This document shows positions 1 to 64,000 of a DNA stretch of 64,000 nt, piece by piece. Position 1 is the stretch's first letter. Every line of letters begins with the position of its first letter. Below the pieces are notes generated by a model, which was given only the letters and a program-made list of their open reading frames with translations, did not search any database and was not told the DNA's origin. Both the position numbers and the translations under genes were made by a program. This stretch comes from Dichotomicrobium thermohalophilum (lineage in GTDB: Bacteria; Pseudomonadota; Alphaproteobacteria; Rhizobiales; Rhodomicrobiaceae): contig NZ_QXDF01000001.1 in assembly GCF_003550175.1 (NCBI RefSeq), positions 1,326,501 to 1,390,500 on the forward strand, given 5' to 3'.

Positions 1-1221
1 CGCGACGAGCTTCCAGACATGCGCCGGCACCATATGCTTCAGCCGCCTTGGCGCGGCATGGCGCAGATGCAGCACCGTCTCCGCCGCCTTCATCTCCACC
101 CGCGCCCGCGCAAACTCCACGCCGCGCGGGCCGATGCGCGGCTGTAGCCACGACACGATCGGGCGCACCCAGTTCGGCATCCGCCGCACCGGCAGCCCGC
201 CCGCCGCGCGCTCCGTATTGGCGATGAAGCCCGCCACCGCCGGCTTCCGCTTGCCCTTGTCGCCGGGCGCTTCGGTCTGAAGCTCGTCGCCGAGCAGGTC
301 CACCAGCCCTTGCCCGCGCGCATTGCGCACCAGCAGCCATTGCTGCCCCTCGCCGCCCATATAGCCGACCGTAACGTCCGACAGCACATTGGTATAGTCC
401 ACGCAGGTGCGGCAGGTCAGCGGGAAGAAGTCGCGCGGCAGATCGCTGATCGGCAGGTTCAGGAACGGGATCGTGCGCTTGCGCCCGTCATCGTGGCGGA
501 TCTCGACGCGGTAATCGGGCCGGAATTCGAGATAGTTGATCGTCTCGGGCGCGTCGTCCAGCCGGGCGAGGAAGGCGTGGAAGTTCTCCGTCGTCGTGTT
601 GTCGGAGCAGGGCGTGCCGACAACGTAAAGCCGCTCCAGCCCGAGTTCTTCCTCCAGCGCGCGCAGGGCGTAGACCTGGCACGGGATGCCGATAACCGCG
701 AGACGGCGGTAACCGGCCGCGCGCGCCGGCTCCAGCAGCGCCAAGAGCGGCGCATAGCCCATGCGCATTCCGCGGCAGTGCGCCATCGCTTCCGGCTTGG
801 TGACGATGACCGGCACGGGCCGCCAGCGGTCCTCCGGGTCGGGCGCGACGGTCAGCACGGCGTCGACATGCCCGCCCGCCAGCAGCCGCTCGCCGATGCG
901 CGTGGCGATGCCGGTCCACTGCGCGCCATCGCTCGGCTGGGTCAGGCGGGCGCGCAGCATGGACCGGTAGGGGCCGAAGTGGAGTTCATCAGCGCGTTCC
1001 GGGTCGCGGGCGCGGCCATGCACCTTCGTCTCCAGCCCTTCGTAGTCGGGGCGGATGAACTGGCAGGCGCTGGCGCAGCGTTTTGGCTGATCGGTGCGCG
1101 ACACGCCGCAATCGGTGCAGAACGAGCGCGGCGCGGACGGCGCGACCACCGGCGCGAAAATCCCCGGCTCATCGAGCACGCCGCCGGTTCGGCGGGTGAG
1201 GTGCGTGGTTTCGTGGCCCAT
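1..1221 (-). CDS. bciB: BciB-like divinyl (proto)chlorophyllide 8-vinyl reductase (FrhB family), 3' end outside window
   Basis: The product belongs to the coenzyme F420 hydrogenase/dehydrogenase beta-subunit family. Best guess is BciB, the ferredoxin-dependent enzyme that reduces the C8 vinyl group of divinyl (proto)chlorophyllide in (bacterio)chlorophyll synthesis. At least 407 residues are present and no stop is reached, so only the extreme C-terminus can be missing (the family is about 400 aa). A cysteine cluster for Fe-S binding lies near residues 35-53 (CTDCG, then two more Cys), a second Cys pair sits in CRTCVDYTN, and the segments DGAQWTGI, VGTPCSDN and VGYMGG match what I recall of cyanobacterial and green-sulfur BciB. 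The start is ATG at 1221. It is transcribed away from the DUF938 gene. Family placement is firm. The pigment role is inferred, since other FrhB paralogues exist and no other bch gene lies in the window. Confidence 0.65.
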   Translation of the reverse strand, partial: MGHETTHLTRRTGGVLDEPGIFAPVVAPSAPRSFCTDCGVSRTDQPKRCASACQFIRPDYEGLETKVHGRARDPERADELHFGPYRSMLRARLTQPSDGAQWTGIATRIGERLLAGGHVDAVLTVAPDPEDRWRPVPVIVTKPEAMAHCRGMRMGYAPLLALLEPARAAGYRRLAVIGIPCQVYALRALEEELGLERLYVVGTPCSDNTTTENFHAFLARLDDAPETINYLEFRPDYRVEIRHDDGRKRTIPFLNLPISDLPRDFFPLTCRTCVDYTNVLSDVTVGYMGGEGQQWLLVRNARGQGLVDLLGDELQTEAPGDKGKRKPAVAGFIANTERAAGGLPVRRMPNWVRPIVSWLQPRIGPRGVEFARARVEMKAAETVLHLRHAAPRRLKHMVPAHVWKLVA

Positions 1222-1331
1222 GATCCCTCCGGCGGCTCACGCCCGCAGTGTAAACATTTCTGGACACTCGATCCATCCCGATCTTGACACGCGGCGCGCA
1301 CTGGCGTCGAAAAAGGGGCAGGAGGGGTGTC

Positions 1332-1949
1332 ATGGAAAAGCAGTTCTCGCCGAGCGCGGCGCGCAATACCGAGCCGATCCTTGCGGCGCTGCGGCCGCGC
1401 CTGCCGGCATCGGGGCGCGCGTTAGAGGCCGCCAGCGGGACCGGCCAGCATATCGCCGCGTTCGCGTCGGCCTTTCCGGGGATCGACTGGACACCGAGCG
1501 ACCCCGACCCGACGGCGCGGGCCAGCATTGCCGCGCATGTGGCAGAAGCCGGGCTGGAGAACCTGCACGCGCCGCTTGATCTCGACGTGACCGATCCGGC
1601 CTGGCCCGAGACGGTGGACGCCGGGCTGGATGTGATCGTCGCGATCAACCTGCTGCACATCTCGCCATGGGCGGCGGCGCTTGGGCTGCTGGCCGGGGCG
1701 GAGCGGTTGCTTGCGCCGAATGGGCGGCTGTTCATCTACGGGCCGTTTTCGCGCGGCGGCGATTACCTGTCGCAGAGCAACGTGCAGTTCGACGCGAGTC
1801 TGCGCCATCGGGACCCAAGCTGGGGGCTGCGCGATGTCGATGACGTGGCTGCCGCTGCGCGGGCCGAAGGTCTCGACCTGGCGGAAGTCATCGAAATGCC
1901 GGCCAACAACCTGATGCTCTTATTCTCGAAGTCACCCGGCGGAGCGTAG
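1332..1949 (+). CDS. DUF938 SAM-dependent methyltransferase-like protein
   Basis: This 205-residue protein matches the DUF938 family, which has a class I methyltransferase fold. The N-terminus MEKQFSPSAARN is typical of the family. The SAM-binding glycine motif is visible as LEAASGTGQHI, followed by an acidic strand (WTPSDPDP) and the conserved INLLHISPW motif. The physiological substrate of the family is unknown to me. ATG at 1332 is chosen because an AGGAGGGG ribosome site lies just upstream; an in-frame upstream start at 1284 has no such site and adds residues unlike the family. It stands alone, divergent from the bciB-like gene, with about 110 bp between them. Confidence 0.85.
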   Translation: MEKQFSPSAARNTEPILAALRPRLPASGRALEAASGTGQHIAAFASAFPGIDWTPSDPDPTARASIAAHVAEAGLENLHAPLDLDVTDPAWPETVDAGLDVIVAINLLHISPWAAALGLLAGAERLLAPNGRLFIYGPFSRGGDYLSQSNVQFDASLRHRDPSWGLRDVDDVAAAARAEGLDLAEVIEMPANNLMLLFSKSPGGA

Positions 1950-2000
1950 AGTGCAGAGTCGACAAAACCGAGCGGCCCTATGCATTGCAGACCAACAACG

Positions 2001-2363
2001 TTAAGACCGGTTTCTTCTTGTTAATGCCTCAGCACCAGAAAAGATCGCTGTACCAAACAGTGCCGCAATCATTAGGGGAATGCCCGGGAAGCACAGCAGA
2101 CCAGCTTGCCACCATTCCCATCCCCAACCTTCCATTGCGCCGACAAACGCAATGATGAGCATTGGAATCGCGGCGAGCTGAAATAGTGGAATTGCTAGAA
2201 AGGCAAGAACGTATTGTAGCCACACAGGCGCTCCTATCCAAACGTCCAGACCGGTGATGAATGCGGCTATGATTGTTACAGCGTAACCTAATCCAAGAAC
2301 GATCACAGCACCGCCGCCGACCACGCCTAGCGACATAAGCAACTTATCCCATAGCTTGGTCAT
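2001..2363 (-). CDS. Small multi-spanning membrane protein, unknown function
   Basis: I do not recognise this 120-residue protein. It is strongly hydrophobic, with about three or four predicted membrane segments: one near residues 12-36, one around 48-75, and one or two near 85-110. It is rich in tryptophan around residues 78-86 (EGWGWEWW) and ends in a short basic tail. The gene and the roughly 130 bp upstream of it have visibly lower GC and more A/T-ending codons than the neighbours, which suggests recent acquisition. It starts at ATG 2363. It does not overlap its neighbours and has no operon partner. Confidence 0.6.
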   Translation of the reverse strand: MTKLWDKLLMSLGVVGGGAVIVLGLGYAVTIIAAFITGLDVWIGAPVWLQYVLAFLAIPLFQLAAIPMLIIAFVGAMEGWGWEWWQAGLLCFPGIPLMIAALFGTAIFSGAEALTRRNRS

Positions 2364-2497
2364 CTTTACCTCACCTAACCGAGTTCAAAAATGTCAGCGT
2401 CTATACAGCAATTTGATGATTCGAGAACAGGAGCTTCTCTTTTTCTCCACAGATGGTGCAATGAGTTGTGTATGCCATGTGGGTAGTAGTCGCGCGC

Positions 2498-3568
2498 CTA
2501 GTCGTTTCGTCCCTCCAGCCGGGCGATCACGGCCTGCGTCACCTGCTTGGTTGTCGCCTGCCCGCCGAGATCGCGCGGCATGTCTTCGCCCGCGCCGGTA
2601 TAACGCTCGATCGCCTGCATGAGGTTCGCCGCCGCGCGCGCCTCGCCCAGGTTTTCAAGCATCATCACCGCTGACCAGAACGCGCCGACCGGGTTCGCGA
2701 TGCCTTGTCCCATGATGTCGAAAGCCGAGCCGTGGATCGGCTCGAACATGGAGGGGTAGCGCGCTTCCGGGTTGAGGTTCGCCGTCGGCGCGATGCCAAG
2801 GCTGCCTGACAGCGCGGCGGCGAGGTCGCTGAGGATGTCGGCATGCAGGTTGGTCGCGACGATCACGTCCAGCGTCTCAGGCTTCAGCACCATGCGCGTG
2901 GTCATGGCGTCGACCAGCACCTTGTCGGTCTCGACGTCCGGGTAATCGCCCTTGATGGCCGCAAAGACCTCGTCCCACATGACCATCCCGTGGCGCTGCG
3001 CATTCGATTTCGTCACGAGCGTCAGGTGCTTCGCAGGCCGCGTGCGGGCCAGTTCAAAGGCGAAGCGCTGCACCCGCTCCACCCCCGCGCGCGTGAACAC
3101 CGCCACATCCATGCCGACCTCTTCAGGGTGCCCCTGATGCACGCGCCCGCCCGCGCCCGCATATTCGCCTTCCGTGTTCTCGCGCACGATCACCCAGTCA
3201 AGGTCGGTGACGCCGCGCAGCGGCCCCTCGATGCCGGGAAGCAGCCGGGCGGGGCGCACATTCGCGTACTGGTCGAAGGGCTGGCAGATCGCCAGGCGCA
3301 GGCCCCAGAGCGAGACGTGATCCGGCACGCGCGGGTCGCCCGCCGAGCCGAAATAGATCGCGTCGAAGGGCTTGAGCGTCTCAAGCGCGTCCTCGGGCAT
3401 CATCCGCCCGTGCTCGAGATAATAATCAGTGCCCCACGGGAACGTCTCGACATCCAGGGTAAAGCCGCCGTCTCGCGCCGCAGCCGTCTTCAGAACCTCC
3501 AGCCCGGCGGCGATCACCTCGGTCCCGATGCCGTCGCCCGGTATCGCCGCGATCTTGTGTGTCCGCAT
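2498..3568 (-). CDS. ttuC: Tartrate dehydrogenase/decarboxylase (isopropylmalate dehydrogenase family)
   Basis: This is an NAD-dependent beta-decarboxylating dehydrogenase acting on tartrate, D-malate or a related hydroxy acid. The protein is 356 residues, normal for the family. The N-terminal nucleotide-fold motif AAIPGDGIG is followed by the DHVSLWGLRL and QYANVRP segments typical of tartrate rather than isopropylmalate enzymes. Later come the ENTEGEYAG substrate loop, the lysine in VTKSNAQ, the metal-binding aspartates in TNLHADILSDLAA, and FEPIHGSAFD. ATG at 3568 is chosen because MRTHKIAAIPGDG matches family N-termini; further in-frame starts upstream would add a non-conserved leader. 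The gene diverges from the aldo/keto reductase gene. Substrate preference within TDH/D-malate enzymes cannot be fixed by eye. Confidence 0.85.
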   Translation of the reverse strand: MRTHKIAAIPGDGIGTEVIAAGLEVLKTAAARDGGFTLDVETFPWGTDYYLEHGRMMPEDALETLKPFDAIYFGSAGDPRVPDHVSLWGLRLAICQPFDQYANVRPARLLPGIEGPLRGVTDLDWVIVRENTEGEYAGAGGRVHQGHPEEVGMDVAVFTRAGVERVQRFAFELARTRPAKHLTLVTKSNAQRHGMVMWDEVFAAIKGDYPDVETDKVLVDAMTTRMVLKPETLDVIVATNLHADILSDLAAALSGSLGIAPTANLNPEARYPSMFEPIHGSAFDIMGQGIANPVGAFWSAVMMLENLGEARAAANLMQAIERYTGAGEDMPRDLGGQATTKQVTQAVIARLEGRND

Positions 3569-3690
3569 CGGCACGCCCCTCATCATGGTTGTCATGCGCC
3601 GCTGGCCGGCCGGCGCCCAAATGATATACACATACGCGATGGCGCGCGCCGGCGTCGATACACGCCCACGATAAGCGACGAGGAGTTTTC

Positions 3691-4710
3691 ATGCAGTACC
3701 GCAATCTCGGCCGCAGCGGTCTGAAGGTCTCGGAAATCTGCCTGGGCACCATGACCTTTGGTCACAGCACCGACGAACGCGAGGCGGCCGCGATCATGGA
3801 TGCCGCCTTCGATGCCGGAGTGAACTTCTTCGATAGCTCCAACACGTATGCCAAGGGCCGTTCGGAAGAGATTCTTGGCGACCTGCTCAAGGGCCGGCGG
3901 CATGAGGCGGTGATCGGCACCAAGGTCTTCAACCCGACCGGCCCTGCGCCGAATGATTCCGGCCTGTCGCGGCTCAACATCCTGCGCGCTGTCGAAGAAA
4001 GCCTGCGCCGCCTGCAGACCGACTACATCGACGTCTACTACCTCCACCACACCGACGACGAGACTCCGCTCGACGAGACGCTGCGCGCGCTGGACGACCT
4101 CGTGCGCGACGGCAAGGTCCGCTATATCGCCTGCAGCAATTTCGAGGCGTGGCGGCTGCTGGAGTCGATGTGGATCAGCGATACCAAGGGGCTGGAGCGG
4201 TTCACCGCCTATCAGCCGCAATACAATCTCGTCGTGCGCGATATCGAAGCGGAGATCCTGCCGGTGTGCCGGCTCAAGGGCGTTGGCGTCGTGGCCTGGG
4301 GGCCGCTGGCCGGCGGCTTCCTCACTGGCAAATATAAGCCGGGCGAACGAACCGCCCCGGGAACACGCTCTGAGGAAAACTGGGTGTTCATGGACCACAT
4401 GTTCGCGCCGAACGCGGACGATACGCTGAAGACTCTGCTGCGCCTGTCGAAAGAGGTCGGATGCGCGCCGGGGGCGCTGGCGCTGCGCTGGGTGCTGGAG
4501 CAGCCGGACGTGTCCTCGGCGATCGTCGGCGCGCGCACGGTGGAGCAGTTTCGGAAGAGCCTGGAGGCTGTTGATCTGTCGGTCTCCTCGCATGTCTTGC
4601 GCGATTTGACGAAGGTTTCCGCGCCGCCGCTGCGCTATCCGCACATATCCGAGTCGACGATGACGCAACGCCGCCGCAACGCGCTGCGCCCGCCGTGGGC
4701 GGCTGAATAG
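3691..4710 (+). CDS. Aldo/keto reductase
   Basis: This is an NADPH-dependent oxidoreductase with a TIM-barrel fold, 339 residues, closest in look to the YajO/Tas-type and potassium-channel-beta-like branch (MQYRNLGRSGLKVSEICLGTM start). The catalytic tetrad can be placed: Asp in FDSSNTYAKG with its Tyr, Lys in VIGTKVF, and His in VYYLHHTDDETPL. The cofactor-binding tail SSAIVGART lies near the C-terminus. A ribosome site GAGGAG precedes ATG 3691. It runs convergently into the ATPase region. Its last 12 codons, encoding RRNALRPPWAAE, are found again 950 bp downstream as part of a direct duplication. The physiological substrate is unknown. Confidence 0.9.
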   Translation: MQYRNLGRSGLKVSEICLGTMTFGHSTDEREAAAIMDAAFDAGVNFFDSSNTYAKGRSEEILGDLLKGRRHEAVIGTKVFNPTGPAPNDSGLSRLNILRAVEESLRRLQTDYIDVYYLHHTDDETPLDETLRALDDLVRDGKVRYIACSNFEAWRLLESMWISDTKGLERFTAYQPQYNLVVRDIEAEILPVCRLKGVGVVAWGPLAGGFLTGKYKPGERTAPGTRSEENWVFMDHMFAPNADDTLKTLLRLSKEVGCAPGALALRWVLEQPDVSSAIVGARTVEQFRKSLEAVDLSVSSHVLRDLTKVSAPPLRYPHISESTMTQRRRNALRPPWAAE

Positions 4711-4958
4711 GCGCGTTTCGTCCCCGCTGGCTCGGCCTATTTGGCGGCGAGGCGCGCGCGGATCGCCTCTTCCTGCTCGAAGGTTTCCAGATGTTCGTTG
4801 ATGCGCTTGAGCCGCTCGCCCACCTCGGGCAGCAGCACATTCTCCAGCGCGCGGGCGCGCTTTTCGGTGCGCCGGTATTCCTCGGCCAGCCGGTGCAGGT
4901 TCGAGGAGGTCGCCGCCAATTCCGCGAGCGGCGCGAGCAGCGCGGCGAAGGCGTGCAT
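4671..4958. repeat. Direct duplication, left copy (aldo/keto reductase tail plus ntpD 3' end)
   Basis: This segment aligns without gaps to 5621-5908 at an offset of 950 bp. The block 4690-4775 is identical to 5640-5725. Mismatches then rise steadily to the right: about 2, 4, 13 and then 9 or more per successive 60 bases from 4741. They also appear to the left of 4690. The repeat covers the last 12 codons of the aldo/keto reductase gene, the short intergenic stretch, and about 73 codons of ATPase subunit D in reverse. Most differences are synonymous in the ntpD frame, so the two copies look like diverged alleles rather than a fresh tandem copy. Confidence 0.9.
4737..4958 (-). pseudogene. Truncated 3' copy of V/A-ATPase subunit D
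   Basis: The 73-residue reading frame, from an ATG at 4958 to the stop at 4737, reproduces the C-terminal coiled-coil part of subunit D. It is nearly identical in protein to the last 73 residues of the intact gene at 5687-6289; differences are limited to a few positions such as Ala for Ser in LLAPLAEL and Glu for Ala in RLAEEYRR. It lacks the N-terminal two thirds and so cannot be a working rotor subunit. DNA differences are mainly at third codon positions, which suggests this tail evolved under constraint before truncation. It is followed upstream (in its own sense) by foreign insert sequence. Whether the remnant is translated is unknown. Confidence 0.85.
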
Positions 4959-4980
4959 GCACGCATCTTGGAATTGGTCT

Positions 4981-5015
4981 AAAAAGGCCCCCGCCAGCCC
5001 TAAGGCCAGCGGGGC
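4981..5015 (-). terminator. Rho-independent terminator of the small insert gene
   Basis: Read on the minus strand, a GC-rich stem-loop (outer arms GCCCCGC and GCGGGGGC, an internal bulge, inner GCC/GGC around a TTAG-like loop) is followed directly by TTTTT. It begins a few bases after the stop codon of the gene at 5022-5297. Confidence 0.8.
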
Positions 5016-5021
5016 GCAATT

Positions 5022-5297
5022 CTAGTCCTCGTCGTTATCGTGGCCGTACTCCTCGCGCATTTCCTGCTCGAATTCTTCCTGCTCTTTAGCGGGTAAACTA
5101 ACGAACATCGCGAAGAAGATAAGCGCTCCGATGATCTTCCCTGCTGCCTCTAGGTAGCCATCGGCATTGGCCGCGATTGCTTCCAGAGTTAGCACGTAGA
5201 TAACCGCTATCACCGCGGACCGGACCGGATATTCGCGGAGCAGCAGCCATACACCGCGCCACGGATAATCCCGGATCAGCTTGAGAATTCGGTTCAA
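5022..5297 (-). CDS. Small two-span membrane protein inside the insert, unknown function
   Basis: I do not recognise the 91-residue product. It has an N-terminal basic amphipathic stretch with two similar arginine/aromatic motifs (RDYPWRG and REYPVRS), two hydrophobic segments (about residues 28-46 and 53-68) and a very acidic C-terminus (EEFEQEMREEYG, then DNDED). The start is TTG at 5297, supported by a strong AAGGAGG site six bases upstream; the nearby ATG is out of frame. A textbook terminator follows the stop. GC content is below that of the flanking genes. It lies wholly between the two copies of the duplication, so it came with, or was trapped by, the rearrangement. A phage or plasmid origin is possible but not shown. 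Confidence 0.7.
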   Translation of the reverse strand: MNRILKLIRDYPWRGVWLLLREYPVRSAVIAVIYVLTLEAIAANADGYLEAAGKIIGALIFFAMFVSLPAKEQEEFEQEMREEYGHDNDED

Positions 5298-5335
5298 CTT
5301 TGCCTCCTTTGCTCATGGCACCGGAGAAACGAGAA

Positions 5336-5362
5336 CCCCGCCAGCCGCGAGGGCCGACGGGG
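5336..5362 (-). terminator. Terminator-like hairpin within the insert
   Basis: The arms CCCCG and CGGGG enclose an inner GCC/GGC pairing around GCGAG. On the minus strand it is followed by TTCTCGTTT, which is pyrimidine-rich but not a clean T-run. The stem closely resembles the terminator at 4981-5015. It would stop minus-strand transcription arriving from the ATPase operon before it enters the small gene. Confidence 0.5.
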
Positions 5363-5620
5363 TGAGTCTTACAGGGTGACGCCTGCGAGGTTTGTAGCCC
5401 CAGCAAAGCGCGCTGCTCAGGATCTTGGCCGATCGCCTGTTGCGGCTGATGGCCGATGACCCGGACGGGACTCGCCGTGGTCCCGAGTGTGGGCTCTTCC
5501 GCTGCGGTTTTGGCCGCAGCTGATCCTCGTTGCGCCCGCTGCGCCAGAAGACGCTTGCGAGAAGAAAGGCGATTGCCGGCACAACTTCGACGATCAGGCT
5601 CGGCAACGTCGGCAGCCATG
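5363..5620 (-). other. Insert sequence with decayed membrane-protein-like reading frame
   Basis: No intact gene is supported here. On the minus strand an open frame that enters from the duplicated ntpD region contains one convincing hydrophobic stretch (about LPSLIVEVVPAIAFLLA, near 5550-5610) and then degenerates into low-complexity arginine- and serine-rich sequence that runs through the hairpin at 5336-5362. It looks like the remnant of a small membrane protein whose start was lost at the junction with the right-hand repeat. No transposase, inverted terminal repeats or att-like sequence is visible. Confidence 0.4.
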
Positions 5621-5908
5621 CCGGCGCAATGCCCTGCGGCCGCCGTGGGCGGCTGAATAGGCGCGTTTCGTCCCCGCTGGCTCGGCCTATTTGGCGGCGA
5701 GGCGCGCGCGGATCGCCTCTTCCTGTTCGAAGGTTTCCAGATGCTCGTTGATGCGCTTGAGCCGCTCGCCCACCTCGGGCAGCAGAACGTTCTCCAGCGC
5801 CCGCGCGCGCTTCTCGGTGCGGCGATATTCGGCGGCCAAGCGGTGCAGGTTGCTTGACGTCGCCGCCAGTTCGGCCAAGGGGGAGAGCAGCGCGGCGAAA
5901 GCCTTCAT
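5621..5908. repeat. Direct duplication, right copy (in place within intact ntpD)
   Basis: This is the partner of 4671-4958. It carries the 3' end of the intact subunit D gene and, beyond its stop, the same intergenic sequence and the last 12 codons of the aldo/keto reductase (RRNALRPPWAAE and stop) detached from their gene. Finding the reductase tail at this position shows that the ancestral order was reductase next to ntpD, and that the 950 bp lying between the two copies was added later. Confidence 0.9.
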
Positions 5909-6289
5909 GCACTCATCCGCCTCCCGGGACGGATCAATGGGCGGAAAGGCGTGCTCGCCCGGTTCAGGTGCGAAGTCGTGCGCCACCATAGGCACGCCGA
6001 GAAAGGTGCTTTCCTTGCGCTTTGGGGCGTCCGGCTCGATCGTGCGGGGCGGATAGACCTGCAGGTTGTCGATGCCGTGGCGCTCCACCGCGTCGGCGAG
6101 GGCATATCGCGCTTCGCGCAGACTCTCCAGAAAGCGCTTTTCCCGCTTCTCGTAGATGCGAAGCTGGTCCAGGATTTCGGACGCGAGCAGCATCCGCTTT
6201 TCGTCAAGGAACTCGTAGCCCTGGCGCATCATGTCGCGCTCATCGGCGAGCGCGAGCGCGGCACTCTTGGTCGGAACGTCATCGACCAT
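5687..6289 (-). CDS. ntpD: V/A-type ATP synthase subunit D (central rotor stalk)
   Basis: Subunit D is the coiled-coil axle that couples rotation of the membrane ring to the A3B3 head, the counterpart of gamma in F-type enzymes. The 200-residue length is standard. The N-terminal helix carries the family pattern with LLDEKRMLL-like sequence ([14 protein letters not shown]), and the C-terminal helix contains [20 protein letters not shown]-like sequence with the conserved RRxxKRxNALE-type core. The middle part is a short beta-containing linker. It is the last gene of the ATPase operon and overlaps subunit B by 11 bp. Its 3' end is duplicated downstream. No transcription terminator is seen right after its stop. 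Confidence 0.93.
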
Positions 6290-7796
6290 CGGCGGCCTCC
6301 GCTTCGCCCGTCTCCTCGGTCTCGTCGTCCTGCTCGCCCGTTTCCTCGTTCTCTTCGGCCTCCGCGCTTTCCGCTTCTTCGGGTTCCTCAGCTTCCGCGC
6401 CTTCCTCTTGCGCCTCCTCGCTCAGATATTTCTCGATCTGTTCGTCGCTCAGCCGGGTCATCTCACTGACGGGCAGGTCGCTCAGCAGACGCCAGCCGAT
6501 CGCCATGGTGTCCTCGAGCGTTCGCGGCTCGTCCTGGCTGACAAGCTCGTTCTCGAAGGCGTCGGCGAATTGCAGATATTTCCGGTCCGTGCCGGTCAGC
6601 CCCTCCTGCCCGACGACGCTGGCCAGCACGCGCACCCGCGCCGCCTTGGCGTAGGAGGCGAATAGCTGGTTGGCGAGCGCGGGGTGGTCCGGGTGCGTGT
6701 AGCCCTCGCCGGTGCCCTGATCGAACAGGCGTGACAGGCTCGGCTGAACGTTGATCGGCGGATAGATGCCCTTGTGGTCCAGTTCGCGGTCGAGCACGAT
6801 CTGGCCTTCGGTGATGTAGCCGGTCAGGTCCGGGATCGGATGGCTGATGTCGTCGGCCGGCATCGTCAGGATCGGCAGTTGCGTCAGCGTGCCCTTGCCG
6901 CCGCGCACCCAACCCGCGCGCTCATACAAGCTCGCCAGGTCCGAATACATGTAGCCCGGGTAGCCCTTGCGGCTGGGGATTTCGCCGTGGCTGGCGGAGA
7001 CCTCGCGCAGCGCCTCGCAATAGTTGGTCATGTCCGTCATGATGACGAGCACGTGCCGCCCTTCCTCGTAGGCGAGGTACTCCGCCGCCGTGAGCGCGAA
7101 GCGCGGGGCCAGCAGGCGCTGCGGGCTGGGCTCGCTGGCGAGGTTCAGGAACAGCGCGGTGTGCCCCAGCGCGCCGGAATCCTCCATCGCCCGGCGGAAG
7201 GCCTCGGCGGTGTCGTGCGAGATGCCGATGCCGACGAAGACGATCGCGAATTCCTCGGCCTGTTCCCCCCGCAGGCGCGCGTTCTGCGCGATCTCGATCG
7301 CCAGCCGGTCATGCGGCAGTCCGCCCGAGGAGAAGATCGGCAGCTTCTGCCCGCGGATCAGGCTGTTGAGCAGGTCGATGGCCGAAACGCCCGTTTCGAT
7401 GAAGTCCTGCGGCAGCGCGCGCTTCGCCGGGTTCAACGGCTCGCCGCTGATGCGCCGGAAGCTGGACGCCGCCACCGGCATCCCGCCGTCGATCGGCTCG
7501 CCGCGTCCGTTGAAGATGCGGCCCAACAAGCCCGGCCCGACGCCGAACTGCAACGGCTGTCCCCGGAAGCGGACGCTGACGTCCTCAAGCGCCATGCCGG
7601 TCGTGGTTTCCAGCACCTCGATGACCATCTCGTCGTCATCGAGCGCGGTGACCTGCCCGACGCGCGGCTCCTCATCCTCAAGCAGCACCTCGACCGCCTC
7701 GTGCAGCCCGGCCTCGACATTCCGCTCCAGGAACAGCAGCGGACCTTCGACCGCCTTGGCCCGGCCGCGCACCATCAAGTCCGCCCAGATACTCAT
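6279..7796 (-). CDS. ntpB: V/A-type ATP synthase subunit B with acidic C-terminal tail
   Basis: Subunit B is the non-catalytic nucleotide-related subunit of the A3B3 head. Family motifs are clear: [52 protein letters not shown] and [19 protein letters not shown] consensus Walker A is absent, as expected for B. The core ends near residue 455 and is followed by about 45 residues made almost only of Glu, Ala, Asp and Thr, which I do not know from family members (usual length about 460). The gene overlaps A by 4 bp and D by 11 bp, so translation is probably coupled. The tail reading frame overlaps the D start, so it could have grown from a frameshift or repeat expansion. Confidence 0.94.
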
Positions 7797-9520
7797 TCCT
7801 GTGTCTCCCGCGCTTTCAGCCCGCCGAGCTGATCGTCAAGCTCGCTCCGGAGGTCATCAAAGCGCTCGATTTCATCCTCCCCGATCTCCTCGCCCATGCG
7901 CTGCAGCCGCCGGTAGACCGACAGCCCGGCGATGTCGTCCGGATCCGCGCCGCGCTCCAGCGCCTCGAAGGCGAGGTCGATGAAGCGAATGACGAGGCGC
8001 AGCATCTCGATCTGCCGCTCGGGCGAGCAGTAGCGATCAGTTTTTGAAAAGGCAGACTGGCTCAAGAGCGCCTCATTGACGAGCTGGGCGCAGGTGAGAG
8101 TCAACTGCTGGTCGGCGGGCAGGGCGTCCTTGCCGACGATGCGCGCCATGCGCTGGAGATGGGCTTCGCGCTCCAATAGCGTGAGCAGGCGCTCGCGCTG
8201 GCGGTACCAGTCGGAATTGCCCTTTTCCGTCCACCAGCCGGTGAATTTCTCCGCGTCTTCGGAATAGGACTGCAACGGATGGATGGCCGGATAGAACCGC
8301 GCCTCCGCGCGCTCCTTGTCCAGCCCCCAGAAGCAGCGAATGTAACGCTTGGTGTGGCTCGTCACCGGTTCGGAGAAGTCGCCCGCGGGCGGGCTGACCG
8401 CGCCGATGATGGTGAGCGAGCCTTCCTCGCCGGTCAGCGTCGTCACGCGCGCCGCGCGCTCGTAGAAATCGGCCAGCCGCGAGCTCAGATAGGCGGGATA
8501 GCCCGCCTCCGCCGGTAGCTCGCCCAGCCGACCGGAAACTTCGCGCAGCGCCTCGGCCCAGCGGCTCGTCGAATCCGCCATCAGCGCGACATGCTTGCCC
8601 TGGTCGCGGAAATATTCGCCGACCGTCACGCCCGCGTAGATGCTCGCCTCGCGCGCCGCCACCGGCATATTCGAGGTGTTGGCGATGATGACCGTGCGCT
8701 CCATGAGCGGACGGCCCGTGCTCGGGTCGGTCAGGTCAGGGAACTCGTTGAGCACCTCGGCCATCTCGTTGCCGCGCTCGCCGCAGCCGACATAGATGAT
8801 GACGTCCGCGTGCGCGTGCTTGGCGAGCGTTTCCTGCAGCACAGTCTTGCCGGTTCCGAACCCGCCGGGGATGGCGGCGCGGCTGCCGCGCGCAATCGGG
8901 AACAGCGTGTCGAGAATGCGCTGGCCGGTGATGAGCGGGCGGTCGCCGGGGAGGCGGTCGCGAACCGGGCGCGGCCTGCGCACGGGCCAGCGATTGTGCA
9001 GGTGGACCTCGTGGCACGCATCATCGTCGTCGCGCACGACCATGAGCACCTGCTCGCGATCGATCTTGCCTTCCTCCGCGATCTCCTCGACCGTGCCGGA
9101 AACGTGGGGTGGCACCAGGCAGGGTTCCTCCAGCCCGTGCATCGTCACCTGAGCGTAAATTTGCCCGGGTTTGACCTTATCGCCCTCGCTGACCTGCGGC
9201 TGGAAGCGGCTCTCCGTGTCGTCGCCCTCCACAAAGCGTTCCTCGGAGAGCGGGCGGAGCAGGCCGTCGTAGATGTTTCCGAGCAGGCCGGGCCCGAGCG
9301 GTACGGACAGCGGCTGGCCGGTCCCGTGAACCGGATCGCCCGGTTTCAGGCCGGTCGTGTCTTCATAGACCTGCGCCACGAATTCGCGCCCGCGCAGGCG
9401 GATCACCTCGCCGGGAAGCCCGGCTTCACCGACCTCAATCGCCTCACCGAGCTGGAACGCGCCCTCGCTGACCGCGTGCAGCACCGGCCCGCCGATCCAG
9501 CGGATGCGCGCCTCAGCCAT
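7793..9520 (-). CDS. ntpA: V/A-type ATP synthase catalytic subunit A
   Basis: This is the catalytic ATP-binding subunit of the rotary A3B3 head. It is 575 residues, normal length. The Walker A loop GGFGTGKT lies at residues 219-226, with the downstream signature [11 protein letters not shown] and the [13 protein letters not shown] and [16 protein letters not shown] motifs of the family. The usual loop is GPFGSGKT, so this is a mild variant. The long non-homologous insert typical of V/A catalytic subunits is present before the P-loop (residues about 110-190), which separates it from F-type beta. It overlaps E upstream by 8 bp and B downstream by 4 bp. Confidence 0.95.
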
Positions 9521-10184
9521 GCGACGCCTCCTCGTCGGTGTTCTCGCTTTCCTGCGTGGCCGCGAGCTGCTCGATCTCGGCGATCAGCGCGGCCTGCACC
9601 CGCCCGGTCTGCGCAAGGAGCGCCTTCGGGGTCGCGTCAAGCACCGCACCGTCCGCCTCGACGCGCAGGCCCGCATCGATCTCTTCGGAGGCTTCGGTTG
9701 CGGCGTCGTCAACGTTTTTTTCGCCCAGCCAGCTTTTCAGCTTGTCGCCGAAGTCGGAGTCGCTGTCCGCCGGATAGACCACGCGCCAGCCCTTGCGCTG
9801 CAGCCGGAACGCCGCACTGTCGAGCGCGCCCTTTGCCCATGTCTCGCGATCCTCGGCGCTTTGCCAGCGCGCCTTGAGCGCGTCCGTCAGCTTCGGCCAG
9901 GCCGTTTCGACAATGTTCGAGAGCGCGGCTTGATGACGCTGGCGCTGCTCGGTATCGCGCTGGGCCTTGGCCTGATCCATCCGTTTGGCGCGATCACGCC
10001 GCAATTCCTCGGCCGCCTCATGGAACCGCTGGCGCGCGCTGCGATAGGCCTGCTGGGTAATGCCGCGGGCTTCTTTGCGCGCTTCGTTCAGGATCCGCTC
10101 ACATTCGTCCTGCTTGCGCGAGTCGATGGCGTCGATGAGCGCCTGCGCCTGTGTCTCGGCCAGATTTGCGTCGGCTTGGCTCAT
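9513..10184 (-). CDS. ntpE: V/A-type ATP synthase subunit E (peripheral stalk)
   Basis: Subunit E pairs with the H/G coiled-coil protein to form the stator stalk that holds the catalytic head against the membrane. The 223-residue protein starts with a long charged helix (about residues 10-100, rich in Arg, Glu and Ala; for example DECERILNEARKEARG) and ends in a globular domain that caps the head. Sequence similarity in this family is weak, so the call rests on length, architecture and its fixed position between F and A. The acidic C-terminus (SENTDEE) is not unusual. It overlaps F by one base and A by 8 bp. Confidence 0.85.
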   Translation of the reverse strand: MSQADANLAETQAQALIDAIDSRKQDECERILNEARKEARGITQQAYRSARQRFHEAAEELRRDRAKRMDQAKAQRDTEQRQRHQAALSNIVETAWPKLTDALKARWQSAEDRETWAKGALDSAAFRLQRKGWRVVYPADSDSDFGDKLKSWLGEKNVDDAATEASEEIDAGLRVEADGAVLDATPKALLAQTGRVQAALIAEIEQLAATQESENTDEEASHG

Positions 10185-10477
10185 TATTCGATGCCCAGCG
10201 TTGCGCGGATTTTTGCCGGCAGATTTTCCGGCCGCTCCCGCTCGCGGATGTCGGGAATGACGGTCACGGTTGGGTGCTTCGCGGCAAGCGCGGACTCCAG
10301 GGTGGCCTCTGGCAGATGCTGCGCGTATTCCGCCGTGACCACGACGACATCGGCCTCTTCGCGCGCCTTGGCGAAGGCCGTAGCAGCGTCTTCAGGCGCC
10401 GGCGACGCGGTATCCACGCCCGCGAGCCGGAATCCTGTGCAGGTCACCTCGTCCCCTATGACGACGATGCCCGCCAT
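10184..10477 (-). CDS. ntpF: V/A-type ATP synthase subunit F
   Basis: Subunit F is a small Rossmann-like protein that binds the rotor subunit D and modulates ATP hydrolysis. The 97-residue length is typical. Characteristic features are the N-terminal strand and turn IVVIGDEVTCTGFRLAGV and the middle DVVVVTAEYA strand, followed by PTVTVIPD. It lies between K and E, with a one-base gap to K and a one-base overlap with E. ATG at 10477 is the only reasonable start. Confidence 0.92.
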   Translation of the reverse strand: MAGIVVIGDEVTCTGFRLAGVDTASPAPEDAATAFAKAREEADVVVVTAEYAQHLPEATLESALAAKHPTVTVIPDIRERERPENLPAKIRATLGIE

Positions 10478-10478
10478 G

Positions 10479-10835
10479 TCAGCCCGCCTGGTTGAGGATA
10501 AGAATGGCGACGATCAGTCCGTAGATGGCGATACCTTCGGCCAGGCCCACGAGGATGAGAACCCGTCCGAGCAGTTCGGGTTTCTCAGCGAGCGCGCCGA
10601 CAGCTGCGCTGCCCACCACGGCCACGGCATAGCCCGCCCCGAGCGCGGAAAGGCCGGCCGCGGCAGCCGCGCCGATAAAGGCCCATTTCAGAATGACCGG
10701 ATCGACAGTCTGCGCCGCAGCCTCCTGTGCGCCCGCCGCCCCGGAATGCGCGAGCAGCACGAGCAGGCTGACACCGCCGATCGCAATGGCCGCGACCGCG
10801 ACCCCCTGCACGATTTTCATGCCTTTTGAAATCAT
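10479..10835 (-). CDS. ntpK: V/A-type ATP synthase subunit K (membrane rotor ring, proteolipid)
   Basis: This is the c-ring subunit that carries the coupling ion. The 118-residue protein has an N-terminal hydrophobic segment that looks like a cleavable signal (VAVAAIAIGGVSLLVLL, then AGAQE), as in the Thermus homologue, followed by one two-helix hairpin. The ion-binding glutamate is in GLAEGIAIYGL in the second helix. The glutamine in helix one and the Ser/Thr after the glutamate that mark sodium-binding rings are not present (GYAVAVVG and AEG instead), so I infer proton coupling. It overlaps I by 4 bp. Confidence 0.92.
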   Translation of the reverse strand: MISKGMKIVQGVAVAAIAIGGVSLLVLLAHSGAAGAQEAAAQTVDPVILKWAFIGAAAAAGLSALGAGYAVAVVGSAAVGALAEKPELLGRVLILVGLAEGIAIYGLIVAILILNQAG

Positions 10836-12670
10836 CTCGTCCCCCCGTCGGTGTTGGTGTTCGTCTGTGGCGGCGTCAGCGGCGTGAACATGCGGCCTTC
10901 ACCCTTCAGGAAACGTACAAAGAACTCAAACAGAAGCAGACGGGTCGTCTGTATGCTCACGATCAAGCCTTCCAGCAGAATGATGATGACGTTGCCGATG
11001 AACAGCACGATCCAGAAGCCGATACCGCCCGCGGCCGCGGCCACCTGGGCGACAGCGACCGAAAGCCCGGCATGGGCCAGCGCGAACGCGCCGACGCGGG
11101 CGAAGGAAACCGTGTTGACGATCAGCTGCAGGCCGGATTCGAGCAGGCTGCCCATGCCGCGAAGGGTCGCCGAGATCGGCGCGGAAGGCTCCAGAATCGC
11201 CTCGCCCAGCACGAACCAGATGACGCCGAACAGCGCCACCCACAGCGCCGGCTGCCAGAAGATCGCGACCAGTAGCGCCCCGTAGGCCACCAGCAGCCCG
11301 CACTCCCGCAGCCACCAGGTCCGCGCCGCGCCACGCCAGTGCGCCTGTGCGGCATTCAGGAACAGGCCGGTCACCAGGACCACCACGCCGATCACGATCG
11401 CGCCTATGAGGATCTCGATGGGCGCCTCCAGCGGGTGGAGCCACAGCGGTTCGATGATGTCCTTGCGCGTGAACACGTCGCCATAAAGGACGCCGAAGAC
11501 CATCGCCATGATGCCGCCGGGCACCAGCAGCGTGAAGACCGGCATCTTGCGCCGCAGGATCAGACCTGCAATGAGCAGGACAGCACCGTGCCCGACATCG
11601 CCGAACATGTAGCCGAACATGACCGGCGCGAAGATCGCCAGCAGGATGCTGGGGTCGGCTTCGTCGCGCCCGGGGCTGCCCAGAAGCTGGGTGATCGTCT
11701 CGAAAGCGCGCGCCCAGGGCGGGTTGCGCAAGAGCGTCGGTGCCTCCGCCTTGCTGGGCGGCTCCGGGAAGTCCACGAGGCAGCGCAGCCCCTTTTCGGT
11801 GAGCGGCTCGCAGAAGCTGGCGCGGTCTTCGGCCGTTGTCCAGCCGGTGACCCAGGCGAGGTCGGCAGAGGCCGAGACTTCCTCGGCGTGCGAGACCATC
11901 CAGGAAATCAGTTCGATCCGGCCGATGACGCTGGCGAGGTCATATTCCGTGCTCAGCGAGTCGAGCTTGTGCTGCGTCTCGTTGATCTGCTTGTCGAGCT
12001 GCGCCAGCCGGTCCTTGATGGCTTCGGCCGCCTCGGACACGCTTGAGGGCAGGTCATCCGGGATCGGCACCGGCCGCGCCTTTTGCGCGCGTAGCTGGTC
12101 GTCCAACGAGCGCATATCCGCATCGCGCCCCATCGCGAGCAGGTATTCGCCGCTTTCCGTCTCGATGCGCTTGTGCAGGACGCGTTCGGGCACGCTGAGC
12201 GCCTGCATGTTCGCCGGCAGCAGATAGACCCGCGCGGAAAGTTCCGGGCCGGTTGTCCCGAGCCGGGAAAGGTCGGGCAGCGGCTCCTCGGCCCCCGCGA
12301 GCAGGCCGTGGAGGCGCTTAAGCTCCCGCTTGCGGTTGTTCAACTCTTCGAGGTCCGCGATCGTCGGGTCGGCCTCCTCGGCCCAGGCCTTGAGCGTTTT
12401 CACGCCCTCGGCGACAACCTTGTCCGGCTCGGGCATCCGCGCAGGCGCCATCTGCTCTGGCTCGGGCCAATAAGTCCGGTAATCCTTGGCGAGATCGTTG
12501 TAGGCGCTCAGCTCGTCACGGACGCCCTCGGGGAAAAGCGCCTCGGCGCTTCGGCTGAAGGTTTCGAGCTGCACAGCACCCGTGCGTGCCAGCGCGTCGA
12601 GAACCGAGGCGAGTTCCTCGCGTGTCGTTACCAGTTCGAACCAATGGGCCGGCACCGGGCGCAGCGTCAT
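10832..12670 (-). CDS. ntpI: V/A-type ATP synthase subunit I (membrane stator)
   Basis: Subunit I provides the ion half-channels and anchors the peripheral stalks, the counterpart of eukaryotic subunit a. The 612-residue protein has a soluble N-terminal half with coiled coils (about residues 1-330) and a membrane half with seven or eight hydrophobic segments. The first membrane motif, FGYMFGDVGHG, is the family signature. The last helices (FARVGAFALAHAGLSVAV and FIGNVIIILLEGLIVSIQTTRLLLFEFF) carry the conserved polar residues of the channel. It overlaps C and K by 4 bp each. Confidence 0.94.
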   Translation of the reverse strand: MTLRPVPAHWFELVTTREELASVLDALARTGAVQLETFSRSAEALFPEGVRDELSAYNDLAKDYRTYWPEPEQMAPARMPEPDKVVAEGVKTLKAWAEEADPTIADLEELNNRKRELKRLHGLLAGAEEPLPDLSRLGTTGPELSARVYLLPANMQALSVPERVLHKRIETESGEYLLAMGRDADMRSLDDQLRAQKARPVPIPDDLPSSVSEAAEAIKDRLAQLDKQINETQHKLDSLSTEYDLASVIGRIELISWMVSHAEEVSASADLAWVTGWTTAEDRASFCEPLTEKGLRCLVDFPEPPSKAEAPTLLRNPPWARAFETITQLLGSPGRDEADPSILLAIFAPVMFGYMFGDVGHGAVLLIAGLILRRKMPVFTLLVPGGIMAMVFGVLYGDVFTRKDIIEPLWLHPLEAPIEILIGAIVIGVVVLVTGLFLNAAQAHWRGAARTWWLRECGLLVAYGALLVAIFWQPALWVALFGVIWFVLGEAILEPSAPISATLRGMGSLLESGLQLIVNTVSFARVGAFALAHAGLSVAVAQVAAAAGGIGFWIVLFIGNVIIILLEGLIVSIQTTRLLLFEFFVRFLKGEGRMFTPLTPPQTNTNTDGGTR

Positions 12671-13392
12671 GCGGCGCTCCTTTCCCGCCCGTCGTGAAAG
12701 AGCTGGCGGCGGATCAGGCCGCCGCGGAACCGTTCGAAGTCCCGCCAGGTGAAGGCCAGATAAGCAAAGATGGCCACAGGCGTCTGCGCATGGCGGCGGA
12801 AGAGCCGGGTCAATTCGGCGTCGATGGCTGCCTCGCCGGCGCGGTAGGCGGCGGCCGGAACCGGCACGCCGGTCGCATCGAAACCCGGGAAGAGGGCGGT
12901 GGCGATCGCCTCAAGGGCTTCGGCCTGCGCGCGCGATGGATTGGCCCACGCGGAGCGCCAGCGGGTCAGCCACGCGGCGCCGGCGTTCTGTTCGCTCTCG
13001 CCGGCGGCTTCGGGCAGGGCTTCGGCCAGATGATCGTCGCGCTCGGCCCATTCCGGCGCGAACCAGCCGCGCTGCACATGCACGACGCTCGGCAGGTCCG
13101 GCAGCTCGGTCCAGAGGCGCGCTGCCTCTTGCCAATCCGTCGGCATCCAGCCGCTCACCTCATCCACTGTGTCGCGCCAGACCGCGCGCAGCACGCGCTC
13201 CTTCTGGTGGTGGTCCATGTCCTGCGAAAGCGGCGCGACCCAGGGGCCGAGGCTGGTCGCGCGGGCCGTCTCAAGGTACTGGTTTACCGAGCGCACCGCA
13301 CCGAGGCGCTGCCAATCCGAATCCTCCAGCCGGTCGCCGTAGCGGGCCTGCGCCCGCGCCTGGGCGTAGGCGAAGCTATGCAGCGCCGTCAT
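12667..13392 (-). CDS. ntpC: Probable V/A-type ATP synthase subunit C (short form)
   Basis: Subunit C is the funnel-shaped linker between the rotor ring and the D/F stalk. This protein is 241 residues, well short of the roughly 320-350 of characterised NtpC/AtpC proteins, and overall similarity is weak. It is helical, with the family-like N-terminus (FAYAQARAQARYGDRL) and a C-terminal FAYLAFTWRDFERFRGGLIR that resembles the membrane-ring contact helix region of the V0D/AC39 family. The assignment depends largely on its place between H and I, with 17 bp and 4 bp overlaps, and on no other gene in the operon being able to fill the role. It could be a compact lineage-specific form. Confidence 0.65.
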   Translation of the reverse strand: MTALHSFAYAQARAQARYGDRLEDSDWQRLGAVRSVNQYLETARATSLGPWVAPLSQDMDHHQKERVLRAVWRDTVDEVSGWMPTDWQEAARLWTELPDLPSVVHVQRGWFAPEWAERDDHLAEALPEAAGESEQNAGAAWLTRWRSAWANPSRAQAEALEAIATALFPGFDATGVPVPAAAYRAGEAAIDAELTRLFRRHAQTPVAIFAYLAFTWRDFERFRGGLIRRQLFHDGRERSAA

Positions 13393-13729
13393 TCGCCCCT
13401 CCGCTCAGGCGGGTCGCCAACCGCGCGACGGCCGTGTCGATCAGCTCCTCTTCGGGATGTTCGATGAGGTCGCTGTTCCCGCCCTTCTCTGCAAGGATGG
13501 CGTCGACGGCGGCCTCGGTGTCGGCCCTGTAGTCACGGTGCGCGCGAGTAATGCGCTCGTCGGCGCGGTTTTCGATCTGCTGGGCCTGCGTCCGGGCCTC
13601 CTGGACGATGCGCTTGGCCTCCTCGCGCGCCTCCTCGATTTCCTCTTGGGCGCGCCGCTCCGCCTCCAACACCTGATCCATCGCCTCGGAGACGCGGTCC
13701 TTTTCCCTGTTTTCGGAGGCTTCGGCCAT
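13376..13729 (-). CDS. V/A-type ATP synthase subunit H/G (stalk coiled coil)
   Basis: This is the first gene of the ATPase operon. The 117-residue product is nearly all charged coiled coil from residue 1 to about 80 (heptad-like runs such as AEEIEEAREEAKRIV-type sequence), with a short C-terminal helix. This matches the small H (also called G) subunit that dimerises with E in the peripheral stalk. Coiled-coil proteins are easy to over-call, but length, charge pattern and operon position all agree. ATG at 13729 follows a 72-bp gap that contains a strong hairpin, so the operon promoter is probably in or upstream of that gap. The gene overlaps C by 17 bp. Confidence 0.8.
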   Translation of the reverse strand: MAEASENREKDRVSEAMDQVLEAERRAQEEIEEAREEAKRIVQEARTQAQQIENRADERITRAHRDYRADTEAAVDAILAEKGGNSDLIEHPEEELIDTAVARLATRLSGGANDGAA

Positions 13730-13761
13730 GCAACGCTCCGCACGAAATCCAAGGGCAGACA

Positions 13762-13791
13762 GCTGGCCGCCCCCGGAGGAGGCGGACCAGC
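13762..13791. terminator. Strong stem-loop between dsrE-like gene and ATPase operon
   Basis: The arms GCTGGCCGCC and GGCGGACCAGC pair with a single bulge around a short CG-rich loop. There is no T-run on either strand, so it is either a poor intrinsic terminator, an mRNA 3'-end stabiliser, or part of the leader of the ATPase mRNA. Confidence 0.5.
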
Positions 13792-13801
13792 GTGGTGGAG
13801 G

Positions 13802-14236
13802 TTAGAACGACATGATGCGCGCGTTATCGTCAAGCAGACGTGCGGCCATCTCTGGCGGCTTTGCCGTGCCCACGCCGTCAATCAGAGCATCTTGAGCCAC
13901 GCCCTTGTTCGGCAGGTAGATCGCGCAGACCTCCACCGTGCCGCCTTCGGCGATAATCTTCTTCATCAGGCCCTGCGGGCTCATGCCCTTGGGTTTTTGC
14001 GGAGCGGTCGCGCTCTCCGGCGCGTCCTTCAGCGCGAGATCGCCGCCGGGGCCGCACAGCAGGATGTAGACCGATGCGCCCTGCTGCAGCGCCTGCATGC
14101 TGAGCACCATGCTCATGAGCTGGGTCTGCGGCTCCGGCGTGCCGACGATGGTGACGAGTTTCTTGTCCTGCGCCAACGCCTGGCCGGCGAAGGCGGTGGC
14201 GAATGCCACGATCAGCGTTGCGAGCAGCTTTTTCAT
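13802..14236 (-). CDS. Secreted DsrE/DsrF-like protein
   Basis: The 144-residue product belongs to the DsrE/TusD-like fold, whose cytoplasmic members relay sulfur on a cysteine. Here a clear signal peptide (MKKLLATLIVAFATAFAGQALA, cleaved about residue 22) sends it to the periplasm. Family features are the strand VTIVGTPEPQTQ, SVYILLCGPGGDLAL and the VEVCAIYLPNKG segment, which holds a cysteine at the position where DsrE proteins often have the active residue. It follows hupE by 27 bp on the same strand and probably shares its mRNA. Together with the rhodanese of the hydrogenase operon it hints at a link between H2 and sulfur metabolism. The actual substrate is unknown. Confidence 0.8.
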   Translation of the reverse strand: MKKLLATLIVAFATAFAGQALAQDKKLVTIVGTPEPQTQLMSMVLSMQALQQGASVYILLCGPGGDLALKDAPESATAPQKPKGMSPQGLMKKIIAEGGTVEVCAIYLPNKGVAQDALIDGVGTAKPPEMAARLLDDNARIMSF

Positions 14237-14263
14237 GTGTCTGGTCCCTTCCGTGTGTTTTGT

Positions 14264-14857
14264 TCAGATCACGCCGCCGAGGATGGCGACGCCGCTCAGC
14301 GCCATCACGCCGCCAATTCCGCGCGCGAGATTTAGCCCCGCCTGGCGACCTGCCGCGCCGAGCGCGAAGCCCGCCAGGATGCCGCCGCCGTGAAGCAGCG
14401 CGGTCGCCAGCATAAAGCCGATCCCGTAACTCAAACCTGACGCTGTCGCCGGCATTTCCGCGCCGTGCGCATGGCCGTGGAAGATCGCGAAGACGGCGGT
14501 GAGCGCGGCGGCCAGCAGGCCGGGCGTGCTCTTGCCCAGCGTCACCATCGCGCCGATCACGACGACCGACAGCGCAATTCCGGCCTCGACGTAGGGTAGG
14601 GCGAAGCCATAGAGCGCCAATGCGCCGCCCGCGGCCATCGCGGCGATGAAAGCCAGCGGCAGGCCCCATAGCGCCGCGCCGCCGATCAGATAGGCCAGCA
14701 GCCCGACGGCGACCATCGCCAGCACATGATCCAGCCCGCCGATCGGGTGCATCAGCCCGTAGGTGAAACCGGAGACTTCGCCGTGCCCCGTATGCGCGGC
14801 AGCCGGAACCGCGATCAGACACAGCGCCAGAGTCAGGAAAAGGCTACGAAGGAGCAT
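14264..14857 (-). CDS. hupE: HupE/UreJ family nickel permease
   Basis: HupE proteins bring nickel into the cell for hydrogenase or urease. The 197-residue protein starts with a signal peptide ending in AAAHTGHG, so the mature N-terminus begins with histidines. The signature HPIGGLDHVLAMVAVGLLA follows, then about six membrane helices; a second histidine motif FHGHAHGAEMP lies near residue 125. These match known HupE motifs. No urease gene lies in the window but a hydrogenase does, so a role in hydrogenase nickel supply is likely. The gene diverges from the Crp/Fnr regulator gene. Confidence 0.92.
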   Translation of the reverse strand: MLLRSLFLTLALCLIAVPAAAHTGHGEVSGFTYGLMHPIGGLDHVLAMVAVGLLAYLIGGAALWGLPLAFIAAMAAGGALALYGFALPYVEAGIALSVVVIGAMVTLGKSTPGLLAAALTAVFAIFHGHAHGAEMPATASGLSYGIGFMLATALLHGGGILAGFALGAAGRQAGLNLARGIGGVMALSGVAILGGVI

Positions 14858-14920
14858 CGCTCATCCTTTCACTTTGCAGGGATTTCCATTAGTTTCCCAA
14901 AGGCGTGTGCGAGGCGAGTG

Positions 14921-14934
14921 CTGATCTTTCTCAA
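14921..14934. promoter_or_regulatory. Imperfect FNR/FixK-type box between hupE and the Crp/Fnr gene
   Basis: The sequence CTGATCTTTCTCAA matches the TTGAT-N4-ATCAA consensus at eight of ten positions. It lies 64 bp before the hupE start and about 100 bp before the regulator start, so it could serve either gene or autoregulation. A match of this quality can occur by chance. Confidence 0.4.
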
Positions 14935-15034
14935 CCGTGATTCCCGGCAGTTGCCGGTTACCGCCTCGCATTGGCCGACCCCGGGACTTGCGTGGTCGGA
15001 ACATCCTCGTACCGAAGCAGGGAGAGTGAACGGC

Positions 15035-15748
15035 GTGACCCCGCGAGTCCCCAACGGTGATTTTTCGACGCTTGCTGATCGACTTCAAAACACGCCGCTT
15101 TGGTCGGCGCTGGCTGACGAGGAGCGCGAGCGCATTCTGCTTGGTGCCCGCATGGTGACGGCCCACAAGAGCGAGGTTCTGATCGAGGAGGGCGAACTGG
15201 CGCAGGCGCTTTTCATTGTCGTCGGCGGTGCGCTGCGCCTGACACGTATCAACGGCCGCGGGCACCGCATTATCGCGGGGTTCCTGTTTCGCGGCGATCT
15301 TGTGGGGGCCTGCATCGCGGATCGCTATCCGTTCTCGGTCGAAGCTATCGACGAGGTCGTGCTGTGCCGCTTCGAGCGCCGGCATATCCGCGAGATGAAC
15401 CGGGAAAATCACGGGCTCGAATGGCGCATGATCACTGCAGCGTCGAATGAGTTTCTGCAGTGTCAGACGCATCTCGACATCGTGATGGGCGGATCGGTCG
15501 AGGCCAAGCTCGCCCGCTTCCTGCTCCATATCGGCGGGCGTATCGGCGAGCCGGTCTCCGACGGCACGCACATTCAGCTGCCCATGAGCCGGGAAGACAT
15601 TGCCCATTACCTTGGCCACAGCCTCGAAACCGTTAGCCGCGCTTTCACCAAGCTGCGCGAACACGGCGCCATTGCCACACCGCACCGGACGCAACTCGTC
15701 ATTACGGATAACTCCCGCCTTGCGGAGATCGCCGAAACGGACGGCTAG
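15035..15748 (+). CDS. Crp/Fnr family transcriptional regulator
   Basis: This is a cAMP-receptor-fold regulator of about 237 residues. It has an N-terminal effector beta-barrel (about residues 20-130; GELAQALFIVVGGALRL, then GDLVGACIAD), a dimerisation helix and a C-terminal winged helix. The recognition helix reads SLETVSRAFTKLREHG, the E-SR pattern that in FNR, FixK and FnrN selects TTGAT-N4-ATCAA. The N-terminal cysteine cluster of oxygen-sensing FNR is missing. GTG 15035 is preferred because GGAGA lies nine bases upstream; GTG 15026 is too close to that site. It sits between hupE and the hydrogenase operon, and a good target box lies upstream of hupD and hypC. Confidence 0.9.
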   Translation: MTPRVPNGDFSTLADRLQNTPLWSALADEERERILLGARMVTAHKSEVLIEEGELAQALFIVVGGALRLTRINGRGHRIIAGFLFRGDLVGACIADRYPFSVEAIDEVVLCRFERRHIREMNRENHGLEWRMITAASNEFLQCQTHLDIVMGGSVEAKLARFLLHIGGRIGEPVSDGTHIQLPMSREDIAHYLGHSLETVSRAFTKLREHGAIATPHRTQLVITDNSRLAEIAETDG

Positions 15749-15769
15749 TCGGCACCTGCGGGGCTCCGA

Positions 15770-16147
15770 TCACGGTTTTTCCACGAGCGACCCGGTGGCC
15801 GGATCGATCGCCAGATAGGGCAGGCCAGCGTTCTTCCAGGCGCCGAAGCCGCCCTCCATGTGAGCAACCCGAGACAGGCCGGCCGCGGCCGCCTTCTCCG
15901 CCGTCTTGTGCGAGCGCATGCCCGAGCCGCAATGGAAGACGACGCGCTTGCCTTCCTGCGAAGGGAGCTTGGCAGGGTCGAAGCTCGACATCGGAAACAG
16001 CATTGCGCCCTGGATATGCTCGAACGCATACTCGTTCGGCGTGCGGACGTCGATCACCACGATCTCGTTGCGATCGAACATCTCCTTGACTTCCTGGGGC
16101 GTAAAGACGTCCAGAGTTACGCCGTTCAGGTCTTCCGTCGTACCCAT
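15770..16147 (-). CDS. Single-domain rhodanese-like sulfurtransferase
   Basis: The 125-residue protein is one rhodanese domain. The catalytic loop is visible as VVFHCGSGMRSHKT (active-site Cys about residue 73), with the preceding IDVRTPNEYAFEHIQGA motif and the C-terminal GGFGAWKNAGLP. Such proteins transfer sulfane sulfur, but the physiological acceptor cannot be told. It is the last gene of the hydrogenase operon, 33 bp after hynL on the same strand, and converges with the Crp/Fnr gene. A rhodanese in a hydrogenase operon is not part of the standard maturation set, so a role in sulfur metabolism coupled to H2, or simple co-transcription, is possible. Confidence 0.93.
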   Translation of the reverse strand: MGTTEDLNGVTLDVFTPQEVKEMFDRNEIVVIDVRTPNEYAFEHIQGAMLFPMSSFDPAKLPSQEGKRVVFHCGSGMRSHKTAEKAAAAGLSRVAHMEGGFGAWKNAGLPYLAIDPATGSLVEKP

Positions 16148-16180
16148 TGTTCCCCTCTTCTGATCCTTGGACCTGTCGCA

Positions 16181-17923
16181 TTAACGCACGCGAATCTGTG
16201 CTCGTTCCTCGCCGTCTGGGTCAGTCACATGGACTGCGCAGGCAATGCATGGGTCAAAGCTGTGAACAGTTCGCTGGATTTCGAGCGGCTGTTCGGGATC
16301 GTGGAGCGTGTGGGCATCCATGAGCGCGGCCTCATAAGGGCCGATGCCCCCCTCCGCGTCTCGCGGGCCGGCGTTCCAGGTGCTCGGAACAACCGCCTGA
16401 TAATTGTCGATCACCCCGTCCTTAATGACGATCCAATGCCCAAGCGCGCCGCGCGGCGCTTCCATGAAGCCGACACCGCGCGCGACGGAGGGCCAGGTGG
16501 AGGGGTCCCATTTCGCAGTATTGTGCACCTGGTTGTCGCCGCCCTTGATGTTGGCGATCAGGTTGTCGAGCCAGATTTCCATCTGGTCGGCGAACACCTT
16601 CGATTCGATCGTGCGCGCCGCCGTGCGGCCCATTGTCGAGAAGATCGCCTCCAGCGGGAGGTCGAGCTGCTGCAGCGCGCTGTCCGCCAGGTTCTTCGTT
16701 GCTTCGTGGCCCGTGGCGTAGAGCATGGCGAGGCGGGCCAGCGGGCCGACCTCCATCGGTTTGCCGCGCCAGCGCGGCGACTTCAGCCAGGAGTAGCTCT
16801 CCTCGACATTGAGTTGCTTGTAGGGCGGCTGCGGGCCGGTGTAGCTCAGGTTTGTCTCGCCGTCATACGGGTGCAGACCGACATCTTTGCCGCCCTCGTA
16901 GTCGTACCAGGCGCGCGCGACGAACTCCTGCACCTGCTCCTGGTCGTTGAGGTCGACCGGCTCGATCGTGCTCAGGTCGCGGTTAAGGATCGCGCCTGCG
17001 GGAATGAACCAGCTTTCCGGGTCATCCATGCCTTGCTCGGGGAAGTCGCCAACGGTCAGGAAATTGCCGACGCCTTCGCCGCGGCGGAACCAGTCCTTGT
17101 AGAAGCTGGCGATCGCGATCGTGTCGGGCAGGTAGACCTGCTCGATGAAGGCTTGCATAGATCGGATGATGCGGCGCACTTCCTCCAGTGTGACGATGTT
17201 GACGCCAGTGGAGGCTGTCCCGTCCGTGCCGGGGCCGGCGCTGACAGGGCTGGGCGCGCCGCCGACGAGGAAGTTCGGGTGCGGGTTCTTGCCGCCGAAG
17301 ATCGCGTGCAGCCGCACGACGTCGCGCTGCCAGTCCAGCGCCTCCAGATAGTGCGCCAGCGCCATCAGGTTGGCTTCGGGCGGCAGCTTGTATTCCGGGT
17401 GGCCCCAGAAGCCGTTGGCGAAGATGCCGAGCTGCCCGCTCTCGACGAACTCCTGCACCTTCTTCTGGACCTGACGGAAGTAGCCCGGGCTGGAATTCGG
17501 GTGGCTGGAGAGCGACTGCTGTAGCTCGGAGGTTGCCTTCGGGTCGGCCTTGAGCGCGGAGACGACGTCCACCCAATCGAGCGCGTGCAGGTGGTAGAAG
17601 TGCATCACATGGTCATGCACGTGCTGCGCCGCGATCATCAGGTTGCGGATGAGCTGCGCGTTGGCCGGGATCGTATAGTCCAGCGCATCCTCCACCGCGC
17701 GGACCGAGGCAATACCGTGCACTAGCGTGCACACCCCGCAGATGCGCTGGGCGAAGGCCCACGCCTCGCGCGGGTCACGGCCTTTCAGGATGATCTCGAT
17801 TCCGCGGACCATCGTGCCCGAGCTGTAGGCCTGGGTGATGGCGCCCGCGTTGTCGGTCTCCGCCTCGATGCGCAGGTGCCCCTCGATGCGGGTGATCGGA
17901 TCGACGACGACGCGCTCTGCCAT
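16181..17923 (-). CDS. hynL: [NiFe]-hydrogenase large subunit, Isp-type (group 1e)
   Basis: This catalytic subunit holds the NiFe(CN)2CO site and oxidises H2. It is 580 residues. The N-terminal motif RICGVCTLVHG supplies the first cysteine pair, the C-terminal DPCIACAVH the second. After the histidine a 15-residue tail would be removed by the HupD protease once nickel is inserted. The gene is preceded by hynS, isp1 and isp2 in the order known from Thiocapsa and Allochromatium (hynS-isp1-isp2-hynL), which defines the Isp-type enzymes. It sits 13 bp after isp2. The protein travels with the Tat-exported small subunit. Confidence 0.96.
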   Translation of the reverse strand: MAERVVVDPITRIEGHLRIEAETDNAGAITQAYSSGTMVRGIEIILKGRDPREAWAFAQRICGVCTLVHGIASVRAVEDALDYTIPANAQLIRNLMIAAQHVHDHVMHFYHLHALDWVDVVSALKADPKATSELQQSLSSHPNSSPGYFRQVQKKVQEFVESGQLGIFANGFWGHPEYKLPPEANLMALAHYLEALDWQRDVVRLHAIFGGKNPHPNFLVGGAPSPVSAGPGTDGTASTGVNIVTLEEVRRIIRSMQAFIEQVYLPDTIAIASFYKDWFRRGEGVGNFLTVGDFPEQGMDDPESWFIPAGAILNRDLSTIEPVDLNDQEQVQEFVARAWYDYEGGKDVGLHPYDGETNLSYTGPQPPYKQLNVEESYSWLKSPRWRGKPMEVGPLARLAMLYATGHEATKNLADSALQQLDLPLEAIFSTMGRTAARTIESKVFADQMEIWLDNLIANIKGGDNQVHNTAKWDPSTWPSVARGVGFMEAPRGALGHWIVIKDGVIDNYQAVVPSTWNAGPRDAEGGIGPYEAALMDAHTLHDPEQPLEIQRTVHSFDPCIACAVHVTDPDGEERAQIRVR

Positions 17924-17936
17924 AAGTCACACCTCC

Positions 17937-19259
17937 TCAGGACACCATGTTGTCCGCGACAAGCTCCATCAGGCTTTCCGGCTTCTTGTCCCAGTTCACC
18001 GCTTTCGCGCCGCGCTCGAATGTCATGCGGCATTGCCCGCAGCTCGTTATGAAATGCTCCGCGCCGGTGGCCTCGACCTGCCGACGCTTGAGGTCGAAGA
18101 CGCGCTCGCGCAGCGGCGCCGCACGTTCATTGGCCAGAACGCCGCCGCCGCCCCCGCAGCAATAGGAGTAGGAACCGTGATCCTCCATCTCGCGCAGCTC
18201 ATAGCCGAGCGCGGCGAGGATGCGACGCGGCGCTTCCTCCAGCCCGCCGCGGCGGATGATCTGGCATGGGTCATGGAACGTCGCCGTCTCGCCGACCTTC
18301 TTGACCTTGATGCGTCCCTCCGCGATGAGCTGATCGAGAAACTCGACCATGTGCAGGACATTGACCGGCGCCGGCTTGCCATACCAGTCGCCGGCCTCCC
18401 AACGCGCGGCGCCATAGGCGTGGCCGCACTCGGGCAGCAGCAGCGTGCTTGCCCCGATCTCGACCGCCTTGTCGATGATGCGCATCGTCAGGTCCTTCTG
18501 CAGGCGCATATTGCCCGACAGGAAACCGAAGTTGGTTGCCTCGAACGCATCCGAGGAAAAGGTCCAGTCCGCACCAATGGAGTCGAGGATCTTGACCGTA
18601 TCCGCCAGCGACTTCTGATGCGATTCCAACTCGCCCGGCGCGGTGGTGACGAGGATGTCGGCCTTTTCCTTGTCGACCGGGATCGAGATGTTGAACTTCT
18701 CCTCGATCTCCTTGATCGTGCTGATGAAGTCCTCTTTCGTGCCGAACGGGCTGTGCCGGGTCTCCGCATTTCGGGTGATGTGCGCGAGACGGTCGGGCAG
18801 CAGGCCCGCCTCATACATGCCGTGGCGCGCTTCCTTCACCAACTCGGCAATGTCGATGCCCATCGGGCAGATCAGCGTGCAGCGCCCGCACAGCGTGCAG
18901 CTGTCATAGATGAGCTCTTCCCAGTCCTGCAGTTCTTCGATGTCGACCTCCTTGACGAGGCCGAACATCCGGTAGATCGGCGCAAAGGCGCTCATCTCCC
19001 GGTCATAGGCTTGCTGAAACGGTTTCAGCTTGTGGATGGGCGTGTATTTCGGGTCGCCGGTCGTAACGTAGAAATGGCAGGCCTCGGCGCACAGCCCGCA
19101 GCGCACGCAGGCCGACATGTGGCTGGCGACGGACATGCCGAAGTCGCTGACAAAGGCGCGCATGGCGTTGCGCACACGCTCCTCGTCGGGCATGTCACCC
19201 TGTTTGTCGAACCGGGCCGGTTCGGGTGTCGTGTCTTTCTTGTAGTGGTCCGCCGTCAT
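17937..19259 (-). CDS. isp2: Isp2, HdrD-like iron-sulfur protein of the hydrogenase complex
   Basis: Isp2 carries electrons between the hydrogenase and Isp1, and resembles heterodisulfide reductase HdrD and DsrK. The 440-residue protein has two 4Fe-4S ferredoxin motifs near the N-terminus (CVRCGLCAEACHFY and CTLCGRCTLICPMG). In the C-terminal half are two CCG domains (the HDPCQIIRRGG segment, CCGGGGGV, and CGQCRMTFERG), which in HdrD bind the non-cubane cluster. There is no signal peptide, so the protein is cytoplasmic. ATG 19259 is chosen because it overlaps the isp1 stop as TGATG; a TTG start at 19280 is possible. Confidence 0.94.
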   Translation of the reverse strand: MTADHYKKDTTPEPARFDKQGDMPDEERVRNAMRAFVSDFGMSVASHMSACVRCGLCAEACHFYVTTGDPKYTPIHKLKPFQQAYDREMSAFAPIYRMFGLVKEVDIEELQDWEELIYDSCTLCGRCTLICPMGIDIAELVKEARHGMYEAGLLPDRLAHITRNAETRHSPFGTKEDFISTIKEIEEKFNISIPVDKEKADILVTTAPGELESHQKSLADTVKILDSIGADWTFSSDAFEATNFGFLSGNMRLQKDLTMRIIDKAVEIGASTLLLPECGHAYGAARWEAGDWYGKPAPVNVLHMVEFLDQLIAEGRIKVKKVGETATFHDPCQIIRRGGLEEAPRRILAALGYELREMEDHGSYSYCCGGGGGVLANERAAPLRERVFDLKRRQVEATGAEHFITSCGQCRMTFERGAKAVNWDKKPESLMELVADNMVS

Positions 19260-19927
19260 CAGACTTTCGCTCCCCGCCAAGCTAGGCGCGCGCCAGTGGC
19301 ACCGCGCGAAATGAAGAACAGGAATGTGTGCATGAGCTTGCCGAACGGCAGCCAGATTAGCAGCACCGCGAAGCTCAACAGATGAATGGCCAGGATGGTC
19401 TCGTATGAGCCGCCGACATTACCCGCGGCCATCATGCCGGTCACCAGAGGGGCCGTCGTCACCGCCCAGCTGAAGTAATCGTCAGCACTGGAGATGAGTC
19501 GCTGAACCGGATTGGCGAGCCGACGGATGAGCGCGGCCACCAGCGAAGCCAGCGTGATCGCCCCGACGACGTAGATCAGCGGAGAGGGCAGCGCGGGCCA
19601 GGAAACGCCCAGGAGCCCCTCGATGTACAGGATGTGTGGCGCATAGCCGAACACCACGATCGCCAGGCCGAGGTGGAACACGTAGCCATTGACCACCGAG
19701 AACAGGCTCTGTCGCGCAAAGGCCTTGTGCGGGACGAAGCGCGAGAGAATGCCGCGCGCCGCGCCCATCGGGCGGCTGGACGCTCCCTCGCGCTTGCGCG
19801 ACGGTGTCAGCTTCTTTGGCAGCAGGAACAGCGCCACCAGCCGCCAGATGGTACCGAACACGAAGATCGCGACTGCGATCTGGAGCGCCGGCCCGCGCGC
19901 GAATTCCAACAAGCCCGTCATGCTCAT
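19259..19927 (-). CDS. isp1: Isp1, membrane cytochrome b of the hydrogenase complex
   Basis: Isp1 is a NarI/DsrM-like b-type cytochrome that passes electrons from the hydrogenase to the quinone pool or to Isp2. The 222-residue protein has five hydrophobic segments (about residues 9-29, 70-92, 103-125, 145-165 and 178-200). Candidate haem ligands are the histidines in VFHLGLAIVVFGYAPH and AIHLLSF and the one in GKLMHTF, all at helix ends or inside helices. ATG 19927 overlaps the hynS stop by 4 bp; a second ATG two codons in (19921) is also usable. Position and sequence match isp1 in purple sulfur bacteria. Confidence 0.92.
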   Translation of the reverse strand: MSMTGLLEFARGPALQIAVAIFVFGTIWRLVALFLLPKKLTPSRKREGASSRPMGAARGILSRFVPHKAFARQSLFSVVNGYVFHLGLAIVVFGYAPHILYIEGLLGVSWPALPSPLIYVVGAITLASLVAALIRRLANPVQRLISSADDYFSWAVTTAPLVTGMMAAGNVGGSYETILAIHLLSFAVLLIWLPFGKLMHTFLFFISRGATGARLAWRGAKV

Positions 19928-21000
19928 CCCTCCTCGTTGCCGGCGTGTTCCTCGGCGATTGCCTTGCTGCGCCGGCGCGCCATCCAGGCCGTGCCGGCAC
20001 CGACGGCTGCGCCAGCGGCCGCCGCTATGCCCGCCGCCGTGCCGGCCGGTGCGATGCTCGCCGACAGCGGTTTGTAGAAGCCGCCCTGGTCCCAGAAGTT
20101 CGGGGAGGCGCAAGCGAAGCAGCCGTGCCCCGACTGGATCGGGAAGGATATGCCGCCGTTCCACTTGACCGTGGCGCAGGCGTTGTAGGCGATCGGCCCC
20201 TTGCACCCGAGTTCATAGAGGCACCAGCCCTTGCGCGCGCCTTCGTCGTCGAAGCTCTTGGCAAACTTGCCTTCTTCGTAGAACGGCCGGCGATAGCAGC
20301 GGTCATGGATTGTCTCGCCGAAGAACGCGAGCGGTCGGTTCATGTGGTCGAGCGCGGGCAGTTCGCCGAATGACAGGATGTGCGAAAGCGTCCCGGTCAT
20401 GGCCTCGGGCACCGGGGGGCAGCCGGGGATGTTGATGAGCGGTTTGTCGCCGACGAGCTTGGAAACGGGGACAGCGCCGGTCGGGTTCGGCTTGGCGTAG
20501 GGCAGGCCGCCGAACGCCGCGCAGGTTCCCACCGCGACGACCGCGAAGGCGTCCTCGATCGTCTCGGCGAGCATGTCGACGTTGGTGTGACCCGCGATGG
20601 TTGAATAGACGCCGCCATCCTTCGTCGGGATCGAGCCGTCGACGATAACGATGTACTTGCCCTTGTTCTCCTCCATTGAGCGGCGCCGTGCATCCTCGGC
20701 GGCCTCGCCGGAGACGGCCTGCAGCGTGTGGTGATAGTCCAGCGAGATGAAATCGAAGATCAGGTCTTCGAGCGTGAGCCCCTGCGCGCGGGTCAACGAC
20801 TCCGTGCAGCCGGTGCATTCCTGGAAGGACAGCCAGATGACCGCCTGACGCCGCGCCTGCGCCAGTCCTTCGGCGAGCACCTTGCTGGCAGTGGGCGGCA
20901 GCGCCATGATCGAGGCCAGATAGGCCGAATATTTCAGGAAGGCGCGCCGGGAGATGCCCTTCCGTGCCAGCTGCTCGCCAAGCGTCTCGGCTTGCCTCAT
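19924..21000 (-). CDS. hynS: [NiFe]-hydrogenase small subunit, Tat-exported
   Basis: The small subunit carries three Fe-S clusters from the active site to the electron acceptor. The 358-residue precursor begins with a Tat signal (SRRAFLKY near residue 19), so the complex faces the periplasm. The proximal cluster uses ECTGCTES, GTCAAFGG and IPGCPP; the other clusters use the later cysteines in DRCYRR, CLYELGCKGP, CNACATVKW and GCFACA. The proximal site has glycine where oxygen-tolerant enzymes have an extra cysteine, so it looks like a standard, oxygen-sensitive type. A C-terminal membrane helix and basic stop (MARRRSK) anchor it. ATG 21000 is backed by GGAGGAG; the gene overlaps hupH by 4 bp. 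Confidence 0.96.
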   Translation of the reverse strand: MRQAETLGEQLARKGISRRAFLKYSAYLASIMALPPTASKVLAEGLAQARRQAVIWLSFQECTGCTESLTRAQGLTLEDLIFDFISLDYHHTLQAVSGEAAEDARRRSMEENKGKYIVIVDGSIPTKDGGVYSTIAGHTNVDMLAETIEDAFAVVAVGTCAAFGGLPYAKPNPTGAVPVSKLVGDKPLINIPGCPPVPEAMTGTLSHILSFGELPALDHMNRPLAFFGETIHDRCYRRPFYEEGKFAKSFDDEGARKGWCLYELGCKGPIAYNACATVKWNGGISFPIQSGHGCFACASPNFWDQGGFYKPLSASIAPAGTAAGIAAAAGAAVGAGTAWMARRRSKAIAEEHAGNEEG

Positions 21001-21425
21001 AAGTCGGTCTCCTCCGGTTCGCTGGGATTCAGCAATTCTTCCAGCCGCGCGCGGCCTTGCGGCAGGTCGTCCGGGTGGGTGCGCAGGATGTCGGGAAGCA
21101 GGGTAATGGCGATCTGCTCGTTGGCGATCTGGCCGTCGCCCGCCTCGTGCCGGATCCACCAGACGCCTCGGATCGCGGTTTCCTCGATTGTCGATGTGCC
21201 GGCAACCTCAAGCGTCGCCCGCACTTCGCCAGTCCCGAGTTTTTCGCGCAGGGCGTCGCGGTCGGCATCCGTCATGGGCAGACTGCGCAAGTCGATCGCG
21301 CCTTCGTTGCCGTTTTCAATGAGGTCGTCGAGCAGCGAGGCGATCTCTGGAATCACGGCGTCGGCAAGGCCGGTGGTGAGACCCTTGGGGTCGGATGGCG
21401 GTGCTTCGAAGATCTTGTGGCTCAT
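20997..21425 (-). CDS. hupH: HupH/HyaF-type hydrogenase expression protein, single domain
   Basis: The 142-residue protein resembles one HupH C-terminal domain, whose family helps maturation of the hydrogenase small subunit or protects it during assembly. Matching features are the mid-protein GTGEVRATLEVAG, EETAIRGVWWIRH and the C-terminal IAITLLPDILRTHPDDL segment. Full HupH/HyaF proteins are about 280 residues with two related halves, so this is a half-length form, which also occurs in other Isp-type hydrogenase operons as far as I recall. It overlaps both hupD and hynS by 4 bp, so translation is probably coupled. The exact biochemical activity of the family is not settled. Confidence 0.85.
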   Translation of the reverse strand: MSHKIFEAPPSDPKGLTTGLADAVIPEIASLLDDLIENGNEGAIDLRSLPMTDADRDALREKLGTGEVRATLEVAGTSTIEETAIRGVWWIRHEAGDGQIANEQIAITLLPDILRTHPDDLPQGRARLEELLNPSEPEETDL

Positions 21426-21907
21426 GCCGCTTCGACCTCCACGCGCCAGCGCGCTGCGAGTTCGAGAACACGCGCCGCCATTTCCCCGATCGCCGCGGCG
21501 ACCGCCGGTGTCGGTTCCGTTCCGAGCGTTGCCTGAACAGGCTGCACGCCGACGAGGGCCCGCCGCGCCGGGCAGGTGCCGCGCATCGCCGCCGCGCCGA
21601 TCAGGTCTGACAGCGCGACATCATGGGCGCTGAATTTCTTGGTGCCGAGTTGACGGTCCATCTCCGCGCCCTCGAACACACGAACCGTGCCGGGCACGGA
21701 ATCGAAATGCGCGGCATCCACGGCGATTAACGCACGGGAGGCTTCGATATCGGGCAGAAGCGCCATGCCGATCGTCCCGCCGTCGCACAACCGCGCGCCC
21801 GCAACGCCACTCTCGGCTAGCCGGTCAATCACCAGCGGCCCGGCGGCATCATCGCTCATGAGCCGGTTGCCGAGCCCGAGGATCAGGATGTCACGCCTCT
21901 CATCCAT
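21422..21907 (-). CDS. hupD: Hydrogenase maturation protease
   Basis: This nickel-dependent endopeptidase removes the C-terminal peptide of the hydrogenase large subunit. The 161-residue protein starts with LILGLGNRLMSDDAAGP, the family motif with the metal-binding acidic residue (normally Glu/Asp after the GN motif), followed by the strand LIAVDAAHF with the second metal-binding Asp and KKFSAHDVALSDLI with the metal-binding His. It is the first gene of the hydrogenase structural operon and overlaps hupH by 4 bp. The FNR-type box at 21975-21988 lies 68 bp upstream of its start codon. Confidence 0.94.
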   Translation of the reverse strand: MDERRDILILGLGNRLMSDDAAGPLVIDRLAESGVAGARLCDGGTIGMALLPDIEASRALIAVDAAHFDSVPGTVRVFEGAEMDRQLGTKKFSAHDVALSDLIGAAAMRGTCPARRALVGVQPVQATLGTEPTPAVAAAIGEMAARVLELAARWRVEVEAA

Positions 21908-21974
21908 CGCGTTTCCGGGATACCGCTTGCCGAAAAGTTAAGCTCTTGAATAGCACGGCCGCGCACAGCCTTCC

Positions 21975-21988
21975 TTGATAAAAGTCAA
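21975..21988. promoter_or_regulatory. FNR/FixK-type box shared by divergent hup and hyp operons
   Basis: TTGATAAAAGTCAA matches the TTGAT-N4-ATCAA consensus at nine of ten positions. It lies between the divergent hupD (start 21907) and hypC (start 22054) genes, 68 and 66 bp from each start codon. A class II arrangement (centre at -41.5) would put transcription starts near 21940 and 22023, leaving short leaders; weak -10-like sequences occur near both places. The Crp/Fnr gene at 15035-15748 has the matching E-SR recognition helix. Confidence 0.8.
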
Positions 21989-22053
21989 GGAAAGTTGACA
22001 GCTTATGCAGTAAGGTCAGCAATCGATTTTGCACCGGAGAAAAGGGTCGGAGC

Positions 22054-22293
22054 ATGTGTCTGGCGATCCCGATGCGCGTGGTCGAGGTCGACGGCCTGAA
22101 CGCGACGTGTGAGGCGAAGGGCGTCGAGCGCACGGTGAGTCTGTTCATGATGCAGCATGAGACGGTCGCGCCCGGCGACATGGTGATGGTGCATGTCGGC
22201 TACGCCTTGCAGAAGATGACCGAGGCCGAGGCGCGCTCCACCTGGGAACTTTACGACCAGATCCTTGAACAGGAGGACGCCCCGCGTGCATGA
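22054..22293 (+). CDS. hypC: Hydrogenase maturation chaperone HypC
   Basis: HypC binds HypD and carries the Fe(CN)2CO unit to the large-subunit precursor. The 79-residue protein begins MCLAIP, where Cys2 (N-terminal after Met removal) is the essential residue, and contains the family motif GDMVMVHVGYALQK with the conserved His. It opens the hyp operon, divergent from hupD, downstream of the FNR-type box, and a GGAG-like site precedes ATG 22054. Its end overlaps hypA by 8 bp. Confidence 0.97.
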   Translation: MCLAIPMRVVEVDGLNATCEAKGVERTVSLFMMQHETVAPGDMVMVHVGYALQKMTEAEARSTWELYDQILEQEDAPRA

Positions 22294-22648
22294 ACTGGCC
22301 GTGTGTCAGGGATTGATCGGCGAGGTCGAGCGGGTGGCGGCGCTGAACGGTGCCTCGGAAGTCACCAGCGTGACCGTCCTGATCGGGCCATTGTCCGGGG
22401 TCGAGATCGACCTGCTACAGAACGCATTTCCGATCGCGCGCGCGGGCTCTGTGGCCTCGGAGGCGGAACTGGTTGTCGAAACGGGCGATATCCGCGTGCA
22501 GTGCACGGGCTGCGGGGCTCAGGGGCCCGCAGCGCCGAACAAGCTGATTTGCAGCGCCTGCGGTGACTGGCGCGTGCGTGTCGTCTCCGGCGACGAACTG
22601 CTGCTGAAAAGCGTCGAACTGAGCCGGGCGCCCGCCTCGGCAAATTAG
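22286..22648 (+). CDS. hypA: Hydrogenase nickel incorporation protein HypA
   Basis: HypA delivers nickel together with HypB. The GTG at 22286 is chosen over an in-frame start at 22265 because HypA needs Met-His-Glu at the N-terminus: GTG gives Met, followed by His-Glu, and an AGGAGG site lies ten bases before. His2 is the nickel ligand. The zinc-binding site is seen as CTGCG and CSACGD near residues 73-92. The protein is 120 residues, as usual. It overlaps hypC by 8 bp and precedes hypB by 10 bp. Confidence 0.95.
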   Translation: MHELAVCQGLIGEVERVAALNGASEVTSVTVLIGPLSGVEIDLLQNAFPIARAGSVASEAELVVETGDIRVQCTGCGAQGPAAPNKLICSACGDWRVRVVSGDELLLKSVELSRAPASAN

Positions 22649-22658
22649 GGAGGTTTTG

Positions 22659-23444
22659 ATGTGCGGAACCTGCGGTTGCTCCACTACGCCTGACAGTCTT
22701 GAACGCCTGCCGAAGGAGGAAGCGACCGAAACGGTTTCGGTGCTCTCAAACCTGCTGTCCAAGAACAACCACGCTGCCGCGCATAACCGCGAGCATCTGG
22801 ACCGCGCGGGTGTGTTGTGCATCAACCTCATGTCCTCGCCCGGCGCGGGCAAGACGGCATTACTGGAAGCAACCATCGATGCGCTGGCCGGGCGCTACCG
22901 CATCGGTGTGATCGAGGGCGATCTGGAGACCGAGAACGATGCCGAGCGCATTCGCGCCAAGGGCGTGCCAGCGGTGCAGATTTCGACCGGCACGGCCTGC
23001 CATCTTGATGCGCACATGGTGCATCGCGCTCTGCACGACCTGACCCTTGGCGATCTCGACATCCTGTTCATCGAGAATGTCGGCAACCTCGTCTGCCCGG
23101 CGAGCTTTGATCTGGGCCATCACCTGAACGTCACGCTGCTCTCCACGACAGAGGGCGATGACAAGCCGGCGAAATACCCGGTCATGTTCCGCTCGACGGA
23201 CCTGATGCTGTTGACGAAGGGCGATCTGCTGGCCGTGCTTGACGACTTCCAGCCAGAGCGCGCGGAAGCCGCCTTGCGCAATCTGGCGAATGCCGCGCCG
23301 TGCCTGACCGTCTCCAGCCGCGATGCGGACAGTCTCGCGCCGTGGTTGAACTGGCTGGACGCCCGCGTCGCCGACCTGAAGCAGGGCGCGCCGCTGAACC
23401 CGGTCATGCAGCCGGATGGCGCCCTGATGCACGCCGCCGAATAA
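22659..23444 (+). CDS. hypB: Hydrogenase nickel incorporation GTPase HypB
   Basis: HypB is a SIMIBI-class GTPase that loads nickel with HypA. The 261-residue protein starts with MCGTCGC, the high-affinity N-terminal metal site. The long histidine stretch of rhizobial HypB is absent; only scattered His occur near residues 38-45. The P-loop is SSPGAGKTALL (about residue 58), followed by the switch region GDLETENDAERI, TGTACHLDA (metal-binding Cys and His at the dimer interface), IENVGNLVCP and the guanine-recognition LTKGDLL. An in-frame TTG three bases earlier is rejected because ATG 22659 directly gives the conserved N-terminus. GGAGG lies just upstream. Confidence 0.96.
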   Translation: MCGTCGCSTTPDSLERLPKEEATETVSVLSNLLSKNNHAAAHNREHLDRAGVLCINLMSSPGAGKTALLEATIDALAGRYRIGVIEGDLETENDAERIRAKGVPAVQISTGTACHLDAHMVHRALHDLTLGDLDILFIENVGNLVCPASFDLGHHLNVTLLSTTEGDDKPAKYPVMFRSTDLMLLTKGDLLAVLDDFQPERAEAALRNLANAAPCLTVSSRDADSLAPWLNWLDARVADLKQGAPLNPVMQPDGALMHAAE

Positions 23445-23455
23445 CGGAGCCCCCC

Positions 23456-24562
23456 ATGCCCACGCCCAAGGAATGGCTTGAGCGCATCCGCGAGATCAGC
23501 GCGGGCCAGCATGTCCGCGTGCTCAATGTCTGCGGCGGGCACGAGCGCACCATCTCGAAAGCAGGCGTGCGCGCTGTCATGCCCGAGGGCGTGGAGCTGA
23601 TCCCCGGGCCGGGCTGTCCGGTCTGCGTCTGCCCGGAGGAGGACATCTTCGCGGCGATTGAACTGGCGCAGCGCCCTGATGTGACGCTCGTGGCGTTCGG
23701 CGACATGCTGCATGTGCCCGCGAACGTGCCGAAGCGGATGCCCCGCAGCCTGCAGGCCGTAAAGGACGCCGGCGCGGATGTCCGCCCGATCGCCTCGCCG
23801 CAAGAGGCGCTGCGCATCGCCCGCGACTCACCGGAGCGGGAGGTCGTGTTCTTCGCCGCCGGTTTCGAGACAACGATGGCCCCGGTCGCAAGCCTGATGG
23901 CCGAAGGCGTGCCGGATAATCTGTCAATCCTGCTTGCCGGGCGGCGCACCTGGCCGGCGGTGGCGATGCTGTTGGAGAGCGAGGCGCCCGGATTTGACGC
24001 GCTCGTCGCGCCGGGCCACGTCGCCACCATCATGGGCGCGAATGAATGGCGCTTCGTGGTGGACCAGCACAACGTGCCGGCCGCCGTTGCCGGCTTCCAC
24101 ACCGAAAGCCTGCTGTCGGGGATTTATTCGGCGGTGCGCCAGTATGTCGAAGGCCGGCCCTTCCTCGACAACTGCTATGGCGAGGTCGTGCGCCCCGAGG
24201 GCAACGCCTGCGCGCAGGACATCCTGAACCGTGTGATGGACGTTGTGCCGGCCAACTGGCGCGGCATCGGTGAAATCCCGGCTTCGGGTTATTCGCTCAA
24301 GCCGGACTATGCCGCGCATGATGCCCGCCTGCGCTTCGCCGTCGACCCGGCCGAAGACCGCAAGCGCGCCGGGCAGATGCCGCCGGGGTGCGATTGCGCC
24401 CGCGTGGTGCTCGGCAAGATCTACCCGGACGAATGCGCGCTTTACGGCAAGGCTTGTACGCCGCGCAATCCGGTCGGCCCGTGCATGGTTTCGGACGAGG
24501 GGGCGTGCCGCATCTGGTGGTCCTCCGGCATTCGCACCCAGCGTGAGCGCGAGCCTGCATGA
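23456..24562 (+). CDS. hypD: Hydrogenase maturation protein HypD
   Basis: HypD is a 4Fe-4S scaffold protein on which the Fe(CN)2CO group is assembled with HypC and HypE. The 368-residue protein shows the three signature regions: NVCGGHERTISKAG near the N-terminus, GPGCPVCVCPEEDI, and the thiol/disulfide and cluster motifs near the C-terminus (CDCARVVLGKIYPDECALYGKACTP split around residues 316-342). FAAGFETTMAP and APGHVATIMG are also family motifs. ATG 23456 gives the usual N-terminal length. It overlaps hypF by 4 bp and follows hypB by 11 bp. Confidence 0.96.
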   Translation: MPTPKEWLERIREISAGQHVRVLNVCGGHERTISKAGVRAVMPEGVELIPGPGCPVCVCPEEDIFAAIELAQRPDVTLVAFGDMLHVPANVPKRMPRSLQAVKDAGADVRPIASPQEALRIARDSPEREVVFFAAGFETTMAPVASLMAEGVPDNLSILLAGRRTWPAVAMLLESEAPGFDALVAPGHVATIMGANEWRFVVDQHNVPAAVAGFHTESLLSGIYSAVRQYVEGRPFLDNCYGEVVRPEGNACAQDILNRVMDVVPANWRGIGEIPASGYSLKPDYAAHDARLRFAVDPAEDRKRAGQMPPGCDCARVVLGKIYPDECALYGKACTPRNPVGPCMVSDEGACRIWWSSGIRTQREREPA

Positions 24563-26850
24563 GCGCGCCGCCCGTCCCGGTCGATGCGCGCCGCGCGCGG
24601 CGTTTGAGCGTCGGTGGGCGCGTCCAGGGGGTCGGGTTTCGCCCGTTCGTTTATCGTCTGGCGCGATTGGTCGGGGTCGCGGGCTGGGTGCAAAACGCTT
24701 CCGGTCATGTGCTGATCCATGTGGAGGGGCCGCAAGCGGCGCTCGATGATTTCGCGGCGCGGCTGGTCCCCGATGCGCCGCCGCTCGCCCGGCCCGAGAT
24801 CGTGGACTGCGAGGATGCCAGCCCTGCCGGCCTCACAGACTTCGCCATCGCCGCCAGTGCGGCGGACGATGCGCCTTGCGTCAGCCTCCCGCCCGATCTG
24901 TTCGTCTGCGATGACTGCCTGCGCGAACTGGCCGATCCAAACGCGCGGCGCTACCGCTACCCCTTCATCAACTGCACGCAGTGCGGCCCGCGTTACACGA
25001 TCATCACCGGGCTGCCCTATGATCGCGCGGCGACGACGATGGTGGGTTTCCCGCTCTGCGACGATTGCCGGGCGGCGTTCGAGGACCCGGTCGACCGGCG
25101 CTTCCACGCCCAGCCGCTGGCCTGCCCGGTCTGCGGGCCGTCGCTGAGCTATGTGGAGGGCGAGACGCGGATCGGCGCGACCGAGGCGGCGCTGGCGGCC
25201 TGCGTCGCGCGGCTCAAGGCGGGCGGGATCGTCGCGGTCAAAGGGGTCGGCGGCTACCACCTGATGTGCGATGCGGGCAACGCGGAGGCCGTCGCAGCCT
25301 TGCGCGCGCGCAAGAACCGGCCGCACAAGCCGCTCGCAGTGATGTTCCCGATGACCGGCGCGGACGGGCTGGACGCAGTGCGCGCTCATCTCGCGCCGGA
25401 CGCGACGGCGGCCACGGCGTTGTGCGATCCGGTCCGGCCCATCGTGCTGACGCTGAAGCGCGCCGATGCCGCTCTCGCGCCCGGCATCGCGCCCGGGCTG
25501 GACGAGATCGGCGCGTTCCTGCCCTACAGCCCGCTGCATCACCTGCTGCTCACCGATTTTGGCGGGCCGCTGGTCGCCACTTCGGGCAATATCTCCGGCG
25601 AGCCAGTCATCACCGACGCGGCAGAGGCGGAAGGGCGGCTGGGCAGCGTGGCGGATGCCTTCCTGCACCACGACCGGCCAATCGCGCGGCCGGCGGATGA
25701 CAGCGTGATCCGGCCGATCGCCGGGCGCGCCCGCACGATCCGGCCCGGGCGGGGGCTTGCGCCGCTGGAGGTCGAGCTGCCAATGCCGTTAAATGCGCCG
25801 GTGCTGGCGACAGGCGGGCACATGAAGGCGACGCTCGCGCTTGGCTGGGGAAACCGCGCGGTGCTTTCGCCGCATATCGGCGATCTGGACAGCCCGCGCG
25901 CGCTTTCGGTTTACGAGGCTGTCGCCGCCGATCTGCCGCGGCTTTATGGCGTGCGGCCGGAGTGGATCGTCTGTGACGCGCATCCCGGCTATGCGTCGCG
26001 GCGCTGGGCGCGCGAGACGGGGCTGCCAGTAAGCGAGGTCTTCCATCATTTCGCCCACGCCTCCGCGCTGGCGGCCGAGCGGCCCGATGTGCGGCGCTGG
26101 CTGGTGCTCGCCTGGGACGGCGTCGGCTACGGCGCGGACGGCACGCTCTGGGGCGGCGAGGCCCTGGTCGGTGCGCCGGGCGGATGGAGGCGGGCCGGGT
26201 CATGGCGGCCGTTCCACCCCATCGGCGGCGATAAGGCCGGGCGCGAACCGTGGCGCAGCGCGGCGGCGCTGTGCTGGGCGGCGGGGCGGGCGTACCCGCG
26301 CGATATCGAAGGCATCGGGCTGGCAGAGGCGGCGTGGCGCAAGGGGCTGAATGCGCCGGCGACGTCCGCGGTGGGCCGGCTGTTCGATGCCGCGGCGTGC
26401 CTTGCGCTGGGGCGTGACGTGGCCAGCTTTGAAGGGCAGGGGCCGATGGAGCTGGAAGCGGCTGCGGCGGGGGAGGGGCCGGCTGTCGAGGTCCCGCTGT
26501 TCCGCGATGGTGACGGCGTGCTCCGGCTCGACTGGGCGCCGCTGCTGGATTTGTTGCTGCGCAATGATCTGAGCGTGGCCGAAAAGGCGGCGGGATTTCA
26601 TGCGTCTGTCGCGAAGGCCGCTGCCCGGCAGGTCCGGGCGCTGGCGCAAGAGGCCGAGGTCCAGGCCGTCGGGCTGACCGGCGGCGTGTTCCAGAACCGC
26701 AAGCTGGCCGAGATGCTGTCTGCCCGCCTCGCGCAAGCCGGGTTCACGGTCGTGATCCCCGCGCGCATTCCCGCCAACGACGGCGGCCTCGCCATTGGCC
26801 AGCTTGTCGAATACGCTGCGCGCCAGGCAAACGAGGCGGATGATGAGTGA
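24559..26850 (+). CDS. hypF: Carbamoyltransferase HypF
   Basis: HypF converts carbamoyl phosphate to carbamoyl-AMP and transfers the carbamoyl group to HypE for cyanide ligand synthesis. The 763-residue protein has the standard order: acylphosphatase domain (GGRVQGVGFRPFVYRLA at about residue 16), two zinc-finger motifs (CDDCLRELADP and CTQCGPRYTII, FPLCDDC, CPVCGP), a YrdC-like domain (KGVGGYHLMCDAGN, TSGNISGEP), and the C-terminal Kae1-like carbamoyltransferase domain (HHFAHASALAAE, AWDGVGYGADGTLWGGE, LTGGVFQN). All expected catalytic motifs are present. It overlaps hypD by 4 bp and hypE by 8 bp. The hyp order C-A-B-D-F-E differs from the commoner A-B-F-C-D-E. Confidence 0.97.
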   Translation: MSAPPVPVDARRARRLSVGGRVQGVGFRPFVYRLARLVGVAGWVQNASGHVLIHVEGPQAALDDFAARLVPDAPPLARPEIVDCEDASPAGLTDFAIAASAADDAPCVSLPPDLFVCDDCLRELADPNARRYRYPFINCTQCGPRYTIITGLPYDRAATTMVGFPLCDDCRAAFEDPVDRRFHAQPLACPVCGPSLSYVEGETRIGATEAALAACVARLKAGGIVAVKGVGGYHLMCDAGNAEAVAALRARKNRPHKPLAVMFPMTGADGLDAVRAHLAPDATAATALCDPVRPIVLTLKRADAALAPGIAPGLDEIGAFLPYSPLHHLLLTDFGGPLVATSGNISGEPVITDAAEAEGRLGSVADAFLHHDRPIARPADDSVIRPIAGRARTIRPGRGLAPLEVELPMPLNAPVLATGGHMKATLALGWGNRAVLSPHIGDLDSPRALSVYEAVAADLPRLYGVRPEWIVCDAHPGYASRRWARETGLPVSEVFHHFAHASALAAERPDVRRWLVLAWDGVGYGADGTLWGGEALVGAPGGWRRAGSWRPFHPIGGDKAGREPWRSAAALCWAAGRAYPRDIEGIGLAEAAWRKGLNAPATSAVGRLFDAAACLALGRDVASFEGQGPMELEAAAAGEGPAVEVPLFRDGDGVLRLDWAPLLDLLLRNDLSVAEKAAGFHASVAKAAARQVRALAQEAEVQAVGLTGGVFQNRKLAEMLSARLAQAGFTVVIPARIPANDGGLAIGQLVEYAARQANEADDE

Positions 26851-27844
26851 GGACAGGATTTCGCTGGCGCACGGCAATGGTGGCCGACTGATGCGCCAGC
26901 TCATCGAGACGCATTTCTTCGCGGCGTTCGACGAGCCGGCGCTCGCGCAGGGGCTCGACGCGACGCCCGTGCCCGCGACAGGCGGCAATCTGATGATGAC
27001 GGTGGACGGCTTCACCGTGCAGCCGCTCGAATTCCCGGGCGGCGATCTCGGCACGCTGGCGGCGAACGGCACGATCAACGATCTTGCGGTGTGCGGCGCG
27101 CGTCCGCGCTGGCTGACCTTGAGCGCCATTCTGGAGGAGGGGCTGCCGGTCGAACAGCTTGCCCGGTTGGTGCGTAGCTTTGCGGAAGCGGTGCGCGGCT
27201 CGGGCGCGACGGTGCTCGCGGGCGATACCAAGGTCGTCCCGCACGGCCAGGGCGGCGGCGCTTACCTCACCGTCACCGGGCTCGGCGAGACGGTGCGCGG
27301 CGGCCTGTCCTTCGCCGGTATCCGTCCGGGCGACAAGGTCCTGGTCAGCGGGCCGGTCGGCGATCACGGCACGGCGGTGATGCTCGCGCGGGAGGATTTC
27401 GACCTGCGCGGCGATGTGCGCTCCGACTGCGCGTCGGTGCTCGGCCTGTGCGAGGCGGCGTGGGCGCTCGATGGCCTGCGCTTCCTGCGCGATCCCACGC
27501 GCGGCGGGCTGGCGACGGTGGCCAACGAGATCGCGCAGGCGACCGGCCAGGGCATCCGCCTGTCCGAGCCTTGCATTCCGCTCCATCCGGCCACCACGAG
27601 CGTCTGCGAGATGCTGGGCTTCGACCCGTATTATCTGGCCTGCGAGGGCCGCGTCGTGGCTGTGGTCGGCCCAGAAGACGCCGGGCCCTTGCTGGAGGCG
27701 TGGCGCGCATTGCCCGAAGGCGCGCAGGCCGCCGAGATTGGCCAGGTGGCGGGCGACGCGCCGCGCGTCGTGCTGGAAACTGAGATTGGCGGCGAACGCC
27801 TGCTCGACGAGCTGGAGGACGACCCGCTGCCGCGCATCTGCTGA
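26843..27844 (+). CDS. hypE: Hydrogenase maturation protein HypE
   Basis: HypE dehydrates the carbamoyl group on its C-terminal cysteine to thiocyanate, the source of the cyanide ligands. The 333-residue protein has the PurM-like ATP-binding fold: LAHGNGGRLMRQLI at the start, FTVQPLEFPGGDLG, ANGTINDLAVCGARP, GDTKVVP and DPTRGGLATVANEIA. It ends exactly in PRIC, which places the modified Cys at the last residue as required. ATG 26843 overlaps the hypF stop region by 8 bp; an ATG one codon earlier is equally possible. It is the last gene of the hyp operon. Confidence 0.96.
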   Translation: MSEDRISLAHGNGGRLMRQLIETHFFAAFDEPALAQGLDATPVPATGGNLMMTVDGFTVQPLEFPGGDLGTLAANGTINDLAVCGARPRWLTLSAILEEGLPVEQLARLVRSFAEAVRGSGATVLAGDTKVVPHGQGGGAYLTVTGLGETVRGGLSFAGIRPGDKVLVSGPVGDHGTAVMLAREDFDLRGDVRSDCASVLGLCEAAWALDGLRFLRDPTRGGLATVANEIAQATGQGIRLSEPCIPLHPATTSVCEMLGFDPYYLACEGRVVAVVGPEDAGPLLEAWRALPEGAQAAEIGQVAGDAPRVVLETEIGGERLLDELEDDPLPRIC

Positions 27845-27909
27845 TTGCATGGGCCGGCGTGCGGGCGATAATGGCGCGATAATGAAAACCGCGCCGGGGA
27901 GGACGCGCC

Positions 27910-29295
27910 ATGGATAACATCACAGAAACGCTGGCGGGCTTCGCCGCCGACCTCACCTTCGACGCGCTGCCCGGCGAGGTGGCTGACCGCGCCAAGCTGC
28001 TGATGCTCGATACGGTCGGGATCATTGTACGGGCGCGGCATGACGCGGAGTCGACGCCGTCGATGGTCCGCGCGGTCGAGCGCATGGGCTTGCGCGGGGA
28101 CTGCACCGTGTTCGGGGACGCGGCCCGATACGCGCCGCCCGCCGCCGCGCTATTGAACGGCGCGCTGGCGCATTCGCTTGATTTCGACGACACGCACGCC
28201 GCCGGCTCGATCCATTCCTCCGCGCCGATCTTCCCGGCGGCCTTCGCGGCCGCGGAGATGACGGGCGCTAGCGGGCGCGAGCTGATCGCAGCGGTCGTGG
28301 CGGGCTATGAAATCCAGATCCGCCTGTCGCTGGCGCTCGGCCCGTCCGACCATTACGCGCGCGGCTTCCACCCCACGGCGACCTGCGGCGTGTTCGGCGC
28401 GGCGGCGGCCGCGGGCAAGCTGCTCGGGCTGGACCGGGCTGGGCTGGTCTCGACCTTTGGCATCGCGCTGTCGCAGGCGGCTGGCTCCATGCAGTTTCTC
28501 GATAACGGCGCGTGGACGAAGCGCAGCCATGTGGGGCAGGCGGCGCAGAATGGGCTGATGGCCGCCATGCTCGCGAGCGAGGGCTATCGTGGGCCGACGG
28601 GCGCGTTCGAGGGCAAGGCTGGCTTCCTGAGCGCCTACGCGCCCGCGCCGGACCCTGCCAAGGCCGTCGCCGGGCTGGGCGAGCGTTGGGAGACGATGCG
28701 GCTGGCGGTGAAGCCCTATCCGAGCTGCCGCTATTCGCATGCAGCAATGGATGCGATCGCCGCCCTCCGGGCCGAACACGCCATCGCGCCAGAGGAGGTC
28801 GAGGCGATCACGATCGGCCTGCCGCGCGTGGGGCTCAACATTATCGGCGAGCCGCTGGCGGCGAAGCAGGCGCCGGAAAACATCGTGGACGGGCAGTTCT
28901 CGATGCCGTTCTGCGCAGGCGTCGTGCTGCGCGAGGGCCGGCTGGACTGGGACGATTATCCGCGCCACCTGGCCGATGCGGACACGCTCGCGCTGTGCCG
29001 TCGGGTGGACTGCGTGGTGGACGCGGACGCCGAGGCGGCGCTGCCCGCGAATATGGCCGGCAAGGCCACGATCACGACGCCGCGCGGGCGTTTCGAGCGG
29101 TTCGTGGAGGTGCCGCGCGGTGAGCCGGATAATTTCCTGAGCGAAGACGAATTCCGCGCCAAGTTCCGCGCGCTCGCGGCGCCGTATCTCGGCGATGAGA
29201 CCGAGCGCTTCGCGCAGAAGCTGCTAGCGCTTGATAGCTTGGGCAATATCCGCGCGCTGGTGGCAGAAAACCGCCTCAAAGCCGCTTACGCATGA
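27910..29295 (+). CDS. MmgE/PrpD family protein
   Basis: The 461-residue protein belongs to the 2-methylcitrate dehydratase/aconitate decarboxylase-like family (MmgE/PrpD). Typical segments include LMLDTVGIIVRARHDA, LNGALAHSLDFDDTHAAGSIHSSAP (the region with the catalytic His and Asp residues), FHPTATCGVFGAAAAA and KPYPSCRYSHAAMDAI. Many members act on unknown small carboxylic acids and this one has no prp neighbours, so no substrate is proposed. It starts at ATG 27910 behind a GGGAGGA site. It follows hypE by 65 bp but is unrelated to hydrogenase function. Its 3' end overlaps the convergent acetyltransferase gene by 20 bp. Confidence 0.88.
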   Translation: MDNITETLAGFAADLTFDALPGEVADRAKLLMLDTVGIIVRARHDAESTPSMVRAVERMGLRGDCTVFGDAARYAPPAAALLNGALAHSLDFDDTHAAGSIHSSAPIFPAAFAAAEMTGASGRELIAAVVAGYEIQIRLSLALGPSDHYARGFHPTATCGVFGAAAAAGKLLGLDRAGLVSTFGIALSQAAGSMQFLDNGAWTKRSHVGQAAQNGLMAAMLASEGYRGPTGAFEGKAGFLSAYAPAPDPAKAVAGLGERWETMRLAVKPYPSCRYSHAAMDAIAALRAEHAIAPEEVEAITIGLPRVGLNIIGEPLAAKQAPENIVDGQFSMPFCAGVVLREGRLDWDDYPRHLADADTLALCRRVDCVVDADAEAALPANMAGKATITTPRGRFERFVEVPRGEPDNFLSEDEFRAKFRALAAPYLGDETERFAQKLLALDSLGNIRALVAENRLKAAYA

Positions 29296-29710
29296 AAGCG
29301 GCATCTCCGGGGCACAAGCTGGAAAACTGCTGTGTTGCCGCGATCTCTGGCGGCGCCTCGCCCCTGTCGATCTCCGCGAAGCCGAGGGCGCGAAAATAGC
29401 CTGCCGCGCTCTCCGTCAAAAGGTATAGCGCATCCATCTCCGCGTCCCGCGCGCGTTCAAAAGCAAAGTGGCAGAGCCGGCCCGCCAGGCCGTTTCCACG
29501 CCAGGCCGGCCCCACGACCAGTGAGCGCAGAAGTCCGGCGCGCCCCGCGTGTTCCAGACCGACGCTTCCGACAAGCTGACCGTGATGCGCCGCGCCCCAG
29601 AGCAAGACTTGCGGCTCGGCAAGATCATCCGTGGGCAGGCCCGCATCGCTCAGCAGGCGGCGTATGATGTCCATCTCGCAGGACTGCGGCGTGATCGGCA
29701 GGATCTGCAT
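29276..29710 (-). CDS. GNAT acetyltransferase, ArsN2-like
   Basis: The 144-residue protein has a GNAT fold with the acetyl-CoA loop GPAWRGNGLAGRL (about residue 68). The C-terminal part, LYLLTESAAGYFRALGFAEIDRGEAPPEI followed by TQQFSSLCPGDAAFM in shorter pieces, strongly resembles ArsN2 proteins encoded in arsenic resistance operons, which acetylate organoarsenicals or related compounds. No ars gene is nearby, so arsenic detoxification is only an inference. ATG 29710 is chosen because GAGAGGTG lies upstream and MQILPITP suits the first strand. It lies 14 bp after the DMT transporter on the same strand and overlaps the convergent MmgE/PrpD gene by 20 bp. Confidence 0.75.
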   Translation of the reverse strand: MQILPITPQSCEMDIIRRLLSDAGLPTDDLAEPQVLLWGAAHHGQLVGSVGLEHAGRAGLLRSLVVGPAWRGNGLAGRLCHFAFERARDAEMDALYLLTESAAGYFRALGFAEIDRGEAPPEIAATQQFSSLCPGDAAFMRKRL

Positions 29711-29724
29711 CCCTAGCACCTCTC

Positions 29725-30648
29725 TCACTTCGGCGGTGCGATCGGCTCTGGCGTGCCTTTCACCTGCCGCTCGCGGTAGATCAGGTAGAGCCCCGCACCG
29801 ACAATGATGAGCCCGCCCGCGAGCGTCCACGCGCTCGGCACGTCGCCGAACACCACGTATTGCAGCGCCGTCACGGAGATCAGCCCGAAATAGACGAAGG
29901 GCGCCAGTACCGGCGAGGGCGTGTTGCGATGGGCCAGGATCAGCAGCCAGTGCCCCAGACCGCCCCAGAAGCCGAGCGAGAGCAGCAGCAGCCAGGTGAA
30001 GGCATCCGATGGCCACTGCCAGTTGTAAAGCGCAAACGGCGCCATTCCCAGCACGCCCGCGAGCGGTGAGTAGACCAGCGTCGTGCGCCAGGTGTCATGA
30101 TGGGCAAGGTAGCGCGTCGAGATATTGTAGAGCGCGTAGGTCGTCACCGCGCCGAACGAAAACAGGATCGCCCAATGGACGCCGCCGAAGCCGGGGCGCA
30201 CCACGAACAGCACGCCGATGAAGCCGGTGCATATCGCCAGGAAGCGCCGCCAGCCGACCCATTCGCCGAGCAGCGGTCCGGCCAGCGCGGCAATGAGCAG
30301 CGGGCCGAGGAAGAAGATCGTCACCGTCTGGTCAAGTTGAAGGTAGAGCAGGGCGGCGAAGTTGAAGGCGGTCGTAAGGAACAGGAAGGTGCTGCGCAGC
30401 CACTGCAGGCCGGGCCGGTTGGCCCGCAGCGCCTCGATGAACACCGCCGGGCCGACGGCGGCCAGTGCGAAGGGCAGGTGCATGAGGAAGCGGGTCCACA
30501 CCACCTGCGTGACCGGCAGACCGGCGACGGTCGTGAGGTATTTCGCGGTCGTGTCCAGCGCGCCGAACAGCGTGACGGTGCAGCACATCAGGGCGATGTC
30601 GCGCAGGCGCTGGGCGCTGTCGGCCTCGGTGGCTGGGGCCTGGAGCAT
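29725..30648 (-). CDS. DMT superfamily (EamA) transporter
   Basis: The 307-residue inner-membrane protein shows ten hydrophobic segments arranged as two EamA repeats of five helices. The first repeat contains MCCTVTLFGALDTTAKYL and FLTTAFNFAALLYLQLDQTVTIFFLGPLLIAALAGPLLGEWVGWRRF in pieces; the second repeat ends in AWTLAGGLIIVGAGLYLIYRER. Members export amino acids, nucleotides or other metabolites, and substrate cannot be predicted here. ATG 30648 is the start. It is probably co-transcribed with the acetyltransferase gene 14 bp downstream. Confidence 0.88.
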   Translation of the reverse strand: MLQAPATEADSAQRLRDIALMCCTVTLFGALDTTAKYLTTVAGLPVTQVVWTRFLMHLPFALAAVGPAVFIEALRANRPGLQWLRSTFLFLTTAFNFAALLYLQLDQTVTIFFLGPLLIAALAGPLLGEWVGWRRFLAICTGFIGVLFVVRPGFGGVHWAILFSFGAVTTYALYNISTRYLAHHDTWRTTLVYSPLAGVLGMAPFALYNWQWPSDAFTWLLLLSLGFWGGLGHWLLILAHRNTPSPVLAPFVYFGLISVTALQYVVFGDVPSAWTLAGGLIIVGAGLYLIYRERQVKGTPEPIAPPK

Positions 30649-30819
30649 TCGGCGTCCTTCAAGGGTGGCGCACGGAGCCGGCGCCGCGGCTTGGGCGCGC
30701 TGGCCGGCGGAACGACGAGGCTTAAACGGTGAGGGCGGGGGCGGGCGGCGTCAACCCCGGGGCAGCGCATGGGAGAGTTGCACCGCACGAACGGATTATG
30801 CTTCGCGGAAGCTCCGAGA

Positions 30820-30895
30820 TGGTGCCCAGGGGCGGAATCGAACCACCGACACTGCGATTTTCAGTCGCATGCTCTACCAACTGAGCTACCTGGGC
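30820..30895 (-). tRNA. tRNA-Phe (GAA), CCA encoded
   Basis: The minus strand folds into a complete 76-nt tRNA: acceptor GCCCAGG/CCTGGGC, D-arm GCTCAGTTGGTAGAGC, anticodon stem TGCGA/TCGCA with loop CTGAAAA (anticodon GAA), T-arm with GGTTCGATTCC, discriminator A and genomically encoded CCA. It stands alone between the DMT transporter and the DUF3775 gene. Confidence 0.98.
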
Positions 30896-31031
30896 GCAAA
30901 GGACGGGCAGGCAGGATGGCAAGCTCACGAACACCACAAAATGCATGGCGATCGACCGATGGCCTGCTATGTCCCCAGCTTTGTAGGAAATCCGGGCCGC
31001 GCTGTCCAGCCCGAAAGCCCCGGCCCGCCTC

Positions 31032-31445
31032 CTACATGATGTCGCTTTCCACCTCGTCCACGTTCACGCCCATCTTCGACAGGCCCTCTTCCAGGAAATC
31101 GGGCAGAAGCGGGATGCCGAGCAGATAGTTCTCCGTGGGCGTGGTGTCCTCGCTCTTGGCGACGTTCACAGCCTCTTCGAAGTCCGCCGGGTCGTAGGTG
31201 CCGCGGCCAACCCACACCAGCGCGACGAGCCGGGCCTTCTCGTCCTCGTTGAGGCCGCCGATGAACTCGGACAACTCCGTGCGGGTGGCGTCTTCGGAGA
31301 CGTTCGAGATATCCTCGAGGATGGACTGGTTGTCGTAATCGGTGAAGCCGCTCGGGTCCGCGTCCTGCCAGGGCTGGGTTTTCACGTCCCATTCGCGGGC
31401 CTTGAGAATGATGTAGGCGACTTTATTGGTCGAAATTCCAAGCAT
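31032..31445 (-). CDS. DUF3775 domain protein
   Basis: The 137-residue soluble acidic protein matches the DUF3775 family, known to me only from alphaproteobacteria. Family-like segments are GISTNKVAYIILKAREWDVK at the start, ELSEFIGGLNEDEKARLVALVWVGRGTYD (here given in two parts) in the middle, and NYLLGIPLLPDFLEEGLS near the end. No catalytic motif or membrane segment is visible, and no function is known to me. ATG 31445 is the start. The gene stands between tRNA-Phe and the nitroreductase gene, divergent from the latter. Confidence 0.85.
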   Translation of the reverse strand: MLGISTNKVAYIILKAREWDVKTQPWQDADPSGFTDYDNQSILEDISNVSEDATRTELSEFIGGLNEDEKARLVALVWVGRGTYDPADFEEAVNVAKSEDTTPTENYLLGIPLLPDFLEEGLSKMGVNVDEVESDIM

Positions 31446-31562
31446 GTTGAGACATCCTTCTGGCCCCGTCCGCTCACCCGTTCATTGGTCGATGGTAGTC
31501 TTTTGGCCACGGGGTTCAACATCAAATTCCGGGCGGCGGCGTCGGACGGCAGAGGTGATCGA

Positions 31563-32417
31563 ATGGCGAAGGCGGGGAACTGGACGGCAGTGAAGGCAGC
31601 GCTCACGCGCCGCTTCGGCGCTGCGGCCGAGCGGCTGACGGACGCGGTGGCCGGAGAGCCCCCTGCGCTGTGGCAGGCGCTGGCGTCGCGCGGTTCGGTG
31701 CGCGCGTTCCGCGATCCGCCCCCGACGGCCGAAGAGCTTCACATGATCGCCGCGCTGGCGCTCGCCGCGCCGACGAAGAGCGACCTGCAGCAGCGCGACA
31801 TCGTCCTCGTGACCGAGCCGGACCAGCGCGACGCGCTCGCCGCGCTGGTGTCTGAGCAGGCCTGGACGGCTGGCGCGCCGGCCTTCGCCGTGATCTGCGC
31901 GAACCATCGCCGCCAGCGGCTCATCCACGAGCTGCGCGGGCGCGAATTCGTCAACGACCATCTGGATGCGTTCTTCAACGCCAGCGTCGATGCGGGGATT
32001 GTGCTCGCGGCCTTCGTGCTCGCGGCGGAGGCTTACGGCTTCGGCGTCTGCCCAATCAGCGCGATCCGCAACCGCGCGCAGGAAGCGAGCGACCTGCTCG
32101 GCCTGCCGGATCACGTATTTCCGGTCGCGGCGCTTGCCGTGGGGCGGCCGGCTGAGGAACCGGAGATCAGCCTGCGCCTGCCGTTGAACGCGACCATCCA
32201 CGACGGCCGCTTCGATGACACGGGCCAGCGCCAGGCGATCACGGCTTACGACGCCCGCCGTGCCGCCGAACAGCCTTACGCCCGCCAGCGTCGCGCGCGC
32301 GAGTTGGGCGAGGCGGAGCCCTATACATGGTCAGAGGACAAGGCCCGGCAGTATAACCTTCCGGAGCGTGCGGACTTCGGCGCGTTCATCCGCGCCAAGG
32401 GCTTCAAGCTGGATTGA
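31563..32417 (+). CDS. Nitroreductase family FMN oxidoreductase
   Basis: The 284-residue protein is a flavin-dependent NAD(P)H oxidoreductase of the nitroreductase superfamily. The FMN phosphate-binding start RGSVRAFRDPPPT and the TKSDLQQRDIVLV loop are visible, as are DAGIVLAAFVLAAEAYGFGVCPIS and the LPDHVFPVAALAVGRPAEEPE motif. ATG 31563 is chosen because GAGGTG lies just upstream and the preceding in-frame residues from 31485 are not family-like. The natural substrate is unknown; family members reduce nitroaromatics, quinones or flavins. The roughly 50-residue N-terminal helix before the FMN motif is longer than in many members. Confidence 0.88.
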   Translation: MAKAGNWTAVKAALTRRFGAAAERLTDAVAGEPPALWQALASRGSVRAFRDPPPTAEELHMIAALALAAPTKSDLQQRDIVLVTEPDQRDALAALVSEQAWTAGAPAFAVICANHRRQRLIHELRGREFVNDHLDAFFNASVDAGIVLAAFVLAAEAYGFGVCPISAIRNRAQEASDLLGLPDHVFPVAALAVGRPAEEPEISLRLPLNATIHDGRFDDTGQRQAITAYDARRAAEQPYARQRRARELGEAEPYTWSEDKARQYNLPERADFGAFIRAKGFKLD

Positions 32418-32424
32418 TTGCCCC

Positions 32425-32452
32425 TTCATTGCGAGGCCGCAAGGCCAGGTTT
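32425..32452. repeat. Half copy of an interspersed palindromic repeat
   Basis: The sequence around TTCATTGCGAGGCCGCAAGG, just after the nitroreductase stop, resembles the reverse complement of the right arm of the element at 34113-34192 (CCTGCGGGCCTCGCGATGAC). It looks like a solo arm of the same repeat family. Confidence 0.5.
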
Positions 32453-32461
32453 TCTTTGCTT

Positions 32462-32564
32462 CCGGCGGACATCCGTCCGCCGGTTCCGGCCCAACGGACC
32501 GGCCGCCAGTGGTCGCTTCGCGCCCGTCTTCGACTCCGGCGGCTCAGCGCGGCAGAGCCGCGCT
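32462..32564. repeat. Two perfect hairpins in a non-coding spacer
   Basis: CCGGCGGAC and GTCCGCCGG (32462-32470, 32475-32483) form a perfect nine-pair stem with a four-base loop; AGCGCGGC and GCCGCGCT (32546-32553, 32557-32564) form an eight-pair stem with a three-base loop. They lie between the convergent nitroreductase and HNH genes, and neither is followed by a T-run. They may be bidirectional termination or mRNA-protecting structures, or parts of repeated palindromic elements. Confidence 0.55.
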
Positions 32565-32594
32565 GGAGAGCGTGACGTTGGCGCTGATCCGGCT

Positions 32595-33173
32595 TTACGG
32601 CTCCAGCTCGGTATCCCAGTAGAGATAGTCCAGCCAGCTCTCGTGCAGGTAATTCGGTGGGAACGCGCGGCCATTGCGGTGCAGCTCATGCACGGTCGGG
32701 CGATAGGGCATCTGCGCCGGCCACATCTTCGCCTTTTCCGGCATCTTGCCGCCCTTGCGCAGGTTGCAGGGGGCGCAGGCGGTCGTCACGTTGTCCCAGC
32801 GCGTCAGGCCGCCCTTGGAGCGCGGGATCAGATGATCGAAGGTCAGGTCCTCGGTGTCGCCGCAATACTGGCAGGAGAACTTGTCGCGGAGAAAAACGTT
32901 GAAGCGGGTGAAAGCGGGGTAGAGGGCAGGGCGGACATATTGCTTGAGAGAAACCACGCTGGGCAGGTTCATCTCGAAGCTCGGACTTCGCACCACCCTG
33001 TCGTAGGTGGAGACAATGTTCACCCTGTCGAGAAAGACGGCTTTCACCGTGTCCTGCCAGCTCCAGAGCGAAAGAGGGTAGTAGCTCAGGGGCCGGAAAT
33101 CGGCGTTGAGGACAAGGGCCGGGCACATCCCCGGCGAGACGGCTGCGGCGGCGTTCACGTTTTCCCTTCCCAT
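32595..33173 (-). CDS. HNH endonuclease family protein
   Basis: The 192-residue protein has an HNH nuclease domain in its middle: CQYCGDTEDLTFDHLIPRSKGG, written here as the zinc pair CQYC, the catalytic DHLIPRSKGG and the N-side WDNVTTACAPCN with the second zinc pair. The N-terminal part (ALVLNADFRPLSYYPLSLWSW) is typical of a conserved, stand-alone alphaproteobacterial HNH family often near housekeeping genes. Biological role is unknown; it is not obviously part of a restriction or phage system here. ATG 33173 is preferred; a TTG at 33197 would add eight residues. A TATAGT sequence on the minus strand near 33233-33238 may be its -10 box. Confidence 0.85.
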   Translation of the reverse strand: MGRENVNAAAAVSPGMCPALVLNADFRPLSYYPLSLWSWQDTVKAVFLDRVNIVSTYDRVVRSPSFEMNLPSVVSLKQYVRPALYPAFTRFNVFLRDKFSCQYCGDTEDLTFDHLIPRSKGGLTRWDNVTTACAPCNLRKGGKMPEKAKMWPAQMPYRPTVHELHRNGRAFPPNYLHESWLDYLYWDTELEP

Positions 33174-33296
33174 GGTTCCCGGTGCCCGGGTGCCCAAAGT
33201 ACGCTGGCTTACGTGCTCCGAGTTAGAGAGATACTATAACCCTATGTCAGTTCTGTGAAGCCTGTTCACAAGTGCTCTTGTCGCAGGATCAAACGC

Positions 33297-33998
33297 TTAA
33301 CCCATTCCGATCGCGCCGTGGTAGAAGAACAGGCCGAGCCCGAGCGTGAAGATGAGCTGGCCCGCGGCGACATGCATGAGAAAGGCCAGCGGAAACGAGT
33401 TCAGCCGCGTGTAGGCATAGGCGAAGGCCAGCCCGCCGACGGCTGTGAGCCCCACCGCGACCCAGTTCCAGTAGAACAGGTGCGCGAGGCCAAAGCACAG
33501 GGAATTCACGAAAATCGCCAGCCAGGGCACGCGCGCATGATCGCCGTGCCAGCCGAACAACACGCCGTACCGCTCGAAGAAGAGCGCGCGGAACAAAAGC
33601 TCCTGCGGCAGCGCTGACAGGAACGGGTACAGCGCCATGATCATGATCCAGAGGTCCGTGCGCTGCGTCGGCAGCGAGAGATAGGCCCACGGCGCGACCC
33701 GCTCGACAAGGCTGTAGATAATTCCCGCCGCGACGAGGGCGAACACGGCCAGGATCGTCAGATCGCGAATCGGCTGGCATATGAGCAGGCGGACCCAGCG
33801 CCAGCCCGGCGTGAGCGCCAGCAGGATGACGCCCGCCGCCGCGCTGACCGCCAGCACGTTGACGACATCCTCCGGGCGCAGCAGGAAGGCGCAGGCCAGC
33901 GGCACGCCGATGTAAAGCGCGACGAACTCGCCCCAAAGGCGGGCGAGGCGCGCGGTCGAGACGGCGCGGCGGGGGCGGGTCGCGTCGATCGTGGTCAT
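33297..33998 (-). CDS. CPBP family membrane protease-like protein
   Basis: The 233-residue protein has about seven membrane segments and the CPBP (CAAX protease/bacteriocin-processing) motifs. Motif 1 reads PQELLFRALFFERYG, motif 2 NSLCFGLAHLFYWNW, and motif 3 FLMHVAAGQLIF, giving the Glu, Arg and two His residues of the presumed metal site. The first Glu of the usual EExxxR pair is Gln here, so the second Glu would have to do the work, or activity is altered. Members are intramembrane metalloproteases related to Rce1, often with unknown substrates. ATG 33998. No bacteriocin genes are nearby. Confidence 0.82.
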   Translation of the reverse strand: MTTIDATRPRRAVSTARLARLWGEFVALYIGVPLACAFLLRPEDVVNVLAVSAAAGVILLALTPGWRWVRLLICQPIRDLTILAVFALVAAGIIYSLVERVAPWAYLSLPTQRTDLWIMIMALYPFLSALPQELLFRALFFERYGVLFGWHGDHARVPWLAIFVNSLCFGLAHLFYWNWVAVGLTAVGGLAFAYAYTRLNSFPLAFLMHVAAGQLIFTLGLGLFFYHGAIGMG

Positions 33999-34112
33999 GC
34001 CTGCGATACGTCTGGCTGCGGGTTTTGGCTTGGTCCTGTCCCGTTATGTAACGCAGGACCGTGAGCATGAAACGACCAGCCAGATGAAATCTCTGTCAGG
34101 TTCGCCACCCGC

Positions 34113-34192
34113 GTCATTGCGAGCGAAGCGACGCAATTCAGCGACTGGCGGAAACATCTGGATCGCTTCGGCCCTGCGGGCCTCGCGATGAC
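34113..34192. repeat. Interspersed palindromic repeat element
   Basis: About 80 bp in a non-coding gap begins CGTCATTGCGAGCGAAGCGA and ends GGCCTCGCGATGACG, so that the outer 12 bases are inverted repeats with one mismatch, and inner segments (GAAGCGA, then GGATCGCTTCG) also pair. This end sequence is characteristic of small palindromic elements scattered in many bacterial genomes. No reading frame is present. It lies between the CPBP protease and the carboxylesterase gene. Confidence 0.7.
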
Positions 34193-34198
34193 GGCGGC

Positions 34199-34861
34199 CT
34201 ACCCCGCGCCCGCCAGATGCCGCGCGAGAAACCCCGCGCCGAGCCGCAGGCCCTCCTCGTCGATGCCGTGGCCCAGCCCCTCGCGCAAGTGCGCCTCCAC
34301 CGGCACATCCACGCGTTGAAGCGCATCGCGCGTGTGCGCAAGCGCCTGCGCCGGGATCAGCTCGTCCTGCGCGCCATGCACCAGCAGCACCGGCGGGCGC
34401 GCGGCGATCTCCCCGGCCAGCGCCGCCGCGTTCGCCAGCACGCCGGAATAGCCGACCAACGCCGCCAGACCGCCCGCGCGCCGCAGCCCCACATGCAGCG
34501 CCATCATCGTGCCCTGCGAAAACCCCACCAGCGCCAGCGCCTCCGGCCCCAGCCCGTGGCGCTCAAGCTCGGCATCGAGGAACGCGTCGAGGTCCGGGCC
34601 GGCCTGCGCCAGCCCATCGACCAGCTCCTGCTCGTCGCGCAGGGTCAGCGGGAACCACTGCCGCCCGCCGAACGGGTTGGCCGCGCACTCCTCTGGCGCG
34701 TGCGGCGAGACGAAGACGGTGTCGGGCAGGGCGGCCTGCCACATCTGGCCGAGCGCGATCAGGTCGTCGCCATTCGCGCCGTAGCCATGGACGAAGACGA
34801 CGAGGCTGCGGGCCGTGCCGCTGGCGGGCGCGAGGCGGGGGCCGTCGAGAGGGCGGGGCAT
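34199..34861 (-). CDS. Alpha/beta hydrolase, carboxylesterase/phospholipase family
   Basis: The 220-residue protein matches the small acyl-protein-thioesterase-like carboxylesterase family (YpfH, PF02230). The oxyanion region VVFVHGYGANGDDL is followed by the nucleophile elbow GFSQGTMMAL (Ser about residue 114), Asp in VHGAQDELIP and His in EGLGHGIDEEGL, completing the triad. Substrates are probably short-chain esters, unspecified. ATG 34861 gives the normal length. It lies 11 bp after the chagasin-like gene on the same strand and may belong to the same transcript as the oligopeptidase B gene. Confidence 0.9.
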   Translation of the reverse strand: MPRPLDGPRLAPASGTARSLVVFVHGYGANGDDLIALGQMWQAALPDTVFVSPHAPEECAANPFGGRQWFPLTLRDEQELVDGLAQAGPDLDAFLDAELERHGLGPEALALVGFSQGTMMALHVGLRRAGGLAALVGYSGVLANAAALAGEIAARPPVLLVHGAQDELIPAQALAHTRDALQRVDVPVEAHLREGLGHGIDEEGLRLGAGFLARHLAGAG

Positions 34862-34872
34862 CGGGTCTCCAC

Positions 34873-35238
34873 TCAGTTCGTGATGGTGATGTCGTAGCTC
34901 TGGCGTCGCCGGGGCGGCTTGTCCTCCCACGCGCGCAGATAGATGAGCTCGAGCCGGGCGCTGCCGGGCGCGCGCGGCGCCAGACGCCAGCGATGGACGG
35001 TCGGCGCGCCGAGCCGCTTGCTCTCCGGTTCGCCGGTGCCGAGATCGGTGATGTCCAGCTTGTCCAGCCCTTCGCTCGCGTCCTTGTCGATGCGCCACTG
35101 ATAGCCGGTCGTGGGGTTCGCCTCTAGCGCGATCTCGGCCGGCTCCCCGACGCGCAATTCCAGCGTCTCCGCCGGCTCGGCGGCGGCCGGCGCTGCGAGC
35201 CCCACGGCGAAGACGGCGGCGAGCACGGCGCGCATCAT
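34873..35238 (-). CDS. Chagasin-like (I42) peptidase inhibitor, secreted
   Basis: The 121-residue protein has a signal peptide (about residues 1-20, ending AAPAAAEPA) and a chagasin/I42 immunoglobulin-like domain. The BC loop motif NPTTGYQW is intact and an RAWE sequence stands where the family has RPW(E). The DE-loop double-glycine motif is less clear. Known members inhibit papain-like cysteine peptidases in the periplasm or outside the cell. It overlaps the oligopeptidase B gene upstream as ATGA (4 bp), so the two are probably translated together even though S9 serine peptidases are not classical targets. The start is one of two adjacent ATG codons (35238 or 35235). Confidence 0.8.
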   Translation of the reverse strand: MMRAVLAAVFAVGLAAPAAAEPAETLELRVGEPAEIALEANPTTGYQWRIDKDASEGLDKLDITDLGTGEPESKRLGAPTVHRWRLAPRAPGSARLELIYLRAWEDKPPRRRQSYDITITN

Positions 35239-37364
35239 GCCTCGGCCCTGCGCTGCGGCGGCTGCGCTTCCGCCCGGCCGGTGATCTTCAGCGCGAAGGC
35301 GAAGGCCAGCGCGACCTCCTTCAGCCGCTCGAAACGCCCCGAAGCGCCGCCGTGGCCGGCCTCCATGTTGGTCTTCAGGAGCAGCAGGTTGCCGTCGGTC
35401 TTGTTGGCGCGCAGCTTCGCCACCCATTTCGCCGGCTCCCAGTAGGTCACGCGCGGGTCGGTCAGCCCGGCGAGCGCCAGGATGTGCGGGTAATTCTGCG
35501 CGGTCACATTGTCATAGGGCGAATAGGCGGCGATCTGCCGGTATTCCTCCGGCGACTCGATCGGGTTGCCCCATTCGGGCCATTCCGGCGGGGTGAGCGG
35601 CAGGCTCGCGTCCAGCATGGTGTTGAGCACGTCCACGAACGGCACCTCCGCGATGATCCCGCGGAACAGGTCCGGCGCCATGTTTGCCACCGCGCCCATC
35701 AGCATCCCGCCGGCCGAGCCGCCCTGCGCGACGATGTTGCCGCGCGTGGTGTAGCCCTGCGCCGCGAGATATTCACCCGCCGCGATGAAGTCGGTGAAGG
35801 TGTTGGTCTTGTGCTCGCGCCGGCCCAGCCGATACCAGCGGTAGCCCTTGTCCTTGCCGCCGCGGATATGCGCGATCGCGTAGATGAAGCCGCGATCGAC
35901 CAGGCTTAGCCGCGCCGTGCCGAAGCCCGCCGGCATGGCAATGCCGTAAGCGCCGTAGCCGAACAGCAGCACCGGCGCGGTGCTGTCGAGCGGGGTGTCC
36001 TTGTGCCACAGAAGCGAGATCGGCACGGTCTCGCCGTCCGGCGCGGTCGCGAATATGCGCCGGGTGCGGTAGTCCGCCGGGTCGTGGCCGCTCGGCACCT
36101 CCTGCATCTTGCGCAACACCCGCTCGCGCGTCGCCATGTCGTAATCGAAGGTCTGCGACGGCGTCGTCATGGAGGAGTAGGTGAACCGCAGGGTCGTCGT
36201 GTCGTACTCGAAGCCGCCCGAGATGCCGAGCGCGTAGGCGTCCTCATCGAAGGCGATCGCGTACTCGCTGCCGTCGCGCGCGCGGATGACGATGCGCGGC
36301 AGCCCGTCCTCACGCTCCAGCCGCACGAAGAAATCCTTGAACGCCGTCATCCCGAGGATGAGCCGGCCTTCCTTGTGCGGGATCAACTCGCGCCAGTTCT
36401 CGCGGCCCGGCGTGTCGATCGGCGCGGTCATGATCTTGAAGTCCTCCGCGCCGCCTTCATTCGTGCGGATCAGGAGTTCATCGCCCCAGTGCTCGACATC
36501 GTATTCATGGCCCGGCTCGCGCGCGGCCACGAGCACGGGCTCGGCGTCAGGCTTTTCGGTGTCGATCAGGCGGATTTCGCTCGTCTGGTGGTCGCCCGTC
36601 TGGATGATGATGTAGCGGCGCGACTGCGTGGACCCGACGCCGACGTAAAAGCCCTCGTCCGGCTCCTCGTAGACCAGCGCGTCCTGTTCGGCCGGCGTGC
36701 CCAGAACGTGCCGGAACACGCGAAGCGGACGGTGGTTCTCATCGAGCCGCACGTAATAAAAGCTCTGCGCGTCGGCCCATTCAACGCCGCCGGTGGTGTC
36801 CGCGATCTGGTCGGCCAATTCTGCGCCGCCCTCGGCCTCGCGCAACCGCACGGTGTAGTATTCCGAGCCCTTGTCATCATAACCATAGGCAATCAGCCGG
36901 TGGTCCGGGCTATGGTCGACGCCACCAAGCTGGAAATACGGCTTGCCTTCAGCCAGCGCGTTACCGTCGATCAGCGTCTGGTCGGTGCCCCCGCCGCGCG
37001 GCTGGCGGCAGAACACCGGATGCTCGCCGCCCTCCACGAAACGCACGAAGTATTCCCACGGACCGTCCGGCGCGGGTACGGTGTCGTCATCCTCCTTGAT
37101 CCGCCCGCGCATTTCGGCGAACAGCGCCTCCTGCAAGCCTTCCGTGCCGGCCATCTGCGCGGCGGTATAGGCGTTTTCGGCCTCAAGGTAGGCCCGGATC
37201 TCGGCGTCAAGCTGCGACGGGTCGCGCATCACCTCGCGCCAGTTGTCCGCGCGCAGCCAGGCGTAATCGTCGATGAGCCGCTCACCGTGGAATTCGCGCT
37301 CGTCGCGGCGCGGCGTGGCGACAGGCGGCGCGGTTGTCTCGTTCTCCGGCTTGGCCTCGGCCAT
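35235..37364 (-). CDS. ptrB: Oligopeptidase B (S9 family serine peptidase)
   Basis: The 709-residue protein is a prolyl-oligopeptidase-family enzyme of the oligopeptidase B type, which cuts short peptides after Arg or Lys. It has an N-terminal beta-propeller (residues about 75-410; ERLIDDYAWLRADNWREVM begins the family's entry segment) and a C-terminal alpha/beta hydrolase domain. The nucleophile motif is AQGGSAGGML; Asp and His appear in LTDPRVTYWEPAKW and EAGHGGASGRF. LLFGYGAYG supplies the oxyanion hole. No signal peptide is seen, so it is probably cytosolic. The start is ATG 37364. It heads a minus-strand cluster with the inhibitor and esterase genes. Confidence 0.94.
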   Translation of the reverse strand: MAEAKPENETTAPPVATPRRDEREFHGERLIDDYAWLRADNWREVMRDPSQLDAEIRAYLEAENAYTAAQMAGTEGLQEALFAEMRGRIKEDDDTVPAPDGPWEYFVRFVEGGEHPVFCRQPRGGGTDQTLIDGNALAEGKPYFQLGGVDHSPDHRLIAYGYDDKGSEYYTVRLREAEGGAELADQIADTTGGVEWADAQSFYYVRLDENHRPLRVFRHVLGTPAEQDALVYEEPDEGFYVGVGSTQSRRYIIIQTGDHQTSEIRLIDTEKPDAEPVLVAAREPGHEYDVEHWGDELLIRTNEGGAEDFKIMTAPIDTPGRENWRELIPHKEGRLILGMTAFKDFFVRLEREDGLPRIVIRARDGSEYAIAFDEDAYALGISGGFEYDTTTLRFTYSSMTTPSQTFDYDMATRERVLRKMQEVPSGHDPADYRTRRIFATAPDGETVPISLLWHKDTPLDSTAPVLLFGYGAYGIAMPAGFGTARLSLVDRGFIYAIAHIRGGKDKGYRWYRLGRREHKTNTFTDFIAAGEYLAAQGYTTRGNIVAQGGSAGGMLMGAVANMAPDLFRGIIAEVPFVDVLNTMLDASLPLTPPEWPEWGNPIESPEEYRQIAAYSPYDNVTAQNYPHILALAGLTDPRVTYWEPAKWVAKLRANKTDGNLLLLKTNMEAGHGGASGRFERLKEVALAFAFALKITGRAEAQPPQRRAEA

Positions 37365-37397
37365 TCGGATATCCTTTCGCTTCGAATCTGTTGGGTA

Positions 37398-37820
37398 TCA
37401 GGATTGCTCGTCTAAGCCTTCGGGCTGGAAGTCGAGGGCGGTGCCGTTCATGCAGTAGCGCAGGCCGGTCGGCTTTGGGCCGTCGGGGAAGACATGGCCC
37501 AGATGCGCGTCGCACTGGCTGCACAGCACCTCGGTCCGGCGCATGAACAGCGAACGGTCCTCGCGCTCGGCAACGGCGTTCTCGGCCATCGGCTGGAAGA
37601 AGCTCGGCCAGCCGGTCCCGGAGTCGAATTTCGCCTCGGAGGAGAAAAGCGGTTGCCCGCAGCAGATACACTTATAAATGCCGGCGCGTTTTTCATTATT
37701 GAGCGGGTGTGAAAACGGTCTTTCCGTTCCGGCTTCCCGGGTAATGTGATATTGCTCCGGTGTCAGTTCGCGCTTCCACTCGGCTTCAGGCTTATTGATC
37801 TTTCTGGCGTTTTCGGTCAT
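37398..37820 (-). CDS. msrB: Peptide-methionine (R)-S-oxide reductase MsrB
   Basis: MsrB repairs R-methionine sulfoxide in proteins using thioredoxin. The 140-residue cytoplasmic protein has the family motifs: [20 protein letters not shown] start, the zinc pairs CICC and [15 protein letters not shown], and the catalytic cysteine in [13 protein letters not shown]. No signal peptide. ATG 37820 gives a standard N-terminus. It lies 33 bp before oligopeptidase B on the same strand, diverges from mrpA, and could be co-transcribed with ptrB. Confidence 0.95.
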
Positions 37821-37995
37821 AGCTTTGCCTTCGTATGCTCTGGCGTCACGCGCGGCGGGGCATCTGCGCTTGCCTAGAATAAGCCAGGTCAATGCGCGGC
37901 CTCGACTCTGAACATAGCTGTCGATGGCGCAACGGCAATAGGCCGGGCGGGCGTACCCATCCATCCAAGAGGGCCAGCGAGGGAGCGGACCGGAC

Positions 37996-40365
37996 ATGAG
38001 CGGGAGCAGCGTGATGAGCCTTGCGGTTGTTTCGGGCTTTGCCGCTGCGCTGATCGCGCCGTTTCTCACTATGGGGCTGCGCCATTGGGCTGGCTGGTTA
38101 CTCGCGCTTTTGCCCCTGGGGCTGTTCGTCTATTTCCTCGATTTCTTCCCCGGCGTCGCGGCGGGTGACACCTTCACCTTCTCGCTGCCCTGGCTGCCGC
38201 GTTACGGGATCAATTTCTCGTTCTACGTCGATGGCCTGAGCCTTCTATTCGCGCTGCTGATTTCGGGCATCGGCGCGCTGATCGTGTTCTACGCATCGGG
38301 CTATCTCAAAGGGCACCCGCATCAGGGCCGCTTTTTCGGCTTCATTCTCGCGTTCATGGCCTCGATGCTGGGCGTAGTTCTGGCGGACAACGTGGTCACG
38401 CTGTTTGTCTTCTGGGAGCTGACCTCGATCACGTCGTTCCTGTTGATCGGCTTCGATCACAGCCGGGAGGCGGCGCGACGGGCCGCGTTCCAGGCACTGA
38501 CGATCACCGCGATGGGCGGGATCGTGCTGCTGGCCGGACTGCTGATGCTGGGGCTGGCGGGCGGATCGTTCGAGATGTCCGAGCTTCTCGGACGCGGCGA
38601 GCTTGTGCGCAATCACCCCTGGGCCGTCGGCATCCTGATACTGTTGCTTGGCGGTGCATTCACGAAGTCCGCGCAGGTGCCATTCCATTCCTGGCTCCCT
38701 AACGCCATGGAAGCGCCCACACCGGTTTCGGCGTATCTGCACTCCGCGACGATGGTGAAGGCTGGTGTTTATCTGCTGATGCGGGTCAACCCGATCTTCG
38801 GCGAAATGGCGCTGTGGCAGGTAGTTCTGCCGCTGTTCGGCGGCGCGACGCTGGTGGCGGGGACCCTGCTGGCCGTGCGCCAGACCGATCTGAAGCTGAT
38901 GCTGGCCTACACGACGGTGGCTTCGCTCGGCCTGCTGGTCCTGCTGACCGGGATCGGCACGGAAAAAGCGCTGATCGGGGCAGGCGCGTACCTGCTCGCG
39001 CATTCGCTGTTCAAGGGTGCGCTGTTTATGGTCGCGGGCTGCGTGGACCACGAGTCCGGTACGCGCGACATCACCAAGGTCGGTGGACTTTCGGCGCTCA
39101 TGCCGGTGACGGCGGGCGCGGCGATCCTGGCCGGGCTGTCGATGGGCGGGTTGCCGCCCTTCACAGGCTTCCTGGCGAAAGAGGCGCTCTATGCCGGCAT
39201 CAAGCTCAAGGAGGCTGGCGATTATGCCGTGCTCGCCGCGCTTGTCTTCGGCAATGCGCTGATGCTGGCGGTTGGCCTTGCCGTGGCGATCAAGCCATTC
39301 TGGGGCGCGCGGCCCGAGACGCCGAAGCACCCGCATGAAGCGCCGCTGTCGATGCTCACCGGGCCGGTGGTGCTCGCCGCGCTCGGGCTGATCATTGCGC
39401 TGGCGACGCACATGTTCAACACGGACATCATGACGCCACTGGCCACCGCCATCCGCGGCGTGCCGACCGCCGTCGATCTGCATTTCTGGGCCGGCGTCAA
39501 CCAGGCGCTGATCCTGAGCGTCATCACGGTCCTGCTGGGGCTGGGCTTCCTGCTGCGCTACGAAGCGATGCGTGCGGGCTCTCAGGCCCTGTTCAACGCC
39601 ATCGGCTGGGGGCCCGACCGCGGCTTCGACCAGGTTGTCGGCGGGCTGGTGCGCTTCTCCTACGGCCTGATGATCTGGGTCCAGAACGGCAATATGCGGT
39701 CCTATGTCCGCCTTACCTTCATCGTTGTCGGGCTGGCGCTGTTGATCCCGCCGGTGGCTTTCGGCGCCTGGCCGGAAATGCCGCACGTGCCGGAAATGTC
39801 CTTCTATGAGGCGGCGATCCTGGCGCTGGCCGTGGTTGGCGTGCTGCAGGTGGTCCTGGCGCGCAAGCGGCTGACGGCGGTGGTTTCCTTCGGCGTTCAG
39901 GGCTTTGCGATCGCGGTGATTTTCCTTCTTTTCGGGGCGCCGGATTTGTCCTTCACGCAGTTCATGGTCGAGACCCTGTCCGTCGTCATCCTGGCCTTGG
40001 TGTTCACGCGGCTCCCGCTGGAGCCGCGCGACGAGCGCGCGCCCAGCAGCATCCTCTTCGACGGTGTGCTCGGCATCGCGGCGGCTTGCGGCTTCGGCCT
40101 GACGCTGCTCGGCGTGACGGAGGGCGCGTTCGACTCCACGCTGTCCGACTTCTTCCGCGAGTATTCCGCCACCATCGCGCATGGCCGCAATATCGTGAAC
40201 GTCATTCTCGTCGACTTCCGCGCGCTCGACACCCTTGGCGAGGTGGCGGTCGTCCTCATGGCCGCGCTCAGCGCGCTGGCCCTTATCCGGCTGCGCGCCG
40301 GCCGCAGCGCGGGATATCTCGAAAAGGAGCGGCGCCGGTCCCTCGGTCTCGACCAGTCGGCCTAA
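37996..40365 (+). CDS. mrpA: Mrp Na+/H+ antiporter subunit A
   Basis: MrpA is the largest subunit of the multi-subunit cation/proton antiporter and is related to NuoL of complex I. The 789-residue protein has about twenty membrane helices. Complex-I-like landmarks include [48 protein letters not shown] (two halves of the antiporter-like motif with the functional Lys) and [14 protein letters not shown]. The C-terminal part holds the NuoJ/MrpB-like domain. ATG 37996 follows a GGAGCGGA region. It is the first of seven genes in a complete mrp operon and stands 175 bp from divergent msrB. Confidence 0.95.
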
Positions 40366-40377
40366 GGAGCGCATGTC

Positions 40378-40797
40378 ATGGGCACATTGATTTTCCGCAC
40401 ATTTGCGCCTGGGCTTGCAGCCCTCATGGTGATGTTCTCGATCTTCGTGCTGTTGCGCGGGCACAATGAGCCGGGCGGCGGATTCATCGGCGGGCTGATC
40501 GCTGCCTCGGGCTTCGCCATCTACGGGATCGCCAACGGCGTGGAAAACGTGCGCCGCGCGCTCTATTTCCGGCCGCTGGCCATTTCCGCGGCGGGCGTGC
40601 TGCTGGCCGCGCTGAGCGGCATCCCGGCGCTGTTGCAGGGGAAACCGTTTCTGACGGGGCTGTGGTGGTTTCCCGAACTGGGGGGTGACGTGAAGCTGGC
40701 GCTGTCGACGCCGCTTGTGTTCGACATCGGTGTGTGGCTCGGCGTCGTCGGGGCGGTCATCGCCATCGCGCTGGCACTCGAGGAACGGGAGGGATGA
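40378..40797 (+). CDS. mrpB: Mrp Na+/H+ antiporter subunit B
   Basis: The 139-residue membrane protein has four hydrophobic helices and the MnhB/MrpB signature [23 protein letters not shown] near residue 30 (shown here as its core only in part: [10 protein letters not shown]). It forms part of the membrane core with A and C. Its stop codon overlaps the start of mrpC by one base, and it follows mrpA by 12 bp behind AAGGAG. Confidence 0.94.
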
Positions 40798-41174
40798 TGG
40801 AACCGGCTCTTGCCGCCGTGGTCGTCGTATACTTCCTGGGAAGCATCTTCCTGCTGACCAGCACGAACCTGATCCGAATCCTGCTCGGCGTCGCCCTGCT
40901 GGGCAATGCGGCGAACCTGACCATCTTCACGGCCGGCCGGCTGACGCGCGAGGTGCCGCCGGTCATCCCTGAAGGCGCGATGCAGCCACTCGCGCAGACG
41001 GCAAACCCGTTGCCGCAGGCGCTGATCCTGACGGCGATCGTGATTGCCTTCGCGCTGTTCGCCTTCATCCTCGTGCTGGTCTACCGCTCCTACCAGGAAC
41101 TGGGCTCCGAGAACGTCGACCGCATGCGTGAGGCCGAGCCGCTCGAATACCCGCGTCCGCCGGAGGGCTACTGA
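40797..41174 (+). CDS. mrpC: Mrp Na+/H+ antiporter subunit C (NuoK-like)
   Basis: The 125-residue protein is related to NuoK/MrpC, with three membrane helices (about residues 4-25, 30-48 and 71-95). The family motif LLGNAANLTIF and the QALILTAIVIAFALFAF helix are clear. ATG 40797 is used because GGGAGGG is properly spaced from it; ATG 40794 is one codon earlier. It overlaps B and D by one base each. Confidence 0.92.
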   Translation: MEPALAAVVVVYFLGSIFLLTSTNLIRILLGVALLGNAANLTIFTAGRLTREVPPVIPEGAMQPLAQTANPLPQALILTAIVIAFALFAFILVLVYRSYQELGSENVDRMREAEPLEYPRPPEGY

Positions 41175-42865
41175 TGCGAAGCGAGGATCTGATCCAGCTT
41201 GCCGCGGCCAAGGGCCCCCTGCCGGAAGGTATCGACCGGGCTGACGCGATGACGCAGACGCCGGTCGGCCTTTCGGACTGGCTGATCATTATGCCTGTGA
41301 TCCTCCCGCTGTTGATGGGCGTGATCGGCATCATGATGCGCGCCTATCCGCGCTGGACATCGCGGCTGACCGTTGCGGTGCTGGCCGGCGTCGTGTTGGC
41401 GAGCGCGGCGCTTCTGTCACGCGTAATCGCCGAAGGCCCAATCGCCATGACCATGGGCCAGTGGCTGCCGCCATTCGGCATCTCGCTGGTGGTCGATCCG
41501 CTGGGTGGCCTGCTCACGCTCCTCGGGAGCATCACGGGGCTGATCGTGGCGGTCTATGCGCTCTCGGATGTGGATTTTGCGGCCCGGCGCGCCGGCTTCT
41601 ATTCCATGCTGTGCTGGCTGATCGCGGGCGTGAACGGCGCCTTTCTGACCGGCGACATCTTCAACCTGTATGTCTGGTTCGAAGTGTTCGTCATCGCCTC
41701 GTTCGGACTGATCGTGCTGGGCGGGGAGAGGCTGCAGCTCGACGGTGCGGTGAAATACTGCGTCCTCAACCTGATCGCGACGACGCTTTTCCTTATCGCG
41801 GTGGCGCTGCTTTACGGGACGCTCGGCACACTGAACATGGCCGATCTTTCCGGAAAGCTCGCCGCTTACCCGCCGGATGACCCGCAGATGCTGACCATCG
41901 GGCTGTTGTTCTTCGTCGGCTTCGGGATGAAGGCGGCCGCCGTGCCACTGCATATCTGGCTGCCGGCGAGCTATCACACGCCCAAGCCCGTGGTTTCCGC
42001 ACTATTCGCTGCGCTGCTTACGAAGGTCGGCATCTACGCGGTGCTACGAACCTACACGATCGTCATGCCCGCCTCGAACGAAAGCGTGTTGTTCGAGGTG
42101 ATCTACGTGGTCGCCATCGCCACGATCGTGCTGGGTCTGCTGGGCGCGCTGGCCGAGAGCAATTTGCGCCGGATGCTGGGCTTCCTGCTCATCAGCGGGG
42201 TGGGGGTAATGTTGCTCGGCCTTGGTGTCGACACGCGGCTTTCGCTTGCCGCGACAATCTTCTACACCGTGCATTCAGTTATCGTCATGGCGGGGCTTTA
42301 TCTGCTTGCCGGGCTCATGGAGCGGCGCACGGGTCTGACTTCGCTGCATCGGCTTTCGGGGATGTATACCGGCGCGCCGGTGCTTGCCGTGCTGTTCTTC
42401 GTGCTGGGCTTTGCTGCGGCCGGCCTGCCGCCGTTGTCCGGCTTCTGGCCGAAGGTTCTTCTGATCGAGGCTTCGCTGAACGAGCAGCAATACGTCGCCG
42501 TCGCCGCCCTGATCGTGAACGGGCTGTTCTCGATGATGGTGGTCGGGCGCGCCTGGGCGCTGATGTTCTGGCGGCCCGTGGTCACCGCCGGTATCATCCC
42601 GCAGGCGGAGACCCCGCATCCGCGTGAACAGGCCGCGCCTGTACCGAAGGCCGCGGCGCTGTCCGCCGCCCCGACGCCGCCAAAAGCCGAACCGACGCCG
42701 GGGCACAATCCTCCGGCCTTGCTGGTGCCGGTGGTCGTGACGGCCGCCGCAGCGCTGATCATCGGCGTGTGGCCGACGCCGCTGCTCGATCTGTCCGACA
42801 TCGCGGCCGGAGACCTCCTTGATCCGAGCGCCTACGTCCAAGCCGTGTTCGGGAGCGCGCCATGA
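41174..42865 (+). CDS. mrpD: Mrp Na+/H+ antiporter subunit D (NuoN/L-like)
   Basis: MrpD is the second antiporter-like channel subunit. The 563-residue protein carries the expected pattern: LYVWFEVFVIASFGLIVLGG, FGMKAAAVPLHIWLPASYHTPKP (with the key Lys) and SGVGVMLLGLG. It is longer than many MrpD (about 500 aa) because of a soluble N-terminus of about 35 residues and a Pro/Ala-rich cytoplasmic loop near residues 475-515 (VPKAAALSAAPTPPKAEP). ATG 41174 overlaps the mrpC stop as TGATG; a shorter start at Met26 (MTQTPVGL) is possible. It overlaps E by 4 bp. Confidence 0.94.
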   Translation: MRSEDLIQLAAAKGPLPEGIDRADAMTQTPVGLSDWLIIMPVILPLLMGVIGIMMRAYPRWTSRLTVAVLAGVVLASAALLSRVIAEGPIAMTMGQWLPPFGISLVVDPLGGLLTLLGSITGLIVAVYALSDVDFAARRAGFYSMLCWLIAGVNGAFLTGDIFNLYVWFEVFVIASFGLIVLGGERLQLDGAVKYCVLNLIATTLFLIAVALLYGTLGTLNMADLSGKLAAYPPDDPQMLTIGLLFFVGFGMKAAAVPLHIWLPASYHTPKPVVSALFAALLTKVGIYAVLRTYTIVMPASNESVLFEVIYVVAIATIVLGLLGALAESNLRRMLGFLLISGVGVMLLGLGVDTRLSLAATIFYTVHSVIVMAGLYLLAGLMERRTGLTSLHRLSGMYTGAPVLAVLFFVLGFAAAGLPPLSGFWPKVLLIEASLNEQQYVAVAALIVNGLFSMMVVGRAWALMFWRPVVTAGIIPQAETPHPREQAAPVPKAAALSAAPTPPKAEPTPGHNPPALLVPVVVTAAAALIIGVWPTPLLDLSDIAAGDLLDPSAYVQAVFGSAP

Positions 42866-43338
42866 CTCGTACAGTGCTGATCAATATCCTGCTGGCCCTG
42901 GCCTGGGGCGCTGTCACCGGCTCCTTCACCCTCCTCAACCTGGTGTTCGGGTTCGTTATCGCCGCAATCGCGCTGTGGATCATCCGCGAGCAGTTCCACA
43001 CGCAAGCCTACATCAAAAAGGCGTGGCGGATCGCCAGCCTGATCCTGGTGTTCCTCAAGGACCTGATCGTCTCGGCGTTTCGCGTCGCGGTCATCGTGCT
43101 GGCGCCGACACGCCGGTATCAGCCCGGCTTTATCGCCTTTCCGCTGAGCACCGACCGGGCGCCGGAGATCTCGATCCTGGCTAACATGATCACACTGACA
43201 CCGGGGACGCTTAGCGTCGACGTCTCGGACGACAAGTCGACGCTTTTCATTCACTGCATCGATGTGCCGGACACCGAGGCGCTCAAGCGGGACATTGCCG
43301 AAGGGTTCGAGCGCAAGATCATGGAGGCAATGCGATGA
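42862..43338 (+). CDS. mrpE: Mrp Na+/H+ antiporter subunit E
   Basis: The 158-residue protein has two or three N-terminal membrane helices (residues 5-45 and 58-80) and a C-terminal soluble domain with the MnhE signature [17 protein letters not shown]. It overlaps mrpD and mrpF by 4 bp each, typical of this operon. Confidence 0.94.
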
Positions 43339-43688
43339 CGCCGGAAGCCTTTCTCGACCTGGCGATCCGCGTTTCGCTCGGGCTGGTCTGCCTGGCGTTT
43401 TTCGTCGCGTTCGTGCGGCTGGTCCGCGGACCGACCCTGGCGGACCGCGTGCTCGCGTTGGACATGTTGGTGACAGTGGGGATCGGCTTTATTGCCGTGA
43501 TCACCGTGAGTACTGGCTACGGCCAGTATCTCGACGTGGCGATCGGCCTCGGTCTGGTCGGCTTCCTCGCGACAGTGGCCTTCTCGCGCTATATCCTCGC
43601 CCGCGGTCCTCGGCCCGAGCAGCGATACGTCACGCCACGCCCGGATCAGGCGGAAACCGGCGTGCGGCTTGAAGGAGAGCCCAAATGA
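43335..43688 (+). CDS. mrpF: Mrp Na+/H+ antiporter subunit F
   Basis: The 117-residue protein has three membrane helices and the MrpF motif [22 protein letters not shown] near residue 30. The C-terminus is soluble and proline-rich. It overlaps E and G by 4 bp each. Confidence 0.94.
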
Positions 43689-44050
43689 TCGATTATCTCG
43701 CCGGCGTGTTGCTGATCATCGGTGCCTTCTTCACCTTGGTGGCGGCGGTGGGCGTCGTGCGTCTGCCTGATCTTTACACCCGCATGCACGCAGCCAGTAA
43801 AACCGGCACCGTTGGCTCTGGTGTGATGCTTCTGGCGATCGCCTTTCATTCCGGCGAGTTTGATGTCGTCACGCGCGCCATTGCTGGCATCGTCTTCTTC
43901 CTCCTCACCGCTCCCTTGGCGGCGCATTTGCTGGCCCGCGCGGCCTATTGCACAGGTGTGCGTCCCTGGCCCGGCACGGCGCCGGACGAACTCGCCGGAC
44001 ATTACGAGCAATCCCCTGCACAGCCTCGGCTGACGAGTGCGTCCGAGTGA
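43685..44050 (+). CDS. mrpG: Mrp Na+/H+ antiporter subunit G
   Basis: The 121-residue protein has three membrane helices and the MrpG signature [23 protein letters not shown]. It closes the seven-gene mrp operon. The cytoplasmic C-terminal tail (from about residue 90) is polar. Overlap with mrpF is 4 bp. Confidence 0.94.
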
Positions 44051-44428
44051 CGCACAAAAATCATATTGCCAGTGGATTGAATCACTTTTTCCCAAAAAAC
44101 GTGTAGGTGCTTTCGTAAAGCGTAAAAGCCGAAATGGTCGTAAAAACGCGACATTTCCGGAACGATTTTGCCGCGTCTTGCGCACATCACATTTTGGTCC
44201 CGATTGCCGCGTAGCGAAAGTATCGGTTGAAAATCGTTTCTTTTCGTCTATTTTACGGAGTGCCACTAGATAATAAAGCCATGCAAAGCCGTCGTTGGCG
44301 CGAGCCGAGCAGGTGTGGATGTGCAATCAAGAAACAGCGACGTTCTTGCACCCTCGGATGTGGCACAAGCTCTGGGCGCCGGCGAACACACGGACTGAGC
44401 GAAGGGCGAACGATAGGAGACCTTGTCA
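44051..44428. promoter_or_regulatory. AT-rich leader and promoter region of mucR
   Basis: These 378 bp hold no gene. They are clearly richer in A and T than the flanks, with runs such as TTTTTCCCAAAAAA near 44084 and TTTCTTTTCGTCTATTTTA near 44237. MucR proteins are known to bind AT-rich DNA with TpA steps and to repress their own genes, so this is the expected site of autoregulation. The mucR ribosome site AGGAGA lies near 44414-44419. No small RNA could be recognised. Confidence 0.5.
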
Positions 44429-44839
44429 ATGGAACAGACTGTGGACAACACCGAACTCGTCGAACTCACCACGAACATTGTTTCTGCATACGTGAGCAAC
44501 AACACCGTGGTGTCAGCGGATCTGCCCAATCTGATCAATGAAGTTCATGGCGCTCTTGTCCGCGCTGCCGCGAACAAGGGGCAACCGCCACAGGAAGAGC
44601 AGAAGCCCGCGGTTCCGATCAAGAAGTCGGTCACGCCGGACTACATCATCTGCCTGGAAGACGGCAAAAAGTTCAAGTCGCTGAAGCGGCACCTTCGGGC
44701 GCACTACAACATGACGCCGGAGGAGTATCGGGAAAAGTGGGGCCTGCCGCACGATTACCCGATGGTCGCGCCGAACTATGCGGCCGCTCGTTCCCAACTT
44801 GCCAAGGAAATGGGCCTGGGTCAGCGCCGTCGCCGCTAA
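44429..44839 (+). CDS. mucR: MucR/Ros family zinc-finger transcriptional regulator
   Basis: MucR is a global regulator in alphaproteobacteria that controls exopolysaccharide, motility and cell-cycle genes and acts in an H-NS-like way. The 136-residue protein has the N-terminal oligomerisation helix ([19 protein letters not shown]) and the C-terminal Ros-type zinc finger, visible as [28 protein letters not shown] in pieces: Cys, Asp, His and His at the usual spacing, then [20 protein letters not shown] 44429 has AGGAGA nine bases upstream; the in-frame TTG at 44423 is less likely. A terminator lies downstream. Confidence 0.95.
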
Positions 44840-44906
44840 GGCCGCTGGCGGGGCAAGTCCCGCAGCGCAAAAATCACTCTTTCAATAGGGCGGATAGCTC
44901 CGCGCA

Positions 44907-44935
44907 GCAGGCGGGGCGTCCGCCCTCTGCTTTTT
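44907..44935 (+). terminator. Rho-independent terminator after mucR
   Basis: A GC-rich imperfect stem-loop (GCAGGCGG paired with CCGCCCTCTGC) is followed by TTTTT. It lies about 70 bp after the mucR stop and before glnD. Confidence 0.65.
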
Positions 44936-44998
44936 CCGCCTGATCCGAGACGCAGGGCCTTCGTGCACGGCCGCGCGTTCTGGTGTAGCCTTGTGTCC

Positions 44999-47767
44999 AT
45001 GGAATTACGCGTTCTTGCCACTCCTCCCGAAGCCCGTACGGCAGCCCCTTACTTTGATCCAGAGGCCGCGCGCGCCGAACTCACGGCCCTGTGGCGGCGC
45101 CACGGTGACAGCGACGCTCTTCGCCCCCAGGCGCTCGATTTACTCAAGGCCATTGTCCAGGATGCCCGCGAAACTGCGCGCGCCGAACTGGAGACGACCG
45201 GCAATGGCCGGGCCTGTGCGGAGAGCCTGTCGCTCTTCCAGGACGAGCTGATCCGGCTGATCTATGACTTCGTCGCCAGCCACGTCTACCGCGCGAAGAA
45301 CCCCTCGGCGGCCGAGCGCATGACCGTGATCGCCACAGGGGGCTATGGCCGCGGGCTTCTTGCGCCGAAATCAGACATCGACCTGTTGTTCCTGCGCCCG
45401 AGCAAGCAGACCGCCTGGGGCGAGAGCGTGGTCGAGAGCATCCTGTATTTCCTCTGGGACTTGGGCTTCAAGGTGGGGCACGCCACGCGCACGATCAACG
45501 ACTGCATCACGCTGGCGCGGCGCGACATGACGATCCGGACCTCTCTGCTGGATTCGCGCCTGATCCTGGGCGATGAGGAGTTGTTCCAGCGGTTCCGCGA
45601 CAAGTTCCAGTCCGCCGTCATCTCCGGCACCGAAAAGGAATTCGTCGAGGCCAAGCTCGCCGAGCGGGATGCCCGGCACGAACGCTCCGGCAATTCGCGC
45701 TACCGCGTCGAGCCGAACGTCAAGGATGGCAAGGGCGGGCTTCGCGACCTGCACACGCTGCACTGGCTGACGAAGTATCTCTACCCGGAAAGCGAGACGG
45801 AGGACTGGGTTGCTCTCGGCATCTTCAGCCCGAGTGAGCAGCGGCACTTCCGGCGCTGCGAGGATTTCCTGTGGACCATCCGCTGTCACCTGCATTTCCT
45901 TGCGAACAAGCCAGAGGAACACCTGACATTCGACCGCCAGCTCGTGCTCGCCGAACGTCTTGGCTATCGCGAGGGGGGCAACCTGCGCCCGGTCGAGCGC
46001 TTCATGAAGCACTATTTCCTCGTGGCAAAGGAGGTCGGTGACCTCACGCGAATCGTGTGCGCCAGCCTGGAGATGCAGCAACTCAAGGTCACGCCGACAC
46101 TGGGCAACATGCTGGCCGGCATGGGCTGGCGCAAACGTGCCAAGCTGAGCGCGACGACGGATTTCCGTATCGAGAACGGGCGCATCATGGCCAAGCGAGC
46201 AGACGTGTTCCGCGCCAATCCGGTGAACATGATCCGCGTCTTCGCACTGGCCGAGCGACACAAGGTGTTGTTCGACCCGGAGGTGTTCCGGCTGATCCGG
46301 TCTTCGCTGCCGTTGATCGACGACGAGATGCGCGCCGACCCCGAGGCGAACCGTCTGTTCCTGGAGTTGCTGACGTCGCCCGGTAATCCGGAGATCGCGC
46401 TGCGCCGGATGAACGAAGCCGGCGTGCTCGGCCGCTTCATTCCGGATTTCGGTCGCGTTGTGGCGATGATGCAGTTCAATATGTATCACCACTACACAGT
46501 CGACGAGCATCTCATCCGCACCATCGGCGTGCTCTCCGAGATCGAGGACGGCGACCTCGCCAGCGAACTGCCGCTGTCCACCGAGATCATCCGCAATATC
46601 CAGAACCGCCGCGCGCTGTTCGTCGCCGCCTTTCTCCACGACATTGCCAAGGGGCGCGACGAGGACCACTCGGTTGCTGGCGCCCGTGTCGCGCGCGAGT
46701 TGTGTCCGCGCCTTGGCCTCACGCCGGCGGAGACGAGTACGGTGGCGTGGCTTGTCGAGCATCATCTGGTGATGAGCGAGTTCGCGCAGAGCCGCGACCT
46801 AGCCGACCCCAAGACCATCCGCGACTTCGCCGAGATCGTGCAGAGCCCCGAGCGGCTCAAGCTGCTGGTCATCCTGACGGCGGCGGATATTCGCGCGGTC
46901 GGGCCCGGCGTGTGGACCGGCTGGAAGGGTCAACTGCTGCGCGCGCTGTACAATGAGACCGAGCCGGTGCTGGCCGGCGGGCACACGCAGATCAGCCGCG
47001 AGGCGCAGATCCGCCGGGCGCAGGACCAGCTCCGCGAGGCGCTGAACGACTGGCCGGAAGAGGAGGTCGAGCGCATCATCGCACGGCATTACCCGGCCTA
47101 TTGGCTGCGCTGCGATCTGGAGACCCAGGTCAAGCATGCCGAGTTGATGCGCCGCTGTGAGGGTCAGCCGACCCCATTCGCGCACGATGCCACGGCATCC
47201 CCGATGGGTGCGACCGAGCTGACGCTCTACACAAAGGACCATCCCCGCCTGCTGGCGATCTTCGCCGGCGCGTGTGCCGCAGCGGGTGCACGTATCGTCG
47301 GGGCGCACATCTACACCACGCGCGATGGCATGGCGCTGGACACGTTGGGCATTCAGCGCGCCTTTCCGGAGGACCGCGAGGAACTTGAACGGGCCGAGCG
47401 GATCGCGGACGCGGTGCAGTCGATGCTAGCCGGCGATCGTGACCTGAAGAAGCTGATGGCGGAAAAACGCAAGGCCAAGCCGAAACTTGAGCCGTTCAGC
47501 GTTGAGCCGCAGGTCATCATCGACAATACGCTTTCAAACGATCTGACGGTCATCGAGGTGAACGGGCTCGATCGGATCGGGCTGCTTTACGATCTCGCAG
47601 ATGCGCTCGCCTCGCTCAACTTGAATATCGCCTCGGCCCATGTGGCCACCTTCGGCGAAAAAGTCGTGGACGTGTTTTATGTGATGGACCGCGCAGGCAA
47701 CAAGATTGAGAGCGACTGGGCGCGGGAGAAGGTGCACGACAAGCTGATAGCCGCGCTCGAGTCGTGA
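44999..47767 (+). CDS. glnD: [Protein-PII] uridylyltransferase/uridylyl-removing enzyme GlnD
   Basis: GlnD senses glutamine and adds UMP to, or removes it from, PII proteins, controlling nitrogen assimilation. The 922-residue protein has all parts: the nucleotidyltransferase site GGYGRGLLAPKSDIDLL at about residues 114-130, the PII-UR linker, an HD hydrolase domain (HHYTVDEH, then FLHDIAKGRDEDHS) around 500-570, and two C-terminal ACT domains (LTLYTKDHPRLLAIFAGA near 740 and VIEVNGLDRIGLLYDLADAL near 845). ATG 44999 is preferred; a GTG at 44963 would add twelve non-conserved residues. No SD is evident at either. It is convergent with the DUF2244 gene. Confidence 0.95.
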   Translation: MELRVLATPPEARTAAPYFDPEAARAELTALWRRHGDSDALRPQALDLLKAIVQDARETARAELETTGNGRACAESLSLFQDELIRLIYDFVASHVYRAKNPSAAERMTVIATGGYGRGLLAPKSDIDLLFLRPSKQTAWGESVVESILYFLWDLGFKVGHATRTINDCITLARRDMTIRTSLLDSRLILGDEELFQRFRDKFQSAVISGTEKEFVEAKLAERDARHERSGNSRYRVEPNVKDGKGGLRDLHTLHWLTKYLYPESETEDWVALGIFSPSEQRHFRRCEDFLWTIRCHLHFLANKPEEHLTFDRQLVLAERLGYREGGNLRPVERFMKHYFLVAKEVGDLTRIVCASLEMQQLKVTPTLGNMLAGMGWRKRAKLSATTDFRIENGRIMAKRADVFRANPVNMIRVFALAERHKVLFDPEVFRLIRSSLPLIDDEMRADPEANRLFLELLTSPGNPEIALRRMNEAGVLGRFIPDFGRVVAMMQFNMYHHYTVDEHLIRTIGVLSEIEDGDLASELPLSTEIIRNIQNRRALFVAAFLHDIAKGRDEDHSVAGARVARELCPRLGLTPAETSTVAWLVEHHLVMSEFAQSRDLADPKTIRDFAEIVQSPERLKLLVILTAADIRAVGPGVWTGWKGQLLRALYNETEPVLAGGHTQISREAQIRRAQDQLREALNDWPEEEVERIIARHYPAYWLRCDLETQVKHAELMRRCEGQPTPFAHDATASPMGATELTLYTKDHPRLLAIFAGACAAAGARIVGAHIYTTRDGMALDTLGIQRAFPEDREELERAERIADAVQSMLAGDRDLKKLMAEKRKAKPKLEPFSVEPQVIIDNTLSNDLTVIEVNGLDRIGLLYDLADALASLNLNIASAHVATFGEKVVDVFYVMDRAGNKIESDWAREKVHDKLIAALES

Positions 47768-47770
47768 AGT

Positions 47771-48334
47771 CTAGGCCAGCCCTTCGCGCGCCTTGCGTAT
47801 CTTCTGGCGCAGTTCATCCGCCAGGCTCTCCCGCTCCGCCGGCGAAAGACAATCCCCAACCGATACCGCGCGGCCGCTCTCGCGCAGGATCAGGCGTTTC
47901 TCGATCTTGTATTGGTCGCTCAGCTCAATGCGAACCCAATGCGGGTTGAAGCGGTCGACGAGGTGGTGCTGGCCAAGATAGCTGGTCATGACGCGGATCA
48001 GGTTCGCGCTGACGTCGATGATTTCCAGGCGTTCGGCCCGGCGCATGTTCAGCCAGAACGCGAAGGCAAGGCTCGCAAGCGCGATGATCGCCGGGAACAC
48101 GACGAACCATGCGGCCGGCGCAGCGACCCAGGCGGTTACCATCGCAAACCCCGCCGCCGCCACACCCGTGACAGCAAGCGTGCCATCACGCCCGAGTGAG
48201 CGATGGGGCCAGATAACGATGCGCTCGGCGCCGGCGAGGGTCGGCGGCAGCGCGGCATCGGTCGGCGCCGCAGAGGTTCCGTCCGGCCAGCCTTCCGATA
48301 TGTCGCTGGTCTGATTTTCGCTCCGGTCCGTCAT
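47771..48334 (-). CDS. DUF2244 membrane protein
   Basis: The 187-residue protein matches DUF2244, a family of short integral membrane proteins common in alphaproteobacteria. Two adjacent hydrophobic segments near residues 53-95 are preceded by the family start IVIWPHRSLGRDGT and followed by a soluble C-terminal domain with the LNMRRAERLEIIDVSANLIRV and FNPHWVRIEL motifs. Function is not known to me. The C-terminus (AERESLADELRQKIRKAREG) is a charged helix. It lies head to tail with carD across a gap holding a terminator, and its stop is only 3 bp from that of glnD. Confidence 0.82.
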   Translation of the reverse strand: MTDRSENQTSDISEGWPDGTSAAPTDAALPPTLAGAERIVIWPHRSLGRDGTLAVTGVAAAGFAMVTAWVAAPAAWFVVFPAIIALASLAFAFWLNMRRAERLEIIDVSANLIRVMTSYLGQHHLVDRFNPHWVRIELSDQYKIEKRLILRESGRAVSVGDCLSPAERESLADELRQKIRKAREGLA

Positions 48335-48492
48335 CCCTGCATCGTTGCTTTTGCGCGCCGGCGCGTCCGACGCACCGGGGGCGGGTGCGCCGTCGGCCCG
48401 TGTGGCTGCATCACAGACCTTGATCTATTATACCACTCAGGCGCTTGAAAGGATCACCGCTCTTATAGAGCTGCCGGTCGCGGCGGCGCACG

Positions 48493-48533
48493 AAAAAAGG
48501 ACCGGCGCGAAAGGTACGCACCCGTCCTTTTTT
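48493..48533. terminator. Bidirectional terminator between carD and the DUF2244 gene
   Basis: AAAAAAGGAC and GTCCTTTTTT form the ends of a 41-bp stem-loop with an internal CGG/CCG-rich part. It lies just after the carD stop on the minus strand and has T-runs on both strands. Confidence 0.85.
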
Positions 48534-48560
48534 CATGTCGGCCAAAGGCCAGTAAGCGGC

Positions 48561-49139
48561 TTACGCTGCGCGCACCTCGGCTTCGGCGCCTTCCGTCTGG
48601 GGCTCTGGGGCCTGCTTGGCGCCGCTGCGCGTCTTGTTCAGCGCCTCATGGATGCGGCGTGTTGCCACAGCCTCGTCTACATCCTGCACGGCGGCGATTT
48701 CGCGCGCCATACGCTCCAGGGCCGCTTCGTAAAGCTGGCGTTCGGAATAGGACTGCTCGGGCTGGCTCTCGGAGCGATGCAGGTCGCGCACGACTTCAGC
48801 GATCGAGATCAGGTCACCGGAATTGATCTTGGCTTCGTATTCCTGGGCGCGGCGGCTCCACATCATGCGACGAACGCGCGCGCGGCCGCGTAGGGTCGCC
48901 ATCGCCTTCTCGACGATCGCGCCTTCAGACAGCTTACGCATGCCGACCGACTCGCACTTCGTGGTCGGGACGCGCAGGGTCATTTTTTCCTGCTCGAAGT
49001 TGATGACGAACAGTTCAAGCTTGGAGCCGGCGATTTCCTGTTCCTCGATGTCCACGATCCGCCCGACACCATGTGTCGGATAGACAACGTACTCGTTTGT
49101 CTTGAAGCCGTTTCTTTGCAGCGATTTTTTTGCAGCCAT
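48561..49139 (-). CDS. CarD/CdnL family RNA polymerase-binding regulator
   Basis: CarD-family proteins bind the RNA polymerase beta subunit and stabilise open complexes, often at rRNA promoters. The 192-residue protein has the N-terminal Tudor-like RNA-polymerase-interacting domain (NEYVVYPTHGVGRIVDIEEQEIAG, shortened here to its core YPTHGVGRI) and the C-terminal helical DNA-binding domain (EYEAKINSGDLISIAEVVRDLHRSE in part). The acidic tail after residue 165 is variable. ATG 49139. In many alphaproteobacteria carD follows fdxA; no ferredoxin gene is present here. Confidence 0.95.
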   Translation of the reverse strand: MAAKKSLQRNGFKTNEYVVYPTHGVGRIVDIEEQEIAGSKLELFVINFEQEKMTLRVPTTKCESVGMRKLSEGAIVEKAMATLRGRARVRRMMWSRRAQEYEAKINSGDLISIAEVVRDLHRSESQPEQSYSERQLYEAALERMAREIAAVQDVDEAVATRRIHEALNKTRSGAKQAPEPQTEGAEAEVRAA

Positions 49140-49553
49140 TCTCTACCGTCTCACTTGTTCTGGCGCTGCCGAGAGATACCAACAGCGCGGGGTTATCCGC
49201 TTTTGACTGCGTAGAACCACAGCGCCAACAACACGGAAGTCACCACTGCCCCCAATGGCGGCGTGTTGCTGCCCCCTATGCCCAACTGTGCTACGCGAAA
49301 CTCGACATCAGAAGACCGCCCGAGTGTCCAGAACGCCAAACAGGCGAGCCGCTACTTCTTGCGACACGCCCAAAATCTGAGAGGCTTCAGAAAGCGCCGC
49401 CTCGCCGCGGCGCTGGCGGCAGGACGCTCCACGATCTCTCGCCGAAGAAGTGGTGTTTATAGCATTATTATTAGGCTTTTGGAAGCCTGTGTTCAGATTC
49501 CGATAAGCCCTGAGGCCACACCTCAAGGCGCTGGCCAAACTTCTTAACAGCTT

Positions 49554-49574
49554 TTGCCGCTTGCGGCGTTTTTT
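49554..49574 (+). terminator. Terminator-like stem in the carD-riboswitch interval
   Basis: GCCG and CGGC around a CTTG tetraloop are followed by GTTTTTT. The stem is short, but the loop type and T-run are typical. What it would terminate is unclear. Confidence 0.45.
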
Positions 49575-49593
49575 GCTTTATGGCGCCAGGCCC

Positions 49594-49609
49594 CTGACCG
49601 TCCGGTCAG
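49594..49609. promoter_or_regulatory. Perfect inverted repeat resembling a TetR-family operator
   Basis: CTGACCG, a two-base spacer TC and CGGTCAG form a perfect palindrome with seven-base arms, the size and style of TetR-family operators. It is about 130 bp upstream of the riboswitch. No TetR gene is in the window. Confidence 0.45.
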
Positions 49610-49742
49610 AACTTGCCTCTTCCCCTTGCTGAGTCGCCTGAATCGCTTGCGACGTTGCCGCCATCCTTCGGCGACTGTCGATGTTCGGCAAAGGCCGATA
49701 GCAGCTTGCGCGACGTTTTGACCGGGGTTAACCTTGATTGCG

Positions 49743-49905
49743 TTCGGCGGTTCCCTAACGGGACGAAGAGGGAAGCTGGTGCGAAACCAGCGCTGCCCCC
49801 GCAACTGTGAGCGGTGAGCCAGCCTTCACGATGCCACTGGCCTGCATGGGCCGGGAAGGCGGAGGCCTTGGCGACGACCCGCGAGCCAGGAGACCTGCCG
49901 TTGAA
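49743..49905 (+). promoter_or_regulatory. Cobalamin (B12) riboswitch
   Basis: All hallmark blocks of the cobalamin riboswitch occur in order: AGAGGGAAGCTGGTGCGAAACC, shown as AGGGAA-type start, then GCTGCCCCCGCAACTGTGA (the B12 box region, about 49793-49810), GCCACTGG (49833-49840), GGGAAGGCGG, and GAGCCAGGAGACCTGCC (49883-49899). Flanking TTCGGCGG and CCTGCCGTTGAA can close the P1 region. A GGGGC/GCCCC hairpin at 49925-49939 sits directly before the AAGGAG site of the next gene and may be the expression platform. B12 would normally repress the downstream gene. Confidence 0.95.
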
Positions 49906-49954
49906 CGAGAAGTCACCATAAGCTGGGGCGGTGGGCCCCGTAAAGGAGCACAGC

Positions 49955-50452
49955 ATGATCCGTTATATCCTGATGGCAGCCGCATTCACGCTCGCGGCTG
50001 GTCTGCCGGCGACTGCGCATCACGATGGCGAGCAGTATCGCAAGGCGAGCGTTTCGGTGAGCCACGCCTGGACAGGCGCGACCGCAGAAATGGCGCACGC
50101 CATCGAAGTTTACATGACCATCGAGAACGCCGGCTCGGAACCCGTGACTTTGACCGGCGCGGACGTATCGTTTGCGCGCCCGGGCGTGTTTCAGGCACAG
50201 GTGGTTGGCGCGGATGGGACGCTGCGCACGCGCGAAGTCAACACCGTCGAGATCGGGCCCGGTCAGAGCGTGACGATGCAACCGGGTGGCCTGCGCATCG
50301 TGTTCAACGACGTGCAGCGGCGGCTGTTTGCCGGCGACTATTTCCAGGCGCATCTAGAGTTTGCAGAGATCGGCGAGGTTGAGATCGACGTCGAGGTAGA
50401 GAAACTCGGCGAGGAAACCGACCAGGACGGGGACGAGGGCGAACTCGGCTAG
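49955..50452 (+). CDS. Secreted PCu(A)C-fold protein under B12 riboswitch control, ligands missing
   Basis: The 165-residue precursor has a signal peptide (about residues 1-21, cut before HHDG) and a domain of the PCu(A)C/DUF461 copper-chaperone family: VSVSHAWTGATAEMAHAIEVYMTIEN in pieces, SEPVTLTGADV, FQAQVVG, VEIGPGQSVTMQPGGLRIVF and FAGDYFQAHLEF. In copper-binding members His and Met ligands occupy the HEM, KMR and GGxHxM positions; here these read QVV, RTRE and GGLRIVF, so the site is absent. Instead there is an N-terminal His pair and a strongly acidic C-terminal tail. ATG 49955 is six bases after AAGGAG. Control by a B12 riboswitch points to cobalt or cobamide physiology, but the role is unknown. 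Confidence 0.82.
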   Translation: MIRYILMAAAFTLAAGLPATAHHDGEQYRKASVSVSHAWTGATAEMAHAIEVYMTIENAGSEPVTLTGADVSFARPGVFQAQVVGADGTLRTREVNTVEIGPGQSVTMQPGGLRIVFNDVQRRLFAGDYFQAHLEFAEIGEVEIDVEVEKLGEETDQDGDEGELG

Positions 50453-50528
50453 CCGCTGTTCAAAAGACTGTATTCCGGAATTGGTGCGGCGCTGACGGGG
50501 GCAGGGCCGCACTTTTCATGTTTGCCGC

Positions 50529-51416
50529 TCAGAACGCCCACTCGCGCGCCTTGGCGACCACAAACTCCCGGAAGGCCGCGATGCGCTTCGATGTCTTCAG
50601 CTCGGCCGGATAGACCAGATAGGTGTTGAAGGCTGGCACATCCGCCTCGTCCAGCACCTTCTCCAGGTCCGGCTCGTCTGAAGCCAGATAATCCGGAAGC
50701 ACCGCCAGCCCCATGCCGCGCTTCACCACGCGCTTGATGCCATCCATGCTATTGATGCGCATGATGGGCTTGCGTGGCGTCTGTCCCTCGCGGCCGGCCG
50801 TCTCCAGCCAGTTGATGCCGCGACGCGGGAAGGGGATGCCGCCGTAGGTGATGATCGCGTGGTTGTCGAGGTCGGCAAGCGTCTGTGGCGCGCCGTGCTC
50901 TTCAAGGTAATCCTTCGAGCCATAGACATGGAAATGCACGGTGAACAGCCTGCGCAGGATGAGATCTTTCTGCGTCGGCGCGTGCAGCCAAATGCCAACA
51001 TCGGCCTCGCGCTTGCTGAGGTCGAGTTCTTCGTCACGCAGCAGAAGCTGGACCTGGATTTTCGGATATCGCTCGATGAACTCGCGCAGCCGAGGCGCCA
51101 GCCAAGTCGCGCCAAGGCCCGCTGGCGTGGTGATGCGCAACTCGCCGCTCGGCTCGGCCAGCGTGTCGGCCAGCATCGACTCCACCGAGTTCAGCTTGAC
51201 CAGCACATCCTCGGCGGTCTGGCGCAGCAATTCGCCCTGTTCGGTCAGCGACAGGCCGCGCGCATGGCGGTGGAACAACGGCGCGCCCAGCTCCTGCTCC
51301 AACGCACTCACCTGGCGGCTGACGGCGGATTGGCTCAGATGCAGGGCCTCTGCGGCGTGGGTGAAACTCCCGGCCTCCGCGGCGGCGTGAAATATCCTTA
51401 GTTTGTCCCAGTCCAT
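50529..51416 (-). CDS. LysR family transcriptional regulator
   Basis: The 295-residue protein has an N-terminal winged helix (MDWDKLRIFHAAAEAGSFTHAAEALHLSQSAVSRQV in its typical arrangement, written here to show the A..L..SQSAVSRQV core) and a periplasmic-binding-type effector domain (IQVQLLLRDEELDLSKREADVGIWLH segment). The effector and target genes are unknown; no divergent partner is obvious since trxB lies upstream on the same strand, 56 bp away. Homologues of this sequence beside thioredoxin reductase are common in alphaproteobacteria as I recall. ATG 51416. Confidence 0.9.
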   Translation of the reverse strand: MDWDKLRIFHAAAEAGSFTHAAEALHLSQSAVSRQVSALEQELGAPLFHRHARGLSLTEQGELLRQTAEDVLVKLNSVESMLADTLAEPSGELRITTPAGLGATWLAPRLREFIERYPKIQVQLLLRDEELDLSKREADVGIWLHAPTQKDLILRRLFTVHFHVYGSKDYLEEHGAPQTLADLDNHAIITYGGIPFPRRGINWLETAGREGQTPRKPIMRINSMDGIKRVVKRGMGLAVLPDYLASDEPDLEKVLDEADVPAFNTYLVYPAELKTSKRIAAFREFVVAKAREWAF

Positions 51417-51472
51417 TGGGCGATCCAGTCCGGCGGGACCGCCTTGTCAGCAAAGCCCCTTGAAGATCCTGA

Positions 51473-53544
<2,072 letters not shown>

Positions 53545-53661
53545 AAACGCCCTCTACACAACTTTGTTGCTTGAATTCTCACCGGAGCATTCCAATGGTA
53601 TCGCGCAGGCGACATGATATAACCGCGAGCGGCCTTAAGACAGCGAGATTGGATTGGCTTC

Positions 53662-54150
53662 GTGACGACATTCAGACTTGACGAAACTGACTGGCGCATC
53701 CTGCGCGAGCTTCAGGCCAACGGCCGCATTACCAATGTGGAACTTGCCCGCAGGGTGGGAATTTCCGCGCCCCCTTGTCTGCGGCGGATGCGCGCGCTGG
53801 AGGAGTCCGGCATCATCGAGGGCTATCACGCGCTTATCAGCCAGAAGGCGCTGGACTACGAGGTCTGCGCGTTCGCAATGGTCGGGCTCTCCGGGCAGTC
53901 GGAGCAGGACCTGCGTACATTCGAGGAGCAGGTGCGTTCCTGGGACATCGTGCGCGAATGCCACATGCTGTCCGGCGAGATCGACTTCATCCTGAAATGC
54001 GTTGCGCGCGACCTTGAAGCATTTCAGGACTTCATCATCAACGATCTGACGGCGGCGAAGAACGTCGACAGCGTCAAGACGTCTCTGGTCATCCGCCGGT
54101 CAAAATACGAACTCGGTCCGCCGCTGCCGGCGGTTGCGGAACAGTCTTGA
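53662..54150 (+). CDS. Lrp/AsnC family transcriptional regulator
   Basis: The 162-residue protein has the N-terminal AsnC-type helix-turn-helix (LDETDWRILRELQANGRITNVELARRVGIS, seen as two shorter motifs) and a C-terminal RAM/effector domain with the VRECHMLSGEIDFILKCVA segment. Lrp-type regulators respond to amino acids; here the ligand is unknown. It starts with GTG 53662, which gives the standard MTTFRLDETD start. An AT-richer stretch precedes it. It is 65 bp ahead of pgsA but probably independent. Confidence 0.93.
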   Translation: MTTFRLDETDWRILRELQANGRITNVELARRVGISAPPCLRRMRALEESGIIEGYHALISQKALDYEVCAFAMVGLSGQSEQDLRTFEEQVRSWDIVRECHMLSGEIDFILKCVARDLEAFQDFIINDLTAAKNVDSVKTSLVIRRSKYELGPPLPAVAEQS

Positions 54151-54215
54151 AACGCCACCTTCGCTAATGTGTTTCCGACACGATGCGCGCCGATCCCTCG
54201 CGTCTTGAGAGGCCC

Positions 54216-54824
54216 ATGACTGGTACCGCGCCCTCCGCTGACCGCCGCCGGGTTCTTTTGAGCCTGCCGAACGTGCTGACCTATCTGCGGTTGGCCGCCG
54301 TGCCGGCGCTGGTGGCGGCACTGTTCTTTCTCGAAGGCGATATCGCGAACTGGACGGCGCTGGGCGTGTTCGCCTTTGCCGGCGTGACGGATTTTCTCGA
54401 CGGCTATATCGCCCGGGCGTGGCAGCAGCAATCCGCACTCGGACGGATGCTTGACCCCATTGCCGACAAGCTGCTGGTGGGCGCGGCTCTCCTCATGCTG
54501 GTGGAGACCGGCGCAATTTCCGGGTGGTCGATCTGGGCCGCAGTGATTATCCTGTCCCGGGAAATTCTGGTGTCGGGCCTGCGGGAATTCCTGGCCGGTT
54601 TGCAGGTCACGGTCGCCGTCAGCGCAGTTGCCAAGTGGAAGACAACGGTGCAGATGGTGGCGCTGTGCTTCCTGCTGGCCGGCGGAGCCGGTGACGACCT
54701 GTGCGGCGGCTGCGCCTCGGCGATCGGGCTGAGTCTGCTGTGGGTCGCTGCGCTTGTGACGCTGTACACCGGTTTCGATTACTTCCGCGCCGGCCTCAAA
54801 CACGTGATGGATCAGGACAGATGA
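54216..54824 (+). CDS. pgsA: CDP-diacylglycerol-glycerol-3-phosphate 3-phosphatidyltransferase
   Basis: PgsA makes phosphatidylglycerol phosphate, the committed step of acidic phospholipid synthesis. The 202-residue membrane protein has the CDP-alcohol phosphotransferase motif as DFLDGYIARAWQQQSALGRMLDPIADK, shown here as DG-x2-AR-x8-G-x3-D-x3-D (about residues 62-85), and about five membrane helices, starting with LPNVLTYLRLAAVPALVA. ATG 54216 gives a standard N-terminus; an upstream in-frame start at 54183 is less likely. The stop overlaps moaD by 4 bp, so pgsA-moaD-moaE form one transcript, an arrangement common in alphaproteobacteria. Confidence 0.95.
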   Translation: MTGTAPSADRRRVLLSLPNVLTYLRLAAVPALVAALFFLEGDIANWTALGVFAFAGVTDFLDGYIARAWQQQSALGRMLDPIADKLLVGAALLMLVETGAISGWSIWAAVIILSREILVSGLREFLAGLQVTVAVSAVAKWKTTVQMVALCFLLAGGAGDDLCGGCASAIGLSLLWVAALVTLYTGFDYFRAGLKHVMDQDR

Positions 54825-55078
54825 TGACCAAGGTGCTGTATTTCGCCTGGATGCGCGAGAAGACGGGAATAGGGGAGGAACAGATCGAGCTTCCGGAGGG
54901 CGTGGAAACGATCGCGGACCTGATCGCGTGGCAGAAGCAGCGCGGGCCGGAATTCGCCGCCGCTTTCGAGCGCGACGATGTTATCCGCGCGGCGATCGAT
55001 CAGGAGCATGTCGCCCATGATGCGCCGGTGCGCGGGGCGCGCGAGATCGCCTTTTTTCCGCCGGTGACGGGCGGCTAG
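54821..55078 (+). CDS. moaD: Molybdopterin synthase sulfur carrier subunit MoaD
   Basis: MoaD carries sulfur as a thiocarboxylate on its C-terminal glycine for molybdopterin synthesis. The 85-residue protein has a ubiquitin-like fold (KVLYFAWMREKTGIGEEQIELP start) and ends in AFFPPVTGG with the required double glycine. ATG 54821 overlaps pgsA by 4 bp (ATGA); the next codon is also ATG. It is followed by moaE after 11 bp. Confidence 0.95.
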   Translation: MMTKVLYFAWMREKTGIGEEQIELPEGVETIADLIAWQKQRGPEFAAAFERDDVIRAAIDQEHVAHDAPVRGAREIAFFPPVTGG

Positions 55079-55089
55079 GGGAGGCACGC

Positions 55090-55539
55090 ATGATTCGGGT
55101 GCAGCGCGAGGATTTCGACATCGGCGCCGAGATCGACAAGGTCCGGGCTGGGCGCACGGATATCGGCGCCATCGTCGCCTTCACCGGCACGGTGCGCGAG
55201 ACCAAGGGCGAGCGTGTCGCCGCGATGACGCTGGAGCACTACCCCGGCATGACCGAGCGCGAATTGGAGCGCATCGAGGCCGAAGCGCGCGAGCGCTGGC
55301 CAATCACCGAGTGCACCATCATCCACCGCTATGGGCGGCTGGAGCCGGGCGACAACATCGTGCTGGTCGTCACGGCGTCAGCGCATCGGCAGGCCGCGTT
55401 CGAGGCGGCCGAATTCCTGATGGACTATCTCAAGACGAGCGCGCCGTTCTGGAAGAGCGAGGAGACACCGGACGGCCCGCGCTGGGTCGAGGCGCGCGAA
55501 ACCGACGATGCGGCCGCGCGCCGCTGGGCGGGCGAATAG
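55090..55539 (+). CDS. moaE: Molybdopterin synthase catalytic subunit MoaE
   Basis: MoaE forms the heterotetramer with MoaD that converts precursor Z to molybdopterin. The 149-residue protein has GAIVAFTGTVRE near the start, MTLEHYPGMTE, CTIIHRYGRLEPGDNIVLV and KTSAPFWKSEE, including the conserved Lys and Arg residues of the active site. It is convergent with ilvE, 9 bp between stop codons. Confidence 0.95.
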   Translation: MIRVQREDFDIGAEIDKVRAGRTDIGAIVAFTGTVRETKGERVAAMTLEHYPGMTERELERIEAEARERWPITECTIIHRYGRLEPGDNIVLVVTASAHRQAAFEAAEFLMDYLKTSAPFWKSEETPDGPRWVEARETDDAAARRWAGE

Positions 55540-55548
55540 GCTCGCGCT

Positions 55549-56445
55549 TTAGCCAGCCTGCGCCAGAGCCTCGGCCGGGCGCACCAGCGCCGAATAATCT
55601 GCCATCAGCGTGCGCGTCACCTCGCCGACATGGAAGCTGTACGGCCCGATCTCGCCGACCGGGGTCACCTCGGCGGCGGTGCCGGTGAGGAAGCACTCCT
55701 CGAAGCCTTCCATCTCCTCGGGCATGATGACGCGCTCCACGATCTCGATACCGCGCTTGCGCGCGAGGTCCATGACCGTGCGGCGCGTGATGCCGTCGAG
55801 GAAGCAGTCGGGTGTGGGGGTGTGCAGCACACCATCTTTCAGGAAGAAAATGTTGGCGCCTGTGGCCTCAGCGACACGCCCGCGCCAGTCGAGCATCAGC
55901 GCATCGGCATAGCCTGCCGCTTCCGCCTTATGCTTCTCCAGCGTGCAGATCATGTAGAGGCCGGACGCCTTGGACTTGGCCGGCGCGGTGCGCGGGTCGG
56001 GCCGGCAGTATTCAGCCATCGCGAGTCGGATCCCGGTCTCCATCGCGGCCGGGTCGAAATACTTTCCCCAATCCCAAGCCGCGATGGCGACGTTGATCCT
56101 CGTCTGTTGCGCGGAAACACCCATCTGCTCGCTGCCGCGCCACGCGACCGGGCGGACATAAGCGTCCACCAGGTCGTTCGCCTTCAGCACATCGCGGCAG
56201 GCCTGATCGATTTCTTCGACGCTGTACGGAAGTTCGAAGCCGAGAACGCGCGCTGATTCGGCCAGGCGCTCGCTATGCTCGGTGAGCTTGAAAATCTCGC
56301 CGTTGTAGGCCCGTTCCCCCTCGAACACGCAACTGGCATAGTGCAGGCCGTGGCTCAGTACGTGCAGCTTCGCGTCGCCCCACGGAATGAGCTCGCCATT
56401 CATCCAGATAGCGCCGTCGCGCTGATCGTACGGAACGAGTGCCAT
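55549..56445 (-). CDS. ilvE: Branched-chain amino acid aminotransferase
   Basis: IlvE performs the last step of valine, leucine and isoleucine synthesis (fold-type IV PLP enzyme). The 298-residue protein has the HGLHYASCVFEGERAYNG start, the arginine-containing YVRPVAWRG, the PLP lysine in APAKSKASGLY and the EATGANIFFLKDG and LDGITRRTVMDLA motifs. ATG 56445 has GGAG upstream. It diverges from the MarR gene; the ilvE-marR-response regulator-kinase arrangement is seen in other alphaproteobacteria. Confidence 0.95.
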   Translation of the reverse strand: MALVPYDQRDGAIWMNGELIPWGDAKLHVLSHGLHYASCVFEGERAYNGEIFKLTEHSERLAESARVLGFELPYSVEEIDQACRDVLKANDLVDAYVRPVAWRGSEQMGVSAQQTRINVAIAAWDWGKYFDPAAMETGIRLAMAEYCRPDPRTAPAKSKASGLYMICTLEKHKAEAAGYADALMLDWRGRVAEATGANIFFLKDGVLHTPTPDCFLDGITRRTVMDLARKRGIEIVERVIMPEEMEGFEECFLTGTAAEVTPVGEIGPYSFHVGEVTRTLMADYSALVRPAEALAQAG

Positions 56446-56668
56446 TGTTCTTCTCCCGAGCGTTTGCCGCGTTTCGCTCCCGAAATCGGCTTGACTCCCG
56501 GCTGCAGCGGGACAACACATGATGCCCGTCGCAGACCGGGATTCCGGCCTTTTCGTTGCCTGATGACGAGCGCCCCGTGGCGTGAGCGTATCACGCCAAG
56601 CCTTTGCCGATTAAGCCGTTTAGATATTGCGGCAAATGGCGCGAGTCCATCGGAAAAATGTCAAAAAC

Positions 56669-56688
56669 GATTGCTGTACGTAGCAATC
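56669..56688. promoter_or_regulatory. Inverted repeat operator upstream of the MarR gene
   Basis: GATTGCT, a six-base spacer and AGCAATC form a perfect seven-base inverted repeat 19 bp before the MarR start codon. A possible promoter (TTGCTG near 56671 and AATATA near 56694, 17 bp apart) overlaps it, so binding would block transcription. Autoregulation by the MarR protein is the simplest reading. Confidence 0.65.
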
Positions 56689-56706
56689 CGTTCAATATAT
56701 GTCAAC

Positions 56707-57285
56707 ATGGCTGACATAACGCCCGATACCGAACTCGAGCGGCCCGAGAGTGCCGCCGCAAAGCAGAGCCCGGAGAGCGCGCGGGAGGCCGCGCCGCCCG
56801 ATCCGCAGAGCCTGCGAATCATCGAGCTGCTGTTCTTTGCCTATCGCGACTTCACCGCCGATGCCGACGCAATCCTCGCCGAGCTCGGGTTTGGACGAGC
56901 ACACCACCGGGCGCTGCACTTCATCTGCCGGCATCCGGGCATTAGAGTCGCCAATCTCCTCGAAATCCTCAAAATTACCAAACAAAGTCTCGCACGCGTG
57001 CTGAAGGATCTGCGCGACCGCGGTTTCATCACCCAGATGCGTGGCGAGACCGACCGGCGTGAGCGTTTGCTCTATCCGCGTCAGGATGGCCAGACGCTGA
57101 TCGCCCGACTCGCCGGGCGTCAGAGCGAGCGGATCAACGCCGCGCTGCGCGCTTCGGGGGCAGACGCGCCGGAGACGGTGGCGGAGTTCCTGTTCACGAT
57201 GATCCGCGCGGAAGAGCGCGAGGACATCGCGAGACTTATTGCCACGGGGGATGGGCTGGATCCGAACGGGGAGGAAGGTCAATGA
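56707..57285 (+). CDS. MarR family transcriptional regulator, PetP-like
   Basis: The 192-residue protein has a winged helix-turn-helix of the MarR type (FICRHPGIRVANLLEILKITKQSLARVLKDL region, about residues 75-105) with a dimerising C-terminus. An acidic N-terminal extension of about 40 residues precedes the domain. It is followed by an OmpR-type response regulator gene with a 4-bp overlap, as in petP-petR of Rhodobacter, where the pair affects cytochrome bc1 expression. ATG 56707 is preferred over the long in-frame extension to 56275, which would run through the intergenic region. An inverted repeat lies just upstream. Confidence 0.88.
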   Translation: MADITPDTELERPESAAAKQSPESAREAAPPDPQSLRIIELLFFAYRDFTADADAILAELGFGRAHHRALHFICRHPGIRVANLLEILKITKQSLARVLKDLRDRGFITQMRGETDRRERLLYPRQDGQTLIARLAGRQSERINAALRASGADAPETVAEFLFTMIRAEEREDIARLIATGDGLDPNGEEGQ

Positions 57286-58001
57286 CTGCTGCGAGCGTTG
57301 AGGAAAAGCCGATTGAACCGCCGGCCGATACTGCGCCGCATCTGCTGGTGGTGGATGATGACCGGCGCATCCGCGACCTGTTGGCGCGCTACCTGCGCGA
57401 GAACGGCTTTCGCGTGACAGTGAGCGCGGATGCGGGCGAGGCGCGCAACGCGCTGCGCGGCCTGGCTTTCGATCTGATTATCCTCGACATCATGATGCCG
57501 GGTGAATCCGGCCTGTCGCTGGCCGAGACGCTACGCGCAGAATCGGACGTCCCAATCCTCATGCTTACAGCGCGCTCCGAGCCGGAAAGCCGCGTCGAGG
57601 GGCTTGAGCTCGGCGTCGACGACTACATGGCCAAGCCCTTTGACCCGCGCGAACTCCTGCTTCGCCTGCAGAACATCCTGCGTCGGCGTACGCCGCAGGA
57701 TGAGACACCGGACGAGATCCGCTTCGGCGATTGCGTTTTCAATGTCCTTCGCGGCGACCTGACGCGCGGCGGCGAGCTCGTGAAGCTCACCGATCGCGAG
57801 CGGGAACTGCTGCGCCAGTTTGCCCGCGCTCCCGGCGAGACGATCGCGCGTCATGAGTTGCTCGGTGATGACGCGCACGGCACGGACCGGGCCATCGACG
57901 TGCAAATCAACCGCCTGCGCCGCAAGATCGAAGTGGACCCCGCCAACCCGGTGCATCTGCAGACCGTCAGGGGCCGCGGCTATGTCCTTTACGTGGATTG
58001 A
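57282..58001 (+). CDS. OmpR family response regulator, PetR-like
   Basis: The 239-residue protein has a receiver domain (residues about 20-135; VVDDDRRIRDLL acidic pocket, phosphoacceptor Asp in LIILDIMMPGESG, Lys in DDYMAKPFDP) and a C-terminal winged helix (LTDRERELLRQFARAPGETIARHEL, then DRAIDVQINRLRRKIEVDP and TVRGRGYVL). It overlaps the MarR gene by 4 bp and the histidine kinase gene by 20 bp. Genomic order suggests it works with that kinase. Confidence 0.94.
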   Translation: MTAASVEEKPIEPPADTAPHLLVVDDDRRIRDLLARYLRENGFRVTVSADAGEARNALRGLAFDLIILDIMMPGESGLSLAETLRAESDVPILMLTARSEPESRVEGLELGVDDYMAKPFDPRELLLRLQNILRRRTPQDETPDEIRFGDCVFNVLRGDLTRGGELVKLTDRERELLRQFARAPGETIARHELLGDDAHGTDRAIDVQINRLRRKIEVDPANPVHLQTVRGRGYVLYVD

Positions 58002-59553
58002 GCGGCCGAAAACGCTGGTCTCGCAAGTCGCCAGCCGGAAACGCGACGCGCTCGGGCGGTTGTGGCGCGGTTTCGTCGCCATGCACCGGCGCAACATGGC
58101 GTGGCTGGGCTGGGCTGCGGAGAAGCTCTGGCGCGGCTTCCTCGCGATGCACCACCACAATGTCGCGTGGCTGCGGCAGTGGCGGGTGTTTCGCGTGCTG
58201 TTCGATGCGCTTGCACGGTTCCATGATGCTACCGCGCATGCGCTTGGCCGCATCCTGCCGAAAGGGCTTTATGCCCGCGCGCTGCTCATCATCATCGTCC
58301 CGATCGTGATTCTCCAGTCGGTGCTCGCCTTCGTCTTCATGGAGCGGCACTGGCAGCAGGTCACGCGCCAGCTCTCCATCGCCACCACCAACGAGATCGC
58401 TACGCTCATCTCGGTCTATGAGCAATATCCGCACGACGACGATTACGAGACACTGACCGACATTGCGCGGGAGAGGCTTGGGCTGATCGCGCGAATCCTG
58501 CCGGACGAAAACCTTCCCGAAGCAAGGCCCAAGCCATTTTTCGACCTGCTCGACCGGACGCTGTCACGAGAAATCCGCCGACGCATCCGCCGTCCATTCT
58601 GGATCGATACGGTCGGCAAGTCCCGGTATGTCGAAATCCGGATCAAGCTCGACGACGCGGTCTTGCAGGTCTTGGCGCGGCGCAACCAGACCTACGCCTC
58701 GAACTCGCACATCTTCCTGCTGTGGATGGTCGGGACATCGCTGGTCCTGCTCATCGTTGCGGTCCTTTTCCTGCGAAACCAGATCCGCCCCGTACTGAAC
58801 CTCGCTGAAGCGGCGCAGAGGTTCGGTCGTGGGCAGCCCGCGCCGGAAGACTTCAAGGTACGCGGCGCGCGCGAAGTACGCTTGGCGGCGCAGTCCTTCA
58901 TCGAGATGCGCGACCGGATCGAGCGGCACGTGGAGCAGCGCACAACCATGCTCGCCGGGGTCAGTCACGACCTGCGTACGGTTCTGACGCGCTTTCGCCT
59001 GCAGCTCGCCATGCTCGGCGATCGCCCCGAGGCGGAAAGCCTGAGCGCGGATATCGATGAAATGCAGCAGATGCTGGAGGACTATCTGGCGTTTGCAAAG
59101 GGCGATGCGGGGGAAGAGCCGGTCGAGTTCGATCTGGTCGAGGTGCTGGAGGAGGTCGCCGAGACGGCGGGCGGCGGCGTGACGCCGGTCACGCTGGAGG
59201 CCCCGGAGACGCTCGATCTCGTCGCGCGGCGCAACGCCATCAAGCGCGCCGTGCTCAATCTGGCCGCGAATGCGACACGGTTTGCGGAGACGGTGCGGCT
59301 CACGGCGCGCCGCAACCCGCGCACGATAACGGTTGATGTCGAGGATGACGGCCCGGGCATTCCGCTGGAGCAGCGCGAGGAGGTGTTCCGCCCGTTTTTC
59401 GGCCTCGACGATTCCCGCAACCAGAACGTCAAGAGCACGGGCCTCGGCCTTTCGATCGCGCGGGATATCGTGCGCGGTCACGGCGGTGACATCACGCTGG
59501 GCCACAGTCCGCTCGGCGGGTTGAAGGCGACTATCAGGCTGCCGGTCGAGTAG
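57982..59553 (+). CDS. Sensor histidine kinase with N-terminal His-rich tandem repeat
   Basis: The 523-residue membrane kinase resembles EnvZ-type enzymes. Two membrane helices (about residues 99-120 and 243-264) flank a periplasmic domain of about 120 residues; a HAMP segment follows, then the H-box MLAGVSHDLRTVLTRFRL with phospho-His at 329 (Val where Pro is usual), the N-box NLAANATRF, and DDGPGIP and STGLGLSIARDIV. The cytoplasmic N-terminus (residues 27-67) contains two copies of a 22-residue unit, LWRGFVAMHRRNMAWLGW and LWRGFLAMHHHNVAWLRQW. ATG 57982 overlaps the regulator gene by 20 bp. Confidence 0.9.
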   Translation: MSFTWIERPKTLVSQVASRKRDALGRLWRGFVAMHRRNMAWLGWAAEKLWRGFLAMHHHNVAWLRQWRVFRVLFDALARFHDATAHALGRILPKGLYARALLIIIVPIVILQSVLAFVFMERHWQQVTRQLSIATTNEIATLISVYEQYPHDDDYETLTDIARERLGLIARILPDENLPEARPKPFFDLLDRTLSREIRRRIRRPFWIDTVGKSRYVEIRIKLDDAVLQVLARRNQTYASNSHIFLLWMVGTSLVLLIVAVLFLRNQIRPVLNLAEAAQRFGRGQPAPEDFKVRGAREVRLAAQSFIEMRDRIERHVEQRTTMLAGVSHDLRTVLTRFRLQLAMLGDRPEAESLSADIDEMQQMLEDYLAFAKGDAGEEPVEFDLVEVLEEVAETAGGGVTPVTLEAPETLDLVARRNAIKRAVLNLAANATRFAETVRLTARRNPRTITVDVEDDGPGIPLEQREEVFRPFFGLDDSRNQNVKSTGLGLSIARDIVRGHGGDITLGHSPLGGLKATIRLPVE

Positions 59554-59562
59554 GGCGGGGCG

Positions 59563-60483
59563 ATGGAAAAAGAGTGGGCAGCGGCCCCGCGCATTGAGCG
59601 CCAGGGTGAGGACAATCGGCTGATCCTGGGCGATGGCCGGGTCATCGGGTTTCGCGAATACGGCGCTGCGGACGGTCTGCCGATGCTGTGCTTCCACGGC
59701 ACGCCGGGCTCGCGCTTCATGTTCGGCATCGCCGACGAGTTTGCGCGCCACAAGGGTCTGCGTCTGATCGCTCCGGAGCGCGCGGGCTTCGGGCTGTCCA
59801 GCTTCGCCAAGGCGCGCCCCCTGGCGCGGAGCGCGGATGAAATGGCCGCGCTGTGTGATGCCCTCGGCATCGAGCGCGTGGCGGTGGCGGGCGTGTCGGG
59901 CGGCGCCCCGTTCGCGGTCGCTTTCGCCGCAGCGCGGCCGGAGCGGGTGGCCGCGATGGGTCTTGTATCGCCCATCGGACCTTTCGCCGGGCCGGAGAGT
60001 CCGAAGCGTATCGGGCCGGCGCATCGGCTGACCTTCCGCGTTCTTCCCGGTGTCCCGCTGCTTTATCGCGTCCTGTTCAGTTTTGGCCGTGCCGGCTTCC
60101 TGTTGGTACCTGATGCGATGGCCGCGCTTCTCATCAGCCGCAGCGCGCCGTCGGATTGGCGCATCCTGTCGGAAAAGCGCGTCCGCAAGAACCTGCTGCG
60201 CGGTCTGCGCGAGGGCGTGCGCCCGGGCATCGGCGGAGCCGTGGAGGAGCTGCGGTGTTTTTCGCGGCCATGGAACCTGGCGTTCGAGAACATCACTGCC
60301 CCGACCATTCTCTGGCAGGGGCTTTCAGACCGTAACGTCCCCGTCTCGGCTGCGTTGCGGCTAGGCGAGTTGATCCCCGGCTGCGATGTTCAGCGCATCG
60401 AAGGCGCGGGCCATTATTGGATTCTGCGCAACTACGGCCATGTCTTGGAAAGCGTGACGCGCCTGGCGCGCGAGGCCGCATAG
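59563..60483 (+). CDS. Alpha/beta fold hydrolase
   Basis: The 306-residue protein has the alpha/beta hydrolase landmarks: oxyanion motif CFHGTPGSRFM, nucleophile elbow AGVSGGAPFAV (Ser about residue 113), acid in GLSDRNVPV and His in GAGHYWI. The substrate is unknown; the family ranges from haloalkane dehalogenases to esterases. ATG 59563 follows GGCGGGG. It follows the kinase by 9 bp and may be co-transcribed. Confidence 0.88.
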   Translation: MEKEWAAAPRIERQGEDNRLILGDGRVIGFREYGAADGLPMLCFHGTPGSRFMFGIADEFARHKGLRLIAPERAGFGLSSFAKARPLARSADEMAALCDALGIERVAVAGVSGGAPFAVAFAAARPERVAAMGLVSPIGPFAGPESPKRIGPAHRLTFRVLPGVPLLYRVLFSFGRAGFLLVPDAMAALLISRSAPSDWRILSEKRVRKNLLRGLREGVRPGIGGAVEELRCFSRPWNLAFENITAPTILWQGLSDRNVPVSAALRLGELIPGCDVQRIEGAGHYWILRNYGHVLESVTRLAREAA

Positions 60484-60558
60484 GCGCGGCGCGCCGGCTT
60501 TGCTACGCTAAATCCTCGTCCCGCCCGCACGCGGCAACCCAGCAGGCAGCGCCCCCTC

Positions 60559-61425
60559 ATGATCCCCATTCGCGATTCGATCGTCGTCCGCACCACGCCC
60601 AGCGTCGTTTATGCGCTCATCATCGCGAATGTGGTCGTGTTCCTGTTCCAGATCTCGATGACGGGGCTGGTAGGCCAGAAATTCATCTATGAATACGCGC
60701 TTGTGCCGCTGCGCTATTCCAACCCGGTCTGGGCGCAATATCAGGGTCTGTCACCGAACGACTACTTTCCCTTCATCAGCAGCTTCTTCATGCATGGCGG
60801 GTTCCTGCACATCCTGCTGAACATGTGGACGCTGTATATCTTCGGCAGCTCCGTTGAGAGCCGCTACGGGTCGGTTGCCTTCTTCATATTCTACATCCTC
60901 TGCGGGATCGCGGCGAACATCGCGCATTTCTACTTCAACCAGAATTCACCCGTCCCGGTGCTTGGGGCGTCCGGGGCCGTGGCCGGCGTGATGGGCGCTT
61001 ATGCGGCGACCTTCCCGCGCGCTCGGCTCATCATGCTGTTCCCGATCGTGTTCATTCCGCTATTTTTCGAGCTGCCCGCGCTGTCCTTCGTTGTGTTGTG
61101 GTTCGGGCTGCAAGTGCTTCAGGGTGCGGTGGAGATGTTCCGGCCCAGCATGGGCGGCGGTATCGCCTGGTGGGCGCATATCGGGGGCTTCGTCGCCGGC
61201 ATGGTGCTGTTGCCGCTGCTCTGGCTCGGCGGGATCGGCCGCAAGGGCACGGTCTATGACGCGCGGCGCGGCAAGCGTTATCGCATGACGACCGGGCGTA
61301 GACGCTGGCGCGTGCCAAACTCCGGGCAACGTCGCCAGGCGGGGACGGAAGGCAACGGCGAGGGCCCCGACCAGACCAACTCGGATACGCGGGGGCCATG
61401 GGGCGGCGCACCGCCGCGTCCTTGA
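60559..61425 (+). CDS. Rhomboid family intramembrane serine protease
   Basis: The 288-residue membrane protein has six or seven helices and the rhomboid catalytic motif GASGAVAGVMG (Ser about residue 137) with the partner histidine in WWAHIGGFVAG; FFMHGGFLHILLNMWTLYIFG supplies the conserved His-Asn region. The C-terminal tail of about 60 residues is basic and low-complexity. Rhomboids cleave membrane proteins within the bilayer; the substrate here is unknown. ATG 60559. It lies 75 bp after the hydrolase gene. Confidence 0.9.
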   Translation: MIPIRDSIVVRTTPSVVYALIIANVVVFLFQISMTGLVGQKFIYEYALVPLRYSNPVWAQYQGLSPNDYFPFISSFFMHGGFLHILLNMWTLYIFGSSVESRYGSVAFFIFYILCGIAANIAHFYFNQNSPVPVLGASGAVAGVMGAYAATFPRARLIMLFPIVFIPLFFELPALSFVVLWFGLQVLQGAVEMFRPSMGGGIAWWAHIGGFVAGMVLLPLLWLGGIGRKGTVYDARRGKRYRMTTGRRRWRVPNSGQRRQAGTEGNGEGPDQTNSDTRGPWGGAPPRP

Positions 61426-61476
61426 CGGGCGCGCTGCTTCGCGCCGAAATAACGGAAAGCCCAAAGGAAAGCTCTC

Positions 61477-62028
61477 ATGCCCGGAATTGACGAGACCAAG
61501 CCTTTCAAATCCGTCCGCATCGCGGTGCTGACCGTTTCCAATACCCGCGAATTGTCGGACGACAAGTCCGGCAGCCTGCTGGCCGACCGCGTGATCGACG
61601 CTGGCCACGAACTGGCCGACCGCGCCATCGTGCGCGACGATGTCGAGCAGATCCGCGCGCAGGTTCAGCGCTGGATTTCCAATCCGCAGATCGATGCCGT
61701 GATCACCACGGGTGGCACCGGCTTGACCGGGCGGGACGTGACGCCTGAAGCCATCCGACCGCTGTTCGAAAAGGAGATCGACGGCTTTTCCGTCGTCATG
61801 CACATGCTCTCCTTCGAGAAAGTCGGAACGTCAACGATCCAGTCGCGCTCGCTGGCCGGCGTAGCGGGCGGCACCTACGTCTTCTGCCTGCCGGGCTCGC
61901 CCGGCGCCTGCAAGGACGCCTGGGACGGCATCCTGCAATACCAGCTCGACTACCGGCACAGGCCCTGCAATTTCGTCGAGATCATGCCGCGTCTGAGCGA
62001 GCACATCGCCGATGAGCCGGCGAAGTAA
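61477..62028 (+). CDS. moaB: Molybdenum cofactor biosynthesis protein MoaB
   Basis: MoaB/MogA-fold protein of molybdenum cofactor synthesis, probably adenylating molybdopterin. The 183-residue protein has IAVLTVSNTRELSDDKSG, ITTGGTGLTGRDVTPEAI (the molybdopterin-binding loop), SRSLAGVAGGTYVFCLPGSPGACKDAW in pieces. AAGGAAA-type site precedes ATG 61477. A partner to moaD/moaE 6 kb upstream. Confidence 0.95.
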   Translation: MPGIDETKPFKSVRIAVLTVSNTRELSDDKSGSLLADRVIDAGHELADRAIVRDDVEQIRAQVQRWISNPQIDAVITTGGTGLTGRDVTPEAIRPLFEKEIDGFSVVMHMLSFEKVGTSTIQSRSLAGVAGGTYVFCLPGSPGACKDAWDGILQYQLDYRHRPCNFVEIMPRLSEHIADEPAK

Positions 62029-62137
62029 CATAGCCGTCACAACAAGTTGAGTTTCATCTGGCGCACAGGCGATTAGGTCCTGAGTTGTGACCGACGGGCA
62101 GATGCCCGAACCGTCAACGCCAGGAAAGGAAACTCCG

Positions 62138-62695
62138 ATGACGCAATATCCGCGACTGCTTCCAAGAACCGCGGCCCCAGATCTGCGCGTCCCCACAGTC
62201 GGCGGCGGCGTGTGGGACCTGAGCCAGCGGCAGGCCGAGCGCTTCATCATGGTGAATGTCTATCGCGGCCTGCATTGCCCGATTTGCTCGAAATATCTGG
62301 CCGAGCTGAACCGGTTGGCCGATGACTTCCAGAGCAAGGGCGTCGATACGCTGGTCGTCTCCAACGACCCGCAGGACCGCGCCGAGCGCGCGAAGCAGGA
62401 ATGGGGGCTGGACAAACTCACTGTCGGCTATGACCTCAGCCTGGAGGAGGCGCGGCGCTGGAACCTGTACATTTCCTCTTCGAACGGCGTGACCTCGATG
62501 GGCGTTGAGGAGCCGCGCGAATTCGCCGAGCCGGGCCTGTTCCTGATGAAGCCGGACCGGACGCTCTACTTCATCAGCATCCAGAACATGCCCTTCGCCC
62601 GGCCGTCGTGGCGCCAGGTTCTCGGCGCGGTCGATTTCGTTGTCGAGAAGGACTACCCGGCGCGTGGGGAAGTGCCGCTGAGTGCAGCCGCATAG
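62138..62695 (+). CDS. Peroxiredoxin-like (AhpC/TSA) protein
   Basis: The 185-residue protein has a thioredoxin-fold redoxin domain of the AhpC/TSA-like type. The potential peroxidatic cysteine lies in [14 protein letters not shown] (CPIC, like a CxxC), preceded by [17 protein letters not shown]. The rest, [16 protein letters not shown] and [21 protein letters not shown], matches uncharacterised peroxiredoxin-like proteins. Reductase or peroxidase activity is not demonstrated. ATG 62138 follows AGGAAAGGA; an in-frame upstream start at 62087 lacks such a site. The glutathione transferase gene follows by 8 bp. Confidence 0.85.
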
Positions 62696-62703
62696 GAGCA
62701 TGC

Positions 62704-63393
62704 ATGATCGAACTCTATACCGCCGCGACGCCCAATGGGCACAAGGCTTCGGTGACGCTTGAGGAACTGGGCCTGCCGTATGCCGTGCACCCGATCGACC
62801 TCGGGGCAGGCGAGCAGAAGCAGGACTGGTTCCTCAAGATCAACCCGAACGGGCGCATCCCGGCAATCGTCGACCGCGGCAACGACAACTTCGCCGTGTT
62901 CGAGTCCGGAGCGATCCTTGTGTATCTCGCGGAGAAGACGGGTGAGCTGATGCCTGCCGATGAGAAGGGACGCAGCCGCACCATGCAATGGTTGATGTTC
63001 CAGATGGGCGGTGTCGGCCCGATGATGGGCCAAGCCAACGTCTTTCACCGCTACTGGCAGGAGAAGATCCCGCCCGTGATCGCCCGCTACCAGAACGAGA
63101 GCCGCCGGCTGCTCGAAGTGCTCGACGGGCGGCTGGCTCAAAGCCGGTATCTGGCCGGCGAGGACTACACCATCGCCGACATTGCCAACTGGTGCTGGGC
63201 GCGCACGCATGAGTGGTCCGGCGTATCCGTCGACGGCCTGGACCACCTTCAGCGTTGGCTTGGCGATGTCGCGGACCGGCCAGCCGTGCAGCGCGGTATC
63301 TGCGTGCCCAGACGCGAGGAGGCGCTGGAGACTCGCGACCGCGCAAAGACCGAAGAGTTGATACGCGAGGTCCGCGGTTTCCTGCAGCAGTGA
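62704..63393 (+). CDS. Glutathione S-transferase, YfcG/Ure2-like
   Basis: The 229-residue protein has an N-terminal thioredoxin-like GST domain ([34 protein letters not shown] with the cis-Pro, [15 protein letters not shown]) and a C-terminal helical domain ([29 protein letters not shown] with the N-capping motif). The TPNGHK start is typical of YfcG-like enzymes with disulfide reductase activity. ATG 62704 lies 8 bp after the peroxiredoxin-like gene, suggesting a shared redox role. Confidence 0.92.
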
Positions 63394-63497
63394 CATCGCC
63401 GCCGGAAGCGGCGCCGCTTCGATTGACTCGCGCGCGAGCCGGCGCGATAACCGCGCGTCGGAAGGATCTGGGCGCCGCTGCTTCCGGGAGAGCGGGT

Positions 63498-64000
63498 GTG
63501 ACACGATACGTCTACGTAAATGGCGAATTCGTCGAGGCCGAAAACGCGCGAATTTCGATTTTCGATCGCGGATTTCTGTTTGCCGACGGTGTGTATGAAG
63601 TCACCGCCGTGCTGAACGGCCGGATGATCGACTTCGCGCCGCACCTTCAGCGGCTGCGGTCGTCGCTTGCAAAACTGGACATGACGCTTGAGATGGATGA
63701 CGCGGCGATCGAGGACCTGCATCAAGGCCTTATCACGCGCAACCGGGTCGAGAATGGAGTCGTCTATATCCAGGTCACGCGCGGCGTGGCCGAGCGGGAT
63801 TTCGCCTATCCGTCTGATGCCGAGCCGACCGTGATCGCGTTCACCCAGCCGCGGGATTATTTCGGCGACCGCAACGCGGAGACCGGGGTGAAGGTCGTTA
63901 CCACGCCGGACCTGCGCTGGGTGCGCCGCGACATCAAGAGCATCGCGCTGTTGCCCCAGGCGATGGGCAAGCAGGAGGCGAAGAAGCGCGGGGCTTACGA
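63498..64000 (+). CDS. dat: D-amino acid aminotransferase, 3' end outside window
   Basis: This fold-type IV PLP enzyme makes D-glutamate or D-alanine by transamination. The visible 167 residues include VYVNGEFVEAENARISIFDRGFLFADGVYEVTAV (in pieces), the dimer-site HLQRLRSSL, YIQVTRGVAERDFAYP and the lysine region IKSIALLPQAMGKQEAKKRGA (PLP Lys expected in DIKSIALL). It starts with GTG 63498; GGGAG lies upstream. It runs off the right edge. It is paralogous to ilvE in the window. Confidence 0.9.
   Translation, partial: MTRYVYVNGEFVEAENARISIFDRGFLFADGVYEVTAVLNGRMIDFAPHLQRLRSSLAKLDMTLEMDDAAIEDLHQGLITRNRVENGVVYIQVTRGVAERDFAYPSDAEPTVIAFTQPRDYFGDRNAETGVKVVTTPDLRWVRRDIKSIALLPQAMGKQEAKKRGAY

Follow-up and report, generated by a model that had tools for sequence, protein, structure and literature searches.

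The nearest structural relatives of the protein described here are PmoF1 and PmoF2, for which Fisher 2019 is reportedly the original paper. Both are PCuAC proteins, a family best known for copper. PmoF1 is described as a histidine-brace copper protein in passages of a histidine-brace review and of the YcnI paper (PMC10952591, PMC8424229), and methanotroph PCuACs without the primary Cu(I) site have a brace of the form HX10H according to passages of the 2026 AccA paper (PMC13006917). N-terminal histidines also occur in the anglerases Ang-1 and Ang-2, domains attached to membrane permeases and proposed to act as metal catchers; the 2025 study of these proteins states that it discarded any sequence whose position 2 is a ligand, and its text does not mention cobalamin (PMC12537917). 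For cobalt destined for B12, passages of a 2021 review cover importers, sensors and CobW, known as the chaperone that handles cobalt in the cytoplasm during aerobic B12 synthesis, and in these passages no periplasmic cobalt carrier was seen (PMC7689651). How bacteria select scarce cobalt over tighter-binding metals outside the cytoplasm seems to be an open question.

The locus analysed here lies in a window of 64,000 nucleotides, the whole stretch of DNA under analysis. Computation places there a cobalamin riboswitch ahead of a gene for a PCuAC-fold protein, a member of one clade in which the Cu(I) set has been lost, four histidines are conserved and the riboswitch co-occurs with CobN. The riboswitch–gene pair and the clade are solid. 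According to the original prediction, no system of this kind is known to have been described, and no B12-switched PCuAC or DUF461 protein was found in open papers that spell the names in these forms, without brackets. Papers combining PCuAC with riboswitches mention neither B12 nor cobalamin in the passages considered, and COG2847 is absent from the matches listed among riboswitch and cobalamin papers to 2015. Passages from the main text of two riboswitch surveys (PMC3766115, PMC2211319) do not name a B12-switched PCuAC. A passage of a Magnetospirillum transcriptome study (PMC9549626) lists a cobalamin riboswitch and does not name the controlled gene.

The riboswitch, its leader and the gene

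The cobalamin riboswitch aptamer (RF00174) is present at full length at 49731..49916 on the plus strand (cmscan 146 bits, E 5.5e-37, model positions 1-189/189), far above the gathering score of 31.5 bits. A cobalamin riboswitch had been predicted at 49743-49905, with a match of RF00174 over that interval as the check; the interval is covered entirely. The end of the aptamer is separated from the start of the PCuAC gene by 38 nt, which form a probable expression platform (49917..49954, +): a GC hairpin with a G-rich loop (GGGGC-GGUGG-GCCCC, 49925-49939, +), a Shine-Dalgarno-like AGGAG (49944-49948, +) and then the ATG. As the hairpin precedes the Shine-Dalgarno stretch and no intrinsic-terminator match was found between aptamer and gene, control by the riboswitch is most likely exerted as a translational block. 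The kissing-loop model underlies such inferences of translational control for cobalamin riboswitches.

A fold program returned the GC hairpin with its G-rich loop in six of the nine riboswitch-bearing relatives considered below, the window included; in the remaining three, a GGGGT loop on a bulged stem was read by eye. A Shine-Dalgarno-like stretch follows the hairpin in most of the nine, with none clear in Fulvimarina. Of 14 other RF00174 leaders from the same genomes, several show similar G-rich hairpins when read by eye, so that the hairpin is a general feature of such leaders. Folding energy gives no support: neither the whole leader (z -0.04) nor its 3' part (z 0.51) does better than shuffled sequences. 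The basis of the riboswitch call is therefore the Rfam model together with recurrence.

The gene (49955..50452, +, stop included) encodes a single-domain protein of 165 aa from the ATG, and in the open reading frame listing it lies inside a longer GTG frame (49931-50452). The protein matches the PCuAC family PF04314 with 68.5 bits against a cut-off of 29.4; NCBIfam models gave no match. Residues 1-21 (49955..50017, +), read from the sequence, resemble a signal peptide and end in ATA before His22. The pair His22-His23, with which the mature protein is predicted to begin, is encoded at 50018..50023 (+). His37, the counterpart of the histidine in the HPW motif, is encoded at 50063..50065 (+), and His48, which is specific to the clade, at 50096..50098 (+). 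Both the His pair behind the signal-like peptide and the acidic tail that had been pointed out earlier are present.

The best of five AF2 models, built from a shallow alignment of 5 sequences, is a beta-sandwich with pLDDT 81.8 and pTM 0.74 (57.6-69.1 for the pLDDT of the other four). Its best fold match is PmoF2 (6p1g_B; Z 18.2, 1.4 A over 117 residues), with AccA (9yah), PmoF1 (6p16/6p1e) and a Streptomyces protein (3zja) as further top matches; as modelled, the fold is the cupredoxin-like PCuAC fold. In a sequence search of the PDB, the PCuAC domains of PmoF1 and PmoF2 were the best matches to the window protein. With a profile of the clade as query, 9rez/9rf0 came first and PmoF1/2 next; the 9rez match starts in what looks like an expression tag. 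The family score and these PDB matches bear out the assignment to the PCu(A)C/DUF461 fold in the original prediction. The window genome (G000, 3.0 Mb) has a second PCuAC gene with canonical HTM/HIM motifs, and its two RF00174 copies are the leader described here and one before cobO.

A clade with four conserved histidines

The window protein belongs to a distinct but rare clade found in 11 species, the ten further members being G135, G207 (with a 2.5-kb stretch identical to Acuticoccus kalidii), Fulvimarina pelagi HTCC2506, G411, G424, G554, G627, G779, G780 and G781. Searches covered genome sets of relatives (150), of the order (397), of the class (385) and of two families (12 and 17), plus named genome contigs. 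Members were found by score in 2/150 relatives, 3/397 genomes of the order and 5/385 of the class, counts that include the window each time and come from overlapping sets with differing cut-offs. In one family, five of the 12 genomes have a member by score; the window's own family is represented by seven further genomes (G001-G007), none of which has one by score. A phylum sample of 398 genomes added no new member, and because the unmatched genomes among those listed all belong to the window's order, this says little about other classes. No relative was found in viral contigs, and the matches in 180 and 176 plasmid records were weaker, as judged from the 15 and 8 listed.

All 11 members match PF04314 at E 0.01 or better, and the window protein shares 37-46% identity with the others. 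Against a profile made from the clade itself, ten loci score 200-244 bits and all other PCuACs 134 or less, the high scores being partly a product of the profile's construction (place-repeating loci were excluded). In a tree of 92 rows the 11 members form one clade with support of 99/96, recovered in 100% of 200 bootstrap trees, although the bootstrap had not fully settled. Three weak rows below 75 bits (L051 and one second copy each from L020 and L023) were omitted, as were two identical sequences. The tree also includes L083-L087, which lie outside the Rfam scan. L051 (Thalassobacter) was considered as a member and rejected, since its HTM and HIM motifs, read by eye, mark it as an ordinary PCuAC.

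Column counts comparing the 11 members with 81 other PCuACs separate the two groups at the copper ligands. The full Cu(I) set, the H-Xn-M-X21/22-H-X-M primary site, is complete in no clade member (0/11) but in 77/81 others, and a simple copper-chaperone reading is thereby rejected as far as the primary site is concerned. The window protein has Q at the H80 column, L/T at M90/M92, R at H114 and V at M116; single ligands survive elsewhere in the clade (H114 in one member, M116 in one, M92 in two). The earlier statement that the copper ligands are replaced thus holds at all four ligand positions, whereas the detail given for it does not, H-E-M standing opposite Q-A-Q and not QVV. Further, although the canonical set is indeed incomplete throughout the clade, the phrase "lost its copper site" overreaches, because PmoF1/2, likewise devoid of the primary site, bind copper with a histidine brace at the N-terminus. 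The window protein has an N-terminal-type His and the homologous second His. The Pfam label "Copper chaperone PCu(A)C" on the clade proteins may for its part mislead.

What the clade shares instead is a set of four histidines. His22 and His37, found in 11/11 members, also occur in 49/81 and 46/81 other PCuACs, respectively; His23 and His48 are equally invariant in the clade (11/11 each) and occur in only 1/81 others each, and His37 together with His48 in 0/81. The spacing from His37 to His48 is HX10H in all 11 members, and that from the first His to His37 is HX14H in 9/11 and HX15H in 2/11. These four residues (H22, H23, H37, H48) account for all but one of the five histidines of the window protein. 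Position 129 is His in 9/11 members and Tyr in the window protein, which also lacks the His/Asp-rich tail of several members. The His pair is preceded by A-X-A in 10/11 members (LLA in L090), from which the pair is predicted to open the mature chain.

Among the 81 other PCuACs, the Cu(I) set is incomplete in four, each of them a second copy at its locus (L007, L008, L010 and L074). L007, L008 and L010 are tandem PCuAC loci of one family whose second copies have R at H80, T at M92 and V at M116. They represent another copper-site-less branch, without His48.

Riboswitch association and the link to cobalt

In 9/11 clade members the gene is immediately preceded by RF00174 in the same orientation, with 97-146 bits: in the window, G135, G207, Fulvimarina, G411, G424, G627, G780 and G781. 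It is missing at the copies of G554 and G779, two sister species of one genus. The same arrangement was found at 0/72 usable loci of other PCuACs; 75 had been scanned, of which L103 and L104 repeat L067 and L065 and L102 sits at a contig end with ~18 nt upstream, the next shortest upstream stretch being ~451 nt (L064). A chance or artefactual pairing is rejected, as the pair recurs in other families. In G424, the sole RF00174 found in the genome is the one before the clade gene. From the aptamer to the assumed start codon there are 25-127 nt across the riboswitch-bearing members. The distance is 120-127 nt in G411, G780 and G781 (L059, L091, L092), where an earlier in-frame start after the hairpin is possible.

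L025, the one locus among those of other PCuACs to have RF00174, was a candidate for a canonical PCuAC under a B12 riboswitch and was rejected. Its RF00174 (2571-2842, +) is divergent from the canonical PCuAC gene, lying on the other strand and pointing towards a frame that looks CbiM-like by eye. In Fulvimarina (L050) the canonical and the B12-switched PCuAC kinds stand side by side: convergent to the switched copy are a canonical PCuAC gene (8618-9172, -) and a DUF2946-like gene read by eye (9232-9645, -).

Adjacency to cbt, btu or cob genes, named as a check in the original prediction, did not materialise as an operon: none with cob or cbt genes was seen among the clade loci, and only in G135 is the gene just upstream of this kind, a CobB/CobQ-like amidotransferase. 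No cobalt importer was seen beside the clade gene in these loci. Elsewhere in these genomes RF00174 precedes ordinary B12 genes, namely those for cobO, CobU, MetE, the ribonucleotide reductase alpha subunit, a BtuB-like receptor and HupE, and in addition a periplasmic binding protein gene and DUF1636. The reductase, MetE, binding-protein and BtuB matches fall below NCBIfam whole-protein cut-offs, all but the binding protein being fragments at locus ends, and six further targets were read by eye only. In G207, the riboswitches of L106 and L115 precede the genes for a ribonucleotide reductase alpha subunit and MetE, which are probably B12-independent isozymes.

CobN and HupE were searched in the ten whole genomes carrying the clade gene, a set to which Fulvimarina does not belong. 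CobN (TIGR02257, above cut-off) is present in 8/10, and the two genomes without it, G554 and G779, are the same two whose copy lacks the riboswitch. This link represents one evolutionary event and is weak by itself. Further, the clade gene is kept in both CobN-less genomes and is thus not strictly tied to B12 synthesis. HupE (PF04955) was found in 7/10 genomes, with a weak match of 39 bits in G207, and is absent from G554, G779 and G411, the last having both CobN and the riboswitch. HupE directly follows RF00174 in three clade-bearing genomes (G627, G780, G781). The window itself contains a HupE/UreJ permease gene (14264-14857, -; PF04955 181.8 bits, the only such match in the window genome), which is without a riboswitch and lies near the gene for the large subunit of a [NiFe] hydrogenase (16181-17923, -).

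The only RF00174 of G554 precedes a BtuB-like gene and not the clade gene. Together with the CobN pattern, this suggests that B12 control of the clade gene is tied to the insertion of cobalt and not to the uptake of B12. A role in cobamide uptake is accordingly less favoured than cobalt handling, on an argument that rests on this one lineage. Of the earlier proposal that B12 control would fit a cobalt or cobamide role, the conserved riboswitch association therefore favours the general direction and G554 disfavours the cobamide half.

Proposed role, rival explanations and known systems

Collectively, these observations point to a periplasmic metal carrier under repression by B12, with cobalt as the most likely metal, a reading to which we assign a probability of roughly 0.45. 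Plentiful cobalamin would lower expression of the gene through the riboswitch, most likely by blocking translation; in B12 shortage, the small PCuAC-fold protein would be secreted to the periplasm. There the four invariant histidines near the mature N-terminus, for which the Cu(I) His/Met site has apparently been exchanged, would capture Co(II) and pass it to an inner-membrane importer, HupE-like or another, and the imported cobalt would feed CobN for new B12. That such proteins make up an undescribed class of periplasmic cobalt carriers with a four-His N-terminal site, made at B12 shortage, feeding B12 synthesis and scattered over alphaproteobacteria, is put forward somewhat more tentatively.

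The main rival, though an unlikely one, is a PmoF-type histidine-brace copper protein in which the N-terminal amine, His22 and His37 would hold copper, and which in B12 shortage would deliver or buffer copper for a B12-independent pathway. An N-terminal His with a second His can bind copper and does so in the nearest structural relatives, PmoF1 and PmoF2, whose PCuAC domains are the best PDB sequence matches and among the best fold matches; passages of the 2026 AccA paper attribute an HX10H brace to methanotroph PCuACs lacking the primary site (PMC13006917). However, the clade does not have HX10H from its first His but HX14-15H in 11/11 members, copper leaves both the B12 control and the extra invariant His23 and His48 without explanation, and the window genome retains its separate canonical PCuAC. 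A role in carrying or buffering a different divalent ion (Ni or Zn), with only indirect B12 control, is distinctly improbable. Passages of the anglerase study describe secreted proteins with an N-terminal His that bind Ni(II) and Cu(II) (PMC12537917), and HupE proteins move Ni or Co according to a passage of the 2021 review (PMC7689651), but B12 control would be natural for cobalt and less so for Ni or Zn.

Ranking just after it, at similarly poor odds, is a periplasmic corrinoid-binding protein, whose histidine would ligate the cobalt of a cobamide and so aid uptake or salvage. B12 uptake genes are classic targets of B12 riboswitches, as passages of two surveys state (PMC3766115, PMC2211319); however, CobN-less G554 has its riboswitch on the BtuB-like gene and not on the clade gene, and the predicted fold, a small beta-sandwich, would offer no evident corrinoid pocket. 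In the loci seen, a B12-related neighbour is missing from most copies, as would suit a structural or regulatory relic that binds no metal and inherited its riboswitch by chance proximity. Such a relic is nevertheless very improbable given four histidines that stay invariant at 37-46% identity and a riboswitch in 9/11 members from several families.

The clade is a natural experiment in metal-specificity switching, with the fold of a copper chaperone kept, the copper ligands dropped and B12 control gained. With four residues and one riboswitch to address, the idea is directly testable.

Among known systems, the canonical PCu(A)C chaperones (PF04314: DR1885, 1x9l; Streptomyces lividans, 3zja; AccA, 9yah) share the domain family and the fold with the clade, but the full Cu(I) set is absent from all 11 members, which stand apart as a separate clade in the tree. 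PmoF1 and PmoF2 (6p16, 6p17, 6p1e, 6p1f, 6p1g) are closer: they have the PCuAC fold, no primary Cu(I) motif, and an N-terminal His with a second His that alignment reading identifies as the HPW His. Yet their brace is HX10H, whereas the corresponding spacing in the clade is HX14-15H and its only HX10H is formed by His37 and His48; the extra invariant His23 and His48 and the B12 riboswitch also set the clade apart. The anglerases resemble it in being secreted with an N-terminal His, predicted in the case of the clade, but belong to another family, while the clade proteins are not fused to permeases and have a ligand at position 2, by which rule they would have been rejected in the anglerase study. 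CobW likewise handles cobalt for B12, the role proposed here, but is a cytoplasmic GTPase of unrelated fold. Finally, the cobalt importers under B12 riboswitches, HupE and CbiMNQO, match the physiology and regulation expected of the clade, but are membrane proteins without homology to it.
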